A stretch of DNA of 64,000 bases from Brachionus plicatilis (taxonomy: Eukaryota; Rotifera; Eurotatoria; Ploima; Brachionidae): NCBI GenBank assembly GCA_010279815.1, contig QEOQ01000435.1, positions 48,073-112,072 of the forward strand. Reading direction: 5' to 3'. Shown here one piece after another: positions 1-64,000 of this stretch. The position numbers and the translations under genes were made by a program. The notes under the pieces are model-generated. The model searched no databases and was not told where the DNA came from. It worked only from the letters and a program-made list of their open reading frames with translations. Numbering within the stretch: the first letter of the stretch is position 1; each line of letters starts with the position of its first letter.

Positions 1-640
1 CATTTCTTATGTCAATTTTTGTTAAATCGCTAGCAACTAAAATATTTGAACTTGGTATATATTCAATACATGAAAGATGTGTTACCAACTTCTTTGTACA
101 CAAAACATTCAATAATATATGTTCTTCAACATTGGCTATAATTTCGACCAAACGCAACTTTTTATCTTCACCTGTAGATACAAAAAGTATTTGATTGTCT
201 CTAGTCAAATTTACAATATTGTATATTGATCTATCGTGAAGATTAAAATTAAATATATGACCAATTCCGTCGGTTTGTTCTGTTGTTCTTGAAGCTATAT
301 TAATTGTTCCATTGTTCATTCCAAAAATTGACAATGAATAATCAAGATTGGTAATACACCTATCAAGTGTTATCATACACACTGCTTTTGGTATTGATGG
401 TAATGAGTAAAGAGTAGCTACACTGTCAAAATTAATTTTTGACACCAAATATGGATCTTGACAAGTCAAATTACCATTACATTTATTACAAACAAATATT
501 TTTTTTTGTAAACAACACGACTTGTGTACAATTAATTTACATTTACTACATGTAGCAAATGAAGATACAAAATTTTTTTTAAATTTGTTATTTTGTAGTG
601 GCTCATTGTCTTTACACAAAAAACAAGACAGAGAAGGCAT
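1..640 (-). CDS. Zinc-finger plus beta-propeller protein, 3' end beyond window
   Basis: This reading frame opens at an ATG at 640 and runs uninterrupted off the left edge, giving about 213 residues. The first 60 residues hold paired cysteines (CFLC, then CSKCKLIVHKSC, then CNKCNGNLTC), which looks like a small cross-brace zinc domain of the PHD/C1/RING class. After that come beta-rich segments of the kind SIFGMNNGTINIAS and ILFVSTGEDKKLRLVEI, matching degenerate WD40 blades. It is divergent from the glutaredoxin gene, with 59 bp between the two starts. A zinc domain joined to a propeller also occurs in the RING protein at 47445-48788, but the order differs. The function is unknown; scaffold or ubiquitin-related roles are guesses. 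Confidence 0.75.
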   Translation of the reverse strand, partial: MPSLSCFLCKDNEPLQNNKFKKNFVSSFATCSKCKLIVHKSCCLQKKIFVCNKCNGNLTCQDPYLVSKINFDSVATLYSLPSIPKAVCMITLDRCITNLDYSLSIFGMNNGTINIASRTTEQTDGIGHIFNFNLHDRSIYNIVNLTRDNQILFVSTGEDKKLRLVEIIANVEEHILLNVLCTKKLVTHLSCIEYIPSSNILVASDLTKIDIRN

Positions 641-699
641 GTTTAGTTTCTAAATAAAATATAATTTTATATCATTCTATTTATATATTACAAAATATA

Positions 700-1005
700 A
701 TGTATTTTGTTTACGCAAAAAAAAACTGTGGTTACAGTATTAACGCAATAACATTACTAAATTCATTAAATTTACAGTTTAAAATTGAATGGATCGAAAC
801 ACTAAATAGTTTGGTTGAATTTAAAAATTTACAAAAAAAATTTAATCATTACACTTTTCCATTAATTGTATATAAACAAAAATCATCAATTAAATTTGTA
901 GGAGGTTACAACGAATTGAATGAACTGTTACTATCAAACAAAAAAGCAATGGGAATACAACAAACTTCAAATTTATTACAAATTCATCAAATTACACTAA
1001 CTTGA
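700..1005 (+). CDS. Glutaredoxin-like protein (CxxS type)
   Basis: A 101-residue protein of glutaredoxin size. It has the thioredoxin-fold signature: an N-terminal strand leading to NCGYS at about residues 9-13 in the active-site position, then TFPLIVY (cis-proline loop) near residue 53, and GGYNEL near residue 68, which matches the GGxxEL glutathione-binding end of glutaredoxins. The active site is C-G-Y-S rather than CPYC, so it is monothiol-like. The gene lies just upstream of RNR1, where a glutaredoxin could supply reducing power for deoxyribonucleotide synthesis. That role is inference from position. The last 18 residues are a tail with no recognised motif. Confidence 0.8.
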   Translation: MYFVYAKKNCGYSINAITLLNSLNLQFKIEWIETLNSLVEFKNLQKKFNHYTFPLIVYKQKSSIKFVGGYNELNELLLSNKKAMGIQQTSNLLQIHQITLT

Positions 1006-1063
1006 TTTTTAATTAAAAAGGTATAAATATTAAAAAAAAAGAGTCAATATTATTTTAAAAAAA

Positions 1064-2979
1064 ATGAACAAAATAACAAATGATTATTACAATAATAAAT
1101 TTGATGAAAAAAAGGTGGTCAATTACTTGTAAAGGAAATTATTAAAAAACAATCTTATAATGGAATTTTATCATTTCAAGATTATGTTAATTTTAATGTA
1201 AACTTAATAGGGAATAAAGATCCAACATTAATTTCTCAAATATCAACATTTATACAATCATATCAAAATAATTTTGATTTGTCATTTCAAATATTTTCAG
1301 CATCAATTTTAATTTATGAAAAGTATCTTTGTAATGAATATGAAACACCGACCTTTATGGTAGCGCGTGTTTGTTTATATCTTTGTAATGGCAATTTTGA
1401 ATTGTTTAAAGTAATGTTTGACCAAATGGTATCGAAAAATCTTTGGCTAAGTTCGTCTGTTATGTTCAATGCTGGACTAAAACTACAGTTAAGTTCTTGT
1501 TTTTTGACAAGTGTTTCAACAAAGGACCTTTTTAAAACCTGCAAATTCCTAAACGAAATCTCAAAAGATGGTGGTGGTGTATCTATTTGTATTAATGAAA
1601 TGAACACTGAATGTTACAATAACAAATTGAATTTTTTACAAGCAACAATGAATCTTGATATGCAAAATAATAAACGTAAAGCGGTGCTTGCTTGTTATAT
1701 AGACATTATAAATTACAAAATTGAAGATTTTTTAAAAGCAAAACGATGGAATGGCTATGATTGTGGAGTTGCACGTGACATGATGTATGGATTGATGATT
1801 TGCGATTTTTTTTTTGATCTTGTCGAACAAAAGCAAGATTTGTATTTGTTTGACTTGAGTAAACACAATGAATTGTGTAAATTGTATGGTAAAGAATTAA
1901 AAGAAAAATATGATGAATTGATTCAAAAAAAATGTTTTGTCAAAAAAATTAATGCATATAAACTGAGTGAATTTATTGTTTCATGTATGAAAGAATGTGG
2001 TAATCCATATATATTGTTAAAAGACAATATCAATAGATCAAATATGCAAAATATGGGTATTATAGTTAGTTCAAATTTGTGTACCGAAATTGTTCAATAT
2101 CATGATGAAAATGAATTTGCGGTTTGTAATCTTGGTGCCATAAATTTGGCAAACATGTATAATGAAAAAACAGGAGAATTTGATTGGTCAAAACTTTGTA
2201 ATACTGTTGACATTGCAATACAAACACTAAATCAAATTACAAATGTGACCGTATCAAATGTTGAAGAGGCAAATGTTGGTAATAGACGACAAAGAGCTAT
2301 AGGATTAGGTGTTTGTGGTTTTGCTGATCTGTTACAACAATTAAACTTGGACCATGATTGTTCATTCAAAACTAGAAAGTTTAATCAAAAATTATTTTTT
2401 GAAATTTATATGCAAGCTGTTTTGTCATCATTGAATTATAAAAAAAAATTTCCCAGTTGTAAAGTTGATCAATGTTGTAAATATTCTCAAGGTATTTTAC
2501 ATTTTGATTTTTTTACAAGTGACAAATTTACTCGAGAGTTTTTGAACGAACATGTAACAAGAATAGACGAGTTGCGTCAAAAACTAATTTATAACAAAGG
2601 TATTGCGAATACTTTGTTGATAGCATTAATGCCAACTGCTACATTATCAAATATATTAAATGTTTCTGAATCATTTTTACCTCGTATAAATTCTTCAATG
2701 ACAAAAACAAAAAAATCAGGAACATATGTTGTTAAAAATCCATATGGTAATGTTAAAGCATTAAAAGAATTAAATTATGATGATATTGTTCAATTGTCAA
2801 TTGATAGACAGCCATTTATTGATCAATCACAATCGTTAAATTTACACTATGGTTCTGAATTTAATGTTGAAAAATTTGTTATGCTTCGAAAATTAAAAAC
2901 AGGATCATATTATTTTAACAATACAAGTGGAAATAATAATGTGCAAATCGATAAAGAATGTTTATCTTGTACCTTGTAA
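1064..2979 (+). CDS. Ribonucleotide reductase large subunit (class I R1), frame break near the 5' end
   Basis: Catalyses NDP to dNDP reduction with an R2 partner not seen here. Visible R1 landmarks are SSCFL (first catalytic Cys), SNLCTEI (active-site N-x-C-x-E), CNLGAINL (second redox Cys), MPTATLSNILNVSESFLP (the MPTA phosphate-binding segment) and a C-terminal CLSC tail. It lacks an N-terminal ATP cone, so allosteric activity control is probably absent. The ATG at 1064 opens a frame that stops after 22 codons. The R1 frame is open from 1108 without an early ATG. The two frames meet at A AAA AAG (1108-1114), either a -1 slippage heptamer or a one-base homopolymer undercall. Full length would be about 638 residues, normal for a cone-less R1. 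Confidence 0.93.
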
Positions 2980-3032
2980 ATTTTGGTTTAGTTTAATAAA
3001 ATATTTTTTAAAAAATAAATTTACAATTCAAT

Positions 3033-4352
3033 ATGTTATTTACACATTTAAATTTTCCTTTTAGTATTACTCAATTATATCCACCTTTTGACAATGGTGA
3101 TTTAAATTCTCTGTTTGAATCGAGCACCAAAACATTGAATTACTCTTATAATTCAAATAACAGGTATTATTGTAATTCCATATGTGAATTTCAATTTAAA
3201 GCACCAGAAAATAATACAACACAGCTTAAAATTACAAAAATTGGTGCTTCATGTTCAGAACCAATTGATCAAGATGTAATAAATTCTATAGGTGTTGAAT
3301 TTGATACATATGGGTTTAGGGTAAACTTTAAGTTAAATCAATTGTATGAAAATATGTTTAAAAATCAAGAAGAAAATTATAGTATATATGAAAATAATGA
3401 ATTTATGATATATAATAATTCTTGGGATAGATTTCTTAGAGAGATAGAACAAAGTGTATATTCAAGTCGTTTAGATTTTCGATTTGGAAAAAAACAATTA
3501 TTTTTCGATGAACAATATGGACCATTAAGCTTTTCTGAATTTAAAATTCAAATATATTCTGATAATCCAGTTAATTTTGAATTGAAGAAATTAAAATTCC
3601 ATTTTGAAGGTGATTTGATACATTCTAATCCCAAACAATTAACACACATTGTTATTAAAGAGTTATTAAATAAGTCTAATAATTTGGACATTATTTCAAA
3701 TATTTATTCAGGCTATTTAAAACAACCATTCGATGGAATCGGATTTAACAAATATATTTTAATACATCTTATTACTTTAAAGTCTAATTTATTATATAAT
3801 TATTTTACCAAAACAAAATCTTCAACACAAAAATTATTTGAAACCTTAAAAAAACATTATATAAAATTTCCAGAATTACAATATTACAAATTATTTGAAA
3901 AATGTATGAAATTAATTACTATTTCAAAAAGTACTTTTAAATGTTTGATGGAGACAACAAAACATATATTTTTAAAAAATAATGATGAATTTGCAATTAT
4001 TGCTCAGTATAACAGGGAATCAATTTTAATTGAGTTGCATAAATTAACAAAACTAATAACATTACCCTCTGAATTACTAAATAAAGATGTTATTGAAGGA
4101 CGAATAGTTGAAGATTATTTTAATTATTATATTTTTAGCACAATTAAAAAAAAAATTAAAATAGTAAGAAAAGATCATTTCATTGAATTTGTAAAAAAAA
4201 AAAAGTATATAAGTGTTGATGATGATGATGCTGCAGATGTTGTAGTTTTTCCAACAAATATTCAATCAAATTATAATTTTAACATCATTAACCACAACAA
4301 TATAATAGACAATTTTGATTGGAATCAACTTTATTTTTTTTACACACATTGA
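3033..4352 (+). CDS. Hypothetical protein, possibly the N-terminal part of a longer propeller protein
   Basis: A 439-residue protein that I do not recognise. The first 200 residues are beta-rich, with segments such as SICEFQFKAPENN and LKITKIGASCSEP resembling a MATH/jelly-roll style domain, but this is weak. The second half is helical. Near the C terminus there is a DDDDAAD acidic patch after a lysine-rich stretch. The frame ends at TGA 4350-4352, inside the next open frame, which is offset by -1 and continuous through the T run at 4333-4340. The two may form one protein of about 708 residues (see findings). Confidence 0.6.
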   Translation: MLFTHLNFPFSITQLYPPFDNGDLNSLFESSTKTLNYSYNSNNRYYCNSICEFQFKAPENNTTQLKITKIGASCSEPIDQDVINSIGVEFDTYGFRVNFKLNQLYENMFKNQEENYSIYENNEFMIYNNSWDRFLREIEQSVYSSRLDFRFGKKQLFFDEQYGPLSFSEFKIQIYSDNPVNFELKKLKFHFEGDLIHSNPKQLTHIVIKELLNKSNNLDIISNIYSGYLKQPFDGIGFNKYILIHLITLKSNLLYNYFTKTKSSTQKLFETLKKHYIKFPELQYYKLFEKCMKLITISKSTFKCLMETTKHIFLKNNDEFAIIAQYNRESILIELHKLTKLITLPSELLNKDVIEGRIVEDYFNYYIFSTIKKKIKIVRKDHFIEFVKKKKYISVDDDDAADVVVFPTNIQSNYNFNIINHNNIIDNFDWNQLYFFYTH

Positions 4353-4375
4353 ATAATCAAAGCAATATTTTAACC

Positions 4376-5158
4376 ATGTTGGATAAAAAAAAAATAATGT
4401 TAGTTGATTCTTCATCAAAAATTGTATTTGAACATCCAATTGATCCTAATTATTTAAATTTGACTTTTAGTAAAGATAAAATTGTATTTGTCTCATACAA
4501 CGATGAATTACATTTAATTTCAATTAGTTATATTGATGTTGAATCCAAGACTTTTGAGAATAATGTCTTTACTATTAACATGAATAATATTACAATTCAA
4601 AATTATGATGATCGTGGAGAAATAATAAGTAATGGACCAATTAATATTAATAATGAAGAATCTTTTTTTTTAAGATTTTCAAATTGTTGTACATTTATTG
4701 ACTACAATACCAACAAGTTCGTATTATTATTAGAGTGTTATATACGTTTAAATATATACAATTCTATTAGGGGTGTATTGTTAATATTTGAAAATTTTAA
4801 ACAGGTTGCATCTAAACTTTTGTTTACTCCACACGATGATGATGATATGAATACTGATCGGAAAAAAGTATCATTTTTGAAACAATGTGAAAATAAAAAA
4901 TTGCACATTAAATTTGGATCTTTATACTATTTGTTGAATTTAACAAACAATGAACTGGTTAGATTATATAAAAATGATTCTTATACAATATTAGAAGAAT
5001 TAGATTCAAACATTTTGGTTCATGTGGACAAGGATTATAAAAGTAGAAATTATAATTTAATGTTAATAGGAACATATGATGGACTTCTCACATATATTTT
5101 TGAAAATAAAATGTATTCATATAGTTCCAAATTTACAAACCAAATTAAATTGGAATAG
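4376..5158 (+). CDS. Propeller-like protein or C-terminal half of the preceding gene
   Basis: The open frame begins upstream of 4340; the first ATG in frame is at 4376. Segments such as KKKIMLVDSSSKIVFEH, KDKIVFVSYNDELHLISI and LMLIGTYDGLLTYIFENKMYSY look like successive strands of a beta-propeller without canonical WD pairs. The frame is reached from the preceding gene by a -1 shift at T TTT TTT (4334-4340), so this is probably not an independent gene. A decayed second copy of the 3' third lies at about 9850-10093. Function unknown. Confidence 0.55.
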   Translation: MLDKKKIMLVDSSSKIVFEHPIDPNYLNLTFSKDKIVFVSYNDELHLISISYIDVESKTFENNVFTINMNNITIQNYDDRGEIISNGPININNEESFFLRFSNCCTFIDYNTNKFVLLLECYIRLNIYNSIRGVLLIFENFKQVASKLLFTPHDDDDMNTDRKKVSFLKQCENKKLHIKFGSLYYLLNLTNNELVRLYKNDSYTILEELDSNILVHVDKDYKSRNYNLMLIGTYDGLLTYIFENKMYSYSSKFTNQIKLE

Positions 5159-5224
5159 ATTTTTTTTTTATTTTCGGATTTTTTTGATATAAAACTAAAG
5201 ATGGTGATTTGGTGTATAAGAAGA

Positions 5225-5300
5225 GAAAGAACTAAAAAAAAAATATTATACAATAAAAACTTTATAAATGTTATAATTTGTAACAACTAGTATATCGTTC
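5225..5300 (-). pseudogene. Remnant of the 3' end of a WD40 gene
   Basis: The stretch resembles, base for base with scattered differences, the 3' end of the propeller gene that ends at 8573 (shared core: aaaactttataaatgtt and tttgtaacaactagtatat). The flanking non-coding sequence (about 5199-5250 against 8525-8580) matches too. The interval 5159-5436 has no intact gene. Part of it, on the minus strand, could still encode a short out-of-context peptide. I read it as the trace of a segmental duplication. Confidence 0.6.
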
Positions 5301-5436
5301 ATTAAACAATATTCTATCATTTCTCCACACACACATTAGAGTTTCTTCATTGGTTTGTAAATTGAGTTTATATTTACTCTCAGACAAAAATATGATTGTA
5401 TAAAAATTATTTGTGTAAAAAAAAGAACAAAATAAA

Positions 5437-6003
5437 TTAAAAATTCCAAATCTTGATTGTTTTATCATGACTACCACTTGCCAAAGTATTTTGATCAATC
5501 AATTGAAGACATGTAATCCAATCAGTATGTCCATTCAATGTACTGACACACTTGTTATTTTGTAAATCCCAAATTTTAATTGAATTGTCATAACTACCAC
5601 TTGCCAAAGTTTTTTTATCAATTAATTGAAGACATGTAATACAATCAGTATGTCCATTCAATGTACTGATACACTTGTTAGCGGTTAGATCCCAAATTTT
5701 AATTGAATTGTCAACACTACCACTTGCAAATGTTTTTTGATCAATTACTTCTAAAGATATAACCAAATCAGTATGACCATTTAAAGTGAATATATGTTTA
5801 AATTCAAATGTTCGTGAATTACTATCATCCAATAGAGAATCTGTGACGTCGTCAAATTTATTTATAATCTTTTCACATGGTAGATCAATTATTGAATAAT
5901 TACAATATTTTTTACTCTTATTTAACACTGATTGTGTTAGTTTTACTAGATCAACACTGTAAATATTATCATTATCATGTGTATCAATTAAAATTCTTTT
6001 CAT
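5437..6003 (-). CDS. WD40-repeat protein, shortened paralog (188 aa)
   Basis: Starts with MKRILIDTHDNDNIYSVDL, almost identical to the start of its neighbour at 6063-7130. It keeps the shared 75-residue N-terminal segment, then only three WD40 blades (LNGHTD...LASGSHDKTIKIWNF type) against about seven blade units in the neighbour. A TATAAATATA box lies at 6035-6044. The blades are so similar to each other and to the neighbour's that an internal deletion by recombination between repeats is likely. Three blades cannot close a propeller alone, so it may oligomerise, fold with other proteins, or be decaying. Substrate or partner unknown. Confidence 0.85.
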   Translation of the reverse strand: MKRILIDTHDNDNIYSVDLVKLTQSVLNKSKKYCNYSIIDLPCEKIINKFDDVTDSLLDDSNSRTFEFKHIFTLNGHTDLVISLEVIDQKTFASGSVDNSIKIWDLTANKCISTLNGHTDCITCLQLIDKKTLASGSYDNSIKIWDLQNNKCVSTLNGHTDWITCLQLIDQNTLASGSHDKTIKIWNF

Positions 6004-6034
6004 TTTTTTATTAAATTTTATTAAAAAATCGCTC

Positions 6035-6044
6035 TATATTTATA
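6035..6044 (-). promoter_or_regulatory. TATA box (TATAAATATA)
   Basis: Lies 32-41 nt upstream of the WD40 gene ATG at 6003. Confidence 0.65.
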
Positions 6045-6062
6045 CACAATAACATTTATAAT

Positions 6063-7130
6063 TTAAAAATTCCAAATCTTGAAGGTACTATCATAATTAC
6101 AACAACTTGTCAAAATATTTTGATCAATTACTTGAAGTGCATTAATCCAGTTACCATGTCCACAATGGGTTTTAATACACTTGTTATTTTGTAAATCCCA
6201 TATCTTGATTTCACCCCACCCATTACCACTTGCCATATATCTTTGATTAATCGTTTGAATACAATTGACAGAATATGAATCTTCAAGTGTACATAGACAC
6301 TTGTTAGTTTTTAAATCCCAAATTTTAATTGTTTTGTCACAACTACCACTTGCCAAAGTATTTTGATCAATCAATTGAAGACATATAATCCAATTGTTAT
6401 GTCCTTTTAACATACTAATACACTTGTTAGTGGTTAGATCCCAAATCTTGACCGTTTTGTCGTCACTACCACTTGCCAGAGTATTCTGATCAATCAATTG
6501 AAGACATTTAATCCAATCGGTATGTCCCTTTAGATTACTAATGCAACTGTTAGTTTTCAAATCCCAAATTTTGATTATCTTATCTCTACCACCATTTGCC
6601 AGAGTATTCAAATCAATCATTTGAAGACATTTAAACCAATAAGAATGAGTATCCAGTGTAGTAGTACACTTGTTAGTTTTCAAATCCCAAATTTTAATTG
6701 TATTATCTAAACTACCACTTGCCAATGTATTTTGATCAATCATTTCAAGAGACATAACACCACGGTTTGTATTGTTATCTAATGTACTAATACACTTGTT
6801 TGTTTTCAAATCCCAAATTTTAATTGTACGATCATCACTACCGCTTGCCAATGTTTTTTGATCAATTAGTTGTAGACATTTGACATAATCAGTATGACCT
6901 TTAAGAGTGACTATATGATTAAATTCAAATGTTCGTGAATTAATATCATCCAATATAGAATCTGTGACGTCGTCAAATTTATTTATAATCTTTTCACTTC
7001 CACATGGTAGATCGACTATTGAATATTTAGAATATTTCTTACTTTTATTTAACACTGATTGTGTTAGTTTTACTAGATCAACACTGTAAATATTATCATT
7101 AACATGCGTATCAATTAAAATTCTTTTCAT
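6063..7130 (-). CDS. WD40-repeat protein (355 aa)
   Basis: Contains the conserved 75-residue N-terminal segment shared with both neighbours, followed by about seven WD40 blades with GH...D...IKIWD signatures (for example LASGSDDRTIKIWDLKT), enough for a full seven-bladed propeller. I start it at the ATG at 7130 (MKRILIDTH), because the paralog starts there and a TATAAATATA box lies at 7167-7176. The 18 codons upstream would overlap that box. WD40 propellers are protein-interaction platforms, often substrate receptors in ubiquitin ligases. No such partner link is shown by the sequence itself. Confidence 0.92.
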   Translation of the reverse strand: MKRILIDTHVNDNIYSVDLVKLTQSVLNKSKKYSKYSIVDLPCGSEKIINKFDDVTDSILDDINSRTFEFNHIVTLKGHTDYVKCLQLIDQKTLASGSDDRTIKIWDLKTNKCISTLDNNTNRGVMSLEMIDQNTLASGSLDNTIKIWDLKTNKCTTTLDTHSYWFKCLQMIDLNTLANGGRDKIIKIWDLKTNSCISNLKGHTDWIKCLQLIDQNTLASGSDDKTVKIWDLTTNKCISMLKGHNNWIICLQLIDQNTLASGSCDKTIKIWDLKTNKCLCTLEDSYSVNCIQTINQRYMASGNGWGEIKIWDLQNNKCIKTHCGHGNWINALQVIDQNILTSCCNYDSTFKIWNF

Positions 7131-7166
7131 TTTTTTATTAAATTTTATTTTTAAAAAAACCCATTC

Positions 7167-7176
7167 TATATTTATA
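7167..7176 (-). promoter_or_regulatory. TATA box (TATAAATATA)
   Basis: Lies 37-46 nt upstream of the ATG at 7130, which decides that start over the longer frame. Confidence 0.68.
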
Positions 7177-7213
7177 ACAAACACACATCATCAAAAAATA
7201 AATAAAATTCTAT

Positions 7214-8281
7214 TTAAAAATTCCAAATCTTGATTTTTTTATCATCAGCAGCACTTGCCAGCGTACAATTATCAATTAATAATAATGTGGTAATTGGACC
7301 AAGTTCATGTGCATTAAATGATTTGATATACTTGCATTCTTGTAGATCCCAAATATCAATCTTTCCAAAACTTGTACCACTTGCCAAATATCTTGAACTA
7401 ATTAATTGAAAACACCAAGTATGAAAATTTGCCGTAAGAATACATGTGCATTTGTTAGTTTTCAAATCCCAAATCTTTAGTTCATCTAAACTACAACTTG
7501 CCAAAGTATTTTGATCGATCCTCTGAATACAACCAATATAGTTTACATGTCCTTCTAAAGTACTAGTACACGTATTAGTATTCAGGTCCCAAATTTTGAT
7601 TTTTCCATTAAAACAACCACATGCTAAAGTATATTGATCAACCAATTCCAAATGTTCTACTCCGTGTTCATGCTCAAAAGTATAAACACACTCTTTGGTT
7701 TGTAAATTCCAAATTTTAATTGATCCATCTTTACTAGCACTTGCAAGAGTATTTTGATCAATTAATTGAAGACACTCGACATCGTTTGTATGCCCTTTTA
7801 ATACATTAGTACACTTATTACTTTTTAGATCCCAAATCTTGATTAATTGGTCATTACCACAACTAACTAATGTATTTTTATCGATTAATTTAATACATTT
7901 AATCCATTTATCATGACCGTTTATAGTATTTGTACATTTGGCACTTTTTAGATCCCAAATTTTAATTGTACAATCATCACTACAACTAACTAATGTATTT
8001 TTATCAATTAATTCTAGCTTTCTTATCCTATCATTATGACCATTAAGAGTACTTTTATGTTTAAGATCAAACGTTTGAAAAGTACTTTCGTTTATAATAT
8101 TATCTGTTACATCATCAAATTTATCGATAATTTTTCCCAATTTACTTGGTAAATCAACTACTGAATAATTGCAAAATTTCTTTGATTTACTCAACACTGA
8201 TGTTGTTATTTTTGTTAAATCTACTCTATAAACATTTGTATCGTTACAATCATCATTAACAATTAACAAACTTCGTTTCAT
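7214..8281 (-). CDS. WD40-repeat protein (355 aa)
   Basis: The third member of the tandem minus-strand WD40 group. It has the same N-terminal segment (VDLTKITTSVLSKSKKFCNYSVVDLP) followed by about seven blades ending in IKIWDL or IKIWNF. I prefer the ATG at 8281 (MKRSLLI) over the one nine bases upstream, because it aligns with the paralogs and sits 37 nt from a TATAAATATA box at 8318-8327. It is more diverged from the other two than they are from each other, so it probably represents an older duplication. Confidence 0.9.
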   Translation of the reverse strand: MKRSLLIVNDDCNDTNVYRVDLTKITTSVLSKSKKFCNYSVVDLPSKLGKIIDKFDDVTDNIINESTFQTFDLKHKSTLNGHNDRIRKLELIDKNTLVSCSDDCTIKIWDLKSAKCTNTINGHDKWIKCIKLIDKNTLVSCGNDQLIKIWDLKSNKCTNVLKGHTNDVECLQLIDQNTLASASKDGSIKIWNLQTKECVYTFEHEHGVEHLELVDQYTLACGCFNGKIKIWDLNTNTCTSTLEGHVNYIGCIQRIDQNTLASCSLDELKIWDLKTNKCTCILTANFHTWCFQLISSRYLASGTSFGKIDIWDLQECKYIKSFNAHELGPITTLLLIDNCTLASAADDKKIKIWNF

Positions 8282-8317
8282 TTTATTCAAAGTAATAAAA
8301 AAAAAAAAAAATCAAAT

Positions 8318-8327
8318 TATATTTATA
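8318..8327 (-). promoter_or_regulatory. TATA box (TATAAATATA)
   Basis: Lies 37 nt upstream of the ATG at 8281, the same spacing as in the neighbouring WD40 gene. Confidence 0.65.
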
Positions 8328-8572
8328 CACAAGCACAGCCAACTACCGATTGCTTGATAGTTTGGAATGTGTGTAAAATTTTTTATTGTGTTACTAAAGT
8401 TTGTGTTTAACATTCACATTTTACATGTCATTAAATAAACTAATTATAAAACAAACATTTTTAAAACTATTTTTCCAAAAATTAAAATTATGTTTTACTG
8501 GTAAAAAATTTAATATAGAATGAAAAATGGTGGTTTGGTGGTATATGATGAGAAAGAACTGAAAAAAAAATA

Positions 8573-9775
8573 TTATGCAATAAAAACTTTATAAATGTTA
8601 AAATTTGTAACAACTAGTATATTATTGTCAGATAAATAATGCAAATCAATTGCAATTTCATGTTCAGTGCCAAATGTTATTGTTTTTACAACATATCTTG
8701 AAATTGCTTGATCATTTGGTCCATACATTAGTTTAGCGTCATAAACATGTAATTTATTATAATATCGATTGGCACCAACTAGATGATTATTACTAAGTCT
8801 GATCAACATTGACAACTCTTTGGCATAAAGGGTACGCCATCTATAGTTACGATATCTGCGCCGTACATCTAATGTACACCAAAACCTAGTAAGGTTTTGT
8901 CTAAGACCATGTATTTGAAGTTTACCATCGTGTGTTAGATTTAAAATTGTGTCATTTCCATGAAAATTAGGATTAATATGTATAAACAAATTGAGTGTTG
9001 TCAAATCAGTAACTTTTTCGACTAACATTATCCGAATTTCTGCTTCGGATACTTGAGCTGCTGGTGCAGATCCTGTAATTAAATTACAAACATAAAAGTT
9101 TGATTTGGCTGTACCACAATAAATATTATGATTATACTTCTGAATACTTGTTATTGGATACTCGGATAATTTTAACGAGTCGATCATTTTACAAGTCTCA
9201 ATGTTGAACAAATTTAAAAATCCCTTGTCATCACCAGACACAAAAAAATTGTCAATTTGCCAAAACTCCATTGTTACCAATCCATGGGTTGAATTTGATG
9301 TAGATTGGACAATAGGCTCAACTGTTTCAATAGTTAGCTCACCACTACCACCATTAGAATAAAGTTTAGCATCAGGTTGGCCAATGATGTAATCAAGTTC
9401 TGCTTTTATCGTTTGTTCGATCCTAAACCATTTTTTCGGTCGATACAAACGTAACAATTTTAACCAAACCAATTCGTTTACAAGACACATACAAGTCGTT
9501 GTATTGATACATAACCGGAACATTTTTGACGATTCATTTAGCCTATTGAATAGTAATACATTTTGGTCATTGGCAATAAACAATTGCTCACCACTTTGGT
9601 TGTTTTGAATTGAACAAACATTACAAAAATTTGTTGTTAAAAGTTTGTGACTACTGTAATCATTGTCCAAAAGACAATAGAAACAAATATTCCCATTTAA
9701 TTTACAAACGACAATTGAATTGTCTGATTCAATTACTTTTACAATTGTAATTTTGCTATCAGATGTATAAATCAT
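8573..9775 (-). CDS. Divergent beta-propeller (WD40-like) protein
   Basis: About 400 residues with weak propeller features: FFVSGDDKGFLNLFNIETCKMIDSL, HNIYCGTAKSNFYVCNL and ILVVTNFNIYKVFIA. I place the start at the ATG at 9775, 33 nt downstream of a TATAAATA box (9808-9815). The frame is open further upstream to 10006, but that part overlaps a decayed gene copy on the other strand and is low-complexity. It resembles the propeller gene at the right edge of the window in style and blade spacing. Function unknown. Confidence 0.7.
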   Translation of the reverse strand: MIYTSDSKITIVKVIESDNSIVVCKLNGNICFYCLLDNDYSSHKLLTTNFCNVCSIQNNQSGEQLFIANDQNVLLFNRLNESSKMFRLCINTTTCMCLVNELVWLKLLRLYRPKKWFRIEQTIKAELDYIIGQPDAKLYSNGGSGELTIETVEPIVQSTSNSTHGLVTMEFWQIDNFFVSGDDKGFLNLFNIETCKMIDSLKLSEYPITSIQKYNHNIYCGTAKSNFYVCNLITGSAPAAQVSEAEIRIMLVEKVTDLTTLNLFIHINPNFHGNDTILNLTHDGKLQIHGLRQNLTRFWCTLDVRRRYRNYRWRTLYAKELSMLIRLSNNHLVGANRYYNKLHVYDAKLMYGPNDQAISRYVVKTITFGTEHEIAIDLHYLSDNNILVVTNFNIYKVFIA

Positions 9776-9807
9776 AATAATAATTGGGATTACATTAAAA
9801 CAACTCT

Positions 9808-9815
9808 TATTTATA
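9808..9815 (-). promoter_or_regulatory. TATA box (TATAAATA)
   Basis: Lies 33 nt upstream of the chosen start at 9775 and supports it. Confidence 0.5.
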
Positions 9816-9849
9816 TTGTAACTACAAATCTTGTGTTTGATATACATGA

Positions 9850-10093
9850 TGATATTGATCGTAAAAAAAGTATCATTTTTTTTTTTTGAAACAATGTGAA
9901 ACAACAAATTGCATATTAAATTTGAATCGTTATACTTGTTGTTAATTTTAACAAATAATGAATTGGTTAGGTCTTGGTAGATGAGGATTTTAAAATTAGA
10001 AATCATGATTTAATGTTAATAGTAACATATGATGAGTGCTTAAAAATATATTCATATAGTTCCAAATTTAAAACCCAAATTAAATTGGTATAA
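9850..10093 (+). pseudogene. Decayed copy of the 3' part of the gene ending at 5158
   Basis: On the plus strand the sequence tracks the last 300 bases of the gene at 4376-5158. Shared landmarks include a gaaacaatgtgaaa segment, ttaatgttaata(g)(g/t)aacatatgatg, and a final attcatatagttccaaattta. Indels and an internal deletion destroy the frame. Together with the remnant at 5225-5300 it shows reciprocal duplicated gene ends on both sides of the WD40 cluster. Confidence 0.7.
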
Positions 10094-10141
10094 AAAGTAA
10101 AAAAAAAGAAGAAATCAAAACCAACTACATTACAATATAAC

Positions 10142-10516
10142 ATGTTTATTGATCATTTAAATCCAAATCAAGAAATGTCCACACGGGACATTAAATTTTT
10201 GACGACACTAGCATCAAATCATAATTTATTTGGTTTATTGTCATATTTGGAAAAAAATTTAACAAACTTCAAACAAGTCAATTTTGTTATAAACATTTGT
10301 TTAATAATAAAAACAAGTTTTTCGTTTCTTGAAAAAGTTGTAGATTATTGTTTGTCATTTGCAAAATGTAAATTATCTTCACGTTTATGCATCGAATTAT
10401 ATCAAAGATTTTCAAATTATATTGATCAATGTTGTGATAATATAAATGATAAAAAATGTGAAAATTTAAAAAAAATAAAAATTAAATTAAAAGAATTGAT
10501 CGATACTATTAAATAA
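10142..10516 (+). CDS. Hypothetical helical protein (124 aa), in frame with the next gene
   Basis: A helix-rich protein without a recognised motif. Its reading frame ends at TAA 10514-10516. The same frame then stays open through 21 further codons into the next long gene, so the two could be one protein split by a single stop. A consensus-like splice donor, CAG|GTAAG, occurs at 10562-10569, but I could not find a partner acceptor that makes sense. Function unknown. Confidence 0.55.
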   Translation: MFIDHLNPNQEMSTRDIKFLTTLASNHNLFGLLSYLEKNLTNFKQVNFVINICLIIKTSFSFLEKVVDYCLSFAKCKLSSRLCIELYQRFSNYIDQCCDNINDKKCENLKKIKIKLKELIDTIK

Positions 10517-10606
10517 TTTCATTTAACAGATACAAGAGACATTGAATATGTTGAATCAATAACAGGTAAGCCAGTTGTATTGAACAAAACCAAATTTTCC
10601 AAATAC

Positions 10607-12499
10607 ATGCCAAGAAACAAACATTTTTTCAACATTCTACTAACTAAATTTGATGTGTTTGATGAATATTTTACAATCGATTATTTAGATTTTTATAATT
10701 ATATAAACTCAAATTATAATGTAGACATATGGTTACAAAATATGGTGTTTCAAAAGCCAAATTTACAATATTTAATATTCAAATCAAATGATTTGAGAAC
10801 ACTTGACACACGAATGATTAATGACATGAGTAAATGGGATGATTTATATATCATTAACATTATGTTATATATTCGAATAAATGTACCATGGTTATTGAAT
10901 GAATATTCAAAAATATTCTTTTTATCAAAAAATATGCATTTTTTACAATTTGCATTGTGTGATCTAGAAAGTTTTATTAGTAAACAATCTTATTTTTTTG
11001 TTGATGAAAACTTTATAGATTATTTGTGGAAAAATCATAAAAAAATTGATATAAAAACTTCAAATGTAATTGTAGACATTTATACGAATTTGGCCGTAAA
11101 ACAAATAAAATATCAACATACATTTGAATGTTGGATCATGTTTTTTATTGATAGTTTTCAAGCAAATAATTTTGATAGTAACCAAATCAAAAAAATATCC
11201 GAAACATGTGTATTTTTCCCGTTGGATTGGTTAATAAAATTGTATTGGGATTTAAATTATTCAAATATTTTTCATGCTATATTTTTAATTAATTCATATT
11301 ACTCATGTATGTGCAATTGCTATTTACAATTTCCATTATTTTGTTCAATAATTAACGCAGTTGAATTGTATGATATAGATTACAATTATGAATTTAAATC
11401 AAAAAAACTAATCCTATCTACAACAAACATGTACTATTTAGAACAAATGTTTTTGTCATATCTAAAATGTAAAATTGTCAAAGTGGATTTGTTTTTAAAT
11501 GATGAAAGTGTATGGCGAATATTTGATTTGAAATTTGAAAAGTTTGTTGAAAAGAGTTTTATTGTAGTTGAACTTGATGAGACTTACAATGATGTTGATG
11601 GAACAATAATGTATCATAAAGATTCAGAATACATTTTGTTATTGGACAATAATTATTTTATTGTGATAAACGGAAAAAAAATAATACCATTAACATTTGA
11701 TATTAAATTGTTAATACTGCCAAATTTGGACACATTTAACAAGAATATTTTGTTTTTGATAAAAAAATTCAAATTTAATGATTTTATATTTGATTGGTTT
11801 AATAAGACTCAAACAACAAGTGAGTTTTTCAAAAAATATGCAACTCAACTTATCACTTCAACAGATTTTATACCTATAAAAAAAAAATTATTTTTTTTTA
11901 AAATAAAAATAAAAAACATTATGTTTAAACGTTATTCTCTAATTGTTGATAGTGAAGGATTTTTTTTTAAAAAACCATATAAACATGTAGTTGCAACACA
12001 AATTTCTGTAGTAAAATTAGATTTGATTGAAAAAAGAATATGTTCAATGTATTGTTTTTATCCAAAATACAATTTGGAAAAAAAACTTCAATTTGAAGAA
12101 AATAGACAAGTTTACAATGAGGTAATGTCTAAAATGCCCTATATTTTAAACGGTAAAAGGACAAGCAAATTTGAGTTTGTTTTAAGATTTTTCCGTAAAG
12201 AGTACAACGAATGTACATTTTGGTCAAAAGGTGTTTTATTTGAATGTATGTTGTTTAAAAGTGAATTTTTATTTTATGATTTGATACACAATTGGAATCC
12301 AGTACCAAAATTTGATTTAATATCCAACAAACAGATTATAATTGAAAAAATACTCTCGATTTCAAATTATTCATTAGACATTGTTTTAAATTATTTAAAA
12401 TGGTCAGGATGTAATTTTCAAAATTTTTGTATCGAAAATTACCATCATCCACTACTTGAATGTATTGTGTTTTCATATTTTGTTTTTTTTAATGAATAA
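10607..12499 (+). CDS. Hypothetical protein (about 630 aa)
   Basis: The first ATG in the frame is at 10607, but the frame is open back to the stop at 10516 of the preceding gene. The protein is rich in aromatic residues, Asn and Lys, with alternating helical and strand-like regions and no signal peptide. I see no catalytic motif. Because it continues the frame of the upstream 124-residue gene, its true N terminus is uncertain. Confidence 0.7.
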   Translation: MPRNKHFFNILLTKFDVFDEYFTIDYLDFYNYINSNYNVDIWLQNMVFQKPNLQYLIFKSNDLRTLDTRMINDMSKWDDLYIINIMLYIRINVPWLLNEYSKIFFLSKNMHFLQFALCDLESFISKQSYFFVDENFIDYLWKNHKKIDIKTSNVIVDIYTNLAVKQIKYQHTFECWIMFFIDSFQANNFDSNQIKKISETCVFFPLDWLIKLYWDLNYSNIFHAIFLINSYYSCMCNCYLQFPLFCSIINAVELYDIDYNYEFKSKKLILSTTNMYYLEQMFLSYLKCKIVKVDLFLNDESVWRIFDLKFEKFVEKSFIVVELDETYNDVDGTIMYHKDSEYILLLDNNYFIVINGKKIIPLTFDIKLLILPNLDTFNKNILFLIKKFKFNDFIFDWFNKTQTTSEFFKKYATQLITSTDFIPIKKKLFFFKIKIKNIMFKRYSLIVDSEGFFFKKPYKHVVATQISVVKLDLIEKRICSMYCFYPKYNLEKKLQFEENRQVYNEVMSKMPYILNGKRTSKFEFVLRFFRKEYNECTFWSKGVLFECMLFKSEFLFYDLIHNWNPVPKFDLISNKQIIIEKILSISNYSLDIVLNYLKWSGCNFQNFCIENYHHPLLECIVFSYFVFFNE

Positions 12500-12547
12500 A
12501 ATTATACTATATAAATGAATCATATATTTTGTTAAAAAAAAAAAGTC

Positions 12548-12976
12548 ATGTTTGAACAAATTACTCTTTATGGTTTTTTTTCAAAAAAATATCTGTCCAA
12601 AGATAGTATTCCTTTTGGTATTAACAAATACAATTTATTAAAAGATTGTAAAAAGCAATTTTTTTATGGATTTCAATTGGAAATGGCAGAAACAGAAAAT
12701 GAAATGTTAAAAAAGAGTATTGTCGATAATTTTACACTCTGTACCTCATCTTTATCAATTCCAACAATTGTAAAATTAAAAAAAAAATTAATTTATGCAA
12801 TCCAAACAAAACAACAAACTAAAGCATACAAACTAAATTGTATTCAATCGATAAATGATAATGAGTATTATTATGGAATAGAATTGAATACCTACGATGA
12901 CTTTTCAAATATTTTGTTAGATTTAACAATTACTTATCCAAATATAAATTTTTATATTATAGATACATTTTATTAA
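12548..12976 (+). CDS. Hypothetical protein (142 aa)
   Basis: A compact protein with mixed alpha/beta character and no motif I recognise. Its ATG follows a run of A and lies 48 bp after the previous stop, in the same direction. It converges tail-to-tail with the metalloprotease gene, with 4 bp between the stops. No start-site ambiguity is visible. Confidence 0.65.
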   Translation: MFEQITLYGFFSKKYLSKDSIPFGINKYNLLKDCKKQFFYGFQLEMAETENEMLKKSIVDNFTLCTSSLSIPTIVKLKKKLIYAIQTKQQTKAYKLNCIQSINDNEYYYGIELNTYDDFSNILLDLTITYPNINFYIIDTFY

Positions 12977-12980
12977 TAAA

Positions 12981-15062
12981 TTAATTTTTTAAATAATAAT
13001 CCAAAAAATTATTCATCAAAGTTTTGTTTTCAAATACTTTAACAATAGTATCATTTTTATTGAAACAGTTTATTTTATCACTTTCAGCGTCATAATAAGC
13101 TCTTGTAATAAACAAATCAAATAGATTTGGTGTTGTCTTTTTCAAGTATTGAAACCATCCACCATACAAATGATAATAAGTTAATACATCATGATCAAGA
13201 CTTGTAAACCAATCACAAGAATAATTTGATCTTTTCCATTGATATATATATTCAATTATAATATCTGAAGTACAAAAATCACCAAAATTTTCATAACCAC
13301 CATAATTGCACTGTATATACATGGCTATACCTTCACATGCCCAATTTGGCTGTCCAACATCATCAAATATACCTTGTCCAATGGTTGGTATTTTTGTATA
13401 CTGTGTCAATACATGTGTAAATTCATGATGAAAATTTCCAAGTTGTATTGAATTTATAAAACTAACAGCGTTCAATTTACTTTTAAATTCATCTGTTCGA
13501 GTATTAAGATAATATTTTGAATAAAATATACCCGACGGAGCTCTTATAGAAGAAACAGATTGAGCCATTTTATATTTTCTTGCATCAAGAGTTTCATTAA
13601 ACGCATAAATATCAACAGAAGACAGGTTTTGAAACCATGTTACATTTTCCATCGTGTAATATTTACCAAATTCATGTTCATGAAATATACTACACATTTT
13701 ATTAGTTTCATTACGATAATATTCCATTTCATAAAAATTCGAATTTGAATCAATGTATAAATTAATGTCAAGATTTGGATAAATTTTTCTACACACTTCA
13801 AATGTATTCAACATGTATGTATTTTCTCTTATCCATTTTTCACGTGTGTTATTTGGATTAGAAAATTGTGCAAATTCAGCAATTTGTTTAGGTGTAATTA
13901 AATTTCTTTTTTTTTGAACATTAATATTATTATTAATCAATGCATCATAAACCAACAATGTTTCATTTAATTTCAATTCAACATCTGTAACCTTAAAATT
14001 TGGATCTACAAATTTTCTAATATATTGGGCTTCTTTAGAAATAATATTTGAAGAATACAATTCTGCCAAATCAAGTTGTTTTAATCGTTTTACATAACCT
14101 GTTCCAAATTTATGTATATTATGATGTAAAAGCATAGTTACAATGTTAACAGGAATCACATTTAGTTGAAACAAGTCTTTATCACCATTTAATCGGGAAA
14201 TATTCAATGTTTCAATCAACAAATCATATAGACCATTTTTTTGTAAAATATATTTAGGCAACCAAAAATTATCATAATGACACTTGAGACCAAGTCTAAA
14301 ATTTAGTATATTATTAATTACCAACCAAATTGTTTCACGTGTTCCTTTATTTGACAATCTTGATATCAATTTTGGATACAAATAATTTTGAATTTTGCTG
14401 TAAATATAGTCATCACACGTGTAAAATAGAGTATGAAGTGTATTATACAACAAATCACGATTTATTAATGGTACAACCATGTGTCTGTTTTTTATAAATT
14501 TGTTTATTTCACTTGAATTATAAACCAATTCAGACCATTCATGTTTTACATATGAAACAAGGGTGCCACAATTTTTCTTATTTCTCAAATCTTCAAGTGG
14601 AACAAGATAATCGTCCTTTGAATTAAAATAGTGTTCATAATGTTTACTGTCAGAATAGATACATCTAAAAAAAAAATGTTGTCTTGTTGATATGTGTGTT
14701 AAATAATTTAGATTTTTTTTCAACAATTCATCTACAATATCAATATAATAATCTGCATCCTTTTTTTTTATGTTTGGATTTGTAAATTTTTGATCATAAA
14801 AATTTTGTATAGTATAGTTATTGGCAGGTTGTTTAAATAATATGTTTGACCAATTCTCAATATTTTTATCCAAATCATAATTTACCAAATTGAATATATT
14901 GTTTGAACTTTTGAGATTATATAACAATTCCAACTGTTCAAAAGTTAAATCTGATTGTTTATCAATTAAGTTACCATCATATGAATAATCATAACTAAAA
15001 TCTGTAGCAATAGATAGCAAGTTTGATTGTAAATAAACTAGTAATATAAAGTAAAAATTCAT
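12981..15062 (-). CDS. Secreted metalloprotease, M9 (microbial collagenase)-like
   Basis: A 693-residue protein. The N terminus, MNFYFILLVYLQSNLLSIA, is a good signal peptide, so the protein is probably secreted. Near residues 545-555 lies HHEFTHVL, an HExxH zinc site, followed 35-40 residues later by NWACEGIAMYI, which fits the EG-type glutamate ligand of M9 gluzincins. The region before it (DINLYIDSN, then ITEYTM-like strands) also resembles the M9 catalytic subdomain. Family members cleave collagen, so a role in breaching host connective tissue is a reasonable inference. A TATAAATATT box lies at 15101-15110. Other gluzincin families are possible, but the ExG spacing favours M9. Confidence 0.75.
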   Translation of the reverse strand: MNFYFILLVYLQSNLLSIATDFSYDYSYDGNLIDKQSDLTFEQLELLYNLKSSNNIFNLVNYDLDKNIENWSNILFKQPANNYTIQNFYDQKFTNPNIKKKDADYYIDIVDELLKKNLNYLTHISTRQHFFFRCIYSDSKHYEHYFNSKDDYLVPLEDLRNKKNCGTLVSYVKHEWSELVYNSSEINKFIKNRHMVVPLINRDLLYNTLHTLFYTCDDYIYSKIQNYLYPKLISRLSNKGTRETIWLVINNILNFRLGLKCHYDNFWLPKYILQKNGLYDLLIETLNISRLNGDKDLFQLNVIPVNIVTMLLHHNIHKFGTGYVKRLKQLDLAELYSSNIISKEAQYIRKFVDPNFKVTDVELKLNETLLVYDALINNNINVQKKRNLITPKQIAEFAQFSNPNNTREKWIRENTYMLNTFEVCRKIYPNLDINLYIDSNSNFYEMEYYRNETNKMCSIFHEHEFGKYYTMENVTWFQNLSSVDIYAFNETLDARKYKMAQSVSSIRAPSGIFYSKYYLNTRTDEFKSKLNAVSFINSIQLGNFHHEFTHVLTQYTKIPTIGQGIFDDVGQPNWACEGIAMYIQCNYGGYENFGDFCTSDIIIEYIYQWKRSNYSCDWFTSLDHDVLTYYHLYGGWFQYLKKTTPNLFDLFITRAYYDAESDKINCFNKNDTIVKVFENKTLMNNFLDYYLKN

Positions 15063-15100
15063 TATTTTTTTTTTTAAATTTAAAATATAAAAAAACCTTT

Positions 15101-15110
15101 AATATTTATA
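15101..15110 (-). promoter_or_regulatory. TATA box (TATAAATATT)
   Basis: Lies 39 nt upstream of the metalloprotease start at 15062. Confidence 0.6.
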
Positions 15111-15122
15111 GTGTAATGTACC

Positions 15123-15545
15123 ATGAGTAGATCAAATAATTGTGTGAATAGTTATCAAATAAAATATATGATTGATATAACAGGTATTAATAACATTAGA
15201 AATGTTAATATATTCAAAGCCTTTGTAACATCATTATTAGTACCAATACAAACTGGTCCCAATTTTAAAATAATTTCATTTACAGACATATCTGTTGATT
15301 TAACAAACAGAATACTTTATGTAATTGTTAATATAATAGGTAATGAAAAAAGTTTTACAGCTCTAATATATTCAGATCGCTACACAAATAACATATTGCA
15401 AAATATGTTTGATGAATATACACCTAATATAATAAGACCGATATCATGCAAGTATTGTGTTGATACTTTTATTAATCATTTGTTGTTTAAAAAACCAAAT
15501 TATTGGTATGAAAAATATTTGGGAATCAAAACAAAAAAAAAGTAA
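15123..15545 (+). CDS. Hypothetical protein (140 aa)
   Basis: The start ATG is at 15123, divergent from the metalloprotease gene across a 60-bp promoter region. The protein has an alpha/beta pattern with no recognisable motif or membrane segment. It ends in a lysine tract. It sits directly upstream of the HSF-like array, but nothing links it functionally. Confidence 0.6.
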   Translation: MSRSNNCVNSYQIKYMIDITGINNIRNVNIFKAFVTSLLVPIQTGPNFKIISFTDISVDLTNRILYVIVNIIGNEKSFTALIYSDRYTNNILQNMFDEYTPNIIRPISCKYCVDTFINHLLFKKPNYWYEKYLGIKTKKK

Positions 15546-15624
15546 TAAAAAGAGTCAATTTATGTTATTTAAAGTGTGTGTATAATATTTTTTGGAATTT
15601 TTAAAAAAATTTTATTTTTCCAAT

Positions 15625-16023
15625 ATGAAACCAAATGAAGAACAATCATTTAAGGATTTGAATAATAAATTGAAAACGTTTAAAAAAAAACACACAATTA
15701 CACACCGTCTAATGAACATATTAACAACCCTTGACAATGAATTTATTCAATGGCGTTATAATGGTCAAATAATTTACATTTCAGGATTATATCCGGGATT
15801 ATATTCGAAATTTTGTCCTGCAATGGTAAGAGTTGGTTTTAGTACAATTCTTGTACCTGGTGGTAAAATATTTGTTCATTACAAATTCAAAAAAAATATG
15901 TCCTATCAGAAAATGAATGAAATATTCGAATGGCGAAAATTACATTGGAAAAAGAATTTGTTACGAATTTATTTAAACAACTCAATAATAAAGGAATATA
16001 TAGAAAAAATTAATTTTGTATAG
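15625..16023 (+). CDS. Divergent HSF-like winged-helix protein (intronless)
   Basis: Starts at the ATG at 15625 (MKPNEEQ); the 11 upstream codons have no ATG. Residues 30-105 follow the layout of a heat-shock-factor DNA-binding domain: a first helix (LMNILTTLDNEF), then IQWRYNGQIIYIS, then helices around GLYSKFCPAMVRVGFS, and a beta hairpin with KIFVHYKFKK. Identity to true HSFs is weak. The strongest evidence of kinship is the tail KLHWKKNLLRIYLNN, shared with the two clear HSF genes next door (LHWKKYLLKKYLNN, LHWKKYLLQIYLNN). It has no intron. It probably arose by duplication and rapid divergence. Confidence 0.6.
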   Translation: MKPNEEQSFKDLNNKLKTFKKKHTITHRLMNILTTLDNEFIQWRYNGQIIYISGLYPGLYSKFCPAMVRVGFSTILVPGGKIFVHYKFKKNMSYQKMNEIFEWRKLHWKKNLLRIYLNNSIIKEYIEKINFV

Positions 16024-16130
16024 AATTTTTAATAAAATTTTTATAACATTTCAAAATAACTACTACCTTATTAAACAATGATAATTATTACCTTTTTCCA
16101 CATTCATACCTATACACACACACACATTTT

Positions 16131-16144
16131 TATATATATTATAG
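16131..16144 (+). promoter_or_regulatory. TATA-like element (TATATATATTATAG)
   Basis: Lies 35-48 nt upstream of the first spliced HSF-type gene. Confidence 0.45.
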
Positions 16145-16178
16145 TTTTAAATTTTAAAAAATTCTCAATTTTATTTTA

Positions 16179-16774
16179 ATGGAAAGTATAAACAAATACG
16201 CTAATATACCAGCATTTTTAAAAAAATTGTGGTTTCTCGTAGAAAATCCATCATATGATGAAATTATTGCTTGGGACTCGGTAAAGTTCACATTTTTTTT
16301 TTTTTCCAATTGATCTATGTTTGTTTAAAGACTGGACTTAGTTTTCATGTTTACAACCGAACACGATTTGTCAAAGAAATTTGTCCCAATTTTTTTAGAC
16401 ACAATAATATAAACAGTTTCACTCATCAGTTAAATTTATGTATATTCTAATAGTATTTAATTTATAGACAATTAATTTTTGTATTTTTAAAAGATGGTTT
16501 TGTAAGGATTAACAATAATCCATTTGATTGGGAATTTCAGAATTTGTATTTTATTAGAGGAAAATCACATTTGTTGGAATTGTGCAAGCGAAGAGAACAA
16601 CAAACGTTTAAAATAAAAACAATTAAACTACCAAAAACTAGTACATTGTTACATAATCAGCAAAAACAACATGAAAATAATAATGATCTTTTGAATGTTA
16701 ATTTAAAAAAAAAAAAATTGCATTGGAAAAAATATCTTTTGAAAAAATATTTAAACAATTTAGAAAAAAAATAA
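16179..16774 (+). CDS. Heat-shock-factor-type transcription factor, spliced (3 exons)
   Basis: Exons 16179-16280, 16331-16439 and 16494-16774; introns of 50 and 54 nt, each GT...AG with A/T-rich bodies and (T/A)AAAG ends. Splicing gives 163 residues covering an almost complete HSF DNA-binding domain: IPAFLKKLWFLVENP (helix 1), then W-D-S/T-G-L-S-F-H-V-Y, FFRHNNINSFTHQLN (recognition helix region), YGF rebuilt across the second junction, and DWEFQNLYFIRGKSHLLEL. HSFs bind nGAAn heat-shock elements as trimers. Here the trimerisation coiled coil and activation domain are missing, leaving only a basic C-terminal tail. It could compete with, or redirect, host HSF (inference). A TATATATATTATAG stretch lies 35-48 nt upstream. 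Confidence 0.93.
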
Positions 16775-16899
16775 CTATTATTTTAATTTTATAACAAATA
16801 AATTTTTTTATTAAATATCATACTCACATAAACTCTTATAAAGTTAGTCTAAAAAATTATAATAATCCTCAGTTTGATTGTTAGAAATATTCAACTAGT

Positions 16900-17508
16900 A
16901 TGCATGATGTACCACCATTCTTAACAAAATTATGGTTTATCGTTGAAAATCCAGTTTATGATGAAATTATTGCTTGGGACTCGGTAAATTTTTAATCATA
17001 GTTCTTCCAATTATCAAGTTTTTTTTAAAGACTGGACTTAGTTTTCATGTTTACAACCGAGCACGATTTGTCAATGAAATTTGCACCAAATATTTTAGAC
17101 ATAATAATATAAACAGTTTTATTCGATTGGCATATTTATGTATTTTTGTAAATTTTTTAAAATATTCAAGCAATTAAAATTATATTTTAAAAGATGGTTT
17201 TGTAAGAATTAACAAGAATCAATTTGATTGGGAATTTCAAAATTTGTATTTTATTAGAGGAAAAGCACATTTGTTGGAATTGTGTAAGCGAAAAGTGAGT
17301 ATGATATCAATTTTTTTGAAACATTAAATAAAAACATCCTTAGAATTCACATCAAAATGTATTTCAAAAAATTAAAATACCATTCAAAAGTACTTTGATG
17401 GATCATAAACAAACCCAGAAACAACCAGAACTTGATAACAAGAATTTGCATTGGAAAAAATATCTATTACAAATTTATTTAAACAATTTACAAAAAAAAT
17501 TATTTTAA
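16900..17508 (+). CDS. Heat-shock-factor-type transcription factor, spliced (4 exons)
   Basis: Exons 16900-16983, 17031-17139, 17194-17294 and 17344-17508; introns of 47, 54 and 49 nt, all GT...AG. The product is 152 residues. Introns 1 and 2 sit at exactly the same codon positions and phases as in the upstream paralog. Intron 3 (GTGAGT...TTAG), after KRK, has no counterpart there. The DNA-binding domain is intact except that the usual R-Q-L-N of the recognition helix reads R-L-A-Y. The tail LHWKKYLLQIYLNN matches both neighbours. Its stop overlaps the convergent AlkB gene by 9 nt. Without splicing the locus looks like broken fragments. Confidence 0.92.
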
Positions 17509-18051
17509 AAACCTCAATGTAATCGATAAGCGAACTTTTGTGTTAATGTTATTTTTTTTAATTTCATGTGTGTAATTATATCTAGATTCATTTTTTAATA
17601 AATATAAAGAATTTTTTTCCATTTTAATTTCAAAACAGTCTTGTGAATTTTGTTTAGCTGCAAATTTCATAACTATATCATCATTTAACGAAATACCAAT
17701 TATGTATTTGTCAAAAAGTTTTACATCATCTACATGAGGTGCAATGCCATCTCTTTGAGGACGATATTCGTTAACAATTACTTGTACTTTTGTCCAATCA
17801 ATATATTCCAAATCTTTAATATTTTTGACAGTATTTTTAACTTGTTCAACAACTTCTATTAACCATGGAACAGACACAACTGGTTTTACTTCATATGATG
17901 ATTCTTTACCATATTTGTAAACATAACGTTTATTATAATGTTGTGTACGTCTACTTAAACAATTGTCCCATTTTTCCTTGTTAATATTTTCTATCAGTTT
18001 TAATGCAGTTGTATTATTTAAAAAATTTGGCAAATAAAAAATTGAGTCCAT
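17500..18051 (-). CDS. AlkB-family Fe(II)/2-oxoglutarate dioxygenase
   Basis: A 183-residue protein of the size of the AlkB core. Features in order: RRTQHYNKRYVY (nucleotide-recognition lid), PVVSVPWL, VNEYRPQRDGIAPHVDD with the HxD iron ligands, IGISLNDDIVMKF, SLYLLKNESRYNYTHEI with the distal iron His, and RLSITLRF with the 2-oxoglutarate-binding arginines. All catalytic residues are present. The family removes alkyl lesions from DNA or RNA; whether this enzyme acts on viral DNA or RNA cannot be told. It resembles the ALKBH8-like layout more than bacterial AlkB. Confidence 0.92.
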   Translation of the reverse strand: MDSIFYLPNFLNNTTALKLIENINKEKWDNCLSRRTQHYNKRYVYKYGKESSYEVKPVVSVPWLIEVVEQVKNTVKNIKDLEYIDWTKVQVIVNEYRPQRDGIAPHVDDVKLFDKYIIGISLNDDIVMKFAAKQNSQDCFEIKMEKNSLYLLKNESRYNYTHEIKKNNINTKVRLSITLRFLK

Positions 18052-18100
18052 TTTAAATTGTTTATTTTTTAAAATAAAAAAAAAATAATTATGTTTTATA

Positions 18101-19063
18101 CTAAGTTGGTTCTATATTTTCTTTGTTGATGTTTGTAATATTTCTAATCGGATCTTGTTCAATTTTTGGTTTTATTGTTGAAAAAATGTCCACTGGTTTG
18201 ATTCCATTTGTACCATAAAATTTTAACTTTATTAATCTTGATTTTGTATAACTACAATAATATGTATATATTAAACAAAGTGAATAATTTCTAAATTTTT
18301 GAATTGATGCAAATTGACTCTGGGGTTCAATCACATAATGTTCTTCAACAAGTTTATTATTATTCCCAATTAATTGTATAGATCCATTAGTTAATTTGAT
18401 TTCGACATATCTACTCTCATCTAATTGTACTTTTGATTTTGGTTCAAATTTGTATTGTTTTGGTAATATTCTCAATGAATCATCTTTAATACCAATCATT
18501 CTTATTTTAAATGTACTTGGATGAAAAAAAACTATCCATTCGTTATCAAATTCATTTTGTATAGTAACTGATTGTGTACTATACTCTTTTAATGACAAAG
18601 TGCCTTCAAGGAAATCATTACGTTTACAATTTGTTAGCTTTTTAATTCCATCAGTACCAAAACTACATATTGTCAAAAAACCTTCTCCTGTTTTACGTAC
18701 AATTATAAGAATGTCACAATGAGGTAATATACAAATGTCAGGTACAATTTCATTTGTTTTTGTAATGTGAAAAACAAACATTTTATTATGTTGAACAATT
18801 TCATCATTTTTTTCATCAATATGTTCATCTTCATTATCTTCATCATCATCAATAGTTAACGATGGAAGATTATCATCATCATCACCATATAATTTAACAA
18901 ATAAACTTAATTCATGTTCATTGTGTGTTTTTTTAAATTTGTTAAGCCAAGAACAATATTCTTTCAAATATTGTTTGTATCTGTTGTCTACTGTTTTTTC
19001 AATATATTCAATTGAAAAAGGCATTTGATCAGTTAATTGTTTAAAAAAAGTTTTGCGATCCAT
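18101..19063 (-). CDS. Hypothetical acidic, possibly propeller-like protein
   Basis: A 320-residue protein. Residues 65-95 are strongly acidic (DDDDNLPSLTIDDDEDNEDEH). The rest is beta-rich, with repeats of the form VPDICILPHCDILIIVRKTGEGFLTICSFGTDGIKKL, which may be propeller blades without WD signatures. A TTATAAAT box lies at 19104-19111. It has no signal peptide or membrane segment. Function unknown. Confidence 0.65.
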   Translation of the reverse strand: MDRKTFFKQLTDQMPFSIEYIEKTVDNRYKQYLKEYCSWLNKFKKTHNEHELSLFVKLYGDDDDNLPSLTIDDDEDNEDEHIDEKNDEIVQHNKMFVFHITKTNEIVPDICILPHCDILIIVRKTGEGFLTICSFGTDGIKKLTNCKRNDFLEGTLSLKEYSTQSVTIQNEFDNEWIVFFHPSTFKIRMIGIKDDSLRILPKQYKFEPKSKVQLDESRYVEIKLTNGSIQLIGNNNKLVEEHYVIEPQSQFASIQKFRNYSLCLIYTYYCSYTKSRLIKLKFYGTNGIKPVDIFSTIKPKIEQDPIRNITNINKENIEPT

Positions 19064-19151
19064 TTATAGTAAGTAGTGAAAATGATAAAGAACCAAACAA
19101 TACATTTATAACCAAACCATTATTATTTACGTAAAAACTAAAGTGACTTTG

Positions 19152-19916
19152 TCACTCCGTTTTTATTTGTTGATTAATGTTTAAATTTTTAAATGTAACA
19201 TTTCCTGCAGCAAATGCTTGTATTGAAACAAATACTGCTTGAACATGTGGTGGACAATCTGTGTGTATAGTATAGTCGAATAGTGAAGGATTATTTGTAA
19301 TTTGTGATCTGCACTCATTTGAAACACAATTAAGTCCAATACCAACACGAAAAGCATTTAATTCAGATATAGTTTTTGGAAAACAAGCACAATCAGAGCC
19401 CAAATCAATTTTGTAAAAATAAGAAAAAAACATACACACAACAAGTCTAAATATTTTGGTCTCATTAAATGACATTTGATATGTTTGTAAAAATTGCAAG
19501 TCATTTTCAATTTCAATTTCTAACGAGGGTAATTTTTTTGAAATTAAATCATGAGGAAAATTTCGTTGAAACGCCTTGAAATAGTTTCCATTAAAATTGT
19601 TTTGACCAAACAAATTATCTATATTAAAAGGTTTAACATGAATAGTAAACGGTGATGTTAACTGATCAATAAACTTAATTTCATACACACCTTCTAATGT
19701 TGGCTTTATTGACAAATTTCTCAAATTGAATATTAATGAAGATAATTTTATTCTTAATTTACCATCTGTTTGTGGTTTAAAATTTGAAATTGTTGTCAAA
19801 TCAATAATTGATCTTGCTATAGTTTTTATTCTATTTATATCTGGTGTCCACTTTTTTCCACATGACAAGTATGAAAAACGATTGTCTTGAGATGACCTAT
19901 TCAAATTTTGAATCAT
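19152..19916 (-). CDS. Cys-containing protein, paralog of the 32520-33065 product
   Basis: A 254-residue protein. Its C-terminal third has CACFPKTISELNAF, CVSNECRSQ and a final GNVTFKNLNINQQ. The 32520-33065 product has CVCYPQSLGEYNLY, a following Cys, and GNNLSLNININQE in the same order, so the two are paralogs. The CxC[FY]P motif, spaced cysteines and a final GN-x-x-[FL] strand recall the disulfide-bonded entry-complex proteins of some large DNA viruses. I see neither a convincing transmembrane segment nor a glycine at position 2, so that comparison is only a suggestion. It is divergent and overlaps the start of the next gene. Confidence 0.65.
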   Translation of the reverse strand: MIQNLNRSSQDNRFSYLSCGKKWTPDINRIKTIARSIIDLTTISNFKPQTDGKLRIKLSSLIFNLRNLSIKPTLEGVYEIKFIDQLTSPFTIHVKPFNIDNLFGQNNFNGNYFKAFQRNFPHDLISKKLPSLEIEIENDLQFLQTYQMSFNETKIFRLVVCMFFSYFYKIDLGSDCACFPKTISELNAFRVGIGLNCVSNECRSQITNNPSLFDYTIHTDCPPHVQAVFVSIQAFAAGNVTFKNLNINQQIKTE

Positions 19917-20518
19917 TTATAAACCAAAAATTTGTTAAACGCAAAAAAATAAAATCAAATTTCCGTATATTAAATTTTATAAGTGTATTCAAAGAGTGTG
20001 TTGACAATGTAATTATTTACAAATGGTCTGATTCAGATGAAGTGCAAAATTATATAAAAAACTTTAATATTATCAAATATTCCTGTGAACCAGGTAAACG
20101 TTTTATGGTTGCGTATGCATTATTAACAAAATTAAAATATAATGAATTATTAGCACCTATTAAATGTATTTTTATCACAGAAAGTTCACGTCAAATACAC
20201 ATATGTTACGATTTGGACACTGAATTTAAAACAATACAATATTCGTCAAATTGGGAAAGATTAGAACATGTCGATTTTTTTTTAAATTTAAATCTTTCAA
20301 TAAATACATCAAAAATATTGTATTATCCGAACACAAACAAGTCTTTATTTTACATTGTTACACTTGAAAATTATAGAGGTGGAACATTAAATTCAACAAT
20401 AACAAATTCAAATATTACAAGTTTTTTAGATGAAATATTTAAGTGTAATTTTGTTGACACGTTTACACACTTTGATAATACTCACAAAAAATTAGATTTG
20501 CAAATTTTTACCGGATAA
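19862..20518 (+). CDS. Hypothetical protein (about 218 aa)
   Basis: ATGs in frame are at 19862, 19871 and 19892. The start overlaps the divergent gene on the other strand, so the latest one, 19892, may be the true start. The protein has alternating strands and helices, with three cysteines and no motif I recognise. It ends 4 bp before the next gene on the same strand, which suggests tight packing but not necessarily co-transcription. Confidence 0.65.
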   Translation: MTSMKNDCLEMTYSNFESFINQKFVKRKKIKSNFRILNFISVFKECVDNVIIYKWSDSDEVQNYIKNFNIIKYSCEPGKRFMVAYALLTKLKYNELLAPIKCIFITESSRQIHICYDLDTEFKTIQYSSNWERLEHVDFFLNLNLSINTSKILYYPNTNKSLFYIVTLENYRGGTLNSTITNSNITSFLDEIFKCNFVDTFTHFDNTHKKLDLQIFTG

Positions 20519-20522
20519 TATA

Positions 20523-22841
20523 ATGGAGTATTTAAAAGGAGCGTCACGAAGACGTAAAGAAATATTAACTCGTCCCTTTATAGATGATCCACAAAGTAAT
20601 TATATCCAAGATTGGTTAGAACCTCCAAAATATGAAGAAAATTATTCATGTCATGCTATAACAACAAGATCGGGAACCAGATGTGAAAAAAAAGTTAGTC
20701 TAAATTATTGGCGCAACCAATTGGCCAAATTGCCTCAAGAATATAGAAATTATATAAATAGATTGCATATAAAATTTTGTTCATTTCATTGTTTAAACTA
20801 TGTATTATTTGTATCTAAATATGTTAATAATCGTTATATATTGACAGTAAATAGAGCAAATCTTTGTAATACGTCTGTGTTACATCCCAGATTTTTGTTG
20901 AAACATGAACCATTAACAACAAACTCTCATGTTCCTTATTTGCTCGACATATGTCAGTTGAGATCTAAATTTAATAATACATTTATACTTGCAGAAATGT
21001 CAAATTCAAATACAATTATATTAAAACATCAATATACAATTGATTTGACCAAATCATATTTTACTATTTATTGTTACTTTTATATTTCTAAACACGATTC
21101 ATCTAAATCTGATATACCTGTTTCATTCTTGTTGACAAATTCAATTAAAAATGACAATTTGGAATTTTTTAATAGACGTATTACCTATCCATTTTGTATC
21201 AAAAATCTTGACAATATTTCATTAATTACTGTAAAAGAAGTTGATTTTGTTATTCAACAACCACGTATGATTTATGCAGCATCAATATTATTAAATTTGT
21301 TATTTGAAAAATGTGGTCATAAATTTTCCACAAATAATATTAGAACTATTGAGTTAGATTGTGAAATGCCTGATGAAAATGATCATTTAAATTTTATTGC
21401 TGATAATAATTTGTACATTGATTTTATAACAACATATATATCAAAACGTATTTTGTCTATAGATAGAAAATTTGTTCAAGGAAGTACTAGATTACGTGAA
21501 GACAATACAAGTTATGATTTAATGGATCTTAGGGATTCTCTTACATATACATTAATATACAAACTTCCCTTAAAAATTGATGAAAAACCTGAAATTGGTG
21601 ATGAAGAAGCAAATCATATTATTAAACATAATCTTATTGATTTGAATATGATTGGGAAAATTAAATCATCTTATAATTTGTTAATGAATAATGATTTGTT
21701 GAGTAACTTTTTAAATAGCAATCAACCAATTAGACTATCAAATCAGATTCGGTTTTCACGTACAAATGTAAACATTGATGCCAAAAATTCAAATTTATTT
21801 GTGTCACAAAACGAACAAGACTTCAAAATACGAACATTTATAACAGATTTGAACAATTTTATTGACTTGTTACAAAATCCAGTTGCAGATGATCGCCATT
21901 GTATTGAAAATTTTCCAACAGATAATTTATTAAAGTATTTAAACGATTTTGATGTAAACAGAATATTACAAATGTTAAATGACATACTAACTAATCCTCA
22001 ACAATCAGTTGTTATACATGAGTATGATATTAAAAAATTGTACACATTTATAGAAAACAATTTTAATAAATATTATTTTTCTGATGTTCAATTACATCAT
22101 ACAATCAAAGAAATACTAATCGAATTGGAAGCTATTATTCAAGAATACGTTTATAATAAAGTTCAATTTGAAGATAACCACATGTTTACAGTGTGGGGGC
22201 GATATTTTAAAAATTTAAATGATGTTGTAAACGAACTGGGTAATTACATTTATGAAGAACATGACTTGTTGATTTTTCGTTTTAGACTTGAAGAATTGGA
22301 TCATGTATGTTTGTTACATTCAACATACAACAAAAAAATACAACCTAAACCCATCAAAATGATATTATATATTATTAATTCATATTCAATTACGATAAAA
22401 GAAGATGTTGAACGAGCTCAAAATAACCAACCACCTCTTTATTGGACACCATTAGTAATTAAAACACGTTTACAATACCTACATACAATACAGCAAATGT
22501 GTTCAGTTGAAAAAACTGAATATTTAACTGACAAATTATACAAATCAAATAATAAAGTGGCAGCAAATAAATTAAACGTCATAAATATATTAATTGTAAT
22601 ATTACGTTTGTTGGGCGAACATGTTGAATTAGATCAAAAATTTGATTCGGATAATAGTAATAATCCAATTAAAAAAATTCAAATGGTATTTTTTTTGCCA
22701 GTTGTTAAAAAATTGGTTGAGTCTAAAGAATTTATTTCTGAATATTTGAAAGATGAGACAGATAATACATTTTTATATAATAGAATTGTGCATGATTATG
22801 AACAATATCCATCGTTACTTGCTCGAAATTTATTAATTTAA
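20523..22841 (+). CDS. Large hypothetical protein with N-terminal Cys/His cluster (772 aa)
   Basis: Near residue 40 lies CHAITTRSGTRCEKKV, followed about 45 residues later by FCSFHC. This C-x-x-x-T-x-x-G-x-x-C ... C-x-x-H-C pattern resembles a small zinc-binding module seen in proteins of several large DNA viruses. The remaining 700 residues are mostly helical with no catalytic motif. Start ATG at 20523. Size and lack of motif would suit a structural or assembly protein, but this is not shown. Confidence 0.7.
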   Translation: MEYLKGASRRRKEILTRPFIDDPQSNYIQDWLEPPKYEENYSCHAITTRSGTRCEKKVSLNYWRNQLAKLPQEYRNYINRLHIKFCSFHCLNYVLFVSKYVNNRYILTVNRANLCNTSVLHPRFLLKHEPLTTNSHVPYLLDICQLRSKFNNTFILAEMSNSNTIILKHQYTIDLTKSYFTIYCYFYISKHDSSKSDIPVSFLLTNSIKNDNLEFFNRRITYPFCIKNLDNISLITVKEVDFVIQQPRMIYAASILLNLLFEKCGHKFSTNNIRTIELDCEMPDENDHLNFIADNNLYIDFITTYISKRILSIDRKFVQGSTRLREDNTSYDLMDLRDSLTYTLIYKLPLKIDEKPEIGDEEANHIIKHNLIDLNMIGKIKSSYNLLMNNDLLSNFLNSNQPIRLSNQIRFSRTNVNIDAKNSNLFVSQNEQDFKIRTFITDLNNFIDLLQNPVADDRHCIENFPTDNLLKYLNDFDVNRILQMLNDILTNPQQSVVIHEYDIKKLYTFIENNFNKYYFSDVQLHHTIKEILIELEAIIQEYVYNKVQFEDNHMFTVWGRYFKNLNDVVNELGNYIYEEHDLLIFRFRLEELDHVCLLHSTYNKKIQPKPIKMILYIINSYSITIKEDVERAQNNQPPLYWTPLVIKTRLQYLHTIQQMCSVEKTEYLTDKLYKSNNKVAANKLNVINILIVILRLLGEHVELDQKFDSDNSNNPIKKIQMVFFLPVVKKLVESKEFISEYLKDETDNTFLYNRIVHDYEQYPSLLARNLLI

Positions 22842-22882
22842 AATGTAATGATTGTTTTTGGTTTTTTAAAAAAAAATTCAAC

Positions 22883-22892
22883 TATAAATATA
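22883..22892 (+). promoter_or_regulatory. TATA box (TATAAATATA)
   Basis: Lies 38-47 nt before the ATG of the EF-hand gene. Confidence 0.65.
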
Positions 22893-22929
22893 ATCAGAGT
22901 TTAGTTTAAAAAAAATTTTAAAAAAAAAA

Positions 22930-23637
22930 ATGGGTAATAAATGGGTATCAACTAAAATTGAATATAAACCTCTTAAAAGTTATTTTGGACATTCAATTAG
23001 AGATGATGAACAGACATTTGTGAATTCGTCATTGACTTCAATTCAATTGAAAATTATTTCTACAGGCTTTTCCAATAATTGTTCATTTGATGGTAAAATG
23101 TACAAGTGTAATTTTTGCAAATTTATAAACGAATTTTATCCATATTACTTTGGATGTTTTCTTGACGATCAAACAACACCAACATTTAATAAATCTTTTG
23201 CTTTATACAAAATACCACCAAGAAAATATGTTGACAAATTTTTTGGATATGTTTTTGATATTTTAGATTTAAAAGGCAATAGATACTTGACGTTTGAAAA
23301 TATTTTACATTTTTTTAATATTTGTATTGGTGCCGATGAAGATAAATTTTCTTTTGCATTTAAACTTTATGAATCAAAAAACAAAATTGGTGTAACCAGG
23401 AAAAATGTTACAAAATTTTTGTCAATCATATACAAAATTAACAATATAACAACATATGACAAGTACAACTCACCAAAATACAAGGTTGATCAATTATTTA
23501 ATATTGGCTTATTGGGTCATTCGTACAAGGCAAGAAATAGTCTAACTAAAGAACAATTTTTATATGGTTGTCAAAGTGACATGAGACTGTTTAAATTATT
23601 TGTTGATACTATTTTTTTAACTCCATTGGAGCATTAA
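22930..23637 (+). CDS. EF-hand, neuronal-calcium-sensor-like protein, probably N-myristoylated
   Basis: A 235-residue protein beginning MGNKW, so Gly2 is available for N-myristoylation. The body follows the recoverin/NCS layout: GYVFDILDLKGNRYLTFENI resembles one EF-hand loop (D-x-K-x-N-x-Y-L), and another helix-loop-helix follows around FAFKLYESKNKIGVTRKNV. Both loops are degenerate at calcium-ligand positions, so calcium binding may be weak or lost. NCS proteins regulate membrane signalling. A TATAAATATA box lies at 22883-22892, 38 nt before the ATG. Confidence 0.7.
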   Translation: MGNKWVSTKIEYKPLKSYFGHSIRDDEQTFVNSSLTSIQLKIISTGFSNNCSFDGKMYKCNFCKFINEFYPYYFGCFLDDQTTPTFNKSFALYKIPPRKYVDKFFGYVFDILDLKGNRYLTFENILHFFNICIGADEDKFSFAFKLYESKNKIGVTRKNVTKFLSIIYKINNITTYDKYNSPKYKVDQLFNIGLLGHSYKARNSLTKEQFLYGCQSDMRLFKLFVDTIFLTPLEH

Positions 23638-23767
23638 TAATTTAATTAGTAGGTTTTTTTTTTTAAAAAAAATAAAAAATTTTAAAATTATCTCGTTTTT
23701 TATTTTAATGTATTTGTTTTGAATCAGTATATTTTGTACATTATCAAATAAATGTGCAATAATAAAA

Positions 23768-24727
23768 TTAAGAATAATTATAAAATGTACTTATTAACAA
23801 TGATTCTACACCACACATGTTTTTGTTTGCTTGTATTTTAAAATATCCATCATCACCCCAATCAGAACCCCATGAATTCCTAACAATCCAATATTCTAGA
23901 CCTGGAATTTTATCAACACCCCAGCCATATATTACTACGGCATGGTTAACATTATTAGTATGTGTACATGAACTGTCAATAAATACACCTTCTTTGTAAA
24001 ACATTAACATTCCAGCAGATGAAACATCAATAGCACCAAGTATAGGTCCATAAATCAGTAACATTGATTTAATCATTGTTTTGTCATTAATAAATCTATA
24101 GTCTGTGAGACGTAATGGATAATTTAAATTATTCCAATTATTTTGACACAGTTCTTGTTTTGATAAATAAGGATATAATGAATCTGACATTGTCCAATTT
24201 TTTTCAATAATATATTCCAATCCCAAATCAAGATAACCACCATTACAGCCAAAATTATTTTTGTCACAATCAATCAATTCTTGTACAGACAAATGTTCAG
24301 ATATGCCTAGATAACGAATTTGTGCAAATTCTAACACTGATATAATTGCAAAAGCCCAACATGATCCACAATCATTTTGATTACGTACGTTAGGTATATC
24401 AATTTGTTTTTGTCGCCAGTCAAAATTAGTAGGTAAAGAAACCTGAGTCAATATTTTTGAGTTTGCGGCTTCTTCTTTTTTTTTTAATTGTTGTTTAATA
24501 AATGAATTGAAATATTTTTTTTGTAGATGGAATTGTTTTTGTTTAGAAAATGTATTAAATGACATGTTTATGTAATTACTATTAATGTCTAAACTAAATG
24601 ACACTTGTCCATTTTTATAATCTAGGTTATGTTTTTTTATAAGATTTACATTCATATCATAAATGTCATTAAAATCAAAACATTTCATACAAAATAAAGA
24701 TAATACAAAAAAGATAAATTGATACAT
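23768..24727 (-). CDS. Papain-like cysteine protease (viral cathepsin, C1A)
   Basis: A 319-residue preproenzyme. Residues 1-16 form a signal peptide, and a short propeptide follows. The mature enzyme begins near LPTNFDWR. The catalytic set is complete: NDCGSCWAF (Gln-loop and Cys), NHAVVIYGWG (His) and VRNSWGSDWG (Asn). The cysteine pairs expected of C1A are visible (CDKNNFGCNGG). Insect DNA viruses carry a similar cathepsin that degrades host tissue late in infection, and a parallel role here, together with the M9-like protease, is inference. Confidence 0.94.
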   Translation of the reverse strand: MYQFIFFVLSLFCMKCFDFNDIYDMNVNLIKKHNLDYKNGQVSFSLDINSNYINMSFNTFSKQKQFHLQKKYFNSFIKQQLKKKEEAANSKILTQVSLPTNFDWRQKQIDIPNVRNQNDCGSCWAFAIISVLEFAQIRYLGISEHLSVQELIDCDKNNFGCNGGYLDLGLEYIIEKNWTMSDSLYPYLSKQELCQNNWNNLNYPLRLTDYRFINDKTMIKSMLLIYGPILGAIDVSSAGMLMFYKEGVFIDSSCTHTNNVNHAVVIYGWGVDKIPGLEYWIVRNSWGSDWGDDGYFKIQANKNMCGVESLLISTFYNYS

Positions 24728-24777
24728 TTTTCACATAATTTGTTCAATTTACAAAAATTAAATTATACACAAAAATC

Positions 24778-26100
24778 ATGTTAGAAGATAATATTAATGA
24801 ACTAAAATTATGTTCCAAAAATTTAATAGAAATTGTTTCAAATTATGCAAGTTATATGAAAACTTTAGAATTGCAAAAAGAATCATTGTTTAAAAGATTA
24901 AAATCATCAATAAACTCAACTTCAAACTTAAATCATACAAAACAACTACCATACAAAGAACTAATAACATCTTATTTGAGTGAAAAGAAAAAGGATGTAG
25001 ATAACTTAAAAAAAATGATAAAATCAAATAACTACTTTAACAATAAACAATCATATTTGAGAGAAATAAAATTGGAACAACAAAAATTATTAAACGATCA
25101 TCTAATTGAATTAAAACTAGTTCATAAAAGATTAACAGAAACTACAAGTACTTATTTGCCCTTAAACAATTTTGTTACTAAATCGGCTGATGTTTCAAAA
25201 AGTTGGCTTTATAATTATATATCAATTATACAAGAAATTTATGACAAAATCAACAACGCAATGCAAACAAATATTGAGACAGATGAAACCAAAATATATT
25301 TAAAATTGCTTGATTATGTACATAATGTAATGGATATAGAATTTGTACATATTTTTCTAAAAAATCTACGTACAAAATTAATAAATTTAAAAACAACAGA
25401 TTTTTTCAAAGCATATTTTGAAAAAGACACAATGATTAAAATATCAAAAAATTTAAATTTTAACTTTTTAGATGAACAAAAAATGTTAGATATAGAAAAA
25501 TGTAGTAAATCATTTGTAGAAGAATTAAAAACATTGATTGAAAATTTTATTATTGATAATCAATATTTGATAAACAAATTACCTAACATACCACCAACAA
25601 TTGTTAATTTTCCGATAAAAAATTATTCAACAAATGAATATTATAAACGTCTTAGACAATATTTATTTTCATTTGTTGATAAAGGATTGGGTAATCTGAG
25701 TATAGAATACTTAATTGATGAAATTGATGTTTATATTGATAAAATTTACAACTTAACACAGGATGTTAATTCAGAACAAAAAAAAACCAATATTCCAACA
25801 CCATATTCATCCTATGTTTCATATGTTGATTTGGAATATTTAAACGAACAAATTGCTTCTAATTCATTTTTGTATAAACATTGGAACAATTCTTTATTTA
25901 TTTATACAAAAAATGTTGACCATGGAATTTTGGAAATGTTTAAATCAGAATTTAATAGTATTAAAAACAACAATGATCCATTTCGCCTATACACAGGACA
26001 AATAACTAGTTTGTACAATACCATCTATTTAATAATTGAAAATATAAAAGAATCATATAATATTGGAAAAAAGGGTGATACAAGTAAAATAAGATTTTGA
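24778..26100 (+). CDS. Hypothetical helical, coiled-coil-rich protein (440 aa)
   Basis: Long heptad-like helices run through the first 200 residues (for example ELKLCSKNLIEIVSNYASYMKTLELQ). No catalytic motif or membrane segment is seen. It starts at the ATG at 24778, 50 bp from the divergent cathepsin start. The stop TGA overlaps the beginning of the next open frame, which has no early ATG, so a -1 fusion with the next gene cannot be excluded. Function unknown. Confidence 0.65.
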   Translation: MLEDNINELKLCSKNLIEIVSNYASYMKTLELQKESLFKRLKSSINSTSNLNHTKQLPYKELITSYLSEKKKDVDNLKKMIKSNNYFNNKQSYLREIKLEQQKLLNDHLIELKLVHKRLTETTSTYLPLNNFVTKSADVSKSWLYNYISIIQEIYDKINNAMQTNIETDETKIYLKLLDYVHNVMDIEFVHIFLKNLRTKLINLKTTDFFKAYFEKDTMIKISKNLNFNFLDEQKMLDIEKCSKSFVEELKTLIENFIIDNQYLINKLPNIPPTIVNFPIKNYSTNEYYKRLRQYLFSFVDKGLGNLSIEYLIDEIDVYIDKIYNLTQDVNSEQKKTNIPTPYSSYVSYVDLEYLNEQIASNSFLYKHWNNSLFIYTKNVDHGILEMFKSEFNSIKNNNDPFRLYTGQITSLYNTIYLIIENIKESYNIGKKGDTSKIRF

Positions 26101-29100
26101 AATTTAATAATCATACAAATGATGAAAATTATCAACCATTACTTAATTATGAAGTCGAGGATAATAATCAAATTTCAACAATAAAATTAACATATAATGA
26201 AGTACTTTTAAAAACTGATTCCAATCAAACTTTTAACGTGAAAACTAATATACCTGATTTAAATATTGACGTATTGAATACTATCATTTTTGGTTCAACA
26301 ACTTTTAAAGTAGAATGGAAATTTAACAATACTATATGTAATTTAAGTATAGAAAATCCTGCTGATTTAATTGATGATGAAAAAATATGGTATATTGATT
26401 CCAATCCTAAACCTTCTCATGATAAATTAAATTATATAAAAATGAACGATTTCAATAGTATTAATTCAAATAAATTATTTTATTTGCCGGTTAAACCTCC
26501 TAACTTAACTTTAGATAAACCTAAACTAGCAATTCCCAGTGACATTATTCACTCTAAACAAAAAAACCATCATTTTTTTTTTTTGAGAAGTTTAGATAGA
26601 AAAAATTATGAATCGGTCAACCCAATGGATACAAATGAACTACCTGAAATTTATGATGACAATGAGGATGCCGTTAATATAGAAAATCATAATTCAAATA
26701 AAAATAAACTATTAATTAATCAAAATAGGAGAATTTCTGTACCTATAATGGATGCTCATTATGTTACTGAGTTAAAACATAATTTACAAGCATTAATGAC
26801 CGACATATTTAACGAATACAAAAGAGTAAAAAATCAAAAAACATCAAAAACAAAACTTGATATGTTAAACTATGTGAAAAAAATATGGTCAAAAGACACA
26901 AATGATGAAACAATAAGTAATCAATACAACGCTGATAAATCAACCATTATTTCAAAAATTATTGCTCTCGAGGACAAAAGGGGTGGTATGCCACCAAAAA
27001 CCCGATCAGAAACAAAAAAAGCAACAGAAACGGCTGCACTTCTCTTAAATGAAGGAAAAAAATGTTTACAAGTATATCCTGGACAAGTTAATAATTTTAG
27101 ATTAATAATAAATAAAAATACATATGAATGGAATTTATTCGAATTAAAAGATTTTAATAAAGAATTGAATATAAACATTGAACAAAATCAAAAAACTCAA
27201 GTGTTATCAGATATTAATATATTAACAGACAATCTCAAAACTATGATGATAGAAACAGGACTTTCTTTATTCATGGGACCTGAAAAATCTATGGAAATAC
27301 AAGTATTAGGTCCGTCTGGTGTTGGTAAATCATATTTTTTGTTTAATGAAAAAACATCATTTGTTAAATCTGTTTTATTATCATCACAATCAATGTTAGA
27401 AAATTCAGTTATATGTATTGTATTTACATACATGACATGTTTATTTACATCTGATTCAATTCAAAATTCAAATTGTTTACGTTTTTATTATATGGTTAAC
27501 AGTAATAGGTTTGAACCAATAGATAGTAAAACCCCATTAAAAGATTATAGTTATCCATTCAATAAATATATAGAATCTTCGGAAAAAATACAAAAAGGAA
27601 TTACAGGGTGTTTAAAAGGTGCAAAATACATTTATAAAACAGAAAACAATAAAGATTCTTCAAGAGGTTTAATTTCATATTATATAATTACAAATGATTC
27701 ACTTAAAACTATTATCGATACTCCTGGACGAGAATTACCATATAATTTATTGAGTAAAGATGATGATATTTATTTTATAAATTCAGTAAATCCATTTATA
27801 TTGATTCAATATTTAATTGTATCATTATTACAAACAGATATCGGTAAACAATCACTACCACCTAAAGAATCAATTATAAATTTGGCAAAATTCAATATTA
27901 CATATAATTTGGATGAACGAAAAAATTTTATTATTTATGATTTTTTGGATGCAGTACATTATTTGGAATTGTATTCTACAAAAACAATAAATAAATTATC
28001 TATTAAATCATGTAAAAACAATGCAATATATACAAAATTTTTATGTAAAAATGAAGAGTTTAAAAACCATTGGAACAATGAAACAAAAAATTTGTCATTT
28101 TTTACAAAAGATAAATTAAACTATATGCATTCGGATATCGCACAAACTCTTTATTACAATTCCACTTTATTTGAAAAATACTGTCAAGACCCTTTAAATG
28201 ATGAGGTAGATCAAAAAACCTTGTATACTCATTTAATACAATCATATTTAAATGAAAAATATATTTTAATTAATAAATTTCTCCAAATTGATAACAATTT
28301 TAAAGATTATTGTAGTAAAACTTATATAGAACAATTTATGAATTACAAGTTTTTTGGAACAGAAACCATAGGAGAATTTTTGGGATGGAAAAAGATTACT
28401 GAACGAATCAATAGATTAAAAATTACTAATCCAGATTATATTATTGATTTATTCAATTCTCCAATTATAGTTGGTATACTATTGAATGAAGAAATAGCCG
28501 TTGTTCCCAAACATATTAAAAATAGTGAAATGATTATTAGAAAATTTGATAAATTTGTAAAGGTTTCAAACACAGGATATTTTTTAATAGAAGATAACAA
28601 GCAAACAAGTTCATTAATCGATTTATTAAATATTAATAATGCGACAAACAAACATGCTGGTTCTGATCATGATCTATGGATTTCAAACTTTTTATCAATA
28701 GTAATTCATTTATATTGTTCTACACAAAAACCACAACATGAATATTTCGATACATTTTATAATATTTTTAATTTGCTAATTGATTTTTATACAATAAAAA
28801 CAAATAATAACAATAAACCTATTCAAAAAATAAGTATAGACTATATGAAAAAATATCACGAAACACCATTTATAAACGAACTTAATTTTCATAAAAATAG
28901 AATAGAACATAAGAACACTCAAGAACGTACAATGAAAACATTATTTTTGGAAGCATCAAAACTAAATTCAATTGTAAAAGAAGATTTGTTAATACCAATA
29001 TTAAATTTCAACGACTTCACATTGATAAAAACAGATGAATCTACATTAGTAAATCTAAATCAAACAAGCAATCGTGACCAAATAAAAATATTAAGTGAAT

Positions 29101-29333
29101 ATTTGAAAGCAACCATTAATTTTAATTTACCACTCTTGTCCACAAAAGAATTCCAAGACAAATTTACAACAACACAAGATGATATTATGTCAACAACTAA
29201 GATAAATAATAAATTATTTGTAAAAGATACAAGTCTTATAGAAGCAATAATTTTTCAAAATAAACGACAAAAAAATGAAAATGATTCATCATATACAAAC
29301 AAAATACTTGCTTATAACAAATTACTAAAATAA
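26097..29333 (+). CDS. Large P-loop protein with GTPase-like motifs (about 1,078 aa)
   Basis: Residues about 400-412 read VLGPSGVGKSYFLF, a Walker A (GxxGxGKS). About 140 residues later comes TIIDTPGRE, matching a DxPG (G3/Walker B) motif. N-terminal to these is a 380-residue region of unknown fold, and after them about 500 helical residues. A guanine-specificity NKxD motif is not evident. The frame starts with TTG at 26097, and the first in-frame ATG lies about 116 codons further on. Either the start is non-ATG, or a frame break or intron connects it to the preceding gene. It could be a dynamin- or septin-type remodeller; this is inference. Confidence 0.7.
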   Translation: MKFNNHTNDENYQPLLNYEVEDNNQISTIKLTYNEVLLKTDSNQTFNVKTNIPDLNIDVLNTIIFGSTTFKVEWKFNNTICNLSIENPADLIDDEKIWYIDSNPKPSHDKLNYIKMNDFNSINSNKLFYLPVKPPNLTLDKPKLAIPSDIIHSKQKNHHFFFLRSLDRKNYESVNPMDTNELPEIYDDNEDAVNIENHNSNKNKLLINQNRRISVPIMDAHYVTELKHNLQALMTDIFNEYKRVKNQKTSKTKLDMLNYVKKIWSKDTNDETISNQYNADKSTIISKIIALEDKRGGMPPKTRSETKKATETAALLLNEGKKCLQVYPGQVNNFRLIINKNTYEWNLFELKDFNKELNINIEQNQKTQVLSDINILTDNLKTMMIETGLSLFMGPEKSMEIQVLGPSGVGKSYFLFNEKTSFVKSVLLSSQSMLENSVICIVFTYMTCLFTSDSIQNSNCLRFYYMVNSNRFEPIDSKTPLKDYSYPFNKYIESSEKIQKGITGCLKGAKYIYKTENNKDSSRGLISYYIITNDSLKTIIDTPGRELPYNLLSKDDDIYFINSVNPFILIQYLIVSLLQTDIGKQSLPPKESIINLAKFNITYNLDERKNFIIYDFLDAVHYLELYSTKTINKLSIKSCKNNAIYTKFLCKNEEFKNHWNNETKNLSFFTKDKLNYMHSDIAQTLYYNSTLFEKYCQDPLNDEVDQKTLYTHLIQSYLNEKYILINKFLQIDNNFKDYCSKTYIEQFMNYKFFGTETIGEFLGWKKITERINRLKITNPDYIIDLFNSPIIVGILLNEEIAVVPKHIKNSEMIIRKFDKFVKVSNTGYFLIEDNKQTSSLIDLLNINNATNKHAGSDHDLWISNFLSIVIHLYCSTQKPQHEYFDTFYNIFNLLIDFYTIKTNNNNKPIQKISIDYMKKYHETPFINELNFHKNRIEHKNTQERTMKTLFLEASKLNSIVKEDLLIPILNFNDFTLIKTDESTLVNLNQTSNRDQIKILSEYLKATINFNLPLLSTKEFQDKFTTTQDDIMSTTKINNKLFVKDTSLIEAIIFQNKRQKNENDSSYTNKILAYNKLLK

Positions 29334-29632
29334 TTACATGATGCGTTAATTTGTATTTGTAATTCATTTTTTTGGTTTTGTCTTTTACGTTTATATTTAT
29401 CCTTGTATTTTTTTGCTATAATAGTTGTTTTCAAGTTATTTAAAACATTATCATAATCATTACACATTACAAATTTATTTTTTTCAATTTCAATAAATAT
29501 ATTAGACCATTTTCTTATAAATTCTAGTGTATAAATATTTTTTAATCTTTTTGTTTGGTCATCAAAAATAAACGTTTTATTTGGTGATGATTGTATAATA
29601 ATGGATAATTTTTCCAATTTACGTAGCCCCAT
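29312..29632 (-). CDS. Small basic hypothetical protein (106 aa)
   Basis: I start it at the ATG at 29632; the frame is open further only from a TTG. The C-terminal part is very basic (KKYKDKYKRKRQNQKNE), as in nucleic-acid-binding or virion-core proteins. It overlaps the 3' end of the preceding gene by 22 nt and the 5' end of the divergent gene by 32 nt. No family recognised. Confidence 0.55.
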   Translation of the reverse strand: MGLRKLEKLSIIIQSSPNKTFIFDDQTKRLKNIYTLEFIRKWSNIFIEIEKNKFVMCNDYDNVLNNLKTTIIAKKYKDKYKRKRQNQKNELQIQINASCNYFSNLL

Positions 29633-30746
29633 AAAGTATCTATACACAATTATACCCAATAAAAACCCACATTTAATTGTTTTACTTAAAAATAAAACAA
29701 GTGTTTCAACAAATAAATTGACTATTTATACCAATAACCTGCGTCCATATTTTTTTTCACGTTTAAACGATTCCTATATAAAATCAACAAATATTACATT
29801 CTCACATTTGACAACCAATGTAAACGAATATATAATTCAACCCACAAGCAAACTTGTTTCAAATTTGTTAGATCAATTACTTTACATATTAAATAATAAA
29901 GACAATCTAAAATTTTTCCACATTCAGTTACCATTGTTTACAAGTCCAATAATAATACATTATTTATCTATTTTAATATTATTGATTGACATTGTTCTAA
30001 TTGATGTGATTATACAAAAACGTAAATCAAATTTAATATTTACAATTGATGAATTTTTTGAAGAATTACACAATGTTTTTCCAAATAACAAATTCCAATT
30101 AAAAATGATACATGAAAAATTTTGTATGTTAAATAGTGAAGTTGCACATGTTGATGAAACAAAATTATCGTTTATTGATGAAACATTACCATCTATATCA
30201 TTATATTATGTAACCGACTATTTCAAATTAACTGATTATTCGTTATTAGAATTGAAAAAAAAAAAAACTGATGAAGACGAAAATGGTTATGTTGATGTTA
30301 AAGATGAATTTGAAATTTTTTTAAATTACCTTTTAACAATTGAAAAAAATTCAACATGTAATACGATTAAAAAAAAAAGAGTAATTCAAATAAAGTTTGA
30401 AAAAAATAAATCATGTGTCGACTACATGACATATTGTGATTTAAATTTGTTGTATAATTATATATGTAAAGGAAATGTAAAATTTGATATTTTTACAATA
30501 AATGATATTGTTTATGCTTTTGTTATCAAAATTTTACAACACAATGAAAGAAATAAATTTGTGTTTTGCAATAACCAATTTATTCAAGTATATGGAATAC
30601 CATTAAATTTGTTGAATAAGTTTCAACCAAAATTGCTTACAAATAACATTTCATTTACACATACATTCAATATAAATAGACTTTTAAATTTGACTATTAG
30701 TAAACCAACAATAACAAGTTTTATTCCAAATGGATCAACGAACTAA
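29601..30746 (+). CDS. Hypothetical protein with a hydrophobic segment (381 aa)
   Basis: Around residues 115-138 lies IIIHYLSILILLIDIVLIDVII, long and hydrophobic enough for a membrane helix or a buried helix. The rest is mixed alpha/beta with no known motif. It starts at the ATG at 29601, overlapping the divergent small gene. Its end overlaps the next gene start by 17 nt in a different frame. Confidence 0.65.
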   Translation: MDNFSNLRSPIKYLYTIIPNKNPHLIVLLKNKTSVSTNKLTIYTNNLRPYFFSRLNDSYIKSTNITFSHLTTNVNEYIIQPTSKLVSNLLDQLLYILNNKDNLKFFHIQLPLFTSPIIIHYLSILILLIDIVLIDVIIQKRKSNLIFTIDEFFEELHNVFPNNKFQLKMIHEKFCMLNSEVAHVDETKLSFIDETLPSISLYYVTDYFKLTDYSLLELKKKKTDEDENGYVDVKDEFEIFLNYLLTIEKNSTCNTIKKKRVIQIKFEKNKSCVDYMTYCDLNLLYNYICKGNVKFDIFTINDIVYAFVIKILQHNERNKFVFCNNQFIQVYGIPLNLLNKFQPKLLTNNISFTHTFNINRLLNLTISKPTITSFIPNGSTN

Positions 30747-31389
30747 TAAAGTATTTAAAACCATATTGATACATTCAGTAAATATAATGAACAAGTTTGA
30801 CAATAATTTAGTGTACAAAACAATTGAAAAAAAGATATTAAAAAATGTAAATTTACAAAACAAAAATCAATATAATGAATTGTTTAGTGATTGTTTTGAC
30901 AAAAATTCTTTTAATTGGATTGAACTTTTCAAAAATTTTGTATTAGCTTCTCCAAATCCATGTTTGAATAAATGTTTATCAATTTTAAACACAAATTACT
31001 ACAATAGAGAACAATTGTCCTTGTGGTTTCATTTTTTTTGTAAAAATTATCATCAAATTCCAAAATATGGTTTTTACCAATTGTATTATATGGATTATAA
31101 TCCAAAAATTATTTATTTTATTGGCATATTTAACAAGAAACCAAATTTTTCAACTTCAATGGAAAAATTCAAAAAAGAAGGTTCATTTCTGGTTGTATTA
31201 CAATACAATTATCCTCAAATATTTGAATGGATATTACAAAAAAATAATATAAAAAAAAAATTGTCATATATAAATAATTTATTATATCTTGATTTTACTT
31301 ATTCGATAAAAGATCGTTTCAATATCGACCATTCAAGTATTTCTGATTATTTTTTTTTGACAAATTTTTGTAATGTAGATTTAATTTAA
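30730..31389 (+). CDS. Hypothetical protein (219 aa)
   Basis: The start ATG at 30730 lies inside the end of the preceding gene. The protein is rich in aromatic residues, Asn and Lys and is probably mostly helical. No motif, signal peptide or membrane helix is visible. It shows no recognisable similarity to other proteins in this window. Confidence 0.65.
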   Translation: MDQRTNKVFKTILIHSVNIMNKFDNNLVYKTIEKKILKNVNLQNKNQYNELFSDCFDKNSFNWIELFKNFVLASPNPCLNKCLSILNTNYYNREQLSLWFHFFCKNYHQIPKYGFYQLYYMDYNPKIIYFIGIFNKKPNFSTSMEKFKKEGSFLVVLQYNYPQIFEWILQKNNIKKKLSYINNLLYLDFTYSIKDRFNIDHSSISDYFFLTNFCNVDLI

Positions 31390-31451
31390 TAAAAAAAAAA
31401 AATTATTATTCATAAAATAAAATGTTTTTGTTTTCTGGTTTTATGTCACCT

Positions 31452-32164
31452 CTACCAGAACCACATGTTGTTTATTCGTTTGTCACATGACTTGTTTAAA
31501 AATTTATCCAATGCCAATAAAACTATGACACCAATTGTTGAAAATGAAAGTACTGTCGTAATCATATTACTTGTAAACATTGATCCAATAAACCCTATTC
31601 TCATTACTCCAAAAATCACTTCGATGACTCCAGCACCCATAGCATACCACCTAATACATGAATCTTTTAAATATGAATAAGCTATAATCAATACACCTGT
31701 AGATATAAAAGAAATAGCTCCCAAAAATCTACTAAAACCTGAAATTATTGCCGAAAAAAAATCAAGAGAATAAATACCAATTGTTCAGGAATTTTTGTCA
31801 ACATGTCAGTTATTTTTTTGATAAAAGGTAAATTTGTAATACCACTAATCATAGAAACACTTAATTGTAACAACGCAGTAGCTATTAAAAAGACCCATGA
31901 TGAAAATGCAACGAGAACCATTATGAATGTTTGAAATGGTCCCGCCCTTGCAACAACATTTTCAATTGGTGTTATCAAATGATCTTTATGAGTTTCTGTG
32001 TTTATGGATCGTGAACTTTGTGTTGTAACAAATAGACTTTTCAATCTGTTTATTAATGATGGTTTATTATTTTGTGAATTTATATTTGGATCTGGTGTAA
32101 CCAAGGTTCGAGATTCATTATCTGTATCCAAATGAAGATTTGGATTTGTACTATTTCTCAACAT
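31452..32164 (-). CDS. Multi-pass membrane protein, frame broken at a T run
   Basis: The frame from the ATG at 32164 encodes a 70-residue polar head, then two hydrophobic segments (FIMVLVAFSSWVFLIATALL and a final QLVFILLIFF), and stops at 31745. The hydrophobic sequence continues without a gap in the -1 frame from 31754 to 31452, adding three more helices (ISFISTGVLIIAYSYL, MGAGVIEVIFGV, VLSFSTIGVIVLLAL). That second frame has no usable ATG. The frames meet at T TTT TTT (31754-31760 on this strand). I treat them as one protein of about 237 residues with four or five membrane spans. Slippage and a homopolymer miscall both fit. Confidence 0.7.
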
Positions 32165-32247
32165 AATGTTGGGTTTTATTTTTGTTTTTTTAATTTTTAA
32201 ATTTATTTATTTAAACTAAATTATGATTTTTTTGTACCTTAAAAATA

Positions 32248-32505
32248 TTAAATTACATTTGTAAAAGGTTTTTTTTTATGAGCATCTGTAATAATCAATC
32301 TATTATTTGGAGAATTATCAAATACTTTTTTGTTCAAAAAGTCACAATTTGTAATTTTGTTTATTGGTTCATCGTAAGCAAATCCAACACATCTTGCTGA
32401 TTTTTTTTTTTGGTTAGGATCTATTGTAATTAATTCGCCTAATCCTTCTTTAATTTCAACTGTTGAATTATTAATTTTTGAACTTGAATACAATTTATCA
32501 GCCAT
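32248..32505 (-). CDS. Small hypothetical protein (85 aa)
   Basis: Starts at the ATG at 32505 (MADKLYSSS); the earlier in-frame ATG would overlap the divergent gene start. The protein is hydrophilic with two cysteines and no recognised motif. Its start is 14 bp from the start of the plus-strand gene, so the two share a promoter region. Confidence 0.6.
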   Translation of the reverse strand: MADKLYSSSKINNSTVEIKEGLGELITIDPNQKKKSARCVGFAYDEPINKITNCDFLNKKVFDNSPNNRLIITDAHKKKPFTNVI

Positions 32506-32519
32506 TTTTTTTAAATAAA

Positions 32520-33065
32520 ATGTTTTTAGCAACAATAACTTTAAAATTAACAGAAATTTTGGATCTATTATATAATGATCAAATTCATTTTGAACATAGA
32601 CATTTTTTTAACCCTCAATATTTTTTATCAAATTGGAAACGTGCGTTTTCTTTGGAAGACTTTCCACAATCAACTTGTAAATTAAGAAATAACCAAATAA
32701 AAATTGAATTTGAAGACTATTATCAAATGTCCAACAATTTACATAATAGTGGAAATTTAAAATTGTGGCAAGTAGCAGATTTTAGATATTACACATGTTT
32801 ATATTTAGGATTAGAATTTGATATTTATTTAAAACAATGTGTTTGTTATCCTCAATCATTAGGTGAATATAATTTGTATAAATTAAATGTTACAATGAAT
32901 AACATTAAAAAATCATGTATTGAAAGATTGACAAAATTTCCTCACGAAATTGATATTCATTCGACAATATTGCATAAAAATTTGAAAATTCAACATATAA
33001 ATATTAACAATCATTTAAATGTTGGAAATAATTTGTCATTAAATATAAATATTAATCAAGAATGA
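32520..33065 (+). CDS. Cys-containing protein, paralog of the 19152-19916 product
   Basis: A 181-residue protein starting at MFLATIT. Its C-terminal half shares a pattern with the 19152-19916 product: CVCYPQSLGEYNLY, a downstream Cys, and a final GNNLSLNININQ. It has no glycine at position 2. Its stop overlaps the kinase-like gene start (ATGA), indicating a tightly coupled pair. A virion-surface or entry-complex role is a possibility only, based on the Cys pattern. Confidence 0.65.
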   Translation: MFLATITLKLTEILDLLYNDQIHFEHRHFFNPQYFLSNWKRAFSLEDFPQSTCKLRNNQIKIEFEDYYQMSNNLHNSGNLKLWQVADFRYYTCLYLGLEFDIYLKQCVCYPQSLGEYNLYKLNVTMNNIKKSCIERLTKFPHEIDIHSTILHKNLKIQHININNHLNVGNNLSLNININQE

Positions 33066-33973
33066 ATTTGATGTGTAAAGATACACATTCTTCCAAAGAT
33101 ATTAACACAATTGCATCCAATTATCAGAATAATTCACAGCATTTTGTTATTTCTACAGAAACTTTTGATGGTTGTTTGTTTACTGTTTTAAAAAAAATAA
33201 GACCGAATACCAATAACATTTTATTTTTGTATGTTAAAAATCAAATATTTATTCCATTGTTATCATTTATTGGAATGGGAGGAGAATCTATTTGTTTTTT
33301 GTCAACAGAAAATATGTGTGTGAAATTTTACAAAAAAAAAATAAAAGACTTGCGTATAGTTGAACGTTTAAAAACACCAGTAGAATCTATAAATGTTGAA
33401 AAATTTTTTTTTTTTTACAATTTTACAAATGGTAGACAATTCGGTATTGGATCTATTGCCGTTTTTGAATTTATGCCAAATATAATTCAATTTGATTTTT
33501 TTGATGATTGTCAACATATGTTGGTAGATAAATTAATATTTACCAAACTTTTAACCGATATGCATTTAGGACTAAAACATTTACATTTTAAAAAAAAACT
33601 AATACATGGAGACATTTATGCAGATAATATAATCTATCGTACAGACAATAATTGTTTTTGTCTAATTGACTTGACAACTTGTTTAATTCCAGAAGATGCA
33701 TCAATAATAGAATATCATATTAATTACACACGTATGCCAATACAAACAATTTTAAATCCATTAAATTGGGGTTTTTTTTTGGATTATTATCAGTTGTGGC
33801 TGTATTGTTTCTATTTGTTAAATAAAAACGATTTGTACTCTTCAAAAGAAGAAGCAATAGATTTTTTTGAAAAAAATCCTAATCATATATTGAACAGATT
33901 GGATAGATTTAAACTGAATTGTGAAGAAGATGCAGATTACATGTTTTCGGAATGTTTTTCTTGTTTTTTTTAA
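33062..33973 (+). CDS. Protein-kinase-like protein
   Basis: A 303-residue protein with kinase landmarks: a glycine-rich loop variant (GMGGES, near residue 76), a conserved Lys (MCVKFY), hinge-like VFEFMP, a catalytic loop LIHGDIYADNIIY (HGDxxxxN), and a DFG-equivalent reading D-L-T. Catalytic Asp, Asn and Lys are present, so activity is plausible despite the unusual DFG. It may phosphorylate virion or host proteins. The start overlaps the preceding stop by 4 nt. Confidence 0.8.
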   Translation: MNLMCKDTHSSKDINTIASNYQNNSQHFVISTETFDGCLFTVLKKIRPNTNNILFLYVKNQIFIPLLSFIGMGGESICFLSTENMCVKFYKKKIKDLRIVERLKTPVESINVEKFFFFYNFTNGRQFGIGSIAVFEFMPNIIQFDFFDDCQHMLVDKLIFTKLLTDMHLGLKHLHFKKKLIHGDIYADNIIYRTDNNCFCLIDLTTCLIPEDASIIEYHINYTRMPIQTILNPLNWGFFLDYYQLWLYCFYLLNKNDLYSSKEEAIDFFEKNPNHILNRLDRFKLNCEEDADYMFSECFSCFF

Positions 33974-34012
33974 ATAATTTTTGTTTAAATAAATATTTAT
34001 TTTAAAAAAAAA

Positions 34013-34792
34013 ATGTCCTTTTCAAATTTTACATCAATTGTTGGAAGATACAATACAACATTTAATTCGTATTACAACACATTTATAAATGATATAATAA
34101 CTAATCTTGACAGAATTTTATCTGATGGGACACGTATTAATGATAATTTGGAAATTGAAGTAAATGAATTGTTAAAATATTTCAAAAATGTGTCGGCTAG
34201 CGATAATCATATGTTTATGATAAAATTCATGGAATATCACTTGTTATTGTCAAAATCCTTTCAATTACCAAGACTACCACAAATGGACACATTGATAAGC
34301 ATTGATATTTTAAAAAATTTACAGCATATTCTTTCTAATGGTTCAAATAATGAAAAGGGATTTGCGTCAAACGAATCAATTTCTGAAATGTCTAGTCAAA
34401 TTAACGAATTGATACATTTTTTTAACACTTCAACAAATTTTAATACGTCAAATTATCTTTCTAATTTTGTAAAATATCACAATATATTATCAATAGTATT
34501 TAGAATGCCTCGTTTGCCTCAAGTAGACAACTTATTAAATTCACTAAATTCATTTGCTGTATCAAATAATTTAAATAACATGATTGATTTTTTACAATCA
34601 ATCAAAGAAGATACACCATTAAATCGTAAAATGGTAATGAATGAGTTTAAAAAATATCTAGTAGATTATCTATTTGGAACAAATGATCAACAAGCAGAAT
34701 TTAATTTCTTTATTGAATCAGACCTACTAAATAAATCAACAAGACTAGTTTTTTTAACATTTATTGCTTCAATTGTTAATACGTTAAATTAA
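34013..34792 (+). CDS. Hypothetical protein with an internal duplication (259 aa)
   Basis: Two halves repeat the same layout: a helix ending NLDRILSDG or NLQHILSNG, then about 45 residues, then YHLLLSKSFQLPRLPQMDTL or YHNILSIVFRMPRLPQVDNL. This is a clear tandem duplication of about 90 residues. A related FQLPYLSFLDSL occurs near the start of the 881-residue protein at 38224-40869, so both may belong to one family. No enzyme motif. Convergent with the next gene, overlapping by 4 nt. Confidence 0.7.
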   Translation: MSFSNFTSIVGRYNTTFNSYYNTFINDIITNLDRILSDGTRINDNLEIEVNELLKYFKNVSASDNHMFMIKFMEYHLLLSKSFQLPRLPQMDTLISIDILKNLQHILSNGSNNEKGFASNESISEMSSQINELIHFFNTSTNFNTSNYLSNFVKYHNILSIVFRMPRLPQVDNLLNSLNSFAVSNNLNNMIDFLQSIKEDTPLNRKMVMNEFKKYLVDYLFGTNDQQAEFNFFIESDLLNKSTRLVFLTFIASIVNTLN

Positions 34793-36600
34793 AATCCTGG
34801 TAAATTTGGTGGCATGTATGGAGGTAATTGTAATTCTGAAGGATTTTGAAATGATTGAGGTTGTTCAACAATAGAACGTAATGAATCAACCAATTGACAA
34901 TACCTAATATCTTCAACATGATTTAATGGAATTGAATTTGATGAATTAAATAGTTCTGTTGAAGAATTTGTATATTCACTCAAATCAACATTTCCAAAGT
35001 CATAAACCCAATTTTCATTTTCAATTCCACGTACTGTTTGTGGCATTGTATCAAACAAATTATTTTCTTCTACTTGAGGGTTTTGTGACAAATTCAAATA
35101 TTCATCAATCGAGTATAATAGTACATGTTTTTGTTTGTCCATTATATATTTTTCACAAGTTAAATAAGAAAAACAAGTGTAAAGGTCTTTAATATCCATT
35201 GAATTTACATCAAATGTCAACTCTTGGTCCAATGATTTTATTATATTTTGTTTGTTTAACCGTAACAAAGTATTTATTGAAGCCCAACATGTTTTTACAA
35301 ATATTGGTAAAATTTCAAGACAAACATTTTTTCCAAACCTTGGTGTATTAGGTATAAATTTAACCGATCCTTCATCATGCACATCATACTCACATTTGCA
35401 AAATTTCAAATATTGCCAACTGTTTGAATTTATTTTCTTGGTAATTGCAGTTTTGTTTATATTACACAACAATTGACGACTAATTTTTATGATAAATGTT
35501 TCAATATTTTCCATTGGCTTTTCTTTAAAATGTCTTCCAATTATTGAACGTATTTTATCTTTTATGTAGTTATCATCAACTTCTGTGCTATCCATCATTT
35601 CCAAAAATGATTGTGAGTTGAATGCATTTATAAAACTAAAATCAATCGTCATATTTTTTCCATAAGATGGTTCCATGTCATTTTGTTTTGGTTCAACTGG
35701 GGAAGTGTCCAGGACATGTGTATGAATTTTCAATACCAATTCACAACACATGCTTGTAAATGCTTGAACAAAATTTATTCTTGATTTATTTTCAAAATGT
35801 TTAAAAAAATTGTTAAACAATTCGTCAATTATAATTGTAAGATTATAATGTGCCTTGTTACTGTTTAATTCATTGTCAACATCTTGTTCAAATTTTTCTT
35901 CATTATTTAAATATTTTGACATTCTTGTCATTGGACCAGATTCCAATTGAATTGATTTGATAGTTACCGCAGATTTGTTTGTCGATACACTTTGTGCTGG
36001 TGAATTTGGTTGATTATATTGTTCATTTATTAGTGGAATTGATGATGAAGTAGATGGTAGTATTGTTGGTAAATGATGAGATGTTGGTTTATTGGACAAA
36101 CTTTGACTCGTACGTTTTTTTTTTGCTTTTCGTTCTTCATAATTACTTTTTCTTTTTGTTAGTTTAGGAACATCTTTTTCGTCAAACAATTCTTCAATAT
36201 TAGTCCATTTTGGTAATTTGTCATTAAAAAATCCAACAATTGTTGATGGTTTACGTATAAGATTTTTAAATTGCTGTTCAAACAATTCGCAACTAATATA
36301 ACCATTTACTATACAATTTTGTATAAATGTAGGACTAAACAATGCTACCTCACACCAATTAGTCCATGTAGTAGCTGTATTAATTATTTCGTTAACTATT
36401 GTTTTATTTGTTGTCAATTGATTAAAATCATTCAAACATGTAAAATTGTATTTGATACCATAAAATCCTGCACCTCCTTCCCAATAAATCCAATGAAATA
36501 AACTTGAAATTGGAAAAAGTGCCTGTCTGTTCATTTTTTTAATTTTTGAAAACAATAATTTTTTTGAAACATCATACTCAAGATTCTTAAACTCTTCCAT
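34789..36600 (-). CDS. Hypothetical protein with proline-rich tail (603 aa)
   Basis: Starts MEEFKNLEYDVSKK, with a TATAAATATA box at 36633-36642. A basic stretch (KRKSNYEERKAKKKR) near residue 150 could be a nuclear localisation signal. It is followed by a Ser/Pro-rich, low-complexity segment and then a long helical region. The C terminus is proline-rich (LPPYMPPNLPGF). A bipartite basic signal plus disordered linker suits a nuclear regulatory or replication protein, but no domain is recognised. Confidence 0.68.
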   Translation of the reverse strand: MEEFKNLEYDVSKKLLFSKIKKMNRQALFPISSLFHWIYWEGGAGFYGIKYNFTCLNDFNQLTTNKTIVNEIINTATTWTNWCEVALFSPTFIQNCIVNGYISCELFEQQFKNLIRKPSTIVGFFNDKLPKWTNIEELFDEKDVPKLTKRKSNYEERKAKKKRTSQSLSNKPTSHHLPTILPSTSSSIPLINEQYNQPNSPAQSVSTNKSAVTIKSIQLESGPMTRMSKYLNNEEKFEQDVDNELNSNKAHYNLTIIIDELFNNFFKHFENKSRINFVQAFTSMCCELVLKIHTHVLDTSPVEPKQNDMEPSYGKNMTIDFSFINAFNSQSFLEMMDSTEVDDNYIKDKIRSIIGRHFKEKPMENIETFIIKISRQLLCNINKTAITKKINSNSWQYLKFCKCEYDVHDEGSVKFIPNTPRFGKNVCLEILPIFVKTCWASINTLLRLNKQNIIKSLDQELTFDVNSMDIKDLYTCFSYLTCEKYIMDKQKHVLLYSIDEYLNLSQNPQVEENNLFDTMPQTVRGIENENWVYDFGNVDLSEYTNSSTELFNSSNSIPLNHVEDIRYCQLVDSLRSIVEQPQSFQNPSELQLPPYMPPNLPGF

Positions 36601-36632
36601 TTTTTATTAAAATATGTATGGAACTAGCAAAC

Positions 36633-36642
36633 TATATTTATA
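36633..36642 (-). promoter_or_regulatory. TATA box (TATAAATATA)
   Basis: Lies 33-42 nt upstream of the ATG at 36600. Confidence 0.65.
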
Positions 36643-36835
36643 GTCTTCATCACACATTATTACCGTTATTAAAATTTTTATATCACATTGTGAAAGCATG
36701 TTAATGTGTCAAAAATTAACCAATAGAATAATTGAATTTTTTTAATTTATAAACTACTTTTTCTAACAAATTTTTACACATGTTAAAAAAAAAAAAAAAA
36801 CTAACCAATAAAAAAATTTATTCAATAGAAAAAGT

Positions 36836-38164
36836 TTAATATTTTTTAAGTTGTTGATTATGCATAACAAGTGTTTCACGCAAATCTTGAACAATAGATT
36901 TGTTACTTTTTATTTCTTCTTCTTCATATGGTTTAGCTATTACATAAATGCGTGCAACATTACATTTTATTGTAAATAGTGCATCTGGATCATTGTCTTC
37001 AGGACGTTGAATTTTTGGCATATCTATTTCAAACAAATACACCAAATTTCTTTTAAATGCATAAAATTTACTAGCCAAATTATGCATAGCCGTTCGTTTA
37101 ATTGAATTTTGATTTGTTTGAATCACTTCATTCCAATTAATGCATGTCAAATCTTTAGATTCGGACAATTGTAATTGTTGATAATTTACCCACAAGTTTA
37201 TAAAGTTATACTTTGTGCTATTATTATTTTCATAAAAACACTTGTAATACTTTACAAAATTTTCAACTTTTAACAAACTACCCAAATCTTGATTTTGATC
37301 TAATGTTGGTAATTTTGAATCTCCGACATAAATTAGTTCTGTTTGTGGTGTTAGATTTAAAAAACATGCATCGTTCTGGTTAATCAAATAACTAGGAAAG
37401 TCACATTTTATAGATCCCAATGACATTAATGATTGTCTTAATCTTGCTTCCATGGATGCCATTGATATAATAATATCAGATGGATTTAATTTAACTGAAT
37501 ATCCATATGTTCCCTTTATCATATTTTTTGGCATTGATGTTTTTTCACCCAGTGTTGTTTCTGGCATTTGAATACTAAAGTCAGCTGTTGCTAATATATA
37601 CAATGTTCGAAGTGGTGAATCATTCTTGTATACAATATATTTTTTTTGTTGTATCGTTTTAATAACTGGTGTATTGGGTATTTTTACAAAGTCTGACAAG
37701 GTAAACAATGTTTTTATTGAAACTTCTTCTATATCTTCAATTTGAATTCCATTATGTTCCATTGCTGTTGCCCATGCCATGTCAGAATTATTTTTACCCT
37801 TCTCTCTTACACAAACAGAAAACATTTTATTAATCACTTTTTGATATATCCATTCTTTATCATCTTTATTCAATTGTTCGTCTTCTTCATATTCGCTATT
37901 ACTACTATCATCACAACCACCACCACCACCACCACCACAAATAGAAGCCAACTGTTTTTTTAAAAATTCAGATGAAATTTTATTTTTTGCACATTCCAAC
38001 ACTTCTCTAAACGTATTGAACACTTTTATGTTTTCAATCAAAATTTTTGATGAATATTCAACTTCAATCAAATTTAATGGAATTTGTATGTTAATCTGTT
38101 GTTTTTTGCAATGTTCTTCAATGGAATCATCCGCCAAAGATGCCTGAGATAGAGACTGTTTCAT
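36836..38164 (-). CDS. Hypothetical protein with a polyglycine tract (442 aa)
   Basis: Residues about 76-82 form a seven-glycine run followed by an acidic segment (SNSEYEEDEQ), encoded by GGT-type repeats. The rest is alpha/beta without known motifs, although DIIISMASMEARLRQSLMSL is a well-formed helix. It is divergent from the 881-residue gene. A TATAAATA box at 38204-38211 lies 40 nt upstream. The size and lack of catalytic features allow a structural role, which is not demonstrated. Confidence 0.68.
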   Translation of the reverse strand: MKQSLSQASLADDSIEEHCKKQQINIQIPLNLIEVEYSSKILIENIKVFNTFREVLECAKNKISSEFLKKQLASICGGGGGGGCDDSSNSEYEEDEQLNKDDKEWIYQKVINKMFSVCVREKGKNNSDMAWATAMEHNGIQIEDIEEVSIKTLFTLSDFVKIPNTPVIKTIQQKKYIVYKNDSPLRTLYILATADFSIQMPETTLGEKTSMPKNMIKGTYGYSVKLNPSDIIISMASMEARLRQSLMSLGSIKCDFPSYLINQNDACFLNLTPQTELIYVGDSKLPTLDQNQDLGSLLKVENFVKYYKCFYENNNSTKYNFINLWVNYQQLQLSESKDLTCINWNEVIQTNQNSIKRTAMHNLASKFYAFKRNLVYLFEIDMPKIQRPEDNDPDALFTIKCNVARIYVIAKPYEEEEIKSNKSIVQDLRETLVMHNQQLKKY

Positions 38165-38203
38165 TTTTAATTTTTTTTTAAATAATAACTTAAATAATAA
38201 AAG

Positions 38204-38211
38204 TATTTATA
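38204..38211 (-). promoter_or_regulatory. TATA box (TATAAATA)
   Basis: Lies 40 nt upstream of the ATG at 38164 in a divergent promoter region of 59 bp. Confidence 0.55.
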
Positions 38212-38223
38212 GTATTTTTAAAA

Positions 38224-40869
38224 ATGAACAAAATTCTTACAATTGTTAATAAACTATGTGAAACAATAAAGCAATTGTTAAATGAACAAACTAATCACAG
38301 TGATTACATTTATAGTGTAATTAATAGAGAACTAATAGACTTGGAAGTTGTTTTAACACCCAAAACACCAAGTAATACATATCTCGGTAATATAGAAAAT
38401 ATCTACCATATATTATGTAATATTGTAAATATAAATCCTGTTTTCCAATTACCATATTTGAGTTTTTTGGATTCATTATATTTATTCACAAGTATAATGT
38501 ACGAAAATTTAAAGAAAAAGGAATTGGTAACGAATCAATCACCAATCGTTGAACATTCAATATTATCAACTACTCACGAACAACATACGAAGCATGTTAA
38601 TGTTTATGTAAATTTTAAAAAATATAACCAATTACCAGAGTATATTGAACAACTTTTAGGAAATTTATTTGAAATAGATGATTTGAAAATTAAATTTGAA
38701 AATGAAACAGTACGTGATGAAACGGATGAAATTCAAAACCAATTTAAATTATTAATAAACACATTAAATAATAATATTCAAAAAAATGACTTGCAAATAT
38801 TCGATACAGAAGATAAAGAATATGATGAAACAATTACAGCATTTGTTAAATTTGCACAAGAAAATCCAAATCCTGATTTATCCAATTTAAAAATGCCAGA
38901 ATCTCCCAAATCACCTATAAACCCAACAAATTTAAAGCGAACCTATTTTGACCTTCTGTTAGATGACGATGAAGATATAATGGAATCGAAACCAAAAAAA
39001 ATTTATCAAAGTGTTCAAGTAAATGACAATACAATTGATGAGTTGACACATGTAAATAATACAAATGATAAATTTACTTTTATTAATACTATTAATCCTG
39101 ACACAAATTTTATTAGTCCTGACACAAATTTTGATGGTTTTAACAATATAATTAGACCTGTTTCCACTACATCAATACAAACAATCGATTCATTGCAAAG
39201 TAATGAAAATTTTAATAACCAAACTCCTAACGAAATGCAAATTGATGATAACAACAAATCATACACTACAACCATTAGTAATCTGTTACTTACAACTAAT
39301 GATGTTTTAGATTTAAATAATTTAATCGATGAAAAAAATGATGGAATTAACCTGTATGAATCAAAAGATTTAATAACACTAAATATATATAACATGACAA
39401 TATTAAATAAAATCAAATCAATTAGTGACAAAAAAAATACACCATACTTTTTACTGGATAAATTATTTAATGCAATTAAATTACTGTATAGACAACACTA
39501 TCCAACTGAACCAGTTACTGATAATACCTTCTATAAAAAAATTTTTGATAGAAACTTGTTACATAATCTGACTAGTTTTAATGAACCTGCCAAAGGAATA
39601 AATGACAAAACAACTAATTATGTAAATGATTTTATAAATAGCGTCAAAAAATATATTGAAAATATTTCAAATTCAAAAAAAAAAAATGTTGACAATGAAA
39701 AAATATTAAAATATATAATTCAAAAAATTGACAACTTATTAATTGATTTAATAACCAATTATGAGAGATCATCAAAAAAAAATATTACATATACAGTCAA
39801 TTTACCAGAAGAAACAGATGAATGGTTTGCTAAAAATAACTTGAACAAACTTCAAATGGTTAATAATACATTTAATTATATAAATAATACACTAAAAATT
39901 CAAAACACATTAAATAAATTGGATTGGGTATTACATCAATTGTCATTTATATTACAAAGACTTTTTTTAAAAAATAGAGAATATGCGCATTCATTTATTA
40001 TATCTTCATTTTTAATCGAACAAGAGCATGTTAAAATATTACCGAATGCTTTCATTTACAATTTTATACCATTAACTAATGGTAGTAATGTGTTAATGTC
40101 TAAAAATAATTCTATGGAATTTTTTTTCGAAAATGTAATTTACAAATTCGATTTTGAAACTTTTCGTCAAACATATTCAGGAAATAATACATTTTTTATA
40201 TCAATAGGAAATTTGCATTCAAATTATTCAAATGAAACTTCATCATTTTTAAACAAATTACTATTTACAACATATTTTGAATTTATAAATTCAACACCAC
40301 AACAACCACCTGATGTAAACAATACATATTTTGGTATAAAAAACAACTCTGATTCTTTGGGGTCAAAATTAGTTTTTTTAACATTTGATGCATTAATTTT
40401 GAATGCGTTTTTAAACAAATCAGACGATGAAATATTTAGTTGGATATTAAAATTAAACATTTACAATTGTACAAAAAGTTTTATAATACGTATTTCTTTT
40501 ATTATGCTAGTATCTTTGTTGGATAATAATATTACGTGGAATATGTTATTTACATATTCTAATTTAGAAATAAAGGTTGACCAAGATATTTTTCAACATT
40601 TTAACAAATTGGGGTTTTCAAATATTAAACTACAACCACCAATAACTCTGAGTAACGATACAACAGAAAATACAGAATTTATTGAAAAATTAATAACATT
40701 TATGGAAGTAAATTATAATAAAAAGGAATATAAATGTGCTTATATATTATCAATAATAGATCAAACTGTAAACTATAGTTTGACAAATTTAGCAAAGTTT
40801 TATTTTAAAAAAAAAATAATTAAATTACCATCTTTATTAACATGTATTAATCTTAAAACAATAATTTAA
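38224..40869 (+). CDS. Large hypothetical protein (881 aa)
   Basis: The N-terminal 100 residues are helical and contain FQLPYLSFLDSL, resembling the duplicated motif in the 34013-34792 product. Residues about 210-360 are low-complexity and acidic, with a repeated segment (FTFINTINPDTNF, then ISPDTNFDGF). The last 480 residues are mainly helical with several hydrophobic stretches but no clear membrane helix. No enzyme motif was found. Candidate structural or assembly protein (inference). Confidence 0.7.
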   Translation: MNKILTIVNKLCETIKQLLNEQTNHSDYIYSVINRELIDLEVVLTPKTPSNTYLGNIENIYHILCNIVNINPVFQLPYLSFLDSLYLFTSIMYENLKKKELVTNQSPIVEHSILSTTHEQHTKHVNVYVNFKKYNQLPEYIEQLLGNLFEIDDLKIKFENETVRDETDEIQNQFKLLINTLNNNIQKNDLQIFDTEDKEYDETITAFVKFAQENPNPDLSNLKMPESPKSPINPTNLKRTYFDLLLDDDEDIMESKPKKIYQSVQVNDNTIDELTHVNNTNDKFTFINTINPDTNFISPDTNFDGFNNIIRPVSTTSIQTIDSLQSNENFNNQTPNEMQIDDNNKSYTTTISNLLLTTNDVLDLNNLIDEKNDGINLYESKDLITLNIYNMTILNKIKSISDKKNTPYFLLDKLFNAIKLLYRQHYPTEPVTDNTFYKKIFDRNLLHNLTSFNEPAKGINDKTTNYVNDFINSVKKYIENISNSKKKNVDNEKILKYIIQKIDNLLIDLITNYERSSKKNITYTVNLPEETDEWFAKNNLNKLQMVNNTFNYINNTLKIQNTLNKLDWVLHQLSFILQRLFLKNREYAHSFIISSFLIEQEHVKILPNAFIYNFIPLTNGSNVLMSKNNSMEFFFENVIYKFDFETFRQTYSGNNTFFISIGNLHSNYSNETSSFLNKLLFTTYFEFINSTPQQPPDVNNTYFGIKNNSDSLGSKLVFLTFDALILNAFLNKSDDEIFSWILKLNIYNCTKSFIIRISFIMLVSLLDNNITWNMLFTYSNLEIKVDQDIFQHFNKLGFSNIKLQPPITLSNDTTENTEFIEKLITFMEVNYNKKEYKCAYILSIIDQTVNYSLTNLAKFYFKKKIIKLPSLLTCINLKTII

Positions 40870-40871
40870 TA

Positions 40872-41189
40872 TTATAAACTCAATTTTTTAAATTCATCAT
40901 TGATAATATCATTTACATTTTCATCTTGTTTATTGGTTTCATTTGGTGGTTTGTCATCAAATTCTACTTTATCGTTTGTATTTATCCTAAAAACATAGAA
41001 AATATCTGAAAGATTATGATCCAAAACAATATATTCTTTTGGAATTAATACATATTCATTTTCTATATATTTAAAATTTTGACAATTTTTTTTTGATTGT
41101 TTATTTGTTAACATTTGTGCTTTGCGGCGCCGTGAGTAATTTGAATGTATGGGTGATACATTAGAAGTAAATGATCTTGTTGAATACAT
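40872..41189 (-). CDS. Small hypothetical protein (105 aa)
   Basis: A hydrophilic protein with a basic N-terminal region (SNYSRRRKAQ) and an acidic C-terminal half, so charge is strongly polarised. Its stop lies 2 bp from the stop of the large convergent gene. No recognised family. Confidence 0.6.
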   Translation of the reverse strand: MYSTRSFTSNVSPIHSNYSRRRKAQMLTNKQSKKNCQNFKYIENEYVLIPKEYIVLDHNLSDIFYVFRINTNDKVEFDDKPPNETNKQDENVNDIINDEFKKLSL

Positions 41190-41277
41190 GATTTAATTGT
41201 TTTAATTTTTTTAATTTTAAACAAATTAAATTATAATAAATTTTTGATAGATAAATCTTGTTGGTTTTTTTAAAAAA

Positions 41278-42003
41278 ATGAATGAATATTACTCATGTAA
41301 TACATCATGTGAACATAAAAAAAAAAATGGAATNNNNNNNNNNNNNNNNNNNNNNNNNNNNNNNNNNNNNNNNNNNNNNNNNNNNNNNNNNNNNNNNNNN
41401 NNNNNATGTAATACATCATGTGAACATAAAAAAAAAAAATGGAATGAATATATAAAGTGTTCAGGATGCATTAGAGACAAATCAAAGCTCTACAACAATA
41501 TGTGTAGAAAAAAAAGTTGTAGTTCTGACTGTCGTAAATATTGGGTAAAATCAAATATTATATTACCATCATGTAATTATCATTGTATTAAATTTGCTTG
41601 GTTTTGTATGGAATGTGCGCTAAAAATTAATACTTCTATAGATCCATTACTTGAATTTGAAAATGACAATGAAACAAAATTATTGTATCATGACGAGTAT
41701 ATATGCACATGTTTTTCAGAAAACAAAATTATAACATTGGATCCAGAAGAACAACATCGTATCAAAAATGTGGCACTTGTAAACTTTTCCAATTATATTT
41801 TAAAACAAATACAACCCGAAGATAAAGCAAAACTATTAACAAACGTAGAAAATAAATATTACGAACAAAAACCAATTAATGGACTATCTTCCAATACTAT
41901 TAAACAGATGAGGAAAAAACCTCATCTATCATATAAAATTTATTGTTTTAAAAATGAAATTTTAAAAATATTTGTATATTTTAAAAAAATATTTATAAAA
42001 TAA
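41278..42003 (+). CDS. Cys-rich zinc-binding-like protein interrupted by an assembly gap
   Basis: After the gap the frame encodes a cysteine cluster (CNTSCEHK, CSGCIRDKS, CRKKSCSSDCRKYW, CNYHCIKFAWFCMEC), which looks like two or more zinc fingers in about 90 residues, followed by about 100 residues with no motif. The 5' side of the gap repeats the same bases as the 3' side, so the start MNEYYSCNTSCEHK probably joins directly to the rest and the protein is shorter than it appears. Function unknown. Confidence 0.65.
   Translation: MNEYYSCNTSCEHKKKNGXXXXXXXXXXXXXXXXXXXXXXXXXCNTSCEHKKKKWNEYIKCSGCIRDKSKLYNNMCRKKSCSSDCRKYWVKSNIILPSCNYHCIKFAWFCMECALKINTSIDPLLEFENDNETKLLYHDEYICTCFSENKIITLDPEEQHRIKNVALVNFSNYILKQIQPEDKAKLLTNVENKYYEQKPINGLSSNTIKQMRKKPHLSYKIYCFKNEILKIFVYFKKIFIK
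41334..41405. other. Run of 72 N flanked by a duplicated sequence
   Basis: Assembly gap. The roughly 39 bases before it (from 41295) and after it (from 41406) are the same sequence, ending in an A run and tggaat. The run is 11 A on the left and 12 A on the right. This is what a false gap at a collapsed overlap, or a true tandem repeat, would look like. Confidence 0.95.
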
Positions 42004-42359
42004 ACTATTCGAATAAAACAATTAAAATTTTAAAATTTATTAATATAAAAAAAAACAATTTTGTAGAAAACGACGCGGTTCGACCGATAGGCCTTCTTCA
42101 GAATTTCTTTAATAAATGTTTAAGTTTATTAATTAACTATTTTCGAATTATAATTCTATACTTTTTTTAATGATTTATCATATTGAATGTAAACTTGATT
42201 TTTTTTTTTTAAAAAAAGACAATATATTGTTTAGGTTATAGTGACAAACAAACCATATGTTTTAAAACTTTTAAAACACAACCTGTTGACAATGATAAAA
42301 GAAAATACGATTACGTTTATAATACAATAGTTTGGTAGATAGTTTATTACAAAAAATTG
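42004..42359. other. Intergenic region of 356 bp with one GC-rich hairpin
   Basis: No gene is visible on either strand. The only compositional outlier is the GC-rich hairpin block at 42071-42103, listed separately. The rest is A/T-rich sequence between a plus-strand and a minus-strand gene that converge. Confidence 0.6.
42071..42103 (-). other. GC-rich hairpin with a hammerhead-like core motif
   Basis: Read on the minus strand it goes CTGAAGA, a hairpin GGCC-TATC-GGTC, GAA, then CCGCGTCGTT. CUGANGA, stem II and GAA are the order of a hammerhead ribozyme core. However, no upstream strand that would pair with CGCGTCG (stem III) is seen, so a working ribozyme is not supported. It is far more GC-rich than the surrounding DNA. 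It may be a relic of a mobile element end. Confidence 0.4.
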
Positions 42360-42686
42360 CTACAATAATTTTTTTCTATACAAAAAACAAACACTTAAAA
42401 AAATAAAAACTACAAAAATACCAAAAAAAATAATAAAATAATAAAAATAATTTTCTTGGTTATAGTTTTTTTTTGTATTGTCCAAATCAGTTTTGTTCTT
42501 GTCAATTTTGTAATTTGAATCTGTTTTTAGTTGAGAATTGTCAAAATCTCCTGATCCAACAACTACATCATCATTATTAATATCATCATTATAATGTAAC
42601 AATTCCAAATCATCTTCAGGAAAAGTTGTAAATAAAAAAGATTGAACGAGGAATAAACTTGTGATTACAAAAATTAACAACTTCAT
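42360..42686 (-). CDS. Single-pass type I membrane protein (108 aa)
   Basis: Residues 1-17 form a signal peptide (MKLLIFVITSLFLVQSF). The ectodomain of about 55 residues is acidic and Asn/Asp-rich. A membrane helix, YFIIFFGIFVVFIFLSVCF, is followed by a short basic tail (YRKKLL), the topology of a type I envelope protein. A TATAAAAA box adjoins a run of ten G on this strand (42719-42736). Possibly a virion envelope component; not proven. Confidence 0.75.
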   Translation of the reverse strand: MKLLIFVITSLFLVQSFLFTTFPEDDLELLHYNDDINNDDVVVGSGDFDNSQLKTDSNYKIDKNKTDLDNTKKNYNQENYFYYFIIFFGIFVVFIFLSVCFLYRKKLL

Positions 42687-42718
42687 TTTTTAAAAATATC
42701 AAAAAAATTTTGAAAACA

Positions 42719-42736
42719 TTTTTATACCCCCCCCCC
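42719..42736 (-). promoter_or_regulatory. G-run plus TATA box
   Basis: On the minus strand ten consecutive G are followed directly by TATAAAAA, upstream of the membrane protein gene start at 42686. Such a G/C run is exceptional in this A/T-rich window. Confidence 0.5.
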
Positions 42737-42794
42737 TCAAAAAAATAAAATCTTTTAAAATTTGTCAATTTTTTTTTGCAACACAATATGAACA

Positions 42795-42802
42795 TATAAA
42801 TA
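42795..42802 (+). promoter_or_regulatory. TATA box (TATAAATA)
   Basis: Lies 32-39 nt before the ATG at 42834. Confidence 0.6.
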
Positions 42803-42833
42803 GAGTTGCACTTTTTTTGACAACACCCAAAAA

Positions 42834-44096
42834 ATGAACAAAAGTATTAGAAAAGTTGGACAAAAGTTTAAACTGGCTCTTGAAAGTTTAAAAAAATCCA
42901 ATCTAATGAATGACATAAATAACATTAACAATATAACAGTAAGAAAAATAAAATTTATACATTTATTGGAAAATGTTGAAAACATTGTGAACAACTTAAA
43001 CAATCAATTGTCCAAACATTTGTCCAATTTAAAAAATGACACAACTTCAAAAATATTAGACGACAGATATTCATTAACCGACCAAGATTATATCAATTTT
43101 AATTGTGGTAATAATAATATCGATCATATAACGTGTATATCAAATCATGAAAAATATAATATTATATGTGGTGTAATAAGAAAAGTTGATTATGAAGCCA
43201 TATTTTCGATTGAATTTTGGAATTTAAAAACATTTACATGCTCGGCACCTAAACAACTCTATCATGAATATCCTATCTGGTCAATAAAAATATTTGGTGA
43301 AAAAACACTTGCAAGTGTTAGTAATTATGGAGATATAAAAATTTGGGATTTGGAAACATTTAATTGTATTAATAGTTGGAGTATAAAAGATTGGATACGA
43401 ACCGTGTGCATATCAGATTCGATAGGATCAAAAAATTATGAATTTTTAAATTCCGACACCATTATATTTACTTCAAGACATGTTTGTTTTATTTGGAATT
43501 TTAGGTCTAGTAGACCAGTAGAATTATTTAATTACATTAGTGATATAACATGTTTAGCATTACATGATAATTTAATTGCTTTTTATGGTGGAAAATTTTT
43601 TTTTACCAGCCTATTTTTCGACAGTAACACTAATTATAAACAAAATCTATGTGATACAGGTTGTACAGACAGTCATAAAGAAAGCGTTTCCGTATTAAAA
43701 TTTTTAAATCAAAATACCCTAATTAGTTTTAGTTATGAAGAAGGAACCATAAAAATTTGGGAATTAACATCATGTTTACCATGTTTATCAAATACTAGAA
43801 GATATTTTATGACATGTTTAAAAACCATTTATAACGAAGGAACAAAACAGTTTAATGTTAATTTTGATCTAAATGTGATTATTTTAAACGATATTTATAG
43901 AAAGAGTTTTGAATTTTGGGATTTGAAAACCTATGAATTAATCAAAACAATTGATAACAAAAATTGTTCTGAATTTTTGATTCTTGACGATTTTTTTATT
44001 GTATTAATTGATAGAGAATCACTTAAAAAGTTACAATTAGTTAATTATTTTACATTTGATAAATTAAAAGACAAACTTAATATTATAAAATTTTGA
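42834..44096 (+). CDS. WD40-like protein with N-terminal coiled coil (420 aa)
   Basis: The first 70 residues form a basic helical segment, then KTLASVSNYGDIKIWDLETFNCI and TLISFSYEEGTIKIWEL mark WD40 blades. Several other blades are degenerate. It resembles the neighbour at 44360-45583, which has a similar helical N terminus. A TATAAATA box lies at 42795-42802. Probably a protein-interaction scaffold. Confidence 0.85.
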   Translation: MNKSIRKVGQKFKLALESLKKSNLMNDINNINNITVRKIKFIHLLENVENIVNNLNNQLSKHLSNLKNDTTSKILDDRYSLTDQDYINFNCGNNNIDHITCISNHEKYNIICGVIRKVDYEAIFSIEFWNLKTFTCSAPKQLYHEYPIWSIKIFGEKTLASVSNYGDIKIWDLETFNCINSWSIKDWIRTVCISDSIGSKNYEFLNSDTIIFTSRHVCFIWNFRSSRPVELFNYISDITCLALHDNLIAFYGGKFFFTSLFFDSNTNYKQNLCDTGCTDSHKESVSVLKFLNQNTLISFSYEEGTIKIWELTSCLPCLSNTRRYFMTCLKTIYNEGTKQFNVNFDLNVIILNDIYRKSFEFWDLKTYELIKTIDNKNCSEFLILDDFFIVLIDRESLKKLQLVNYFTFDKLKDKLNIIKF

Positions 44097-44296
44097 TTAA
44101 TTAACAACGTTCAACAATCCAAACATTACAAATTGATTATTAAATTTTGTTGGTTTTGTATTTTTAGTAGGACGCGTCGTTTTTTTTTTTCAAGATACTG
44201 AATTTTTTTCAAAATTTTGCTTTGTAATTTATAATTATCATTAATATTAGACATGCTTGTATAATATTCATTTTTAATTTTTATTAGTCGATCCAT
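44097..44296 (-). CDS. Small basic protein, possibly frameshifted at an A run
   Basis: The ATG at 44296 opens a 56-codon frame that ends at 44126. At the run of 11 A (44180-44190 on the plus strand, T) a -1 shift leads into a more protein-like continuation that ends at 44097, immediately beside the stop of the WD40 gene. The helix at the start (NYKLQSKILKKIQYLEK) suggests a short coiled coil. The function is unknown, and the coding status itself is uncertain. Confidence 0.4.
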
Positions 44297-44359
44297 TTTT
44301 TTTTTAAATAAAATAAATACAACTATTTAATTTTTATAAAAAAAAAGTTTTCAAATTTA

Positions 44360-45583
44360 TTAATTCCATTGTTCAAAAATGTCTTCAAAATTAAATACAT
44401 TTACAAATATAATATTATCGGTTATCTGACATGCTAATGTATAGTCATCAATCATTGTAGCTTTTTTAAGATTTTCCTTTCTTTCAATTTTTTTTAATAA
44501 TTTGAATGTTTTCAAGTCCCATAGGTAAATGTTACTTTTAGACTTACCAGTACTAATCAATATTTTGTTTTTATATAAACTCATATAAAGAGATTCTGAT
44601 TTAGTATATAAAACTTCTAATTTAATTCCACGAGGTGAATTATAATTATCATCTATAAATTGTGTCAAATCGTAAATAATAATCAATGATTCAGAACTTA
44701 TTGCAATCCTAGTCTTATCAATAAATAGCAAACTATCAACTTCACCCTCATGTAGATCACAAAAACCAAGAATGGATAGTTTAAAATCTGTTGAGAATTT
44801 ACAAATGTAAACCTGTGGACTATAAGTTTTGATAAATGCAACTAAATTTTCACATAATTCCAATCTATTAATATTATAGTCTCGATATTTATCTATTTTC
44901 AATGAACTTAAACATTGATTTTTTTCCAAATCCCAAATCGTGATAAAGCTGTAATTATTACCACTTAATATTGTTTTTTTATCAATAATTTGTAAACACG
45001 AGAAATGGAGATCCCCCCTATACCATTGAAAATAAGTATCATTTTGATTTTTATGTTCTTGAAAAACAATAGATTCAATTGTATTGATACACTTTAAAGA
45101 ATTCATATCCCAAATTTTTATCTTGTCATCACTACATGAACTTGCAAATGTTTGTTTATCAATTAATTTTAAATCATTAATATAATTTTTATGTCCTTCC
45201 ATTTTACCAATACGTTGAAATGTTTTCAAATCCCACAATTCAATATCATAATATACTCCAATTAACATTTTAAAATTATCTAGCAATAGTGAGCATTTAA
45301 TTTCTTTAGGTGGTTCTTCAAATAACTTTATTCTATCAAACTCATTAAATTTTTCTCTTGAATCATTATTTGTTTGCAACATTAATTCAGTCAATTTTTT
45401 TTTTTTAAATTCAATTGAACTTATTTTTTGTTCAATATACTTGTATTTCTGTAATTTGACGTAATTTTTTTTTTCCTCAAGATATAACGTTTTTGCTAAA
45501 ATATCATCTTGTGTTTCACAACTTTTAATTGTATTAGTAACCATGGTACAATAGTCATTATTTATTTTTTTAAGTTGATCCAT
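44360..45583 (-). CDS. WD40-like protein with N-terminal coiled coil (407 aa)
   Basis: The first 75 residues are a coiled coil (ILAKTLYLEEKKNYVKLQKYKYIEQK). Blades follow: INDLKLIDKQTFASSCSDDKIKIWDMNSLKCI, KTILSGNNYSFITIWDLEKNQC, ILISTGKSKSNIYLWDLKTFKL. It shares its layout with the 42834-44096 gene and its blade wording (IKIWD, LASGS-type) with the cluster at 5.4-8.3 kb, so all belong to one expanded family. Confidence 0.87.
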   Translation of the reverse strand: MDQLKKINNDYCTMVTNTIKSCETQDDILAKTLYLEEKKNYVKLQKYKYIEQKISSIEFKKKKLTELMLQTNNDSREKFNEFDRIKLFEEPPKEIKCSLLLDNFKMLIGVYYDIELWDLKTFQRIGKMEGHKNYINDLKLIDKQTFASSCSDDKIKIWDMNSLKCINTIESIVFQEHKNQNDTYFQWYRGDLHFSCLQIIDKKTILSGNNYSFITIWDLEKNQCLSSLKIDKYRDYNINRLELCENLVAFIKTYSPQVYICKFSTDFKLSILGFCDLHEGEVDSLLFIDKTRIAISSESLIIIYDLTQFIDDNYNSPRGIKLEVLYTKSESLYMSLYKNKILISTGKSKSNIYLWDLKTFKLLKKIERKENLKKATMIDDYTLACQITDNIIFVNVFNFEDIFEQWN

Positions 45584-45642
45584 TGTAAAATAATTTTTTA
45601 AAAATTTAAAAAAAAAAAAAAAACAAATCTATTTAAATGAGT

Positions 45643-46938
45643 TTATTGAGAAGAAATAAAATGATCAAAATTAATTGAACGTTCAATTAAATCAAATGGT
45701 GAAACCAATGGACGTTTATATTCCCATGCCATGTCAAACAAATCACTAAATAATTCATGATTATATTGATGTTTTGTTGTATTACACAATAATAAAACAT
45801 ATACAATTATTTGTAAAACACCATTATCATTGTCTTCAAATGATTTGTAATTAGAATAATATTCTTCATTTGGTGCCAATGTTAGTTCATCATTATTTAC
45901 AATTATTGCATAATTATTATTATCATCTTGTTTTGTATTTGGTACAGTAGATGATGCAAACATGTTTATTTTAAAAGTTGGATTTTGTTTTTTATAATCA
46001 TACAAAAATTTTAACATTGTCATCATTTTTTCTCTAGTCTCTTCATCCATAATTCCATCAATAATGTCATCCATCAAACCAATTGATTCAATGTCACACA
46101 TTTTAAATATTTTGTTACTCGACGAATTTACATGAATATTATCCCAAATTTTTGTCATTTTATTTTTATTATCAAGAATAAATCTACCAAATGTAAACAA
46201 TTTTTGTGTAATTCTATGATTTTTAAATTCATCTAAAATTAAATACGAAACTCCATTTGTGTCATATTTTTTTTCAATTCCATATATTTTTTCTTTATCC
46301 CCTCGAAAGATTGTAAAACCATCAACTTTTATATTTTCAAATTCATTTTTTGGCACCATGTTTAAAATTAAAAATTCAAAAAAATTCAAATTTAACAAAA
46401 ACGTATGTTCACCAAAGGTACTGTCTATTGTGCCAATAACGTGTATATTATTAAATTTATTTAATAGATTGTTCAACGTTTTGAAATAACATTTTGTTAC
46501 ATCAGGAAAACTATTGACGAATGCCTTACAAATATAACTAGGGTATGACTCCCAAATTGGATCTAATACAATAGCGTCCAAATATGTATAGTATTTTTCG
46601 TTTACAAATTTTTGTTTGTTCAAAAAAGTTTGTATTTGATCTTTTGTTTCATTTTCCATTTCAATTCTGTATATATTTTGTGTGTTCTTGTCAAACAATA
46701 ACCAATTTGTTTCAACAAAATGATCAACTATCATATATTGTGTGCCATTATCAAAAATTTTGACAATTTCATTTTTTTCGGATTCATTTCCAATAAAAGA
46801 CAAGTCTATTAATTCAATTTTAAACAATTTATCACCTAATTTAATCCTTTTGGTTGTTATGTCATTACTATCCAAATAATTTGAGTCAATACTCAAATAT
46901 AAATTTGTATTTTCCAACTTTATTAATTTTTTATCCAT
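45643..46938 (-). CDS. Hypothetical protein, paralog of the 49760-50872 product (431 aa)
   Basis: I start it at the ATG at 46938 (MDKKLIKLEN), because the longer frame would overlap a TATAAAAAGG box at 46971-46980. The protein shares LNFFEFLILNMVPKNEFENIK with LNFFDYLILNMTPKYNFNNIK in the paralog, plus a C-terminal LIERSINFD / LIEHSVSTR segment and an intervening TKSSNEIFD-type helix. No catalytic motif is obvious. The family is unknown to me. Confidence 0.75.
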   Translation of the reverse strand: MDKKLIKLENTNLYLSIDSNYLDSNDITTKRIKLGDKLFKIELIDLSFIGNESEKNEIVKIFDNGTQYMIVDHFVETNWLLFDKNTQNIYRIEMENETKDQIQTFLNKQKFVNEKYYTYLDAIVLDPIWESYPSYICKAFVNSFPDVTKCYFKTLNNLLNKFNNIHVIGTIDSTFGEHTFLLNLNFFEFLILNMVPKNEFENIKVDGFTIFRGDKEKIYGIEKKYDTNGVSYLILDEFKNHRITQKLFTFGRFILDNKNKMTKIWDNIHVNSSSNKIFKMCDIESIGLMDDIIDGIMDEETREKMMTMLKFLYDYKKQNPTFKINMFASSTVPNTKQDDNNNYAIIVNNDELTLAPNEEYYSNYKSFEDNDNGVLQIIVYVLLLCNTTKHQYNHELFSDLFDMAWEYKRPLVSPFDLIERSINFDHFISSQ

Positions 46939-46970
46939 TTTGGTTTTTGAAATAATTGACAAAACGTAAG

Positions 46971-46980
46971 CCTTTTTATA
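46971..46980 (-). promoter_or_regulatory. TATA box (TATAAAAAGG)
   Basis: Lies 33-42 nt upstream of the ATG at 46938. The longer upstream frame would place this box inside the coding sequence. Confidence 0.6.
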
Positions 46981-47091
46981 CCTGATTAAAACCACGTCAT
47001 GTAATCATTTAAAAAACAAGTAATTTTAGTCAAACAATTATATTTAAACAGGTATAAAATGTAAAAAAAAAAATGGGTAAACTATAAAAAA

Positions 47092-47430
47092 ATGTCAAAT
47101 AAAGTATTGTGTTTAAAAATTGACGTCTCGGGCAAATGTGAATACATTGAAAATGTGTTCAAATTGGACAAATTTTACAGTTTGTGTAAATCAGGTAGAT
47201 GCTGGTATTGTGTTGACAAAAAAAGGACAATGTTTTTTAGACCATATAATAAACGCAAAAATAGTACAATAAACAAATATACAAAAAGATTGGGATTAAA
47301 TTTATATGGTACTGTTTACTTGTATGAATTTAATACAAATGGTATAGTAAATATTGAAGAAAATATACTAGAAAAATTGCCTGTTTTATTCAAATTGTAT
47401 GAAAATTGGAGAAAATTGAATAATTTTTAA
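47092..47430 (+). CDS. Hypothetical protein (112 aa)
   Basis: A basic alpha/beta protein with a CKSGRCWYC motif near residue 35, which might bind zinc or form a disulfide. A TATAAAA box lies at 47053-47059, 33-39 nt upstream. It has no recognised family and no neighbours of similar sequence. Confidence 0.65.
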   Translation: MSNKVLCLKIDVSGKCEYIENVFKLDKFYSLCKSGRCWYCVDKKRTMFFRPYNKRKNSTINKYTKRLGLNLYGTVYLYEFNTNGIVNIEENILEKLPVLFKLYENWRKLNNF

Positions 47431-47444
47431 AAATAAAAAATTTA

Positions 47445-48788
47445 TTAATCATTATTTGTTTCACATTCAATTAAATTTTCAATAAATTTTTTTTGAAATT
47501 TAAATGCTGTAGCACCATTATTATAGGCAATATTTAAAAAATTTAATTTTATCAAATAATTCTTATTGTCTTTACTTTGTGCATATATTTTTTCATTGTT
47601 AAAGTAAATTTTTATCATGTTATTCGATTCAAAAAATCGTGCCTTGTTTTGTTTACATGCTAATGAGTTCCAATAGTTTTTCAAAGTTGGTCTCAATTTA
47701 AAAACAACAACGGAACGATCATTTAAAATTATAAAATTATCATCATGAATACATATTGAATGTATTTTTGTTGTTGTCATTAATCTTGTTAAAAATCTAT
47801 CTGGTTCATTGTATTTTCTTAGTGGTATTAACTGTTTATTCAATTCAGCTACATAAACTAATTGTGGAACGTCAGCATAATCATTTCTCATGTTACTTTT
47901 ATTAAAGTCACAGACTACATTAAATATAAAAATTGAACAATCTTGCAAAACAATAACATTATGATTATATGTGTAAATTTTTTCAATAGGTGCATTACTT
48001 TTGAGTTTAAATTTAGAAAGTTTTTTAATGTTGTAGCGTTCATGTTTCCATATTACCAATAAACCATTGTTATCACCAGAAATTGTACATTTAAAAAAAC
48101 ATGGTTCAATTGAAAACGAAATTTTGAATTTTTCTTTCTTTTCAATTTTATAAATGCACTCTAGTTGTGTAGAAAAAACAATTAATTGATTTGGATTTAA
48201 TTGTTCATTTTTTTGATAATAAGTTTCATTATCATTTACATTATAATTTTTAAGTATTTGAACATCTAAAAGACTTGCTTCACTTGTCGATTTATAAAAT
48301 GTTGTCGATTGATTTAATGTATAAGATTTATTTCTACATGTTGGACATGAAAAATTATAATCTTTCCATTTAGTTAAACAGCATTCGTGCATATAATGAC
48401 CACATGAAGTAATTGTATCAGTTTGTGTTAAACATATTGAACATGTATCAAATAATGGTGATGGATATTGTTTAATTTTTTTATTTAATACAATAAATTT
48501 ATAAATAGGTTTTATAGTTGTTATGTTATTTTCATACATTTCGTGAGAGTTATAAAAAGTACATTGATAATAAATGTTTATTTGTAAAATTTTTTTATCA
48601 AAACCAAAAATAATTAAATCACTTCTTTCATCATAATCTTCTACTATTTCTAAACAATTAAGTGAACACTCAAATGGATGACCGTTATTAATTAAAAATG
48701 GTTTGTTATTTAAAAAGCATTTCAAACTATTATCATTGTAGCAGTATATTTTGTATTTTCCTGTTATTTTTACAAATTTAACTTCCAT
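47445..48788 (-). CDS. RING-finger protein with beta-propeller-like regions
   Basis: A 447-residue protein. The RING is at about residues 116-152: CSICLTQTDTITSCGHYMHECC, ending CPTC, with the C3HC4-type spacing (C-x2-C, C-x-H, H-x2-C, C-x2-C). It could act as an E3 ubiquitin ligase. It is placed between an N-terminal 110-residue and a C-terminal 290-residue region, both with propeller-like strands (GDNNGLLVIWKHERYNIK). This arrangement resembles a substrate-binding propeller joined to a ligase, consistent with redirecting host ubiquitination (inference). Confidence 0.85.
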   Translation of the reverse strand: MEVKFVKITGKYKIYCYNDNSLKCFLNNKPFLINNGHPFECSLNCLEIVEDYDERSDLIIFGFDKKILQINIYYQCTFYNSHEMYENNITTIKPIYKFIVLNKKIKQYPSPLFDTCSICLTQTDTITSCGHYMHECCLTKWKDYNFSCPTCRNKSYTLNQSTTFYKSTSEASLLDVQILKNYNVNDNETYYQKNEQLNPNQLIVFSTQLECIYKIEKKEKFKISFSIEPCFFKCTISGDNNGLLVIWKHERYNIKKLSKFKLKSNAPIEKIYTYNHNVIVLQDCSIFIFNVVCDFNKSNMRNDYADVPQLVYVAELNKQLIPLRKYNEPDRFLTRLMTTTKIHSICIHDDNFIILNDRSVVVFKLRPTLKNYWNSLACKQNKARFFESNNMIKIYFNNEKIYAQSKDNKNYLIKLNFLNIAYNNGATAFKFQKKFIENLIECETNND

Positions 48789-48840
48789 CTTTTTTTGTGT
48801 GTGTATAATAAAATTTATAAAAAATCAAAATCATTTTTTT

Positions 48841-49674
48841 TTATATACCCAATAAATGTTCAATAAATTCAACGTTTAGCAACATACTCTCTAATATAAA
48901 TGCGCTTAATGCCAAAGGCTTGAATACATTATTTACTCTGGACTCGGAAAGACATTTCTAATAAACTTCTCTATCATTTATTAAATTAAAAGGAATAGCA
49001 CAATTTTCAGACAAAATAAGGCTTAATAATATTCTAGCTGTTCGTCCATTTCCATTTGAAAACGGATGTATATCTAAAAAAAATATACTAAAGAACATTG
49101 AACCAATTTTAATTTTATTTTGCAAATCGTTTAAATTAGGGTCTAGTAATAAACGTTTTGTGTCAACAAATAGATTAACCAACTCTCCTAAAATTTTATC
49201 TGGTTTACAATATTCATAATTCATATTTGAAGCAGAAGCATTTGTTGTCCTTAAATTTCCAGCATTAGCCCACAATTGTTGACTAATAATTTTATTTATA
49301 TCTTTTGCCAAATCCAAATCAAATAAATTTACATCAAAATTCATATTAAGTATGTTTGGCATATATTTATTAAGTGCGTTGTAAAAATTTTTGATTTTCA
49401 ACTCTATTATGTTTTTTGTTTTTTTTTTTTTTAATATTTCAACAACTTAATCATAACAGACATCAGGTTTTATAATCATTTCACCTTTTAAACATTCAAT
49501 TAAATAATATACAGAACAAAAAAATTCAATCGATTCATTACTTTCCAACGTTACAGATTTGTCAAACTTTTTTTTGATCATGACAATTCTATCAAAAATT
49601 CCTTGATTATTATAAGGCCAATAATGTGTTCTCCACCACAAATTTGATTCAGGAATTTCAAAATTTATATTCAT
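48841..49674 (-). pseudogene. Fic-domain (AMPylase-family) gene with two in-frame stop codons
   Basis: From the ATG at 49674 one continuous reading frame runs to 48841, broken only by TAA at 49447-49449 and TAG at 48958-48960. The Fic core motif HPFSNGNGRTARI is intact between the two stops, with the catalytic His and the GNGR anion-binding segment. After the TAG the frame continues with a typical Fic C-terminal helix pattern. An A run lies between the two halves but is in frame. Two nonsense codons make decay more likely than a sequencing slip. Its TATATA (49712-49717) is shared with the divergent gene. Confidence 0.8.
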
Positions 49675-49711
49675 ATCACACACACACACACACATATGCG
49701 TTTTGCTTGTG

Positions 49712-49717
49712 TATATA
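49712..49717. promoter_or_regulatory. Shared bidirectional TATATA element
   Basis: A palindromic TATATA lies 38 nt from the Fic relic start (49674) and 43 nt from the divergent gene start (49760), so it could serve both directions. Confidence 0.5.
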
Positions 49718-49759
49718 ATGATTGAAAAAATGATTGGTTTTTTAAAAAAAAAACTAAAA

Positions 49760-50872
49760 ATGTTTGGAGACAATAATTTCAAATCGTTTAGTGGGTGTGG
49801 TATTATATTTAGAAAAACCTCTAATAGACCATTACCAGACCTTTCAAATCTTATTGGTTATTCAAAAAAAAAAGGAATCGAACGAAAAGAATGGATATTT
49901 AATGCAAAAAATAATACCAATCAATTTGGGATTGTACCAACCGAGTGGATTTTTTGTGACAAAAATACACAAAAATATTTTAAAATAACAATAATAAACG
50001 AGACACAACAACAAGTACAAGATTATTTGAATAACAAAAAACGTTTAAAAGAAAACATTTTTCAAGATTTGGATGTTTTTATAGTTAATAAAAGTGACAT
50101 TCAACAAACCAAAGATCATGAATATACAAATGTAACTACACTACTTTTGGACACTGATACAAAAATTAAAGATGTACTAATATGGACAAAAATTTACATT
50201 CAAGTATTCGATCAACATTCTATTGAATATGAAATCAATGTTAATCTCAACTTTTTTGATTATTTAATATTAAACATGACACCAAAATATAATTTTAACA
50301 ATATTAAAATTAAAACTGATAACCAATGTGAAGTAACAGTGTTTGAAAATGAAATGTTATATGAAATTTCAAAAAAAGAACTTGACATCACCACAAGTGA
50401 TTTTGGTGAATGTATTGAATCAAAATTTCAATGTCACTATATACCCACTAAACTGTACGCCTTTGCAAAATTTATTATTAAAAACAAAGTAAAGTTGTCT
50501 TGTTTATGGCAACAAATTCATTCAATGAAATCGTGTAATGTTGAAACTAATAAATCAATATATGAAATTATTGATGAAATGATGGAAATTGAAAAAAAAG
50601 AAACACAAATTTTAAATTTAATGCAAGAATTAAAAAGATTGGTGGAACATTTTAAAAAAAATAACATTGATGACGAAATTTATTTGTGTGATGAAGGAAA
50701 TCCAATGCAAATGATTATTTATACTTTGATAATATTAAATTCAAAAAAAAAAAGTCTTGTGGCAAGACATAGTGCATTTAATTGTATTGTTGCAATGTTT
50801 TGGTGTGGTCATGTTCAAACATATTCACCCTGTGAATTGATTGAGCATTCTGTGTCCACAAGAAATGAATAG
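49760..50872 (+). CDS. Hypothetical protein, paralog of the 45643-46938 product (about 370 aa)
   Basis: I start it at the ATG at 49760 (MFGDNNF), the first one 43 nt or more past a TATATA box. The frame is open further upstream, but those codons overlap the promoter. Conserved LNFFDYLILNMTPK and a C-terminal CELIEHSV segment pair it with the 45643-46938 product. The two genes are separated by a RING gene and the Fic relic, so the duplication is not tandem. Function unknown. Confidence 0.72.
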   Translation: MFGDNNFKSFSGCGIIFRKTSNRPLPDLSNLIGYSKKKGIERKEWIFNAKNNTNQFGIVPTEWIFCDKNTQKYFKITIINETQQQVQDYLNNKKRLKENIFQDLDVFIVNKSDIQQTKDHEYTNVTTLLLDTDTKIKDVLIWTKIYIQVFDQHSIEYEINVNLNFFDYLILNMTPKYNFNNIKIKTDNQCEVTVFENEMLYEISKKELDITTSDFGECIESKFQCHYIPTKLYAFAKFIIKNKVKLSCLWQQIHSMKSCNVETNKSIYEIIDEMMEIEKKETQILNLMQELKRLVEHFKKNNIDDEIYLCDEGNPMQMIIYTLIILNSKKKSLVARHSAFNCIVAMFWCGHVQTYSPCELIEHSVSTRNE

Positions 50873-50973
50873 TACACTTTTTTTAAAAAAAAAAACTTCA
50901 ATTAAATTTGCAAAATAAATTTTTTAAACACCATCACCAATTCTTGTGTCTTGTTTTTTTTAAAAAAAACATG

Positions 50974-50980
50974 TATAAAA
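50974..50980 (+). promoter_or_regulatory. TATA box (TATAAAA)
   Basis: Lies 31-37 nt before the ATG at 51011. Confidence 0.5.
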
Positions 50981-51010
50981 CAGCCAGTTTAAATTTTTAT
51001 TTTAAAAAAA

Positions 51011-51229
51011 ATGAACTGTTATCTTTGCAATTTACCGTTTGGGCCATTACGTTATCCAAAAAAATTTAAACATAAATATTGTAGTCATTTAGTTTGTTAT
51101 GTATGTTTTAATGGTTTAGTAATAACAAATCATAAACGTACTACAAATATTCGTTTTTTGAAGTCCAATCATGTTATAGTTATGAACATGAATGGGTACA
51201 ATCATACAAGAATGAATCTGTGCAATTAA
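51011..51229 (+). CDS. Small zinc-finger-like protein, probably continuing in another frame
   Basis: Encodes CYLCNLPFG... followed by YCSHLVCYVCF, a C-x2-C / C-x-H-x2-C-x2-C arrangement like half of a RING. After the stop at 51229 a coding-looking stretch ending at about 51385 lies in another frame (open from 51216), without its own ATG, including DRPWDGMHSLIL. A frame break near 51216-51229 is likely. A TATAAAA box lies at 50974-50980. Confidence 0.5.
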   Translation: MNCYLCNLPFGPLRYPKKFKHKYCSHLVCYVCFNGLVITNHKRTTNIRFLKSNHVIVMNMNGYNHTRMNLCN

Positions 51230-51591
51230 TAATGTTAATTATACTGAAACTAATGTATGTTATATAAATGGTACATCTTATAATTATGATCGTACAAATT
51301 ATAATCCCGAATGCATATACGACAGACCATGGGATGGTATGCACTCTCTTATATTAAGAAAATACATTGAATATATCGAGATTTAGAATATAATCATGTT
51401 AATTTTACACATTTTTTTTTTTTTAAATAATATTTGTTAGTTCATCAATTCTCAATAAAAATTTAATTTACAATTAATTTAGGGGTTTTATGATTGAAAA
51501 CAAAAATTTAATTCCATAAAAAAGTAATAAGTTTATTTTGTAATTTTATTTAATGTCAAATTTAAATTGGCAAAAATTAAACTAATAAAAA

Positions 51592-53746
51592 TTACTTCAT
51601 ATCATTTATAAATTGTATCAATTTCTTTTCATCTTCATTTGAAACAGTGGTAGTTTTCACCCGTTCAATTTCACATGGTTGATTTCCCACATTAATTGTT
51701 GTACATTTAATTGTGTATTCAGATTCAACAGCATTTTTTTATGTCCTCATTTGAATTTGTGGTGGTATTTGATTCTTCATCTGAAGAAGATTCACTTTCC
51801 GACCGAGATTTCATTTCATTAATTGAACTTGTCTCACTCGCCTCTTTATCACCAATTGAACTTGTCTCACCCGGCTCTTTATCAACAATTGAACTTGTCT
51901 CACACGACTGAGGTACAATTTGTTGTATAATGGTCTTCAAATGATCAGGAGCGCTTTCATATAGTTGATGGTTGTTATTTGATTGTTTTACATTTTGAAT
52001 AGCGGTTTTCAATGTGTCCATGTTTAATAGCGACAATTGGGCTTGAATATTTTTTTTTGGAATAAAATTATCTCGTGTACCCAAGTGTGTCAAAAGTAAT
52101 TCATTTACACTTTCACTTTGATTACCATTGTTTGATGTAATATAATCAAAAATGGTCTTTAACTTTTTCAAGATTTCATTGATAATTGTGTTTATTGTAG
52201 ATGAAGTTTGATCAATTAGACCATCAACATTATCATTAGAATTACTCTTTAATACAGACTTTTTGATATTCTCCACACAACTTGAATCCATAAAATATAC
52301 AATCTTTGCTGCATTATTATAAGCTTCAACCAAGTTTAAAAAGCAATCATACAATTCAGTTTCAAATTGACAAATTTTATTCATCAAACAATTATATTCG
52401 TTTTCCACTTGGTTCGTTTCCAAAATTGTATTAATCTCATTAATAAGTTTATTTTCCAATTCATATACTGGAACATCGACTTTTATTTCATGGTAGTATG
52501 AATGAAAATGATTCGATACATCACAATCACATACTCTACATATATCTCCGGCTATGGCTGTGCATCGAGTCAAATGTTCGTATGAATTAACATTGTCCAC
52601 AATACCATCATTAATATTACACTTAAAATGACATGGTTTTTTTAAAAAATGTGTTTTACAATATGTCGAATAATAAGATTCTTTAACTAGTTTAGAAACG
52701 GGAGCCATTTTAACTTCTCCCATTTTTTTTATAATGTTATTCTGTTGTTTGTAAATATTGTCAATTAATGTCATTACAATTGAAAATTCAGAAAACAAAT
52801 TTTTAATTTTACCAATTGTATCATGAAAGGCACAATTAAATTCATAATATCGAGTATTGATTTCTTCAAATGCAGCCACATAATCACCATTTGTTTTATC
52901 AACAATATTTAAAATATGATCAATCTTTTTTCCTACAGTCTTGAATTTTTTTTCAATAGCTCGTTTAAAAAACGAAATCTCTTCGGCGCGTTCTTCTTCA
53001 TCAACAATACTCATAGTATCTAATAGAGACCATCCTTTTGAAAAAAATGGATTGTCTATATTTACAATAAATCTAGTATTTGAACTCATTAATGACATGT
53101 TAGATTCCAATTCTTCAAATGATTCTTTAAAAAACCAGTCAATTGAAAAATTTGCCTGATTAATGTATTCGCAATTAGACAAGACAAATATAATATTCTT
53201 GATAATGTTTTTGTGTAGAATAGATTTCAATTTGTTCCAAATGTATTTTAATTGAGCATCAAATCTAGCAATTGCACCATTTATAATAATTATAATTCCA
53301 TCCAATTTTGTAAGTGATTTGACAGTATCAATTATACGTGACGCATGCTGTGTATCTGTTTCTGTTCCATTAGTATCACCAAATCCAGGTGTGTCAATAA
53401 TATCAAGAATAAAATTATCATACTCGATATTATAAGTGTTTGTATTTGTTGTTTTACTTGCTCCAATTCCTCCCATGTAGTCATTTTTTACTATGCCTTC
53501 AAACGAAAAGGACCCATCAACAGGAATATTTGAAAAATCGACTGTTTTGGGCAAACTTAAAAAATTTATAAACGAAGACTTGCCACTTCCTGTTGGACCT
53601 ATTATGAGAATTGTACGTTTTTTTTTAATTGGAATGGGTGTTAACCATGATGAATATGATAATGATGATAAAGATGAAGAAGCTTGATAATTGTACGGTT
53701 TGATGCTTTTTTTAATACCACCACCAATAGGCTTGTAAAAACTCAT
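51592..53746 (-). CDS. AIG1/septin-like GTPase with Cys-rich middle and repetitive tail
   Basis: A Ras-like G domain near residues 40-200: GPTGSGKSS (P-loop), DTPGFGD (G3), IIFVLSNCE in the G4 position, where NKxD is expected, so nucleotide specificity is uncertain. After long helices comes a Cys/His cluster (CHFKCN...CRVCDCDVSNHFH). The C terminus holds repeats of ETSSI-x-DKE. The frame stops at 51725, but a coding-like stretch with TTTVSNEDEKK, echoing TTTNSNEDIKK just before the stop, continues in another frame to 51592. AIG1-type proteins act at membranes; a role here is inference. Confidence 0.82.
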
Positions 53747-54416
53747 TTTTGTTAATTTTTTTTAAAAAATTTTATAAAAATTATATTTTGGAATTAACTG
53801 TTTATATAGGTAGCAGTAATTATGAAATTTTCCATCAAACTACTTCAAATTTTGAATACCTTCAAAAAAAAAACAAAAAAATAACATGTTCAAAAAAATT
53901 TATTAACAAAAAAAAAAATTGATTAAATCAACACACACACACACACACACACTTGTCTTGTTCATTATTACCTTTACAAATTTCATTTTTTTTATATAGC
54001 CAATTTCATATTGATTGTTGAATGAGGTTTAATTTCAACTTTTGGGTACAAAAAACAGAAATGGTACCGACACCTGTACAGTATTTTTTTTGTTTGCCAT
54101 TTTTTAATCAAATCTAGATATTGGTGTTCTTCGTGGCACGGTAAATTATTAATCTTGTTTATTGTCTTCACAATCCATTTAAAACAACAAATTAATTGAT
54201 TCGATCTAGTGTATAAAAAGACAGAATTTTTAAAAAAGTTTAGAAACTTGGACTAGTAAAGTAAAAATGAGCAAAAAATACGACACTTTTGTTAAACAAT
54301 AATGAATCTCTAAATTATGTAGAAATGATTGAATACTGTTTATTGAATGATATAAAAAAATTAAATTTAGACTAAAGTTTTTAAAAAATAAATATTACAA
54401 ATTATAATTTATCAAA
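53747..54416. other. Intergenic region of 670 bp with a broken small ORF
   Basis: No long gene. It holds a (CA)n tract near 53930-53952. A TATAAAAAG box lies at about 54212 with an ATG at 54267. That frame closes after 11 codons, but a +1 shift exposes a helical 30-residue continuation (LNYVEMIEYCLLNDIKK) ending near 54374. This may be a decayed small gene. Confidence 0.5.
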
Positions 54417-54560
54417 TTATTTTTTTTTTGATTCTACATATTGATTAATAATTTTTTCTGCAATTAAATAAACATTACAAGGTAAATTAAAAATTAGTGG
54501 TTTGACAAATTTGAAAATTGATTTTCGTTTTGTCGTCCATTCTTCAATAGGTCTAAACAT
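54417..54560 (-). CDS. Small basic ORF (47 aa), uncertain
   Basis: The ATG at 54560 opens 47 codons (MFRPIEEWTTKRKSIFKF...), with a hydrophobic middle and a lysine tail. It lies 20 bp after the stop of the same-strand gene at 54581. No TATA box specific to it was seen. It may be a real small protein or chance. Confidence 0.35.
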   Translation of the reverse strand: MFRPIEEWTTKRKSIFKFVKPLIFNLPCNVYLIAEKIINQYVESKKK

Positions 54561-54580
54561 TTGAATTTTTTTATTGACAA

Positions 54581-56557
54581 TTACTTTATTATACACAAAG
54601 TAAACAAAATTTCCACATTTAATTCATTGTGTTTTTTTAAGAATTTGTCTAGTAAATTTGAATACGAAATAAAATATTTATCAGGACCAATTATTTTGTA
54701 ATAAAGTTCATACCATAATTTTTCATCTATTTTTTTAAACGGCAAATTTGTTTTGGGATCCAGATTTGGCAAGACAAAATCGTGTTCAATCCAATATTTA
54801 TTAGTATTAAAATAGTCAAACGAAAAGGCATACACATTCATGTTGAATGTAAAATCAAAACTTATTCTAAATGTTTTATCACTAAATCGTTCAACTATAT
54901 GTGCAAGTAGAAAAAATTCTTCGTTTGACAAGTGTTCACATGGCAAATTTTTTCTCAACAAATCCTTGTCATTTAGTAATTGCTTTTTACAATTTACTTC
55001 TATAGGTATTGTAACAAGTTGTGGGTTTTTATTTTTTTTTTTAACAATTATTTGTAAAAAATCTGATTTATATGCCACAATTCGTCGAAAAAATTCTTCT
55101 TGTTCTTCAAGTCCCAAACTCCAATAATGTGAACGTAGTTTCATATAAGCTGGATATAAAAAAACACATTTTTTCAAATGATTAATTGAATAACGAGAAA
55201 AGGCATGCTTTGGAAAAAAACTAACCAAAAAATCATCAAGAATCTCAACAACATTATTATATTCCAAAATTAATTTGTACAATTTGTAAGAATAACGCAA
55301 TCGATTTGAGTATATTGGTTGATATAGCATGAACCAAATGTTGAAAAATTTTGGCACAAGTGTTGATTGATAATGTTTAGCAATAAGATAATCTTGTTTT
55401 GTATATCTTATTGTTAGTTGATGTTCAATTAATGGCATAATAGAATTCCACTTATTTTTTGGAAGTATAGAATTGTTTTTTAAAAAATGCCACAAAACCA
55501 TCAATAAAAAATCAGCATCATGAGAAAACCCAAAAATTTCGTGTAATATCTTATTTGTCTGTACAATTTTATTTGGTTTTCCTCCAAACATAATAAATAC
55601 TTGTTCAACGTAACCATTTGTTGGATTGCATAATAAACTATTCATTTTGTTATTGGACATAATTTCCAAAATATTTATTGGAAAATTGTAAATTTTATTA
55701 ATTGGTAAAAATTGTATTGTGTCTTGCATTTCTATTATTTTTAACTTGTTTAATACAGTGTTTTGTTGTTGATTGGATAAAGTAAATGGTAAAATTTGTT
55801 TTGTATTTTCAAATAAACACAACAACTTAATCATTATATGATAAATTTTTTCGGATGAATCATCATTTAGATGTTCACAATATTTTTGTCTTAACAATCT
55901 GGGGTTCAATTCATCTATATAGTTTGTGGCTCTATTTTTGTTAATATCAAAAATTTGTTGTAATCGTTTTTTTTGTTCAACAATAAATCTTGAAGATTTT
56001 AATAGACAAACAGCGCGCAATTCAATCATCTTCATATCTCTGTAATTATCATTTTTTTTTGCACGCTCAGGACATATATTTATATATTCATGTGTAATCT
56101 TCGGTACATACCATCTATTTGCTTTATGTTTAATTGTAATATTACCAAGTGGTAGAAACGGCAATGCAAATCGTTGATTTGATGAACATTCAATATAAAT
56201 TTCGATGGGTGGTGTTTTTTTTGGATTAAATTTATTCTCAGTGTCCAATATTAGTTTGTTTTGTATTAAATATGCCATTTTGTAAAATTCATCATCTTCA
56301 ATATTAGTTTCTCCATCAAAAATACATATTTTTTTGTATAATAATAAATTATTATTAAATTCTTCAATTTCTTTACAAAAAAGATTTACCAATTGTGAAA
56401 AATAACTTGAATTTTTTTCTTGTTTTAATTTGTGTATTTTATATAAATCCTTATTTGGATTTGCATACCAACAATTAATTGGCTGCAACCGATTAGGAAT
56501 ACAATTTAACCAACAAACCCATTTTACGTCTTCCTCTATTATCAATACTCTAGACAT
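54581..56557 (-). CDS. Large hypothetical protein (658 aa)
   Basis: Begins MSRVLIIEEDVKWVCWLNCIP. It is rich in aromatic and basic residues. Helical throughout with short strands, it shows no signal peptide, P-loop or catalytic triad that I recognise. It resembles in style, though not in sequence, the 630-residue protein at 10607-12499. Function unknown. Confidence 0.7.
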   Translation of the reverse strand: MSRVLIIEEDVKWVCWLNCIPNRLQPINCWYANPNKDLYKIHKLKQEKNSSYFSQLVNLFCKEIEEFNNNLLLYKKICIFDGETNIEDDEFYKMAYLIQNKLILDTENKFNPKKTPPIEIYIECSSNQRFALPFLPLGNITIKHKANRWYVPKITHEYINICPERAKKNDNYRDMKMIELRAVCLLKSSRFIVEQKKRLQQIFDINKNRATNYIDELNPRLLRQKYCEHLNDDSSEKIYHIMIKLLCLFENTKQILPFTLSNQQQNTVLNKLKIIEMQDTIQFLPINKIYNFPINILEIMSNNKMNSLLCNPTNGYVEQVFIMFGGKPNKIVQTNKILHEIFGFSHDADFLLMVLWHFLKNNSILPKNKWNSIMPLIEHQLTIRYTKQDYLIAKHYQSTLVPKFFNIWFMLYQPIYSNRLRYSYKLYKLILEYNNVVEILDDFLVSFFPKHAFSRYSINHLKKCVFLYPAYMKLRSHYWSLGLEEQEEFFRRIVAYKSDFLQIIVKKKNKNPQLVTIPIEVNCKKQLLNDKDLLRKNLPCEHLSNEEFFLLAHIVERFSDKTFRISFDFTFNMNVYAFSFDYFNTNKYWIEHDFVLPNLDPKTNLPFKKIDEKLWYELYYKIIGPDKYFISYSNLLDKFLKKHNELNVEILFTLCIIK

Positions 56558-56689
56558 TTTTTTTGGAAAATTTTTTAAAAAAAGAACAATTCATCATTTA
56601 AATACTAACATAATGAACATCAAAAAAAAAGTATTTACGTAATCAATGATAAATAAATGGTTGCGCAATAAAAAATATTTTTTTGACAG

Positions 56690-56698
56690 TATAAAAAG
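56690..56698 (+). promoter_or_regulatory. TATA box (TATAAAAAG)
   Basis: Lies 31-39 nt before the F-box gene ATG at 56729. Confidence 0.6.
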
Positions 56699-56728
56699 TA
56701 TACTTTTTTTTATATTTTAAAAAAAAAA

Positions 56729-56935
56729 ATGGATCAACATAAAACCTATTTTGACAAATTGCCTTTAGAACTTGTAATGTATATTGGAACATTTTTAAAA
56801 AATGAAGAAAAGTTCAAATTGGAGCAAAGTATTGGCAAAGAATTATTTACGATTGACAATGAATTTCAATTGTTTAAACTTACTCAATTTTTAATTTTTT
56901 CATCAATTACAAGAAAGTTTAATAAACTACATTAA
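56729..56935 (+). CDS. Short F-box-like protein (68 aa)
   Basis: Residues 7-50 match the F-box pattern: FDKLPLELVMYIGTFL followed by helices with KFKLEQSI. An F-box binds Skp1 in SCF ubiquitin ligases; here no substrate-binding domain follows. A short F-box protein could titrate Skp1 or act as an adaptor for one of the separate WD40 proteins (inference). A TATAAAAAG box lies at 56690-56698, 39 nt before the ATG. Confidence 0.7.
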   Translation: MDQHKTYFDKLPLELVMYIGTFLKNEEKFKLEQSIGKELFTIDNEFQLFKLTQFLIFSSITRKFNKLH

Positions 56936-57087
56936 TAATGATTGTATGACCAATTTTTTTACAAATAAAATATTTTGATACAGATTTTTTTTTTTTTAAA
57001 TTATAATATTATTTTTTTAAATAAATATCTATTGTTAAAGAAATAGATTGATTAAATTTAACTGATTGTATAAAACCAAAAAAAAAA

Positions 57088-57363
57088 ATGAATAAATTTC
57101 ATGACAAAATAATACAATTAAATAATATTGAATTTGAGTTGAAAAGTATAGAAAAGAATATCACATTACTAAATAGAAATAATATAGACATTAAATCTTA
57201 TAGGCGTTTAGATGAATTAATTACAAGTTGTTTACTTAAATTAGACGAAATAGGAAATGTTGAGAATGAATTGTGTAATCAATTTCGTAAAAGACTTGTC
57301 ATTTTTGCAGATAAACTAGGACAACAGTTGGAATGTAAAAACTTTATTAACTATAATACTTAG
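57088..57363 (+). CDS. BAG-domain protein (Hsp70 co-chaperone family)
   Basis: A 91-residue, all-helical protein. Residues 35-75 fit the BAG domain: YRRLDELITSCLLKLDEI, then NQFRKRLVIFADKLGQQL, with the LDE-x-L-x-x-x-LLKLD helix and the R-K-x-x-V-x-x helix that contacts the Hsp70 ATPase domain. BAG proteins promote nucleotide release from Hsp70. It consists of almost nothing but the BAG domain. With the HSF-like genes 40 kb away it points to control of the host chaperone system (inference). Confidence 0.78.
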   Translation: MNKFHDKIIQLNNIEFELKSIEKNITLLNRNNIDIKSYRRLDELITSCLLKLDEIGNVENELCNQFRKRLVIFADKLGQQLECKNFINYNT

Positions 57364-57478
57364 TTTATTTCTAAAAAAAAAAATAAAAAATTTGTATAAT
57401 TAATTTGTTTCAAATTAATGTGTTTATTTAAGACTTGGCTCATACAGATGTAATTTCACGTACATATAGCTGACTAAA

Positions 57479-59035
57479 TTAATTTAAAAATTCTTCAGAA
57501 CTAACATTCCAAAGATATTGATTTAATGCCATTTCAAGATTGTCAATTAGTGGTCTATAGATTCGAAAAAAATGTTCAATATAATCATCTGATGAACAGT
57601 ATGCTTTGAAAAATTTTTTGTTTTTTTCATAGTCAAAATGAAGTTGATAATGTATATAATTAATAAATACAAATTCGTCATAATCACACATGTCATTTTT
57701 AAAATTTTCAAAAAAAAACCCATTAAAGTAGGTTATTTCGGTTTTTAAGTCTAAATTTAGTCTGTCAAACAAAATATCATCGTCACTATCATCCCCAAAT
57801 CCAGAGTATTTCCGTTTTATTTTTGGAGTTGATTGTGGAGATGATTTGCGATTTAATTCTTTTTTGATATGTACATTTTTATTAGAATCATTGGATGACA
57901 TAAACATAGATGCATAACAATTGATTATTTTGTTAATTTCATCTTTTGTTCTCAATCCGTACAATGCGTTGTGAAAAAATTTCACCATGTTTACCGATTC
58001 TGGAATATATGCATATTTATCAGAAAACTGTTCATCTTTAATGTAGAATGAATTTTCAATTTCCAATTCGTGAGGTTTATATTGTGTAAATAACAAATTA
58101 ATTAAATCTTTTGAATGAGCTGAACCTGAAAAATAAAAAAACAAATCTTTATCAAGTTTATTGTGATGAATGTCTTTGAATATGTCAGCTTCTTGATGAG
58201 AGAGAAATAATAATATAAAATCCAAATCCTTTATTGGATGATTATTGTTGTTTGGTAAAATAAAGTGTATTGTATTTGTAGTTCGTATGTTATCTAATAA
58301 TTTTGTACCATAATTAATTTGAAATTTTTTGTTTAGTATATTAATTTTTTTTACATCATCATAATGTTTATGTTCTAGCAGATAAATTAGCGAACTCAGA
58401 TATCGAGCAAAACGAAAAAAACGAAGTAGTGATACGTCTTCCCTTAATTGTATTAATATAAAATATTTCATAAAATAATGTTCATTTTTAGCAAATTTTG
58501 ATTTCTCGTTTGACGTATAATATTCAAAAAATGTTGTCAATAATCTAGTAATCGATTTTAAATCAGTGTAACAAATTTTTTTTTCATAATAATTATTTTT
58601 TGAAACAAATGAGGGATGTAATGAAGGAAATGATAAACGTAATGAAGGAAATGTAAAGTTCCAAAGAACTCTATCATCGACACGTTTTATAATTGGTAAA
58701 TCAACAAAACACACATATGCCAACAGAGAATACATTTTTGGATTTCGGTTGTGAGAGAGATTTTTTTTTTTATATTTTGAATATCCTTTAGAAATGATTG
58801 AACTATCATAGTTTGGACATTCAGCATAAACAACACTACGCTTATCATTTTTTTGTAAATGATTAAAAAAATTACCTATTCCAATAGCATAATATGATTT
58901 CAAGTGAACATCTTTAAATGATTCATCATGAGTTTCTCCAAATAAAATTAAGGTCACGAGTTTGTTGTCGGTTTTCCGTTTAAATTTACAATAATAAATC
59001 TTGTCAACACTTGATGGAGTAAAATTTAAGGCCAT
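57479..59035 (-). CDS. Hypothetical protein with GETH motif (518 aa), intact member of a pair
   Basis: I start it at the ATG at 59035 (MALNFTP), because the neighbouring paralog starts with the same sequence. A motif LILFGETHDESF near residue 28, followed later by YAECPN, recalls the GE-x-H and E motifs of the TIKI/ChaN/EreA superfamily of metal-dependent hydrolases. The similarity is restricted to these spots, so the assignment is weak. The body contains a basic Ser-rich linker (RKSSPQSTPKIKRK). The paralog lies head-to-head at 59259-60849. Confidence 0.7.
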   Translation of the reverse strand: MALNFTPSSVDKIYYCKFKRKTDNKLVTLILFGETHDESFKDVHLKSYYAIGIGNFFNHLQKNDKRSVVYAECPNYDSSIISKGYSKYKKKNLSHNRNPKMYSLLAYVCFVDLPIIKRVDDRVLWNFTFPSLRLSFPSLHPSFVSKNNYYEKKICYTDLKSITRLLTTFFEYYTSNEKSKFAKNEHYFMKYFILIQLREDVSLLRFFRFARYLSSLIYLLEHKHYDDVKKINILNKKFQINYGTKLLDNIRTTNTIHFILPNNNNHPIKDLDFILLFLSHQEADIFKDIHHNKLDKDLFFYFSGSAHSKDLINLLFTQYKPHELEIENSFYIKDEQFSDKYAYIPESVNMVKFFHNALYGLRTKDEINKIINCYASMFMSSNDSNKNVHIKKELNRKSSPQSTPKIKRKYSGFGDDSDDDILFDRLNLDLKTEITYFNGFFFENFKNDMCDYDEFVFINYIHYQLHFDYEKNKKFFKAYCSSDDYIEHFFRIYRPLIDNLEMALNQYLWNVSSEEFLN

Positions 59036-59258
59036 TTTTAATATGCACACTCATTTACAAATACTATAATTTATAATTAATTAATTTAGTATAAATATAT
59101 CAAAAATTTTTATACAACCTATTCTTGATTATTCAATTGCATGATTATAAATAAACTTGTTATACAAATTGTCACACTCTTTATCTATAGTTATACCTAA
59201 ACTAAATTATTTTTTACAATAATTTAAATTTATAATTTACACATTTACCGTCTATATA

Positions 59259-60849
59259 ATGGCTTTAAACTTTATACCTCATAGCGTTATTGGTCTTGTA
59301 TATTTTAAATTTAAATTTGCTGAAAAAACAAAATGTTTAATTGGGTTTGGTGAAAACCATAATGGAAATTACAAAGATTGTACAGATTCAAATTATTATC
59401 CTACTAATATAGTTCATTTTTTGAATCATTTGTATAAATTAGATAAACGATCAAAATTTTTAGTTGAATGGAATGAAGCACACGAAACACATGAAAGTAA
59501 ACTTAATCCTGGATTATCAAAAATAAGAATTGATTGTTCTTTTATGAGTTTATTAGGTCAATATATTTACTCTCCAATACTTGAAAAAATTGATGATAGA
59601 ATTTTATGGTCATGTATATATCCATCATTTTCTGATGAAATGTTTTTTTTGACCATTCCTGTAAAATTCAAAACTAAACGTTTGAATGGTACACGAACAA
59701 TATTATTTCGATATATTAAAATGCGGTATTGGGAATTAAAATCAATAACACAATTATTAACAACAGGATTTTTATATTTTACAACTGATATAAACTTATA
59801 AACCTATTCAAAAGTTTTTTTCTCAATTTTTTATATCAATATTAATTTCAGAAACAAAAATATTTGAATTAAAAGATGTTTTTTTTTTGGCATGTTATTT
59901 GTCAAGTTTGTTAAATGTAATTGAAAGTAACGAAATAGAAAATAAACAAAAAATTGAATATTTAAACAATATATTTCAAATCAATCATGCTGAAATATTT
60001 TTAAAAAACATACAAACAAAACAAACTGTTGTTTTTTTTAGTGAGTACCAAAAAGAATCGAATATTAATCATCCAATATTTGACATTTTAATGGCTCTAT
60101 TTATATTTTTAACAAAACAAGAATTAGAAATATATCGCAAAATACATACTGAAACAAATGTAGATTTATATTTTTATGCATGTGGCTATAATCATTTGGA
60201 AGTATTTAAAAAACTAATCAATATAGCTAGTGATGACTTTGTATTAGATTTTAAACACTTTTATGAAATTGAAGATTATTCTGATAGAAACAAAACAAAT
60301 ATCCATCATGTAGACATGACCAAATTTTTCAATGAAGCACTTGAAGGACTACGTAATAAAAATGAAATTAATGAAATCATAAACTCATATGGTAGTTCAT
60401 TTACAACTACAAGTCAAATAAATAAATTCCAAAATAAAACTTATAATTTTAATGATAGAGATTTACATTTTTCCAGAACAAATAAACCAAAAGAATATAA
60501 AAAAAGGTTTAAATCGAAAGGAAAAGGATTCGAAATACCAACTTCTTTTCCACGATTGCCAAAAGAAAACTATTATAATATATACAAGGAAGAAATTGAA
60601 AAAATTACAAATGAACCATTTGATGAACTAAAAGAATACAATAAAGAGTATAGTTTAGATTTTGATTATGTACAAAATAAATTTTTTGTAAATAAATATA
60701 AAAATTTTATCAATGATAAATATGATATAAATGAAATAATTTATAAAGCATGTGAAAAAAACTTGATAATTACAATAAAAGAATTTTTACAGGAAGAATT
60801 AGATCCAGAAATGATAAAAATAAGAAATAAATATAAAATATATTTTTGA
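59259..60849 (+). pseudogene. Frameshifted paralog of the GETH-motif protein
   Basis: The first part (59259-59801) matches the N-terminal third of the 57479-59035 product (MALNF, GFGENHNG, LKSITQLLTTGF). The match continues in the +1 frame from 59800 to 60849 (ACYLSSL, FFNEALEGLRNKNEINEIINSYG). There is no intron signature at the junction. One extra base beside the TAA (59799-59801) accounts for the break. It could be a recent inactivation, a sequencing error or programmed +1 shifting at a stop. Confidence 0.75.
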
Positions 60850-60885
60850 TAATAATTTAACCAATAAATCAAAAAAAATATAATA

Positions 60886-61458
60886 ATGTCTGATTTTGTG
60901 TTAGATTTATCAATGGAATATGTGAACCTTATATGTGAAAATATTTATAATAATTATTATTCATTGCTGGAATCCCCCAAAAAATTAAGAGTACGTTTTA
61001 ATTGTATATTTAATGATTATACAACAGAAAAGACAATAACAGATCAATTGAAACGTGAATATAAAAGCAATCATACTTTTTGGACTCCATATAACTTCAA
61101 TTTGTCTATGAGCACAAGCTACAGTTCAGATTATAAATCACCAAATGATGATTTTTTAAATGATTTTCGTTATAATTTTGGAACTGTAATTGACGATTTA
61201 CAAAAATTATTAATAACACGTCACCAAATAGATAATGTTAAAATTAATGGTAAATTTACAATAATTTTGTTTATAACTTTCTTTAATAAATATGATAATC
61301 TTTATTGGTCTGCAGAGTGGCCAATTGAATTGTCAACCAGTGAAACAGATGTTGAAAATTATTTTAAGAATGAAAAATACATAACCAATTTTGATTCAAC
61401 TTTAAATGTATTTAAAAATAAAAAAAAATTTACCTTTTTTAATTATCCATTACCTTAA
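60886..61458 (+). CDS. Hypothetical protein (190 aa)
   Basis: A mixed alpha/beta protein with no recognised motif, signal peptide or membrane helix. It follows the frameshifted gene by 36 bp on the same strand and precedes the hr-like repeat block. It is the last gene before 1.5 kb without genes. Confidence 0.65.
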   Translation: MSDFVLDLSMEYVNLICENIYNNYYSLLESPKKLRVRFNCIFNDYTTEKTITDQLKREYKSNHTFWTPYNFNLSMSTSYSSDYKSPNDDFLNDFRYNFGTVIDDLQKLLITRHQIDNVKINGKFTIILFITFFNKYDNLYWSAEWPIELSTSETDVENYFKNEKYITNFDSTLNVFKNKKKFTFFNYPLP

Positions 61459-61563
61459 AAATGATAAACATTATCAATTTTTAATAAACTTTTTAACAAA
61501 ATTAAAACAATTAACATAAACCTATATTAATATATTTAATTTATTAATATTTTTAAAAAAAAC

Positions 61564-62098
61564 AAGACAAATAAATTAACATTATAATTCTGAAATAAAT
61601 TTAAAAAACTTGTACATGAATAGAAAGATTAAAATTATAATTAATTTGAAATGAACAAGTATGACGTTTTTTTTATGTTGAAGCACTTGCACTTCTCTTA
61701 AATGAACAAGTATGACGTTTTTTTTATGTTGAAGCACTTGCACTTCTCCGAAATGAACAAGTATGACGTTTTTTTTATGTTGAAGCACTTGCACTTCTCC
61801 GAAATGAACAAGTAAAAATTGAAACTTTTTTTCAAAACTTGCTCCAAATTTTAAAAATATTTTTTTTTGCCATTTTTTTTTAAATGTGATAAAAAGAATT
61901 GTGCTGCTCACAGCACCAAACTGTCTTATGATGTCTCCATACTTTTACACATAACGTTGCTTCAACTATTAAATTACGTCATACTTGTTCATTTAACAAG
62001 TGTTAAGATGCATTGATATAAAAAATACGTCATACTTGTTCATTTGACAAGTGTTAAGATGCATTGATATAAAAAATACGTCATACTTGTTCATTTAC
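61564..62098. repeat. hr-like repeat block, copy 1
   Basis: Left array: 19-bp motif AAATGAACAAGTATGACGT at 61649, 61700 and 61751 (partial at 61802), period 51 bp. Right array: the exact reverse complement, ACGTCATACTTGTTCATTT, at 61976, 62027 and 62078, also period 51 bp. Between them lies a GC-rich perfect hairpin (61901-61916). The array is therefore a large inverted repeat. The block recurs 771 bp later. The motif contains TGACG, a CRE half-site. Candidate origin or enhancer. Confidence 0.95.
61901..61916. repeat. Perfect hairpin GTGCTG-ctca-CAGCAC in the centre of the hr block
   Basis: A 6-bp perfect stem with a 4-base loop, much more GC-rich than its surroundings, lying between the two arms of the inverted array. 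The same hairpin occurs at 62672-62687 in copy 2. Confidence 0.85.
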
Positions 62099-62334
62099 AA
62101 AAAAACTATGATGTGAATTTAAATTGTTAAACAAGACAAAAAATATACCATTTATATACCAAAAAAATGTATTACATGAAAACAAAATTATATATTCTTC
62201 ATGATATTTTATTCAATATAATTTCATACATTTTTATGATTCATTATGTAAATATACATGCAATAAACTTGTTAACAAAATATAAAAAAAATCAACATTA
62301 AATTATACATCTCATTTTTTTTAATTTGTTAACC

Positions 62335-62869
62335 AAGACAAATAAATTAACATTATAATTCTGAAATAAATTTAAAAAAATTGTACATGAATAGAAAGAT
62401 TAAAATTATAATTAATTTGAAATGAACAAGTATGACGTTTTTTTTATGCTGAAGCACTTGCACTTCTCTTAAATGAACAAGTATGACGTTTTTTTTATGT
62501 TGAAGCACTTGCACTTCTCCGAAATGAACAAGTATGACGTTTTTTTTATGTTTAAGCACTTGCACTTCTCCGAAATGAACAAGTAAAAATTGAAACTTTT
62601 TTTCAAAACTTGCTCCAAATTTTAAAAATATTTTTTTTTGCCATTTTTTTTTAAATGTGATAAAAAGAATTGTGCTGCTCACAGCACCAAACTGTCTTAT
62701 GATGTCTCCATACTTTTACACATAACGTTGCTTCAACTATTAAATTACGTCATACTTGTTCATTTAACAAGTGTTAATATGCATTGACATAAAAAATACG
62801 TCATACTTGTTCATTTGACAAGTGTTAATATGCATTGACATAAAAAATACGTCATACTTGTTCATTTAC
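62335..62869. repeat. hr-like repeat block, copy 2
   Basis: A direct repeat of copy 1 at an offset of exactly 771 bp. Left-array motif starts are at 62420, 62471, 62522 and a partial one at 62573. Right-array starts are at 62747, 62798 and 62849. The few base differences from copy 1 (for example atgcattgacat against atgcattgatat) show it is not an assembly duplicate. The 236-bp spacer between the copies holds nothing recognisable. Confidence 0.95.
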
Positions 62870-62978
62870 AAATAATATGATGTGTGTAATTAATATGTAA
62901 TTAGGGTAGTGATAACTGTAAAATCTCATTCCCATTCCTAAAAATGAATGATCTGTCGTCCAATACTTGCAAATTTTC

Positions 62979-63974
62979 TTATTTGTGGGAATTTGAAATT
63001 TTTTTACAAAAATCTAGTGGTTCAACATTCCAAACTGGGTTTCCGTCACAAGTATAACCAGTGCAGTATTTTTTCAATTGCATTGTTTTAAAATCAAACA
63101 ATTCAAATCCATCTGTACAGATGCCCAAAATAAACTTTTGGAAAAAGTCCAATTTTAAATAGGTTTTTCCTTTTAAACACAAGTCATTGTCTATTTCATA
63201 CAGGAGTGTAAATTGACAATTATTAAGTTCACCTAAAGAACCCATCTTCACATGTGAAGTCATTTCTTCAGCCACTTTTAAAAAAATTAAATTATCATTG
63301 CAAGCACAAAACAAATAATTGATTAAATAATAAGATTGATGGGAGAAAATAACATTTCTCTGTTGTCGACGAATTTGTGCAGAGTATACAATAGAATTTA
63401 TTTGATGATTTAATCTAATAGTCTGCATTTTGTTCAAACGATAATTAAAAGTGGTCCATAAACTGACATCACCATTTTCATGTCCACTCAATAAATACCG
63501 ATCATGATTTTCAGAGTTTTTACCCGCGATTTCAACAAAACAAGTTGCCCTTGAACGACATTCAACAGTAAAAACAATGTGTTTTGTTGACAAGTTACAC
63601 GATGAAATTTTGTTTTCATGTGAAACAATAAAAAAATCAACAGAACGTTTACTTGAATATAAACATGATATATTGTTAAATTCAAATTTTAGTTCACAAG
63701 AGTTATTGGCAAACTTCCAATAATATACTCTACCACATTTGTCGTATAAAATTACGCCGCCTCCATTCACATCGAATTCACTATCAACCAATTTATTTTT
63801 GCTTATTTTACCAAAATCCAAGACTAATGAATTGTGTTCTTTTTTTTGTGCTACATTATAATTGATCAAAGTTAATAATTGATTTTCTTGACAAAATAAA
63901 ATAAACTTTAAATCTTCAGAAGAGTAATTTTCTCCGACTTTTAAATAATATATAGGACAAGTAGCTGAATACAT
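62979..63974 (-). CDS. Divergent WD40-like propeller protein (331 aa)
   Basis: Starts MYSATCPIYYLKVGENY; an in-frame stop lies just upstream, so this start is firm. Blades such as RYLLSGHENGDVSLWTTFNYRLN and a final FDFKTMQLKKYCTGYTCDG are visible. Others are degenerate. It is similar in type to the propeller at 8573-9775. Its 3' end is 110 bp from the hr-like block. Confidence 0.8.
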   Translation of the reverse strand: MYSATCPIYYLKVGENYSSEDLKFILFCQENQLLTLINYNVAQKKEHNSLVLDFGKISKNKLVDSEFDVNGGGVILYDKCGRVYYWKFANNSCELKFEFNNISCLYSSKRSVDFFIVSHENKISSCNLSTKHIVFTVECRSRATCFVEIAGKNSENHDRYLLSGHENGDVSLWTTFNYRLNKMQTIRLNHQINSIVYSAQIRRQQRNVIFSHQSYYLINYLFCACNDNLIFLKVAEEMTSHVKMGSLGELNNCQFTLLYEIDNDLCLKGKTYLKLDFFQKFILGICTDGFELFDFKTMQLKKYCTGYTCDGNPVWNVEPLDFCKKISNSHK

Positions 63975-64000
63975 TTTTTGAGGTTTATCATTTAAAACAG

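Follow-up and report, generated by a model that had tools for sequence, protein, structure and literature searches.

Two described systems come closest to the locus reported here. According to the excerpts available from two studies of heat-shock factors (HSFs), the arginine of the recognition helix is invariant and donates specific bonds to the guanine of GAA, the asparagine of this helix bridges via solvent to the preceding base, and the wing makes protein-protein contacts between the domains in the trimer (PMC8379338, PMC5205663). The second system is that of the endogenous nimaviruses of crustaceans such as shrimp, in which, as far as the available part of one report describes, eukaryotic-like genes (BIR, innexin and HSP70-like) are present, some of them with introns (PMC10871703).

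The locus studied here lies in a 64-kb stretch of DNA, from here on the window, which corresponds to C95:48073-112072 on a 402-kb contig of a rotifer assembly; the assembly searched comprises 103 Mb in 173 contigs. Two genes, A and B, are arranged in tandem on the plus strand and are interrupted by five predicted introns, all of them GT...AG and 47-54 nt long. The features are as follows.

16179-16774, plus strand: gene A, HSF-type domain and tail; exons 16179-16280, 16331-16439 and 16494-16774; 163 aa if spliced
16281-16330, plus strand: gene A intron 1; 50 nt, phase 0, host position
16440-16493, plus strand: gene A intron 2; 54 nt, phase 1, splits the Tyr of YGF, host position
16900-17508, plus strand: gene B, HSF-type domain and tail; exons 16900-16983, 17031-17139, 17194-17294 and 17344-17508; 152 aa if spliced
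16984-17030, plus strand: gene B intron 1; 47 nt, phase 0, host position
17140-17193, plus strand: gene B intron 2; 54 nt, phase 1, splits the Tyr of YGF, host position
17295-17343, plus strand: gene B intron 3; 49 nt, phase 0, follows KRK, host position; without counterpart in gene A
17500-18051, minus strand: 2OG-Fe(II) oxygenase ORF, AlkB-type family PF13532; 73.5 bits, cut-off 31.2

Read without splicing, the frame meets a stop after 44 aa in A and after 31 aa in B. A sequence-only reading of this DNA had proposed that the joining of GT...AG segments restores the HSF domain in both genes, that introns 1 and 2 are equal in position and phase between them, and that intron 2 splits the Tyr codon of Y-G-F. 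We recovered the five junctions at the positions claimed and with agreeing coordinates, and the split Tyr codon was borne out in both A and B. Intron 3 is found in gene B alone of the two, and in the host HSF as well. When the host HSF was used as a tblastn query (A, E=6e-24; B, E=3e-21), the alignment broke at the proposed exon edges in both genes, with host residues 39|40 falling at 16280|16331 in A and at 16983|17031 in B. A TATA-like site precedes A (16131-16139) and an AATAAA follows it at 16797, although both mean little in DNA so AT-rich; the 3' end of B overlaps the convergent oxygenase ORF by nine bases. From the DNA sequence, we infer nuclear transcription and splicing of both genes.

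The identity of the domain, for which a search with the Pfam HSF profile had been suggested, was confirmed: PF00447 matched A with 48.6 bits and B with 43.9 bits against a cut-off of 22 and, among the best candidates genome-wide, its matches were confined to the places of the A/B locus and the host gene on contig C12. Compared with the PDB on its own, exon 2 found human HSF1 (A, E=7.3e-9; B, E=2.1e-7), and the domain part of exon 3 of gene B gave a weak match (best E=0.12). The claim that both proteins lack a trimerization domain also held, since the host HSF segment from the HR-A/B-like region onward found nothing better than E=2.2 in the window. Neither gene has the canonical S-F-x-R-Q-L-N recognition helix, HR-A/B or the usual wing length. 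The architecture is thus that of one HSF-type winged-helix domain and a short basic tail, with no trimerization region; the proteins themselves are predicted products.

The assembly also contains a host HSF, on contig C12, with 494 aa as read from the sequence. This HSF matches Brachionus plicatilis HSF1 from end to end with 96% identity, and a B. calyciflorus protein along 56% of its length with 60% identity, which places the assembly in the B. plicatilis group. The introns of the host gene lie after AWDS (phase 0), within the Tyr codon of YGF (phase 1) and after KRK (phase 0). Gene A has the first two and gene B all three, so that the five GT-AG introns found within this large viral stretch are all at host positions, and the intron pattern of A and B is more than chance. 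The intron sequences of virus and host show no recognizable likeness (z 1.1-2.7), the synonymous sites between A/B and the host HSF are saturated and dN is 0.25-0.30; the unlike introns and the saturation indicate that the capture event was not recent.

To place the viral copies, we used the best 120 of 2732 matches to the host protein, a set which is biased towards animals like the host because of this choice; "rotifer-like" denotes four named Brachionus entries (P0001-P0004) and the sequences clustering with them. Partitioned maximum likelihood by exon on 25 taxa (A, B, the host, six of the 11 rotifer-like and 16 of the 109 other HSFs) joined A and B with seven rotifer-like HSFs including the host (UFBoot 86), outside these HSFs' own clade (support 83), but neighbor joining on 27 taxa gave the grouping of virus and rotifers a support of only 0.445. 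At 19 diagnostic columns the rotifer residue occupies 19 of the 38 viral cells and the residue commonest elsewhere 8. The summed scores of A and B rank the four named Brachionus entries best among the 120 HSFs, by a small margin, and for gene B alone the non-rotifer-like P0064 (277) scores between B. calyciflorus (283) and B. plicatilis (275). The shared intron positions and phases, together with the nearness of the viral copies to rotifer-like HSFs, strongly support the earlier proposal of capture from a host at the DNA level. Most likely the virus acquired the exons in the form of genomic DNA from the rotifer lineage, and the comparisons support a donor that would be a rotifer or a close relative, not narrowed to Brachionus itself. 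Taken alone, capture from the host is in our judgment very probable.

A misjoining of a host fragment into a viral scaffold would also place HSF exons in this setting, and the assembly does have N gaps. The sole N run of the window, however, is at 41334-41405, about 24 kb from the locus; A and B are no copies of the host HSF, given the dN above, and their tail recurs in the adjacent ORF C; and a second copy of the locus was not found in the assembly, where two short, weak DNA matches (C14, C60) fell in its AT-rich part. We regard such an artefact as barely credible.

Past the domain, we found no resemblance of A or B to the host HSF. Both genes end instead in a motif which recurs in a neighboring ORF.

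16715-16771, plus strand: C-terminal tail motif LHWKK-x-LL-xx-YLNN of gene A
17443-17499, plus strand: the same C-terminal tail motif in gene B
15625-16023, plus strand: ORF C, 132 aa, an intronless viral ORF that carries this motif at its C-terminus as well; not HSF by profile

None of 1000 shuffles was as good in the comparison with ORF C, for the A tail or for the B tail, and a tail-derived pattern occurred in these three places only among 15 pieces of C95. As the tail is common to A, B and the adjacent ORF C, the two genes look like chimeras, and the simplest reading is that a host-derived front was joined to a viral end. We also considered whether ORF C could be a third HSF that has degenerated. 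By eye, the order of helices and strands predicted for it is similar to that of the HSF domain, but hhalign against an animal HSF profile aligned 10 columns with P=0.099, none of the domain pieces of A and B did better than the shuffles (485-935 of 1000 as good) and the structure model was unusable (mean pLDDT 40.5), and this candidate was rejected.

The surroundings had been read as a virus-like genome. The dense virus-like stretch stands, but the contig to which the window belongs comes from a rotifer assembly, and the stretch probably represents an integrated copy. ORFs of at least 100 aa cover a fraction of 0.83 of the window. Among the 40 ORFs of at least 150 aa that were scanned (E limit 0.001 in part of the scans and 0.01 in others), 8 score above the cut-off of a Pfam family, and for 27 no family is listed; the recognized ORFs are a ribonucleotide reductase (RNR) large subunit, three WD40 proteins, a papain-type protease, a RING protein, an AIG1-like GTPase and the 2OG oxygenase. 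The viral RNR subunit is 34% identical to the host enzyme on C97. Its match (window 1279-2979) begins about 140-160 residues into cellular enzymes, so that the N-terminal part seems missing, and tblastn with the host enzyme found no upstream piece. The three WD40 ORFs are adjacent (5437-8290) and have a 123-nt repeat period; weaker WD40-like ORFs lie at 42834-44096 and 44360-45583. To the left of the window lie TBP-like, DUF5906 (which we read as probably D5-like), PIF1-like helicase and ISXO2-type transposase ORFs. The last of these, of ISXO2/IS1595 type (L006:8504-9451, C95 about 46.5-47.5 kb), is a candidate integration enzyme. A family B DNA polymerase piece with internal stops is found at C95:188-194 kb (L020), in a low-density part of the contig.

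The stretch also has a dispersed repeat of its own.

61461-62876, strand not assigned: arrays of 51-nt partly palindromic repeats, the virus's dispersed repeat

Further arrays lie at C95 286-732, 24435-24830, 121840-121961 and 128214-128507 and at C55:408186-408529. The repeats have a conserved ACGTCATACTTGTTCATTT core, and the arrays, which lie in opposing orientations, are candidate replication or enhancer regions; they are reminiscent of the homologous regions found in nuclear insect viruses. With at most one mismatch allowed, a 20-base pattern derived from the repeat occurs 32 times in the assembly, 28 times on C95 (0.3-128.5 kb) and 4 times on C55, while its reversed control does not occur at all.

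The major capsid protein profile of the Nucleocytoviricota (PF04451) had no match in the assembly, and none in the control genomes either. In IMG/VR, at the sensitivity of the search and with intron-split genes easily missed, no relatives of A exon 3, ORF C, the D5-like protein or RNR were found. In further searches for relatives elsewhere, A exon 3 with some intron sequence, a query subject to this same limit, gave 3 candidates, none with E<=1, and of the 7989 candidates scored for the D5-like protein none reached E<=0.001 at that sensitivity.

The pieces of C95:121838-146000 are without N, and in them viral ORFs and repeats extend to about 130 kb, followed by a retroelement ORF (gag, protease, RT and RNase H) at 136.8-139.1 kb and, beyond it, by decayed viral matches in L032 and, further on, L009. 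A second, decayed viral stretch, akin to C95 124-131 kb, was observed at C55:406-418 kb (L040, L041); its DNA identity is about 77-87% (80.6% across 1977 nt), stops and frame changes break its reading frames, and retroelement ORFs interrupt it. As some 130 kb of virus-like DNA run without N into host retroelement DNA, with decayed relatives on C95 and C55, the carrier stretch is probably an integrated part of the rotifer genome. Directly to the right of the window there is a run of 9765 N, and the left border of the viral stretch is out of view because C95 begins inside viral-looking DNA.

We then compared the substitutions among the copies. Between A or B and the host HSF, differences by codon position are 20/19/51 for A and 26/19/56 for B, a third-position excess with p about 1e-5. 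Between A and B, the exon parts compared are identical at 258 of 293 positions and introns 1 and 2 at 72 of 99 (Fisher p=0.0007). The A-B dN/dS of 0.46 is not significant (p=0.066, from rounded counts), and the A-B differences show no codon-position bias (10/9/14, p=0.53). This lack of significance by itself, and the probable integration of the segment, would fit an event at the level of the host, in which duplication in the host placed HSF exons in a viral segment that was already integrated, where they are now drifting. The synonymous saturation against the host makes the event old, yet the surrounding ORFs are intact while related integrated copies are broken; in addition, the splice frames are open in both copies, the exons are better kept than the introns, and the tail is common to the viral ORF C. 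We consider a drifting host relic decidedly unlikely, and return to capture by the virus.

What the captured domain might do was approached through the residues that read DNA. The recognition helix has R-Q-L-N in all 120 HSFs, H-Q-L-N in A and R-L-A-Y in B; that is, Arg is changed to His in A, and Gln-Leu-Asn to Leu-Ala-Tyr in B, which keeps the Arg. The wing, which connects strands 3 and 4 as a loop, is 5 residues long in A and B against 12-15 in the 120 HSFs. These changes argue against simple heat-shock-element decoys, that is, A and B occupying host elements as monomers and dampening the output of the host HSF; the sequence-only reading had considered that the proteins could interfere with the host HSF, and plain competition for its elements is disfavored on these grounds. 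A single HSF-type domain for which no trimerization region was found, and the Arg retained in B, speak for decoys; but A has lost this Arg, B the three residues after it, and the wing is short in both, where in the HSFs described in the available part of one study the GAA site is contacted by the Arg and the Asn, and contacts between domains are made through the wing (PMC8379338). We hold decoys to be unlikely.

Viral regulation through canonical heat-shock elements was likewise tried and rejected. Compared with 50 shuffles, and with the window's 72 N read as A, element pairs in the window are rather rare and not enriched (GAANNTTC 18 against a shuffle mean of 24.9, TTCNNGAA 15 against 23.8), and three-box sites number 0 against a mean of 1.3. 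No candidate binding motif for A or B was identified in this analysis.

The loss of the key Arg could equally mean that DNA binding was lost. A and B would then be protein-level antagonists or scaffolds, acting through the surface of the domain or through the ORF C-like tail, and both the altered recognition helix of the two genes and a tail common to ORF C, which is not HSF by profile, agree with such a role. The remainder of the domain is nonetheless kept, with the third-position excess against the host, and no partner is known; we find this role quite unlikely. On the residues compared here, we favor repurposed regulators and disfavor plain decoys.

In the history that we propose, a large nuclear DNA virus of rotifers would have taken up host genomic DNA with the first HSF exons and their introns, as the intron identity suggests, and the captured stretch would have been fused with a viral coding end resembling the one in ORF C, as the common tail suggests. 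The fused gene may then have duplicated in tandem, with gene A losing intron 3 or never having had it. A and B would need nuclear transcription and splicing to yield the 163- and 152-aa proteins, which may be viral DNA-binding regulators with a changed sequence preference, acting on viral or host promoters; the carrier stretch would now probably be integrated in the rotifer genome. We propose this whole account, from intron-bearing capture, viral-tail fusion and duplication to repurposed DNA-binding regulators and integration, with moderate confidence, lower than for capture alone because it includes the regulator function. More tentatively, and as a possibility we would not yet call probable, a new integrating lineage of large nuclear rotifer DNA viruses may have made a host stress-response domain and a viral tail into a spliced pair of regulators with a new DNA specificity.

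At the sequence level, the locus is evidence for the ability of a large virus to take up host genes in the form of genomic DNA including introns, and a donor-type gene is at hand for comparison in the same assembly. It is also a natural experiment in how the HSF DNA-binding domain changes once free of trimerization and of its heat-shock duty, and a pointer to a large DNA virus lineage in rotifers, animals which serve as live feed in aquaculture. Among the matches listed, we found no viral HSF in the literature and no large DNA virus of rotifers in the open-access literature.

Compared with the metazoan HSF1, represented by the rotifer's own gene on C12, A and B share the DNA-binding domain and the three intron positions and phases; they differ from it in the missing trimerization region, the 5-residue wing, the changed recognition helix and the viral tail. 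The profiles for PIF-1 (PF05092) and p74 (PF04583), which mark Naldaviricetes-type viruses (nimaviruses, nudiviruses and baculoviruses), had 0 matches each in the rotifer assembly outside its unsearchable N stretches, and the control genomes likewise had none. The endogenous nimaviruses differ from the present case in their crustacean hosts, and the available part of the report names no HSF among their genes; they resemble it as large viral DNA stretches in invertebrate genomes with eukaryotic-like genes, some of which bear introns (PMC10871703). With this precedent the kind of capture is already known, and the A/B locus, which is real and best explained by the capture of a host gene with its introns, with a function that is so far predicted, is new in the gene and in the host.
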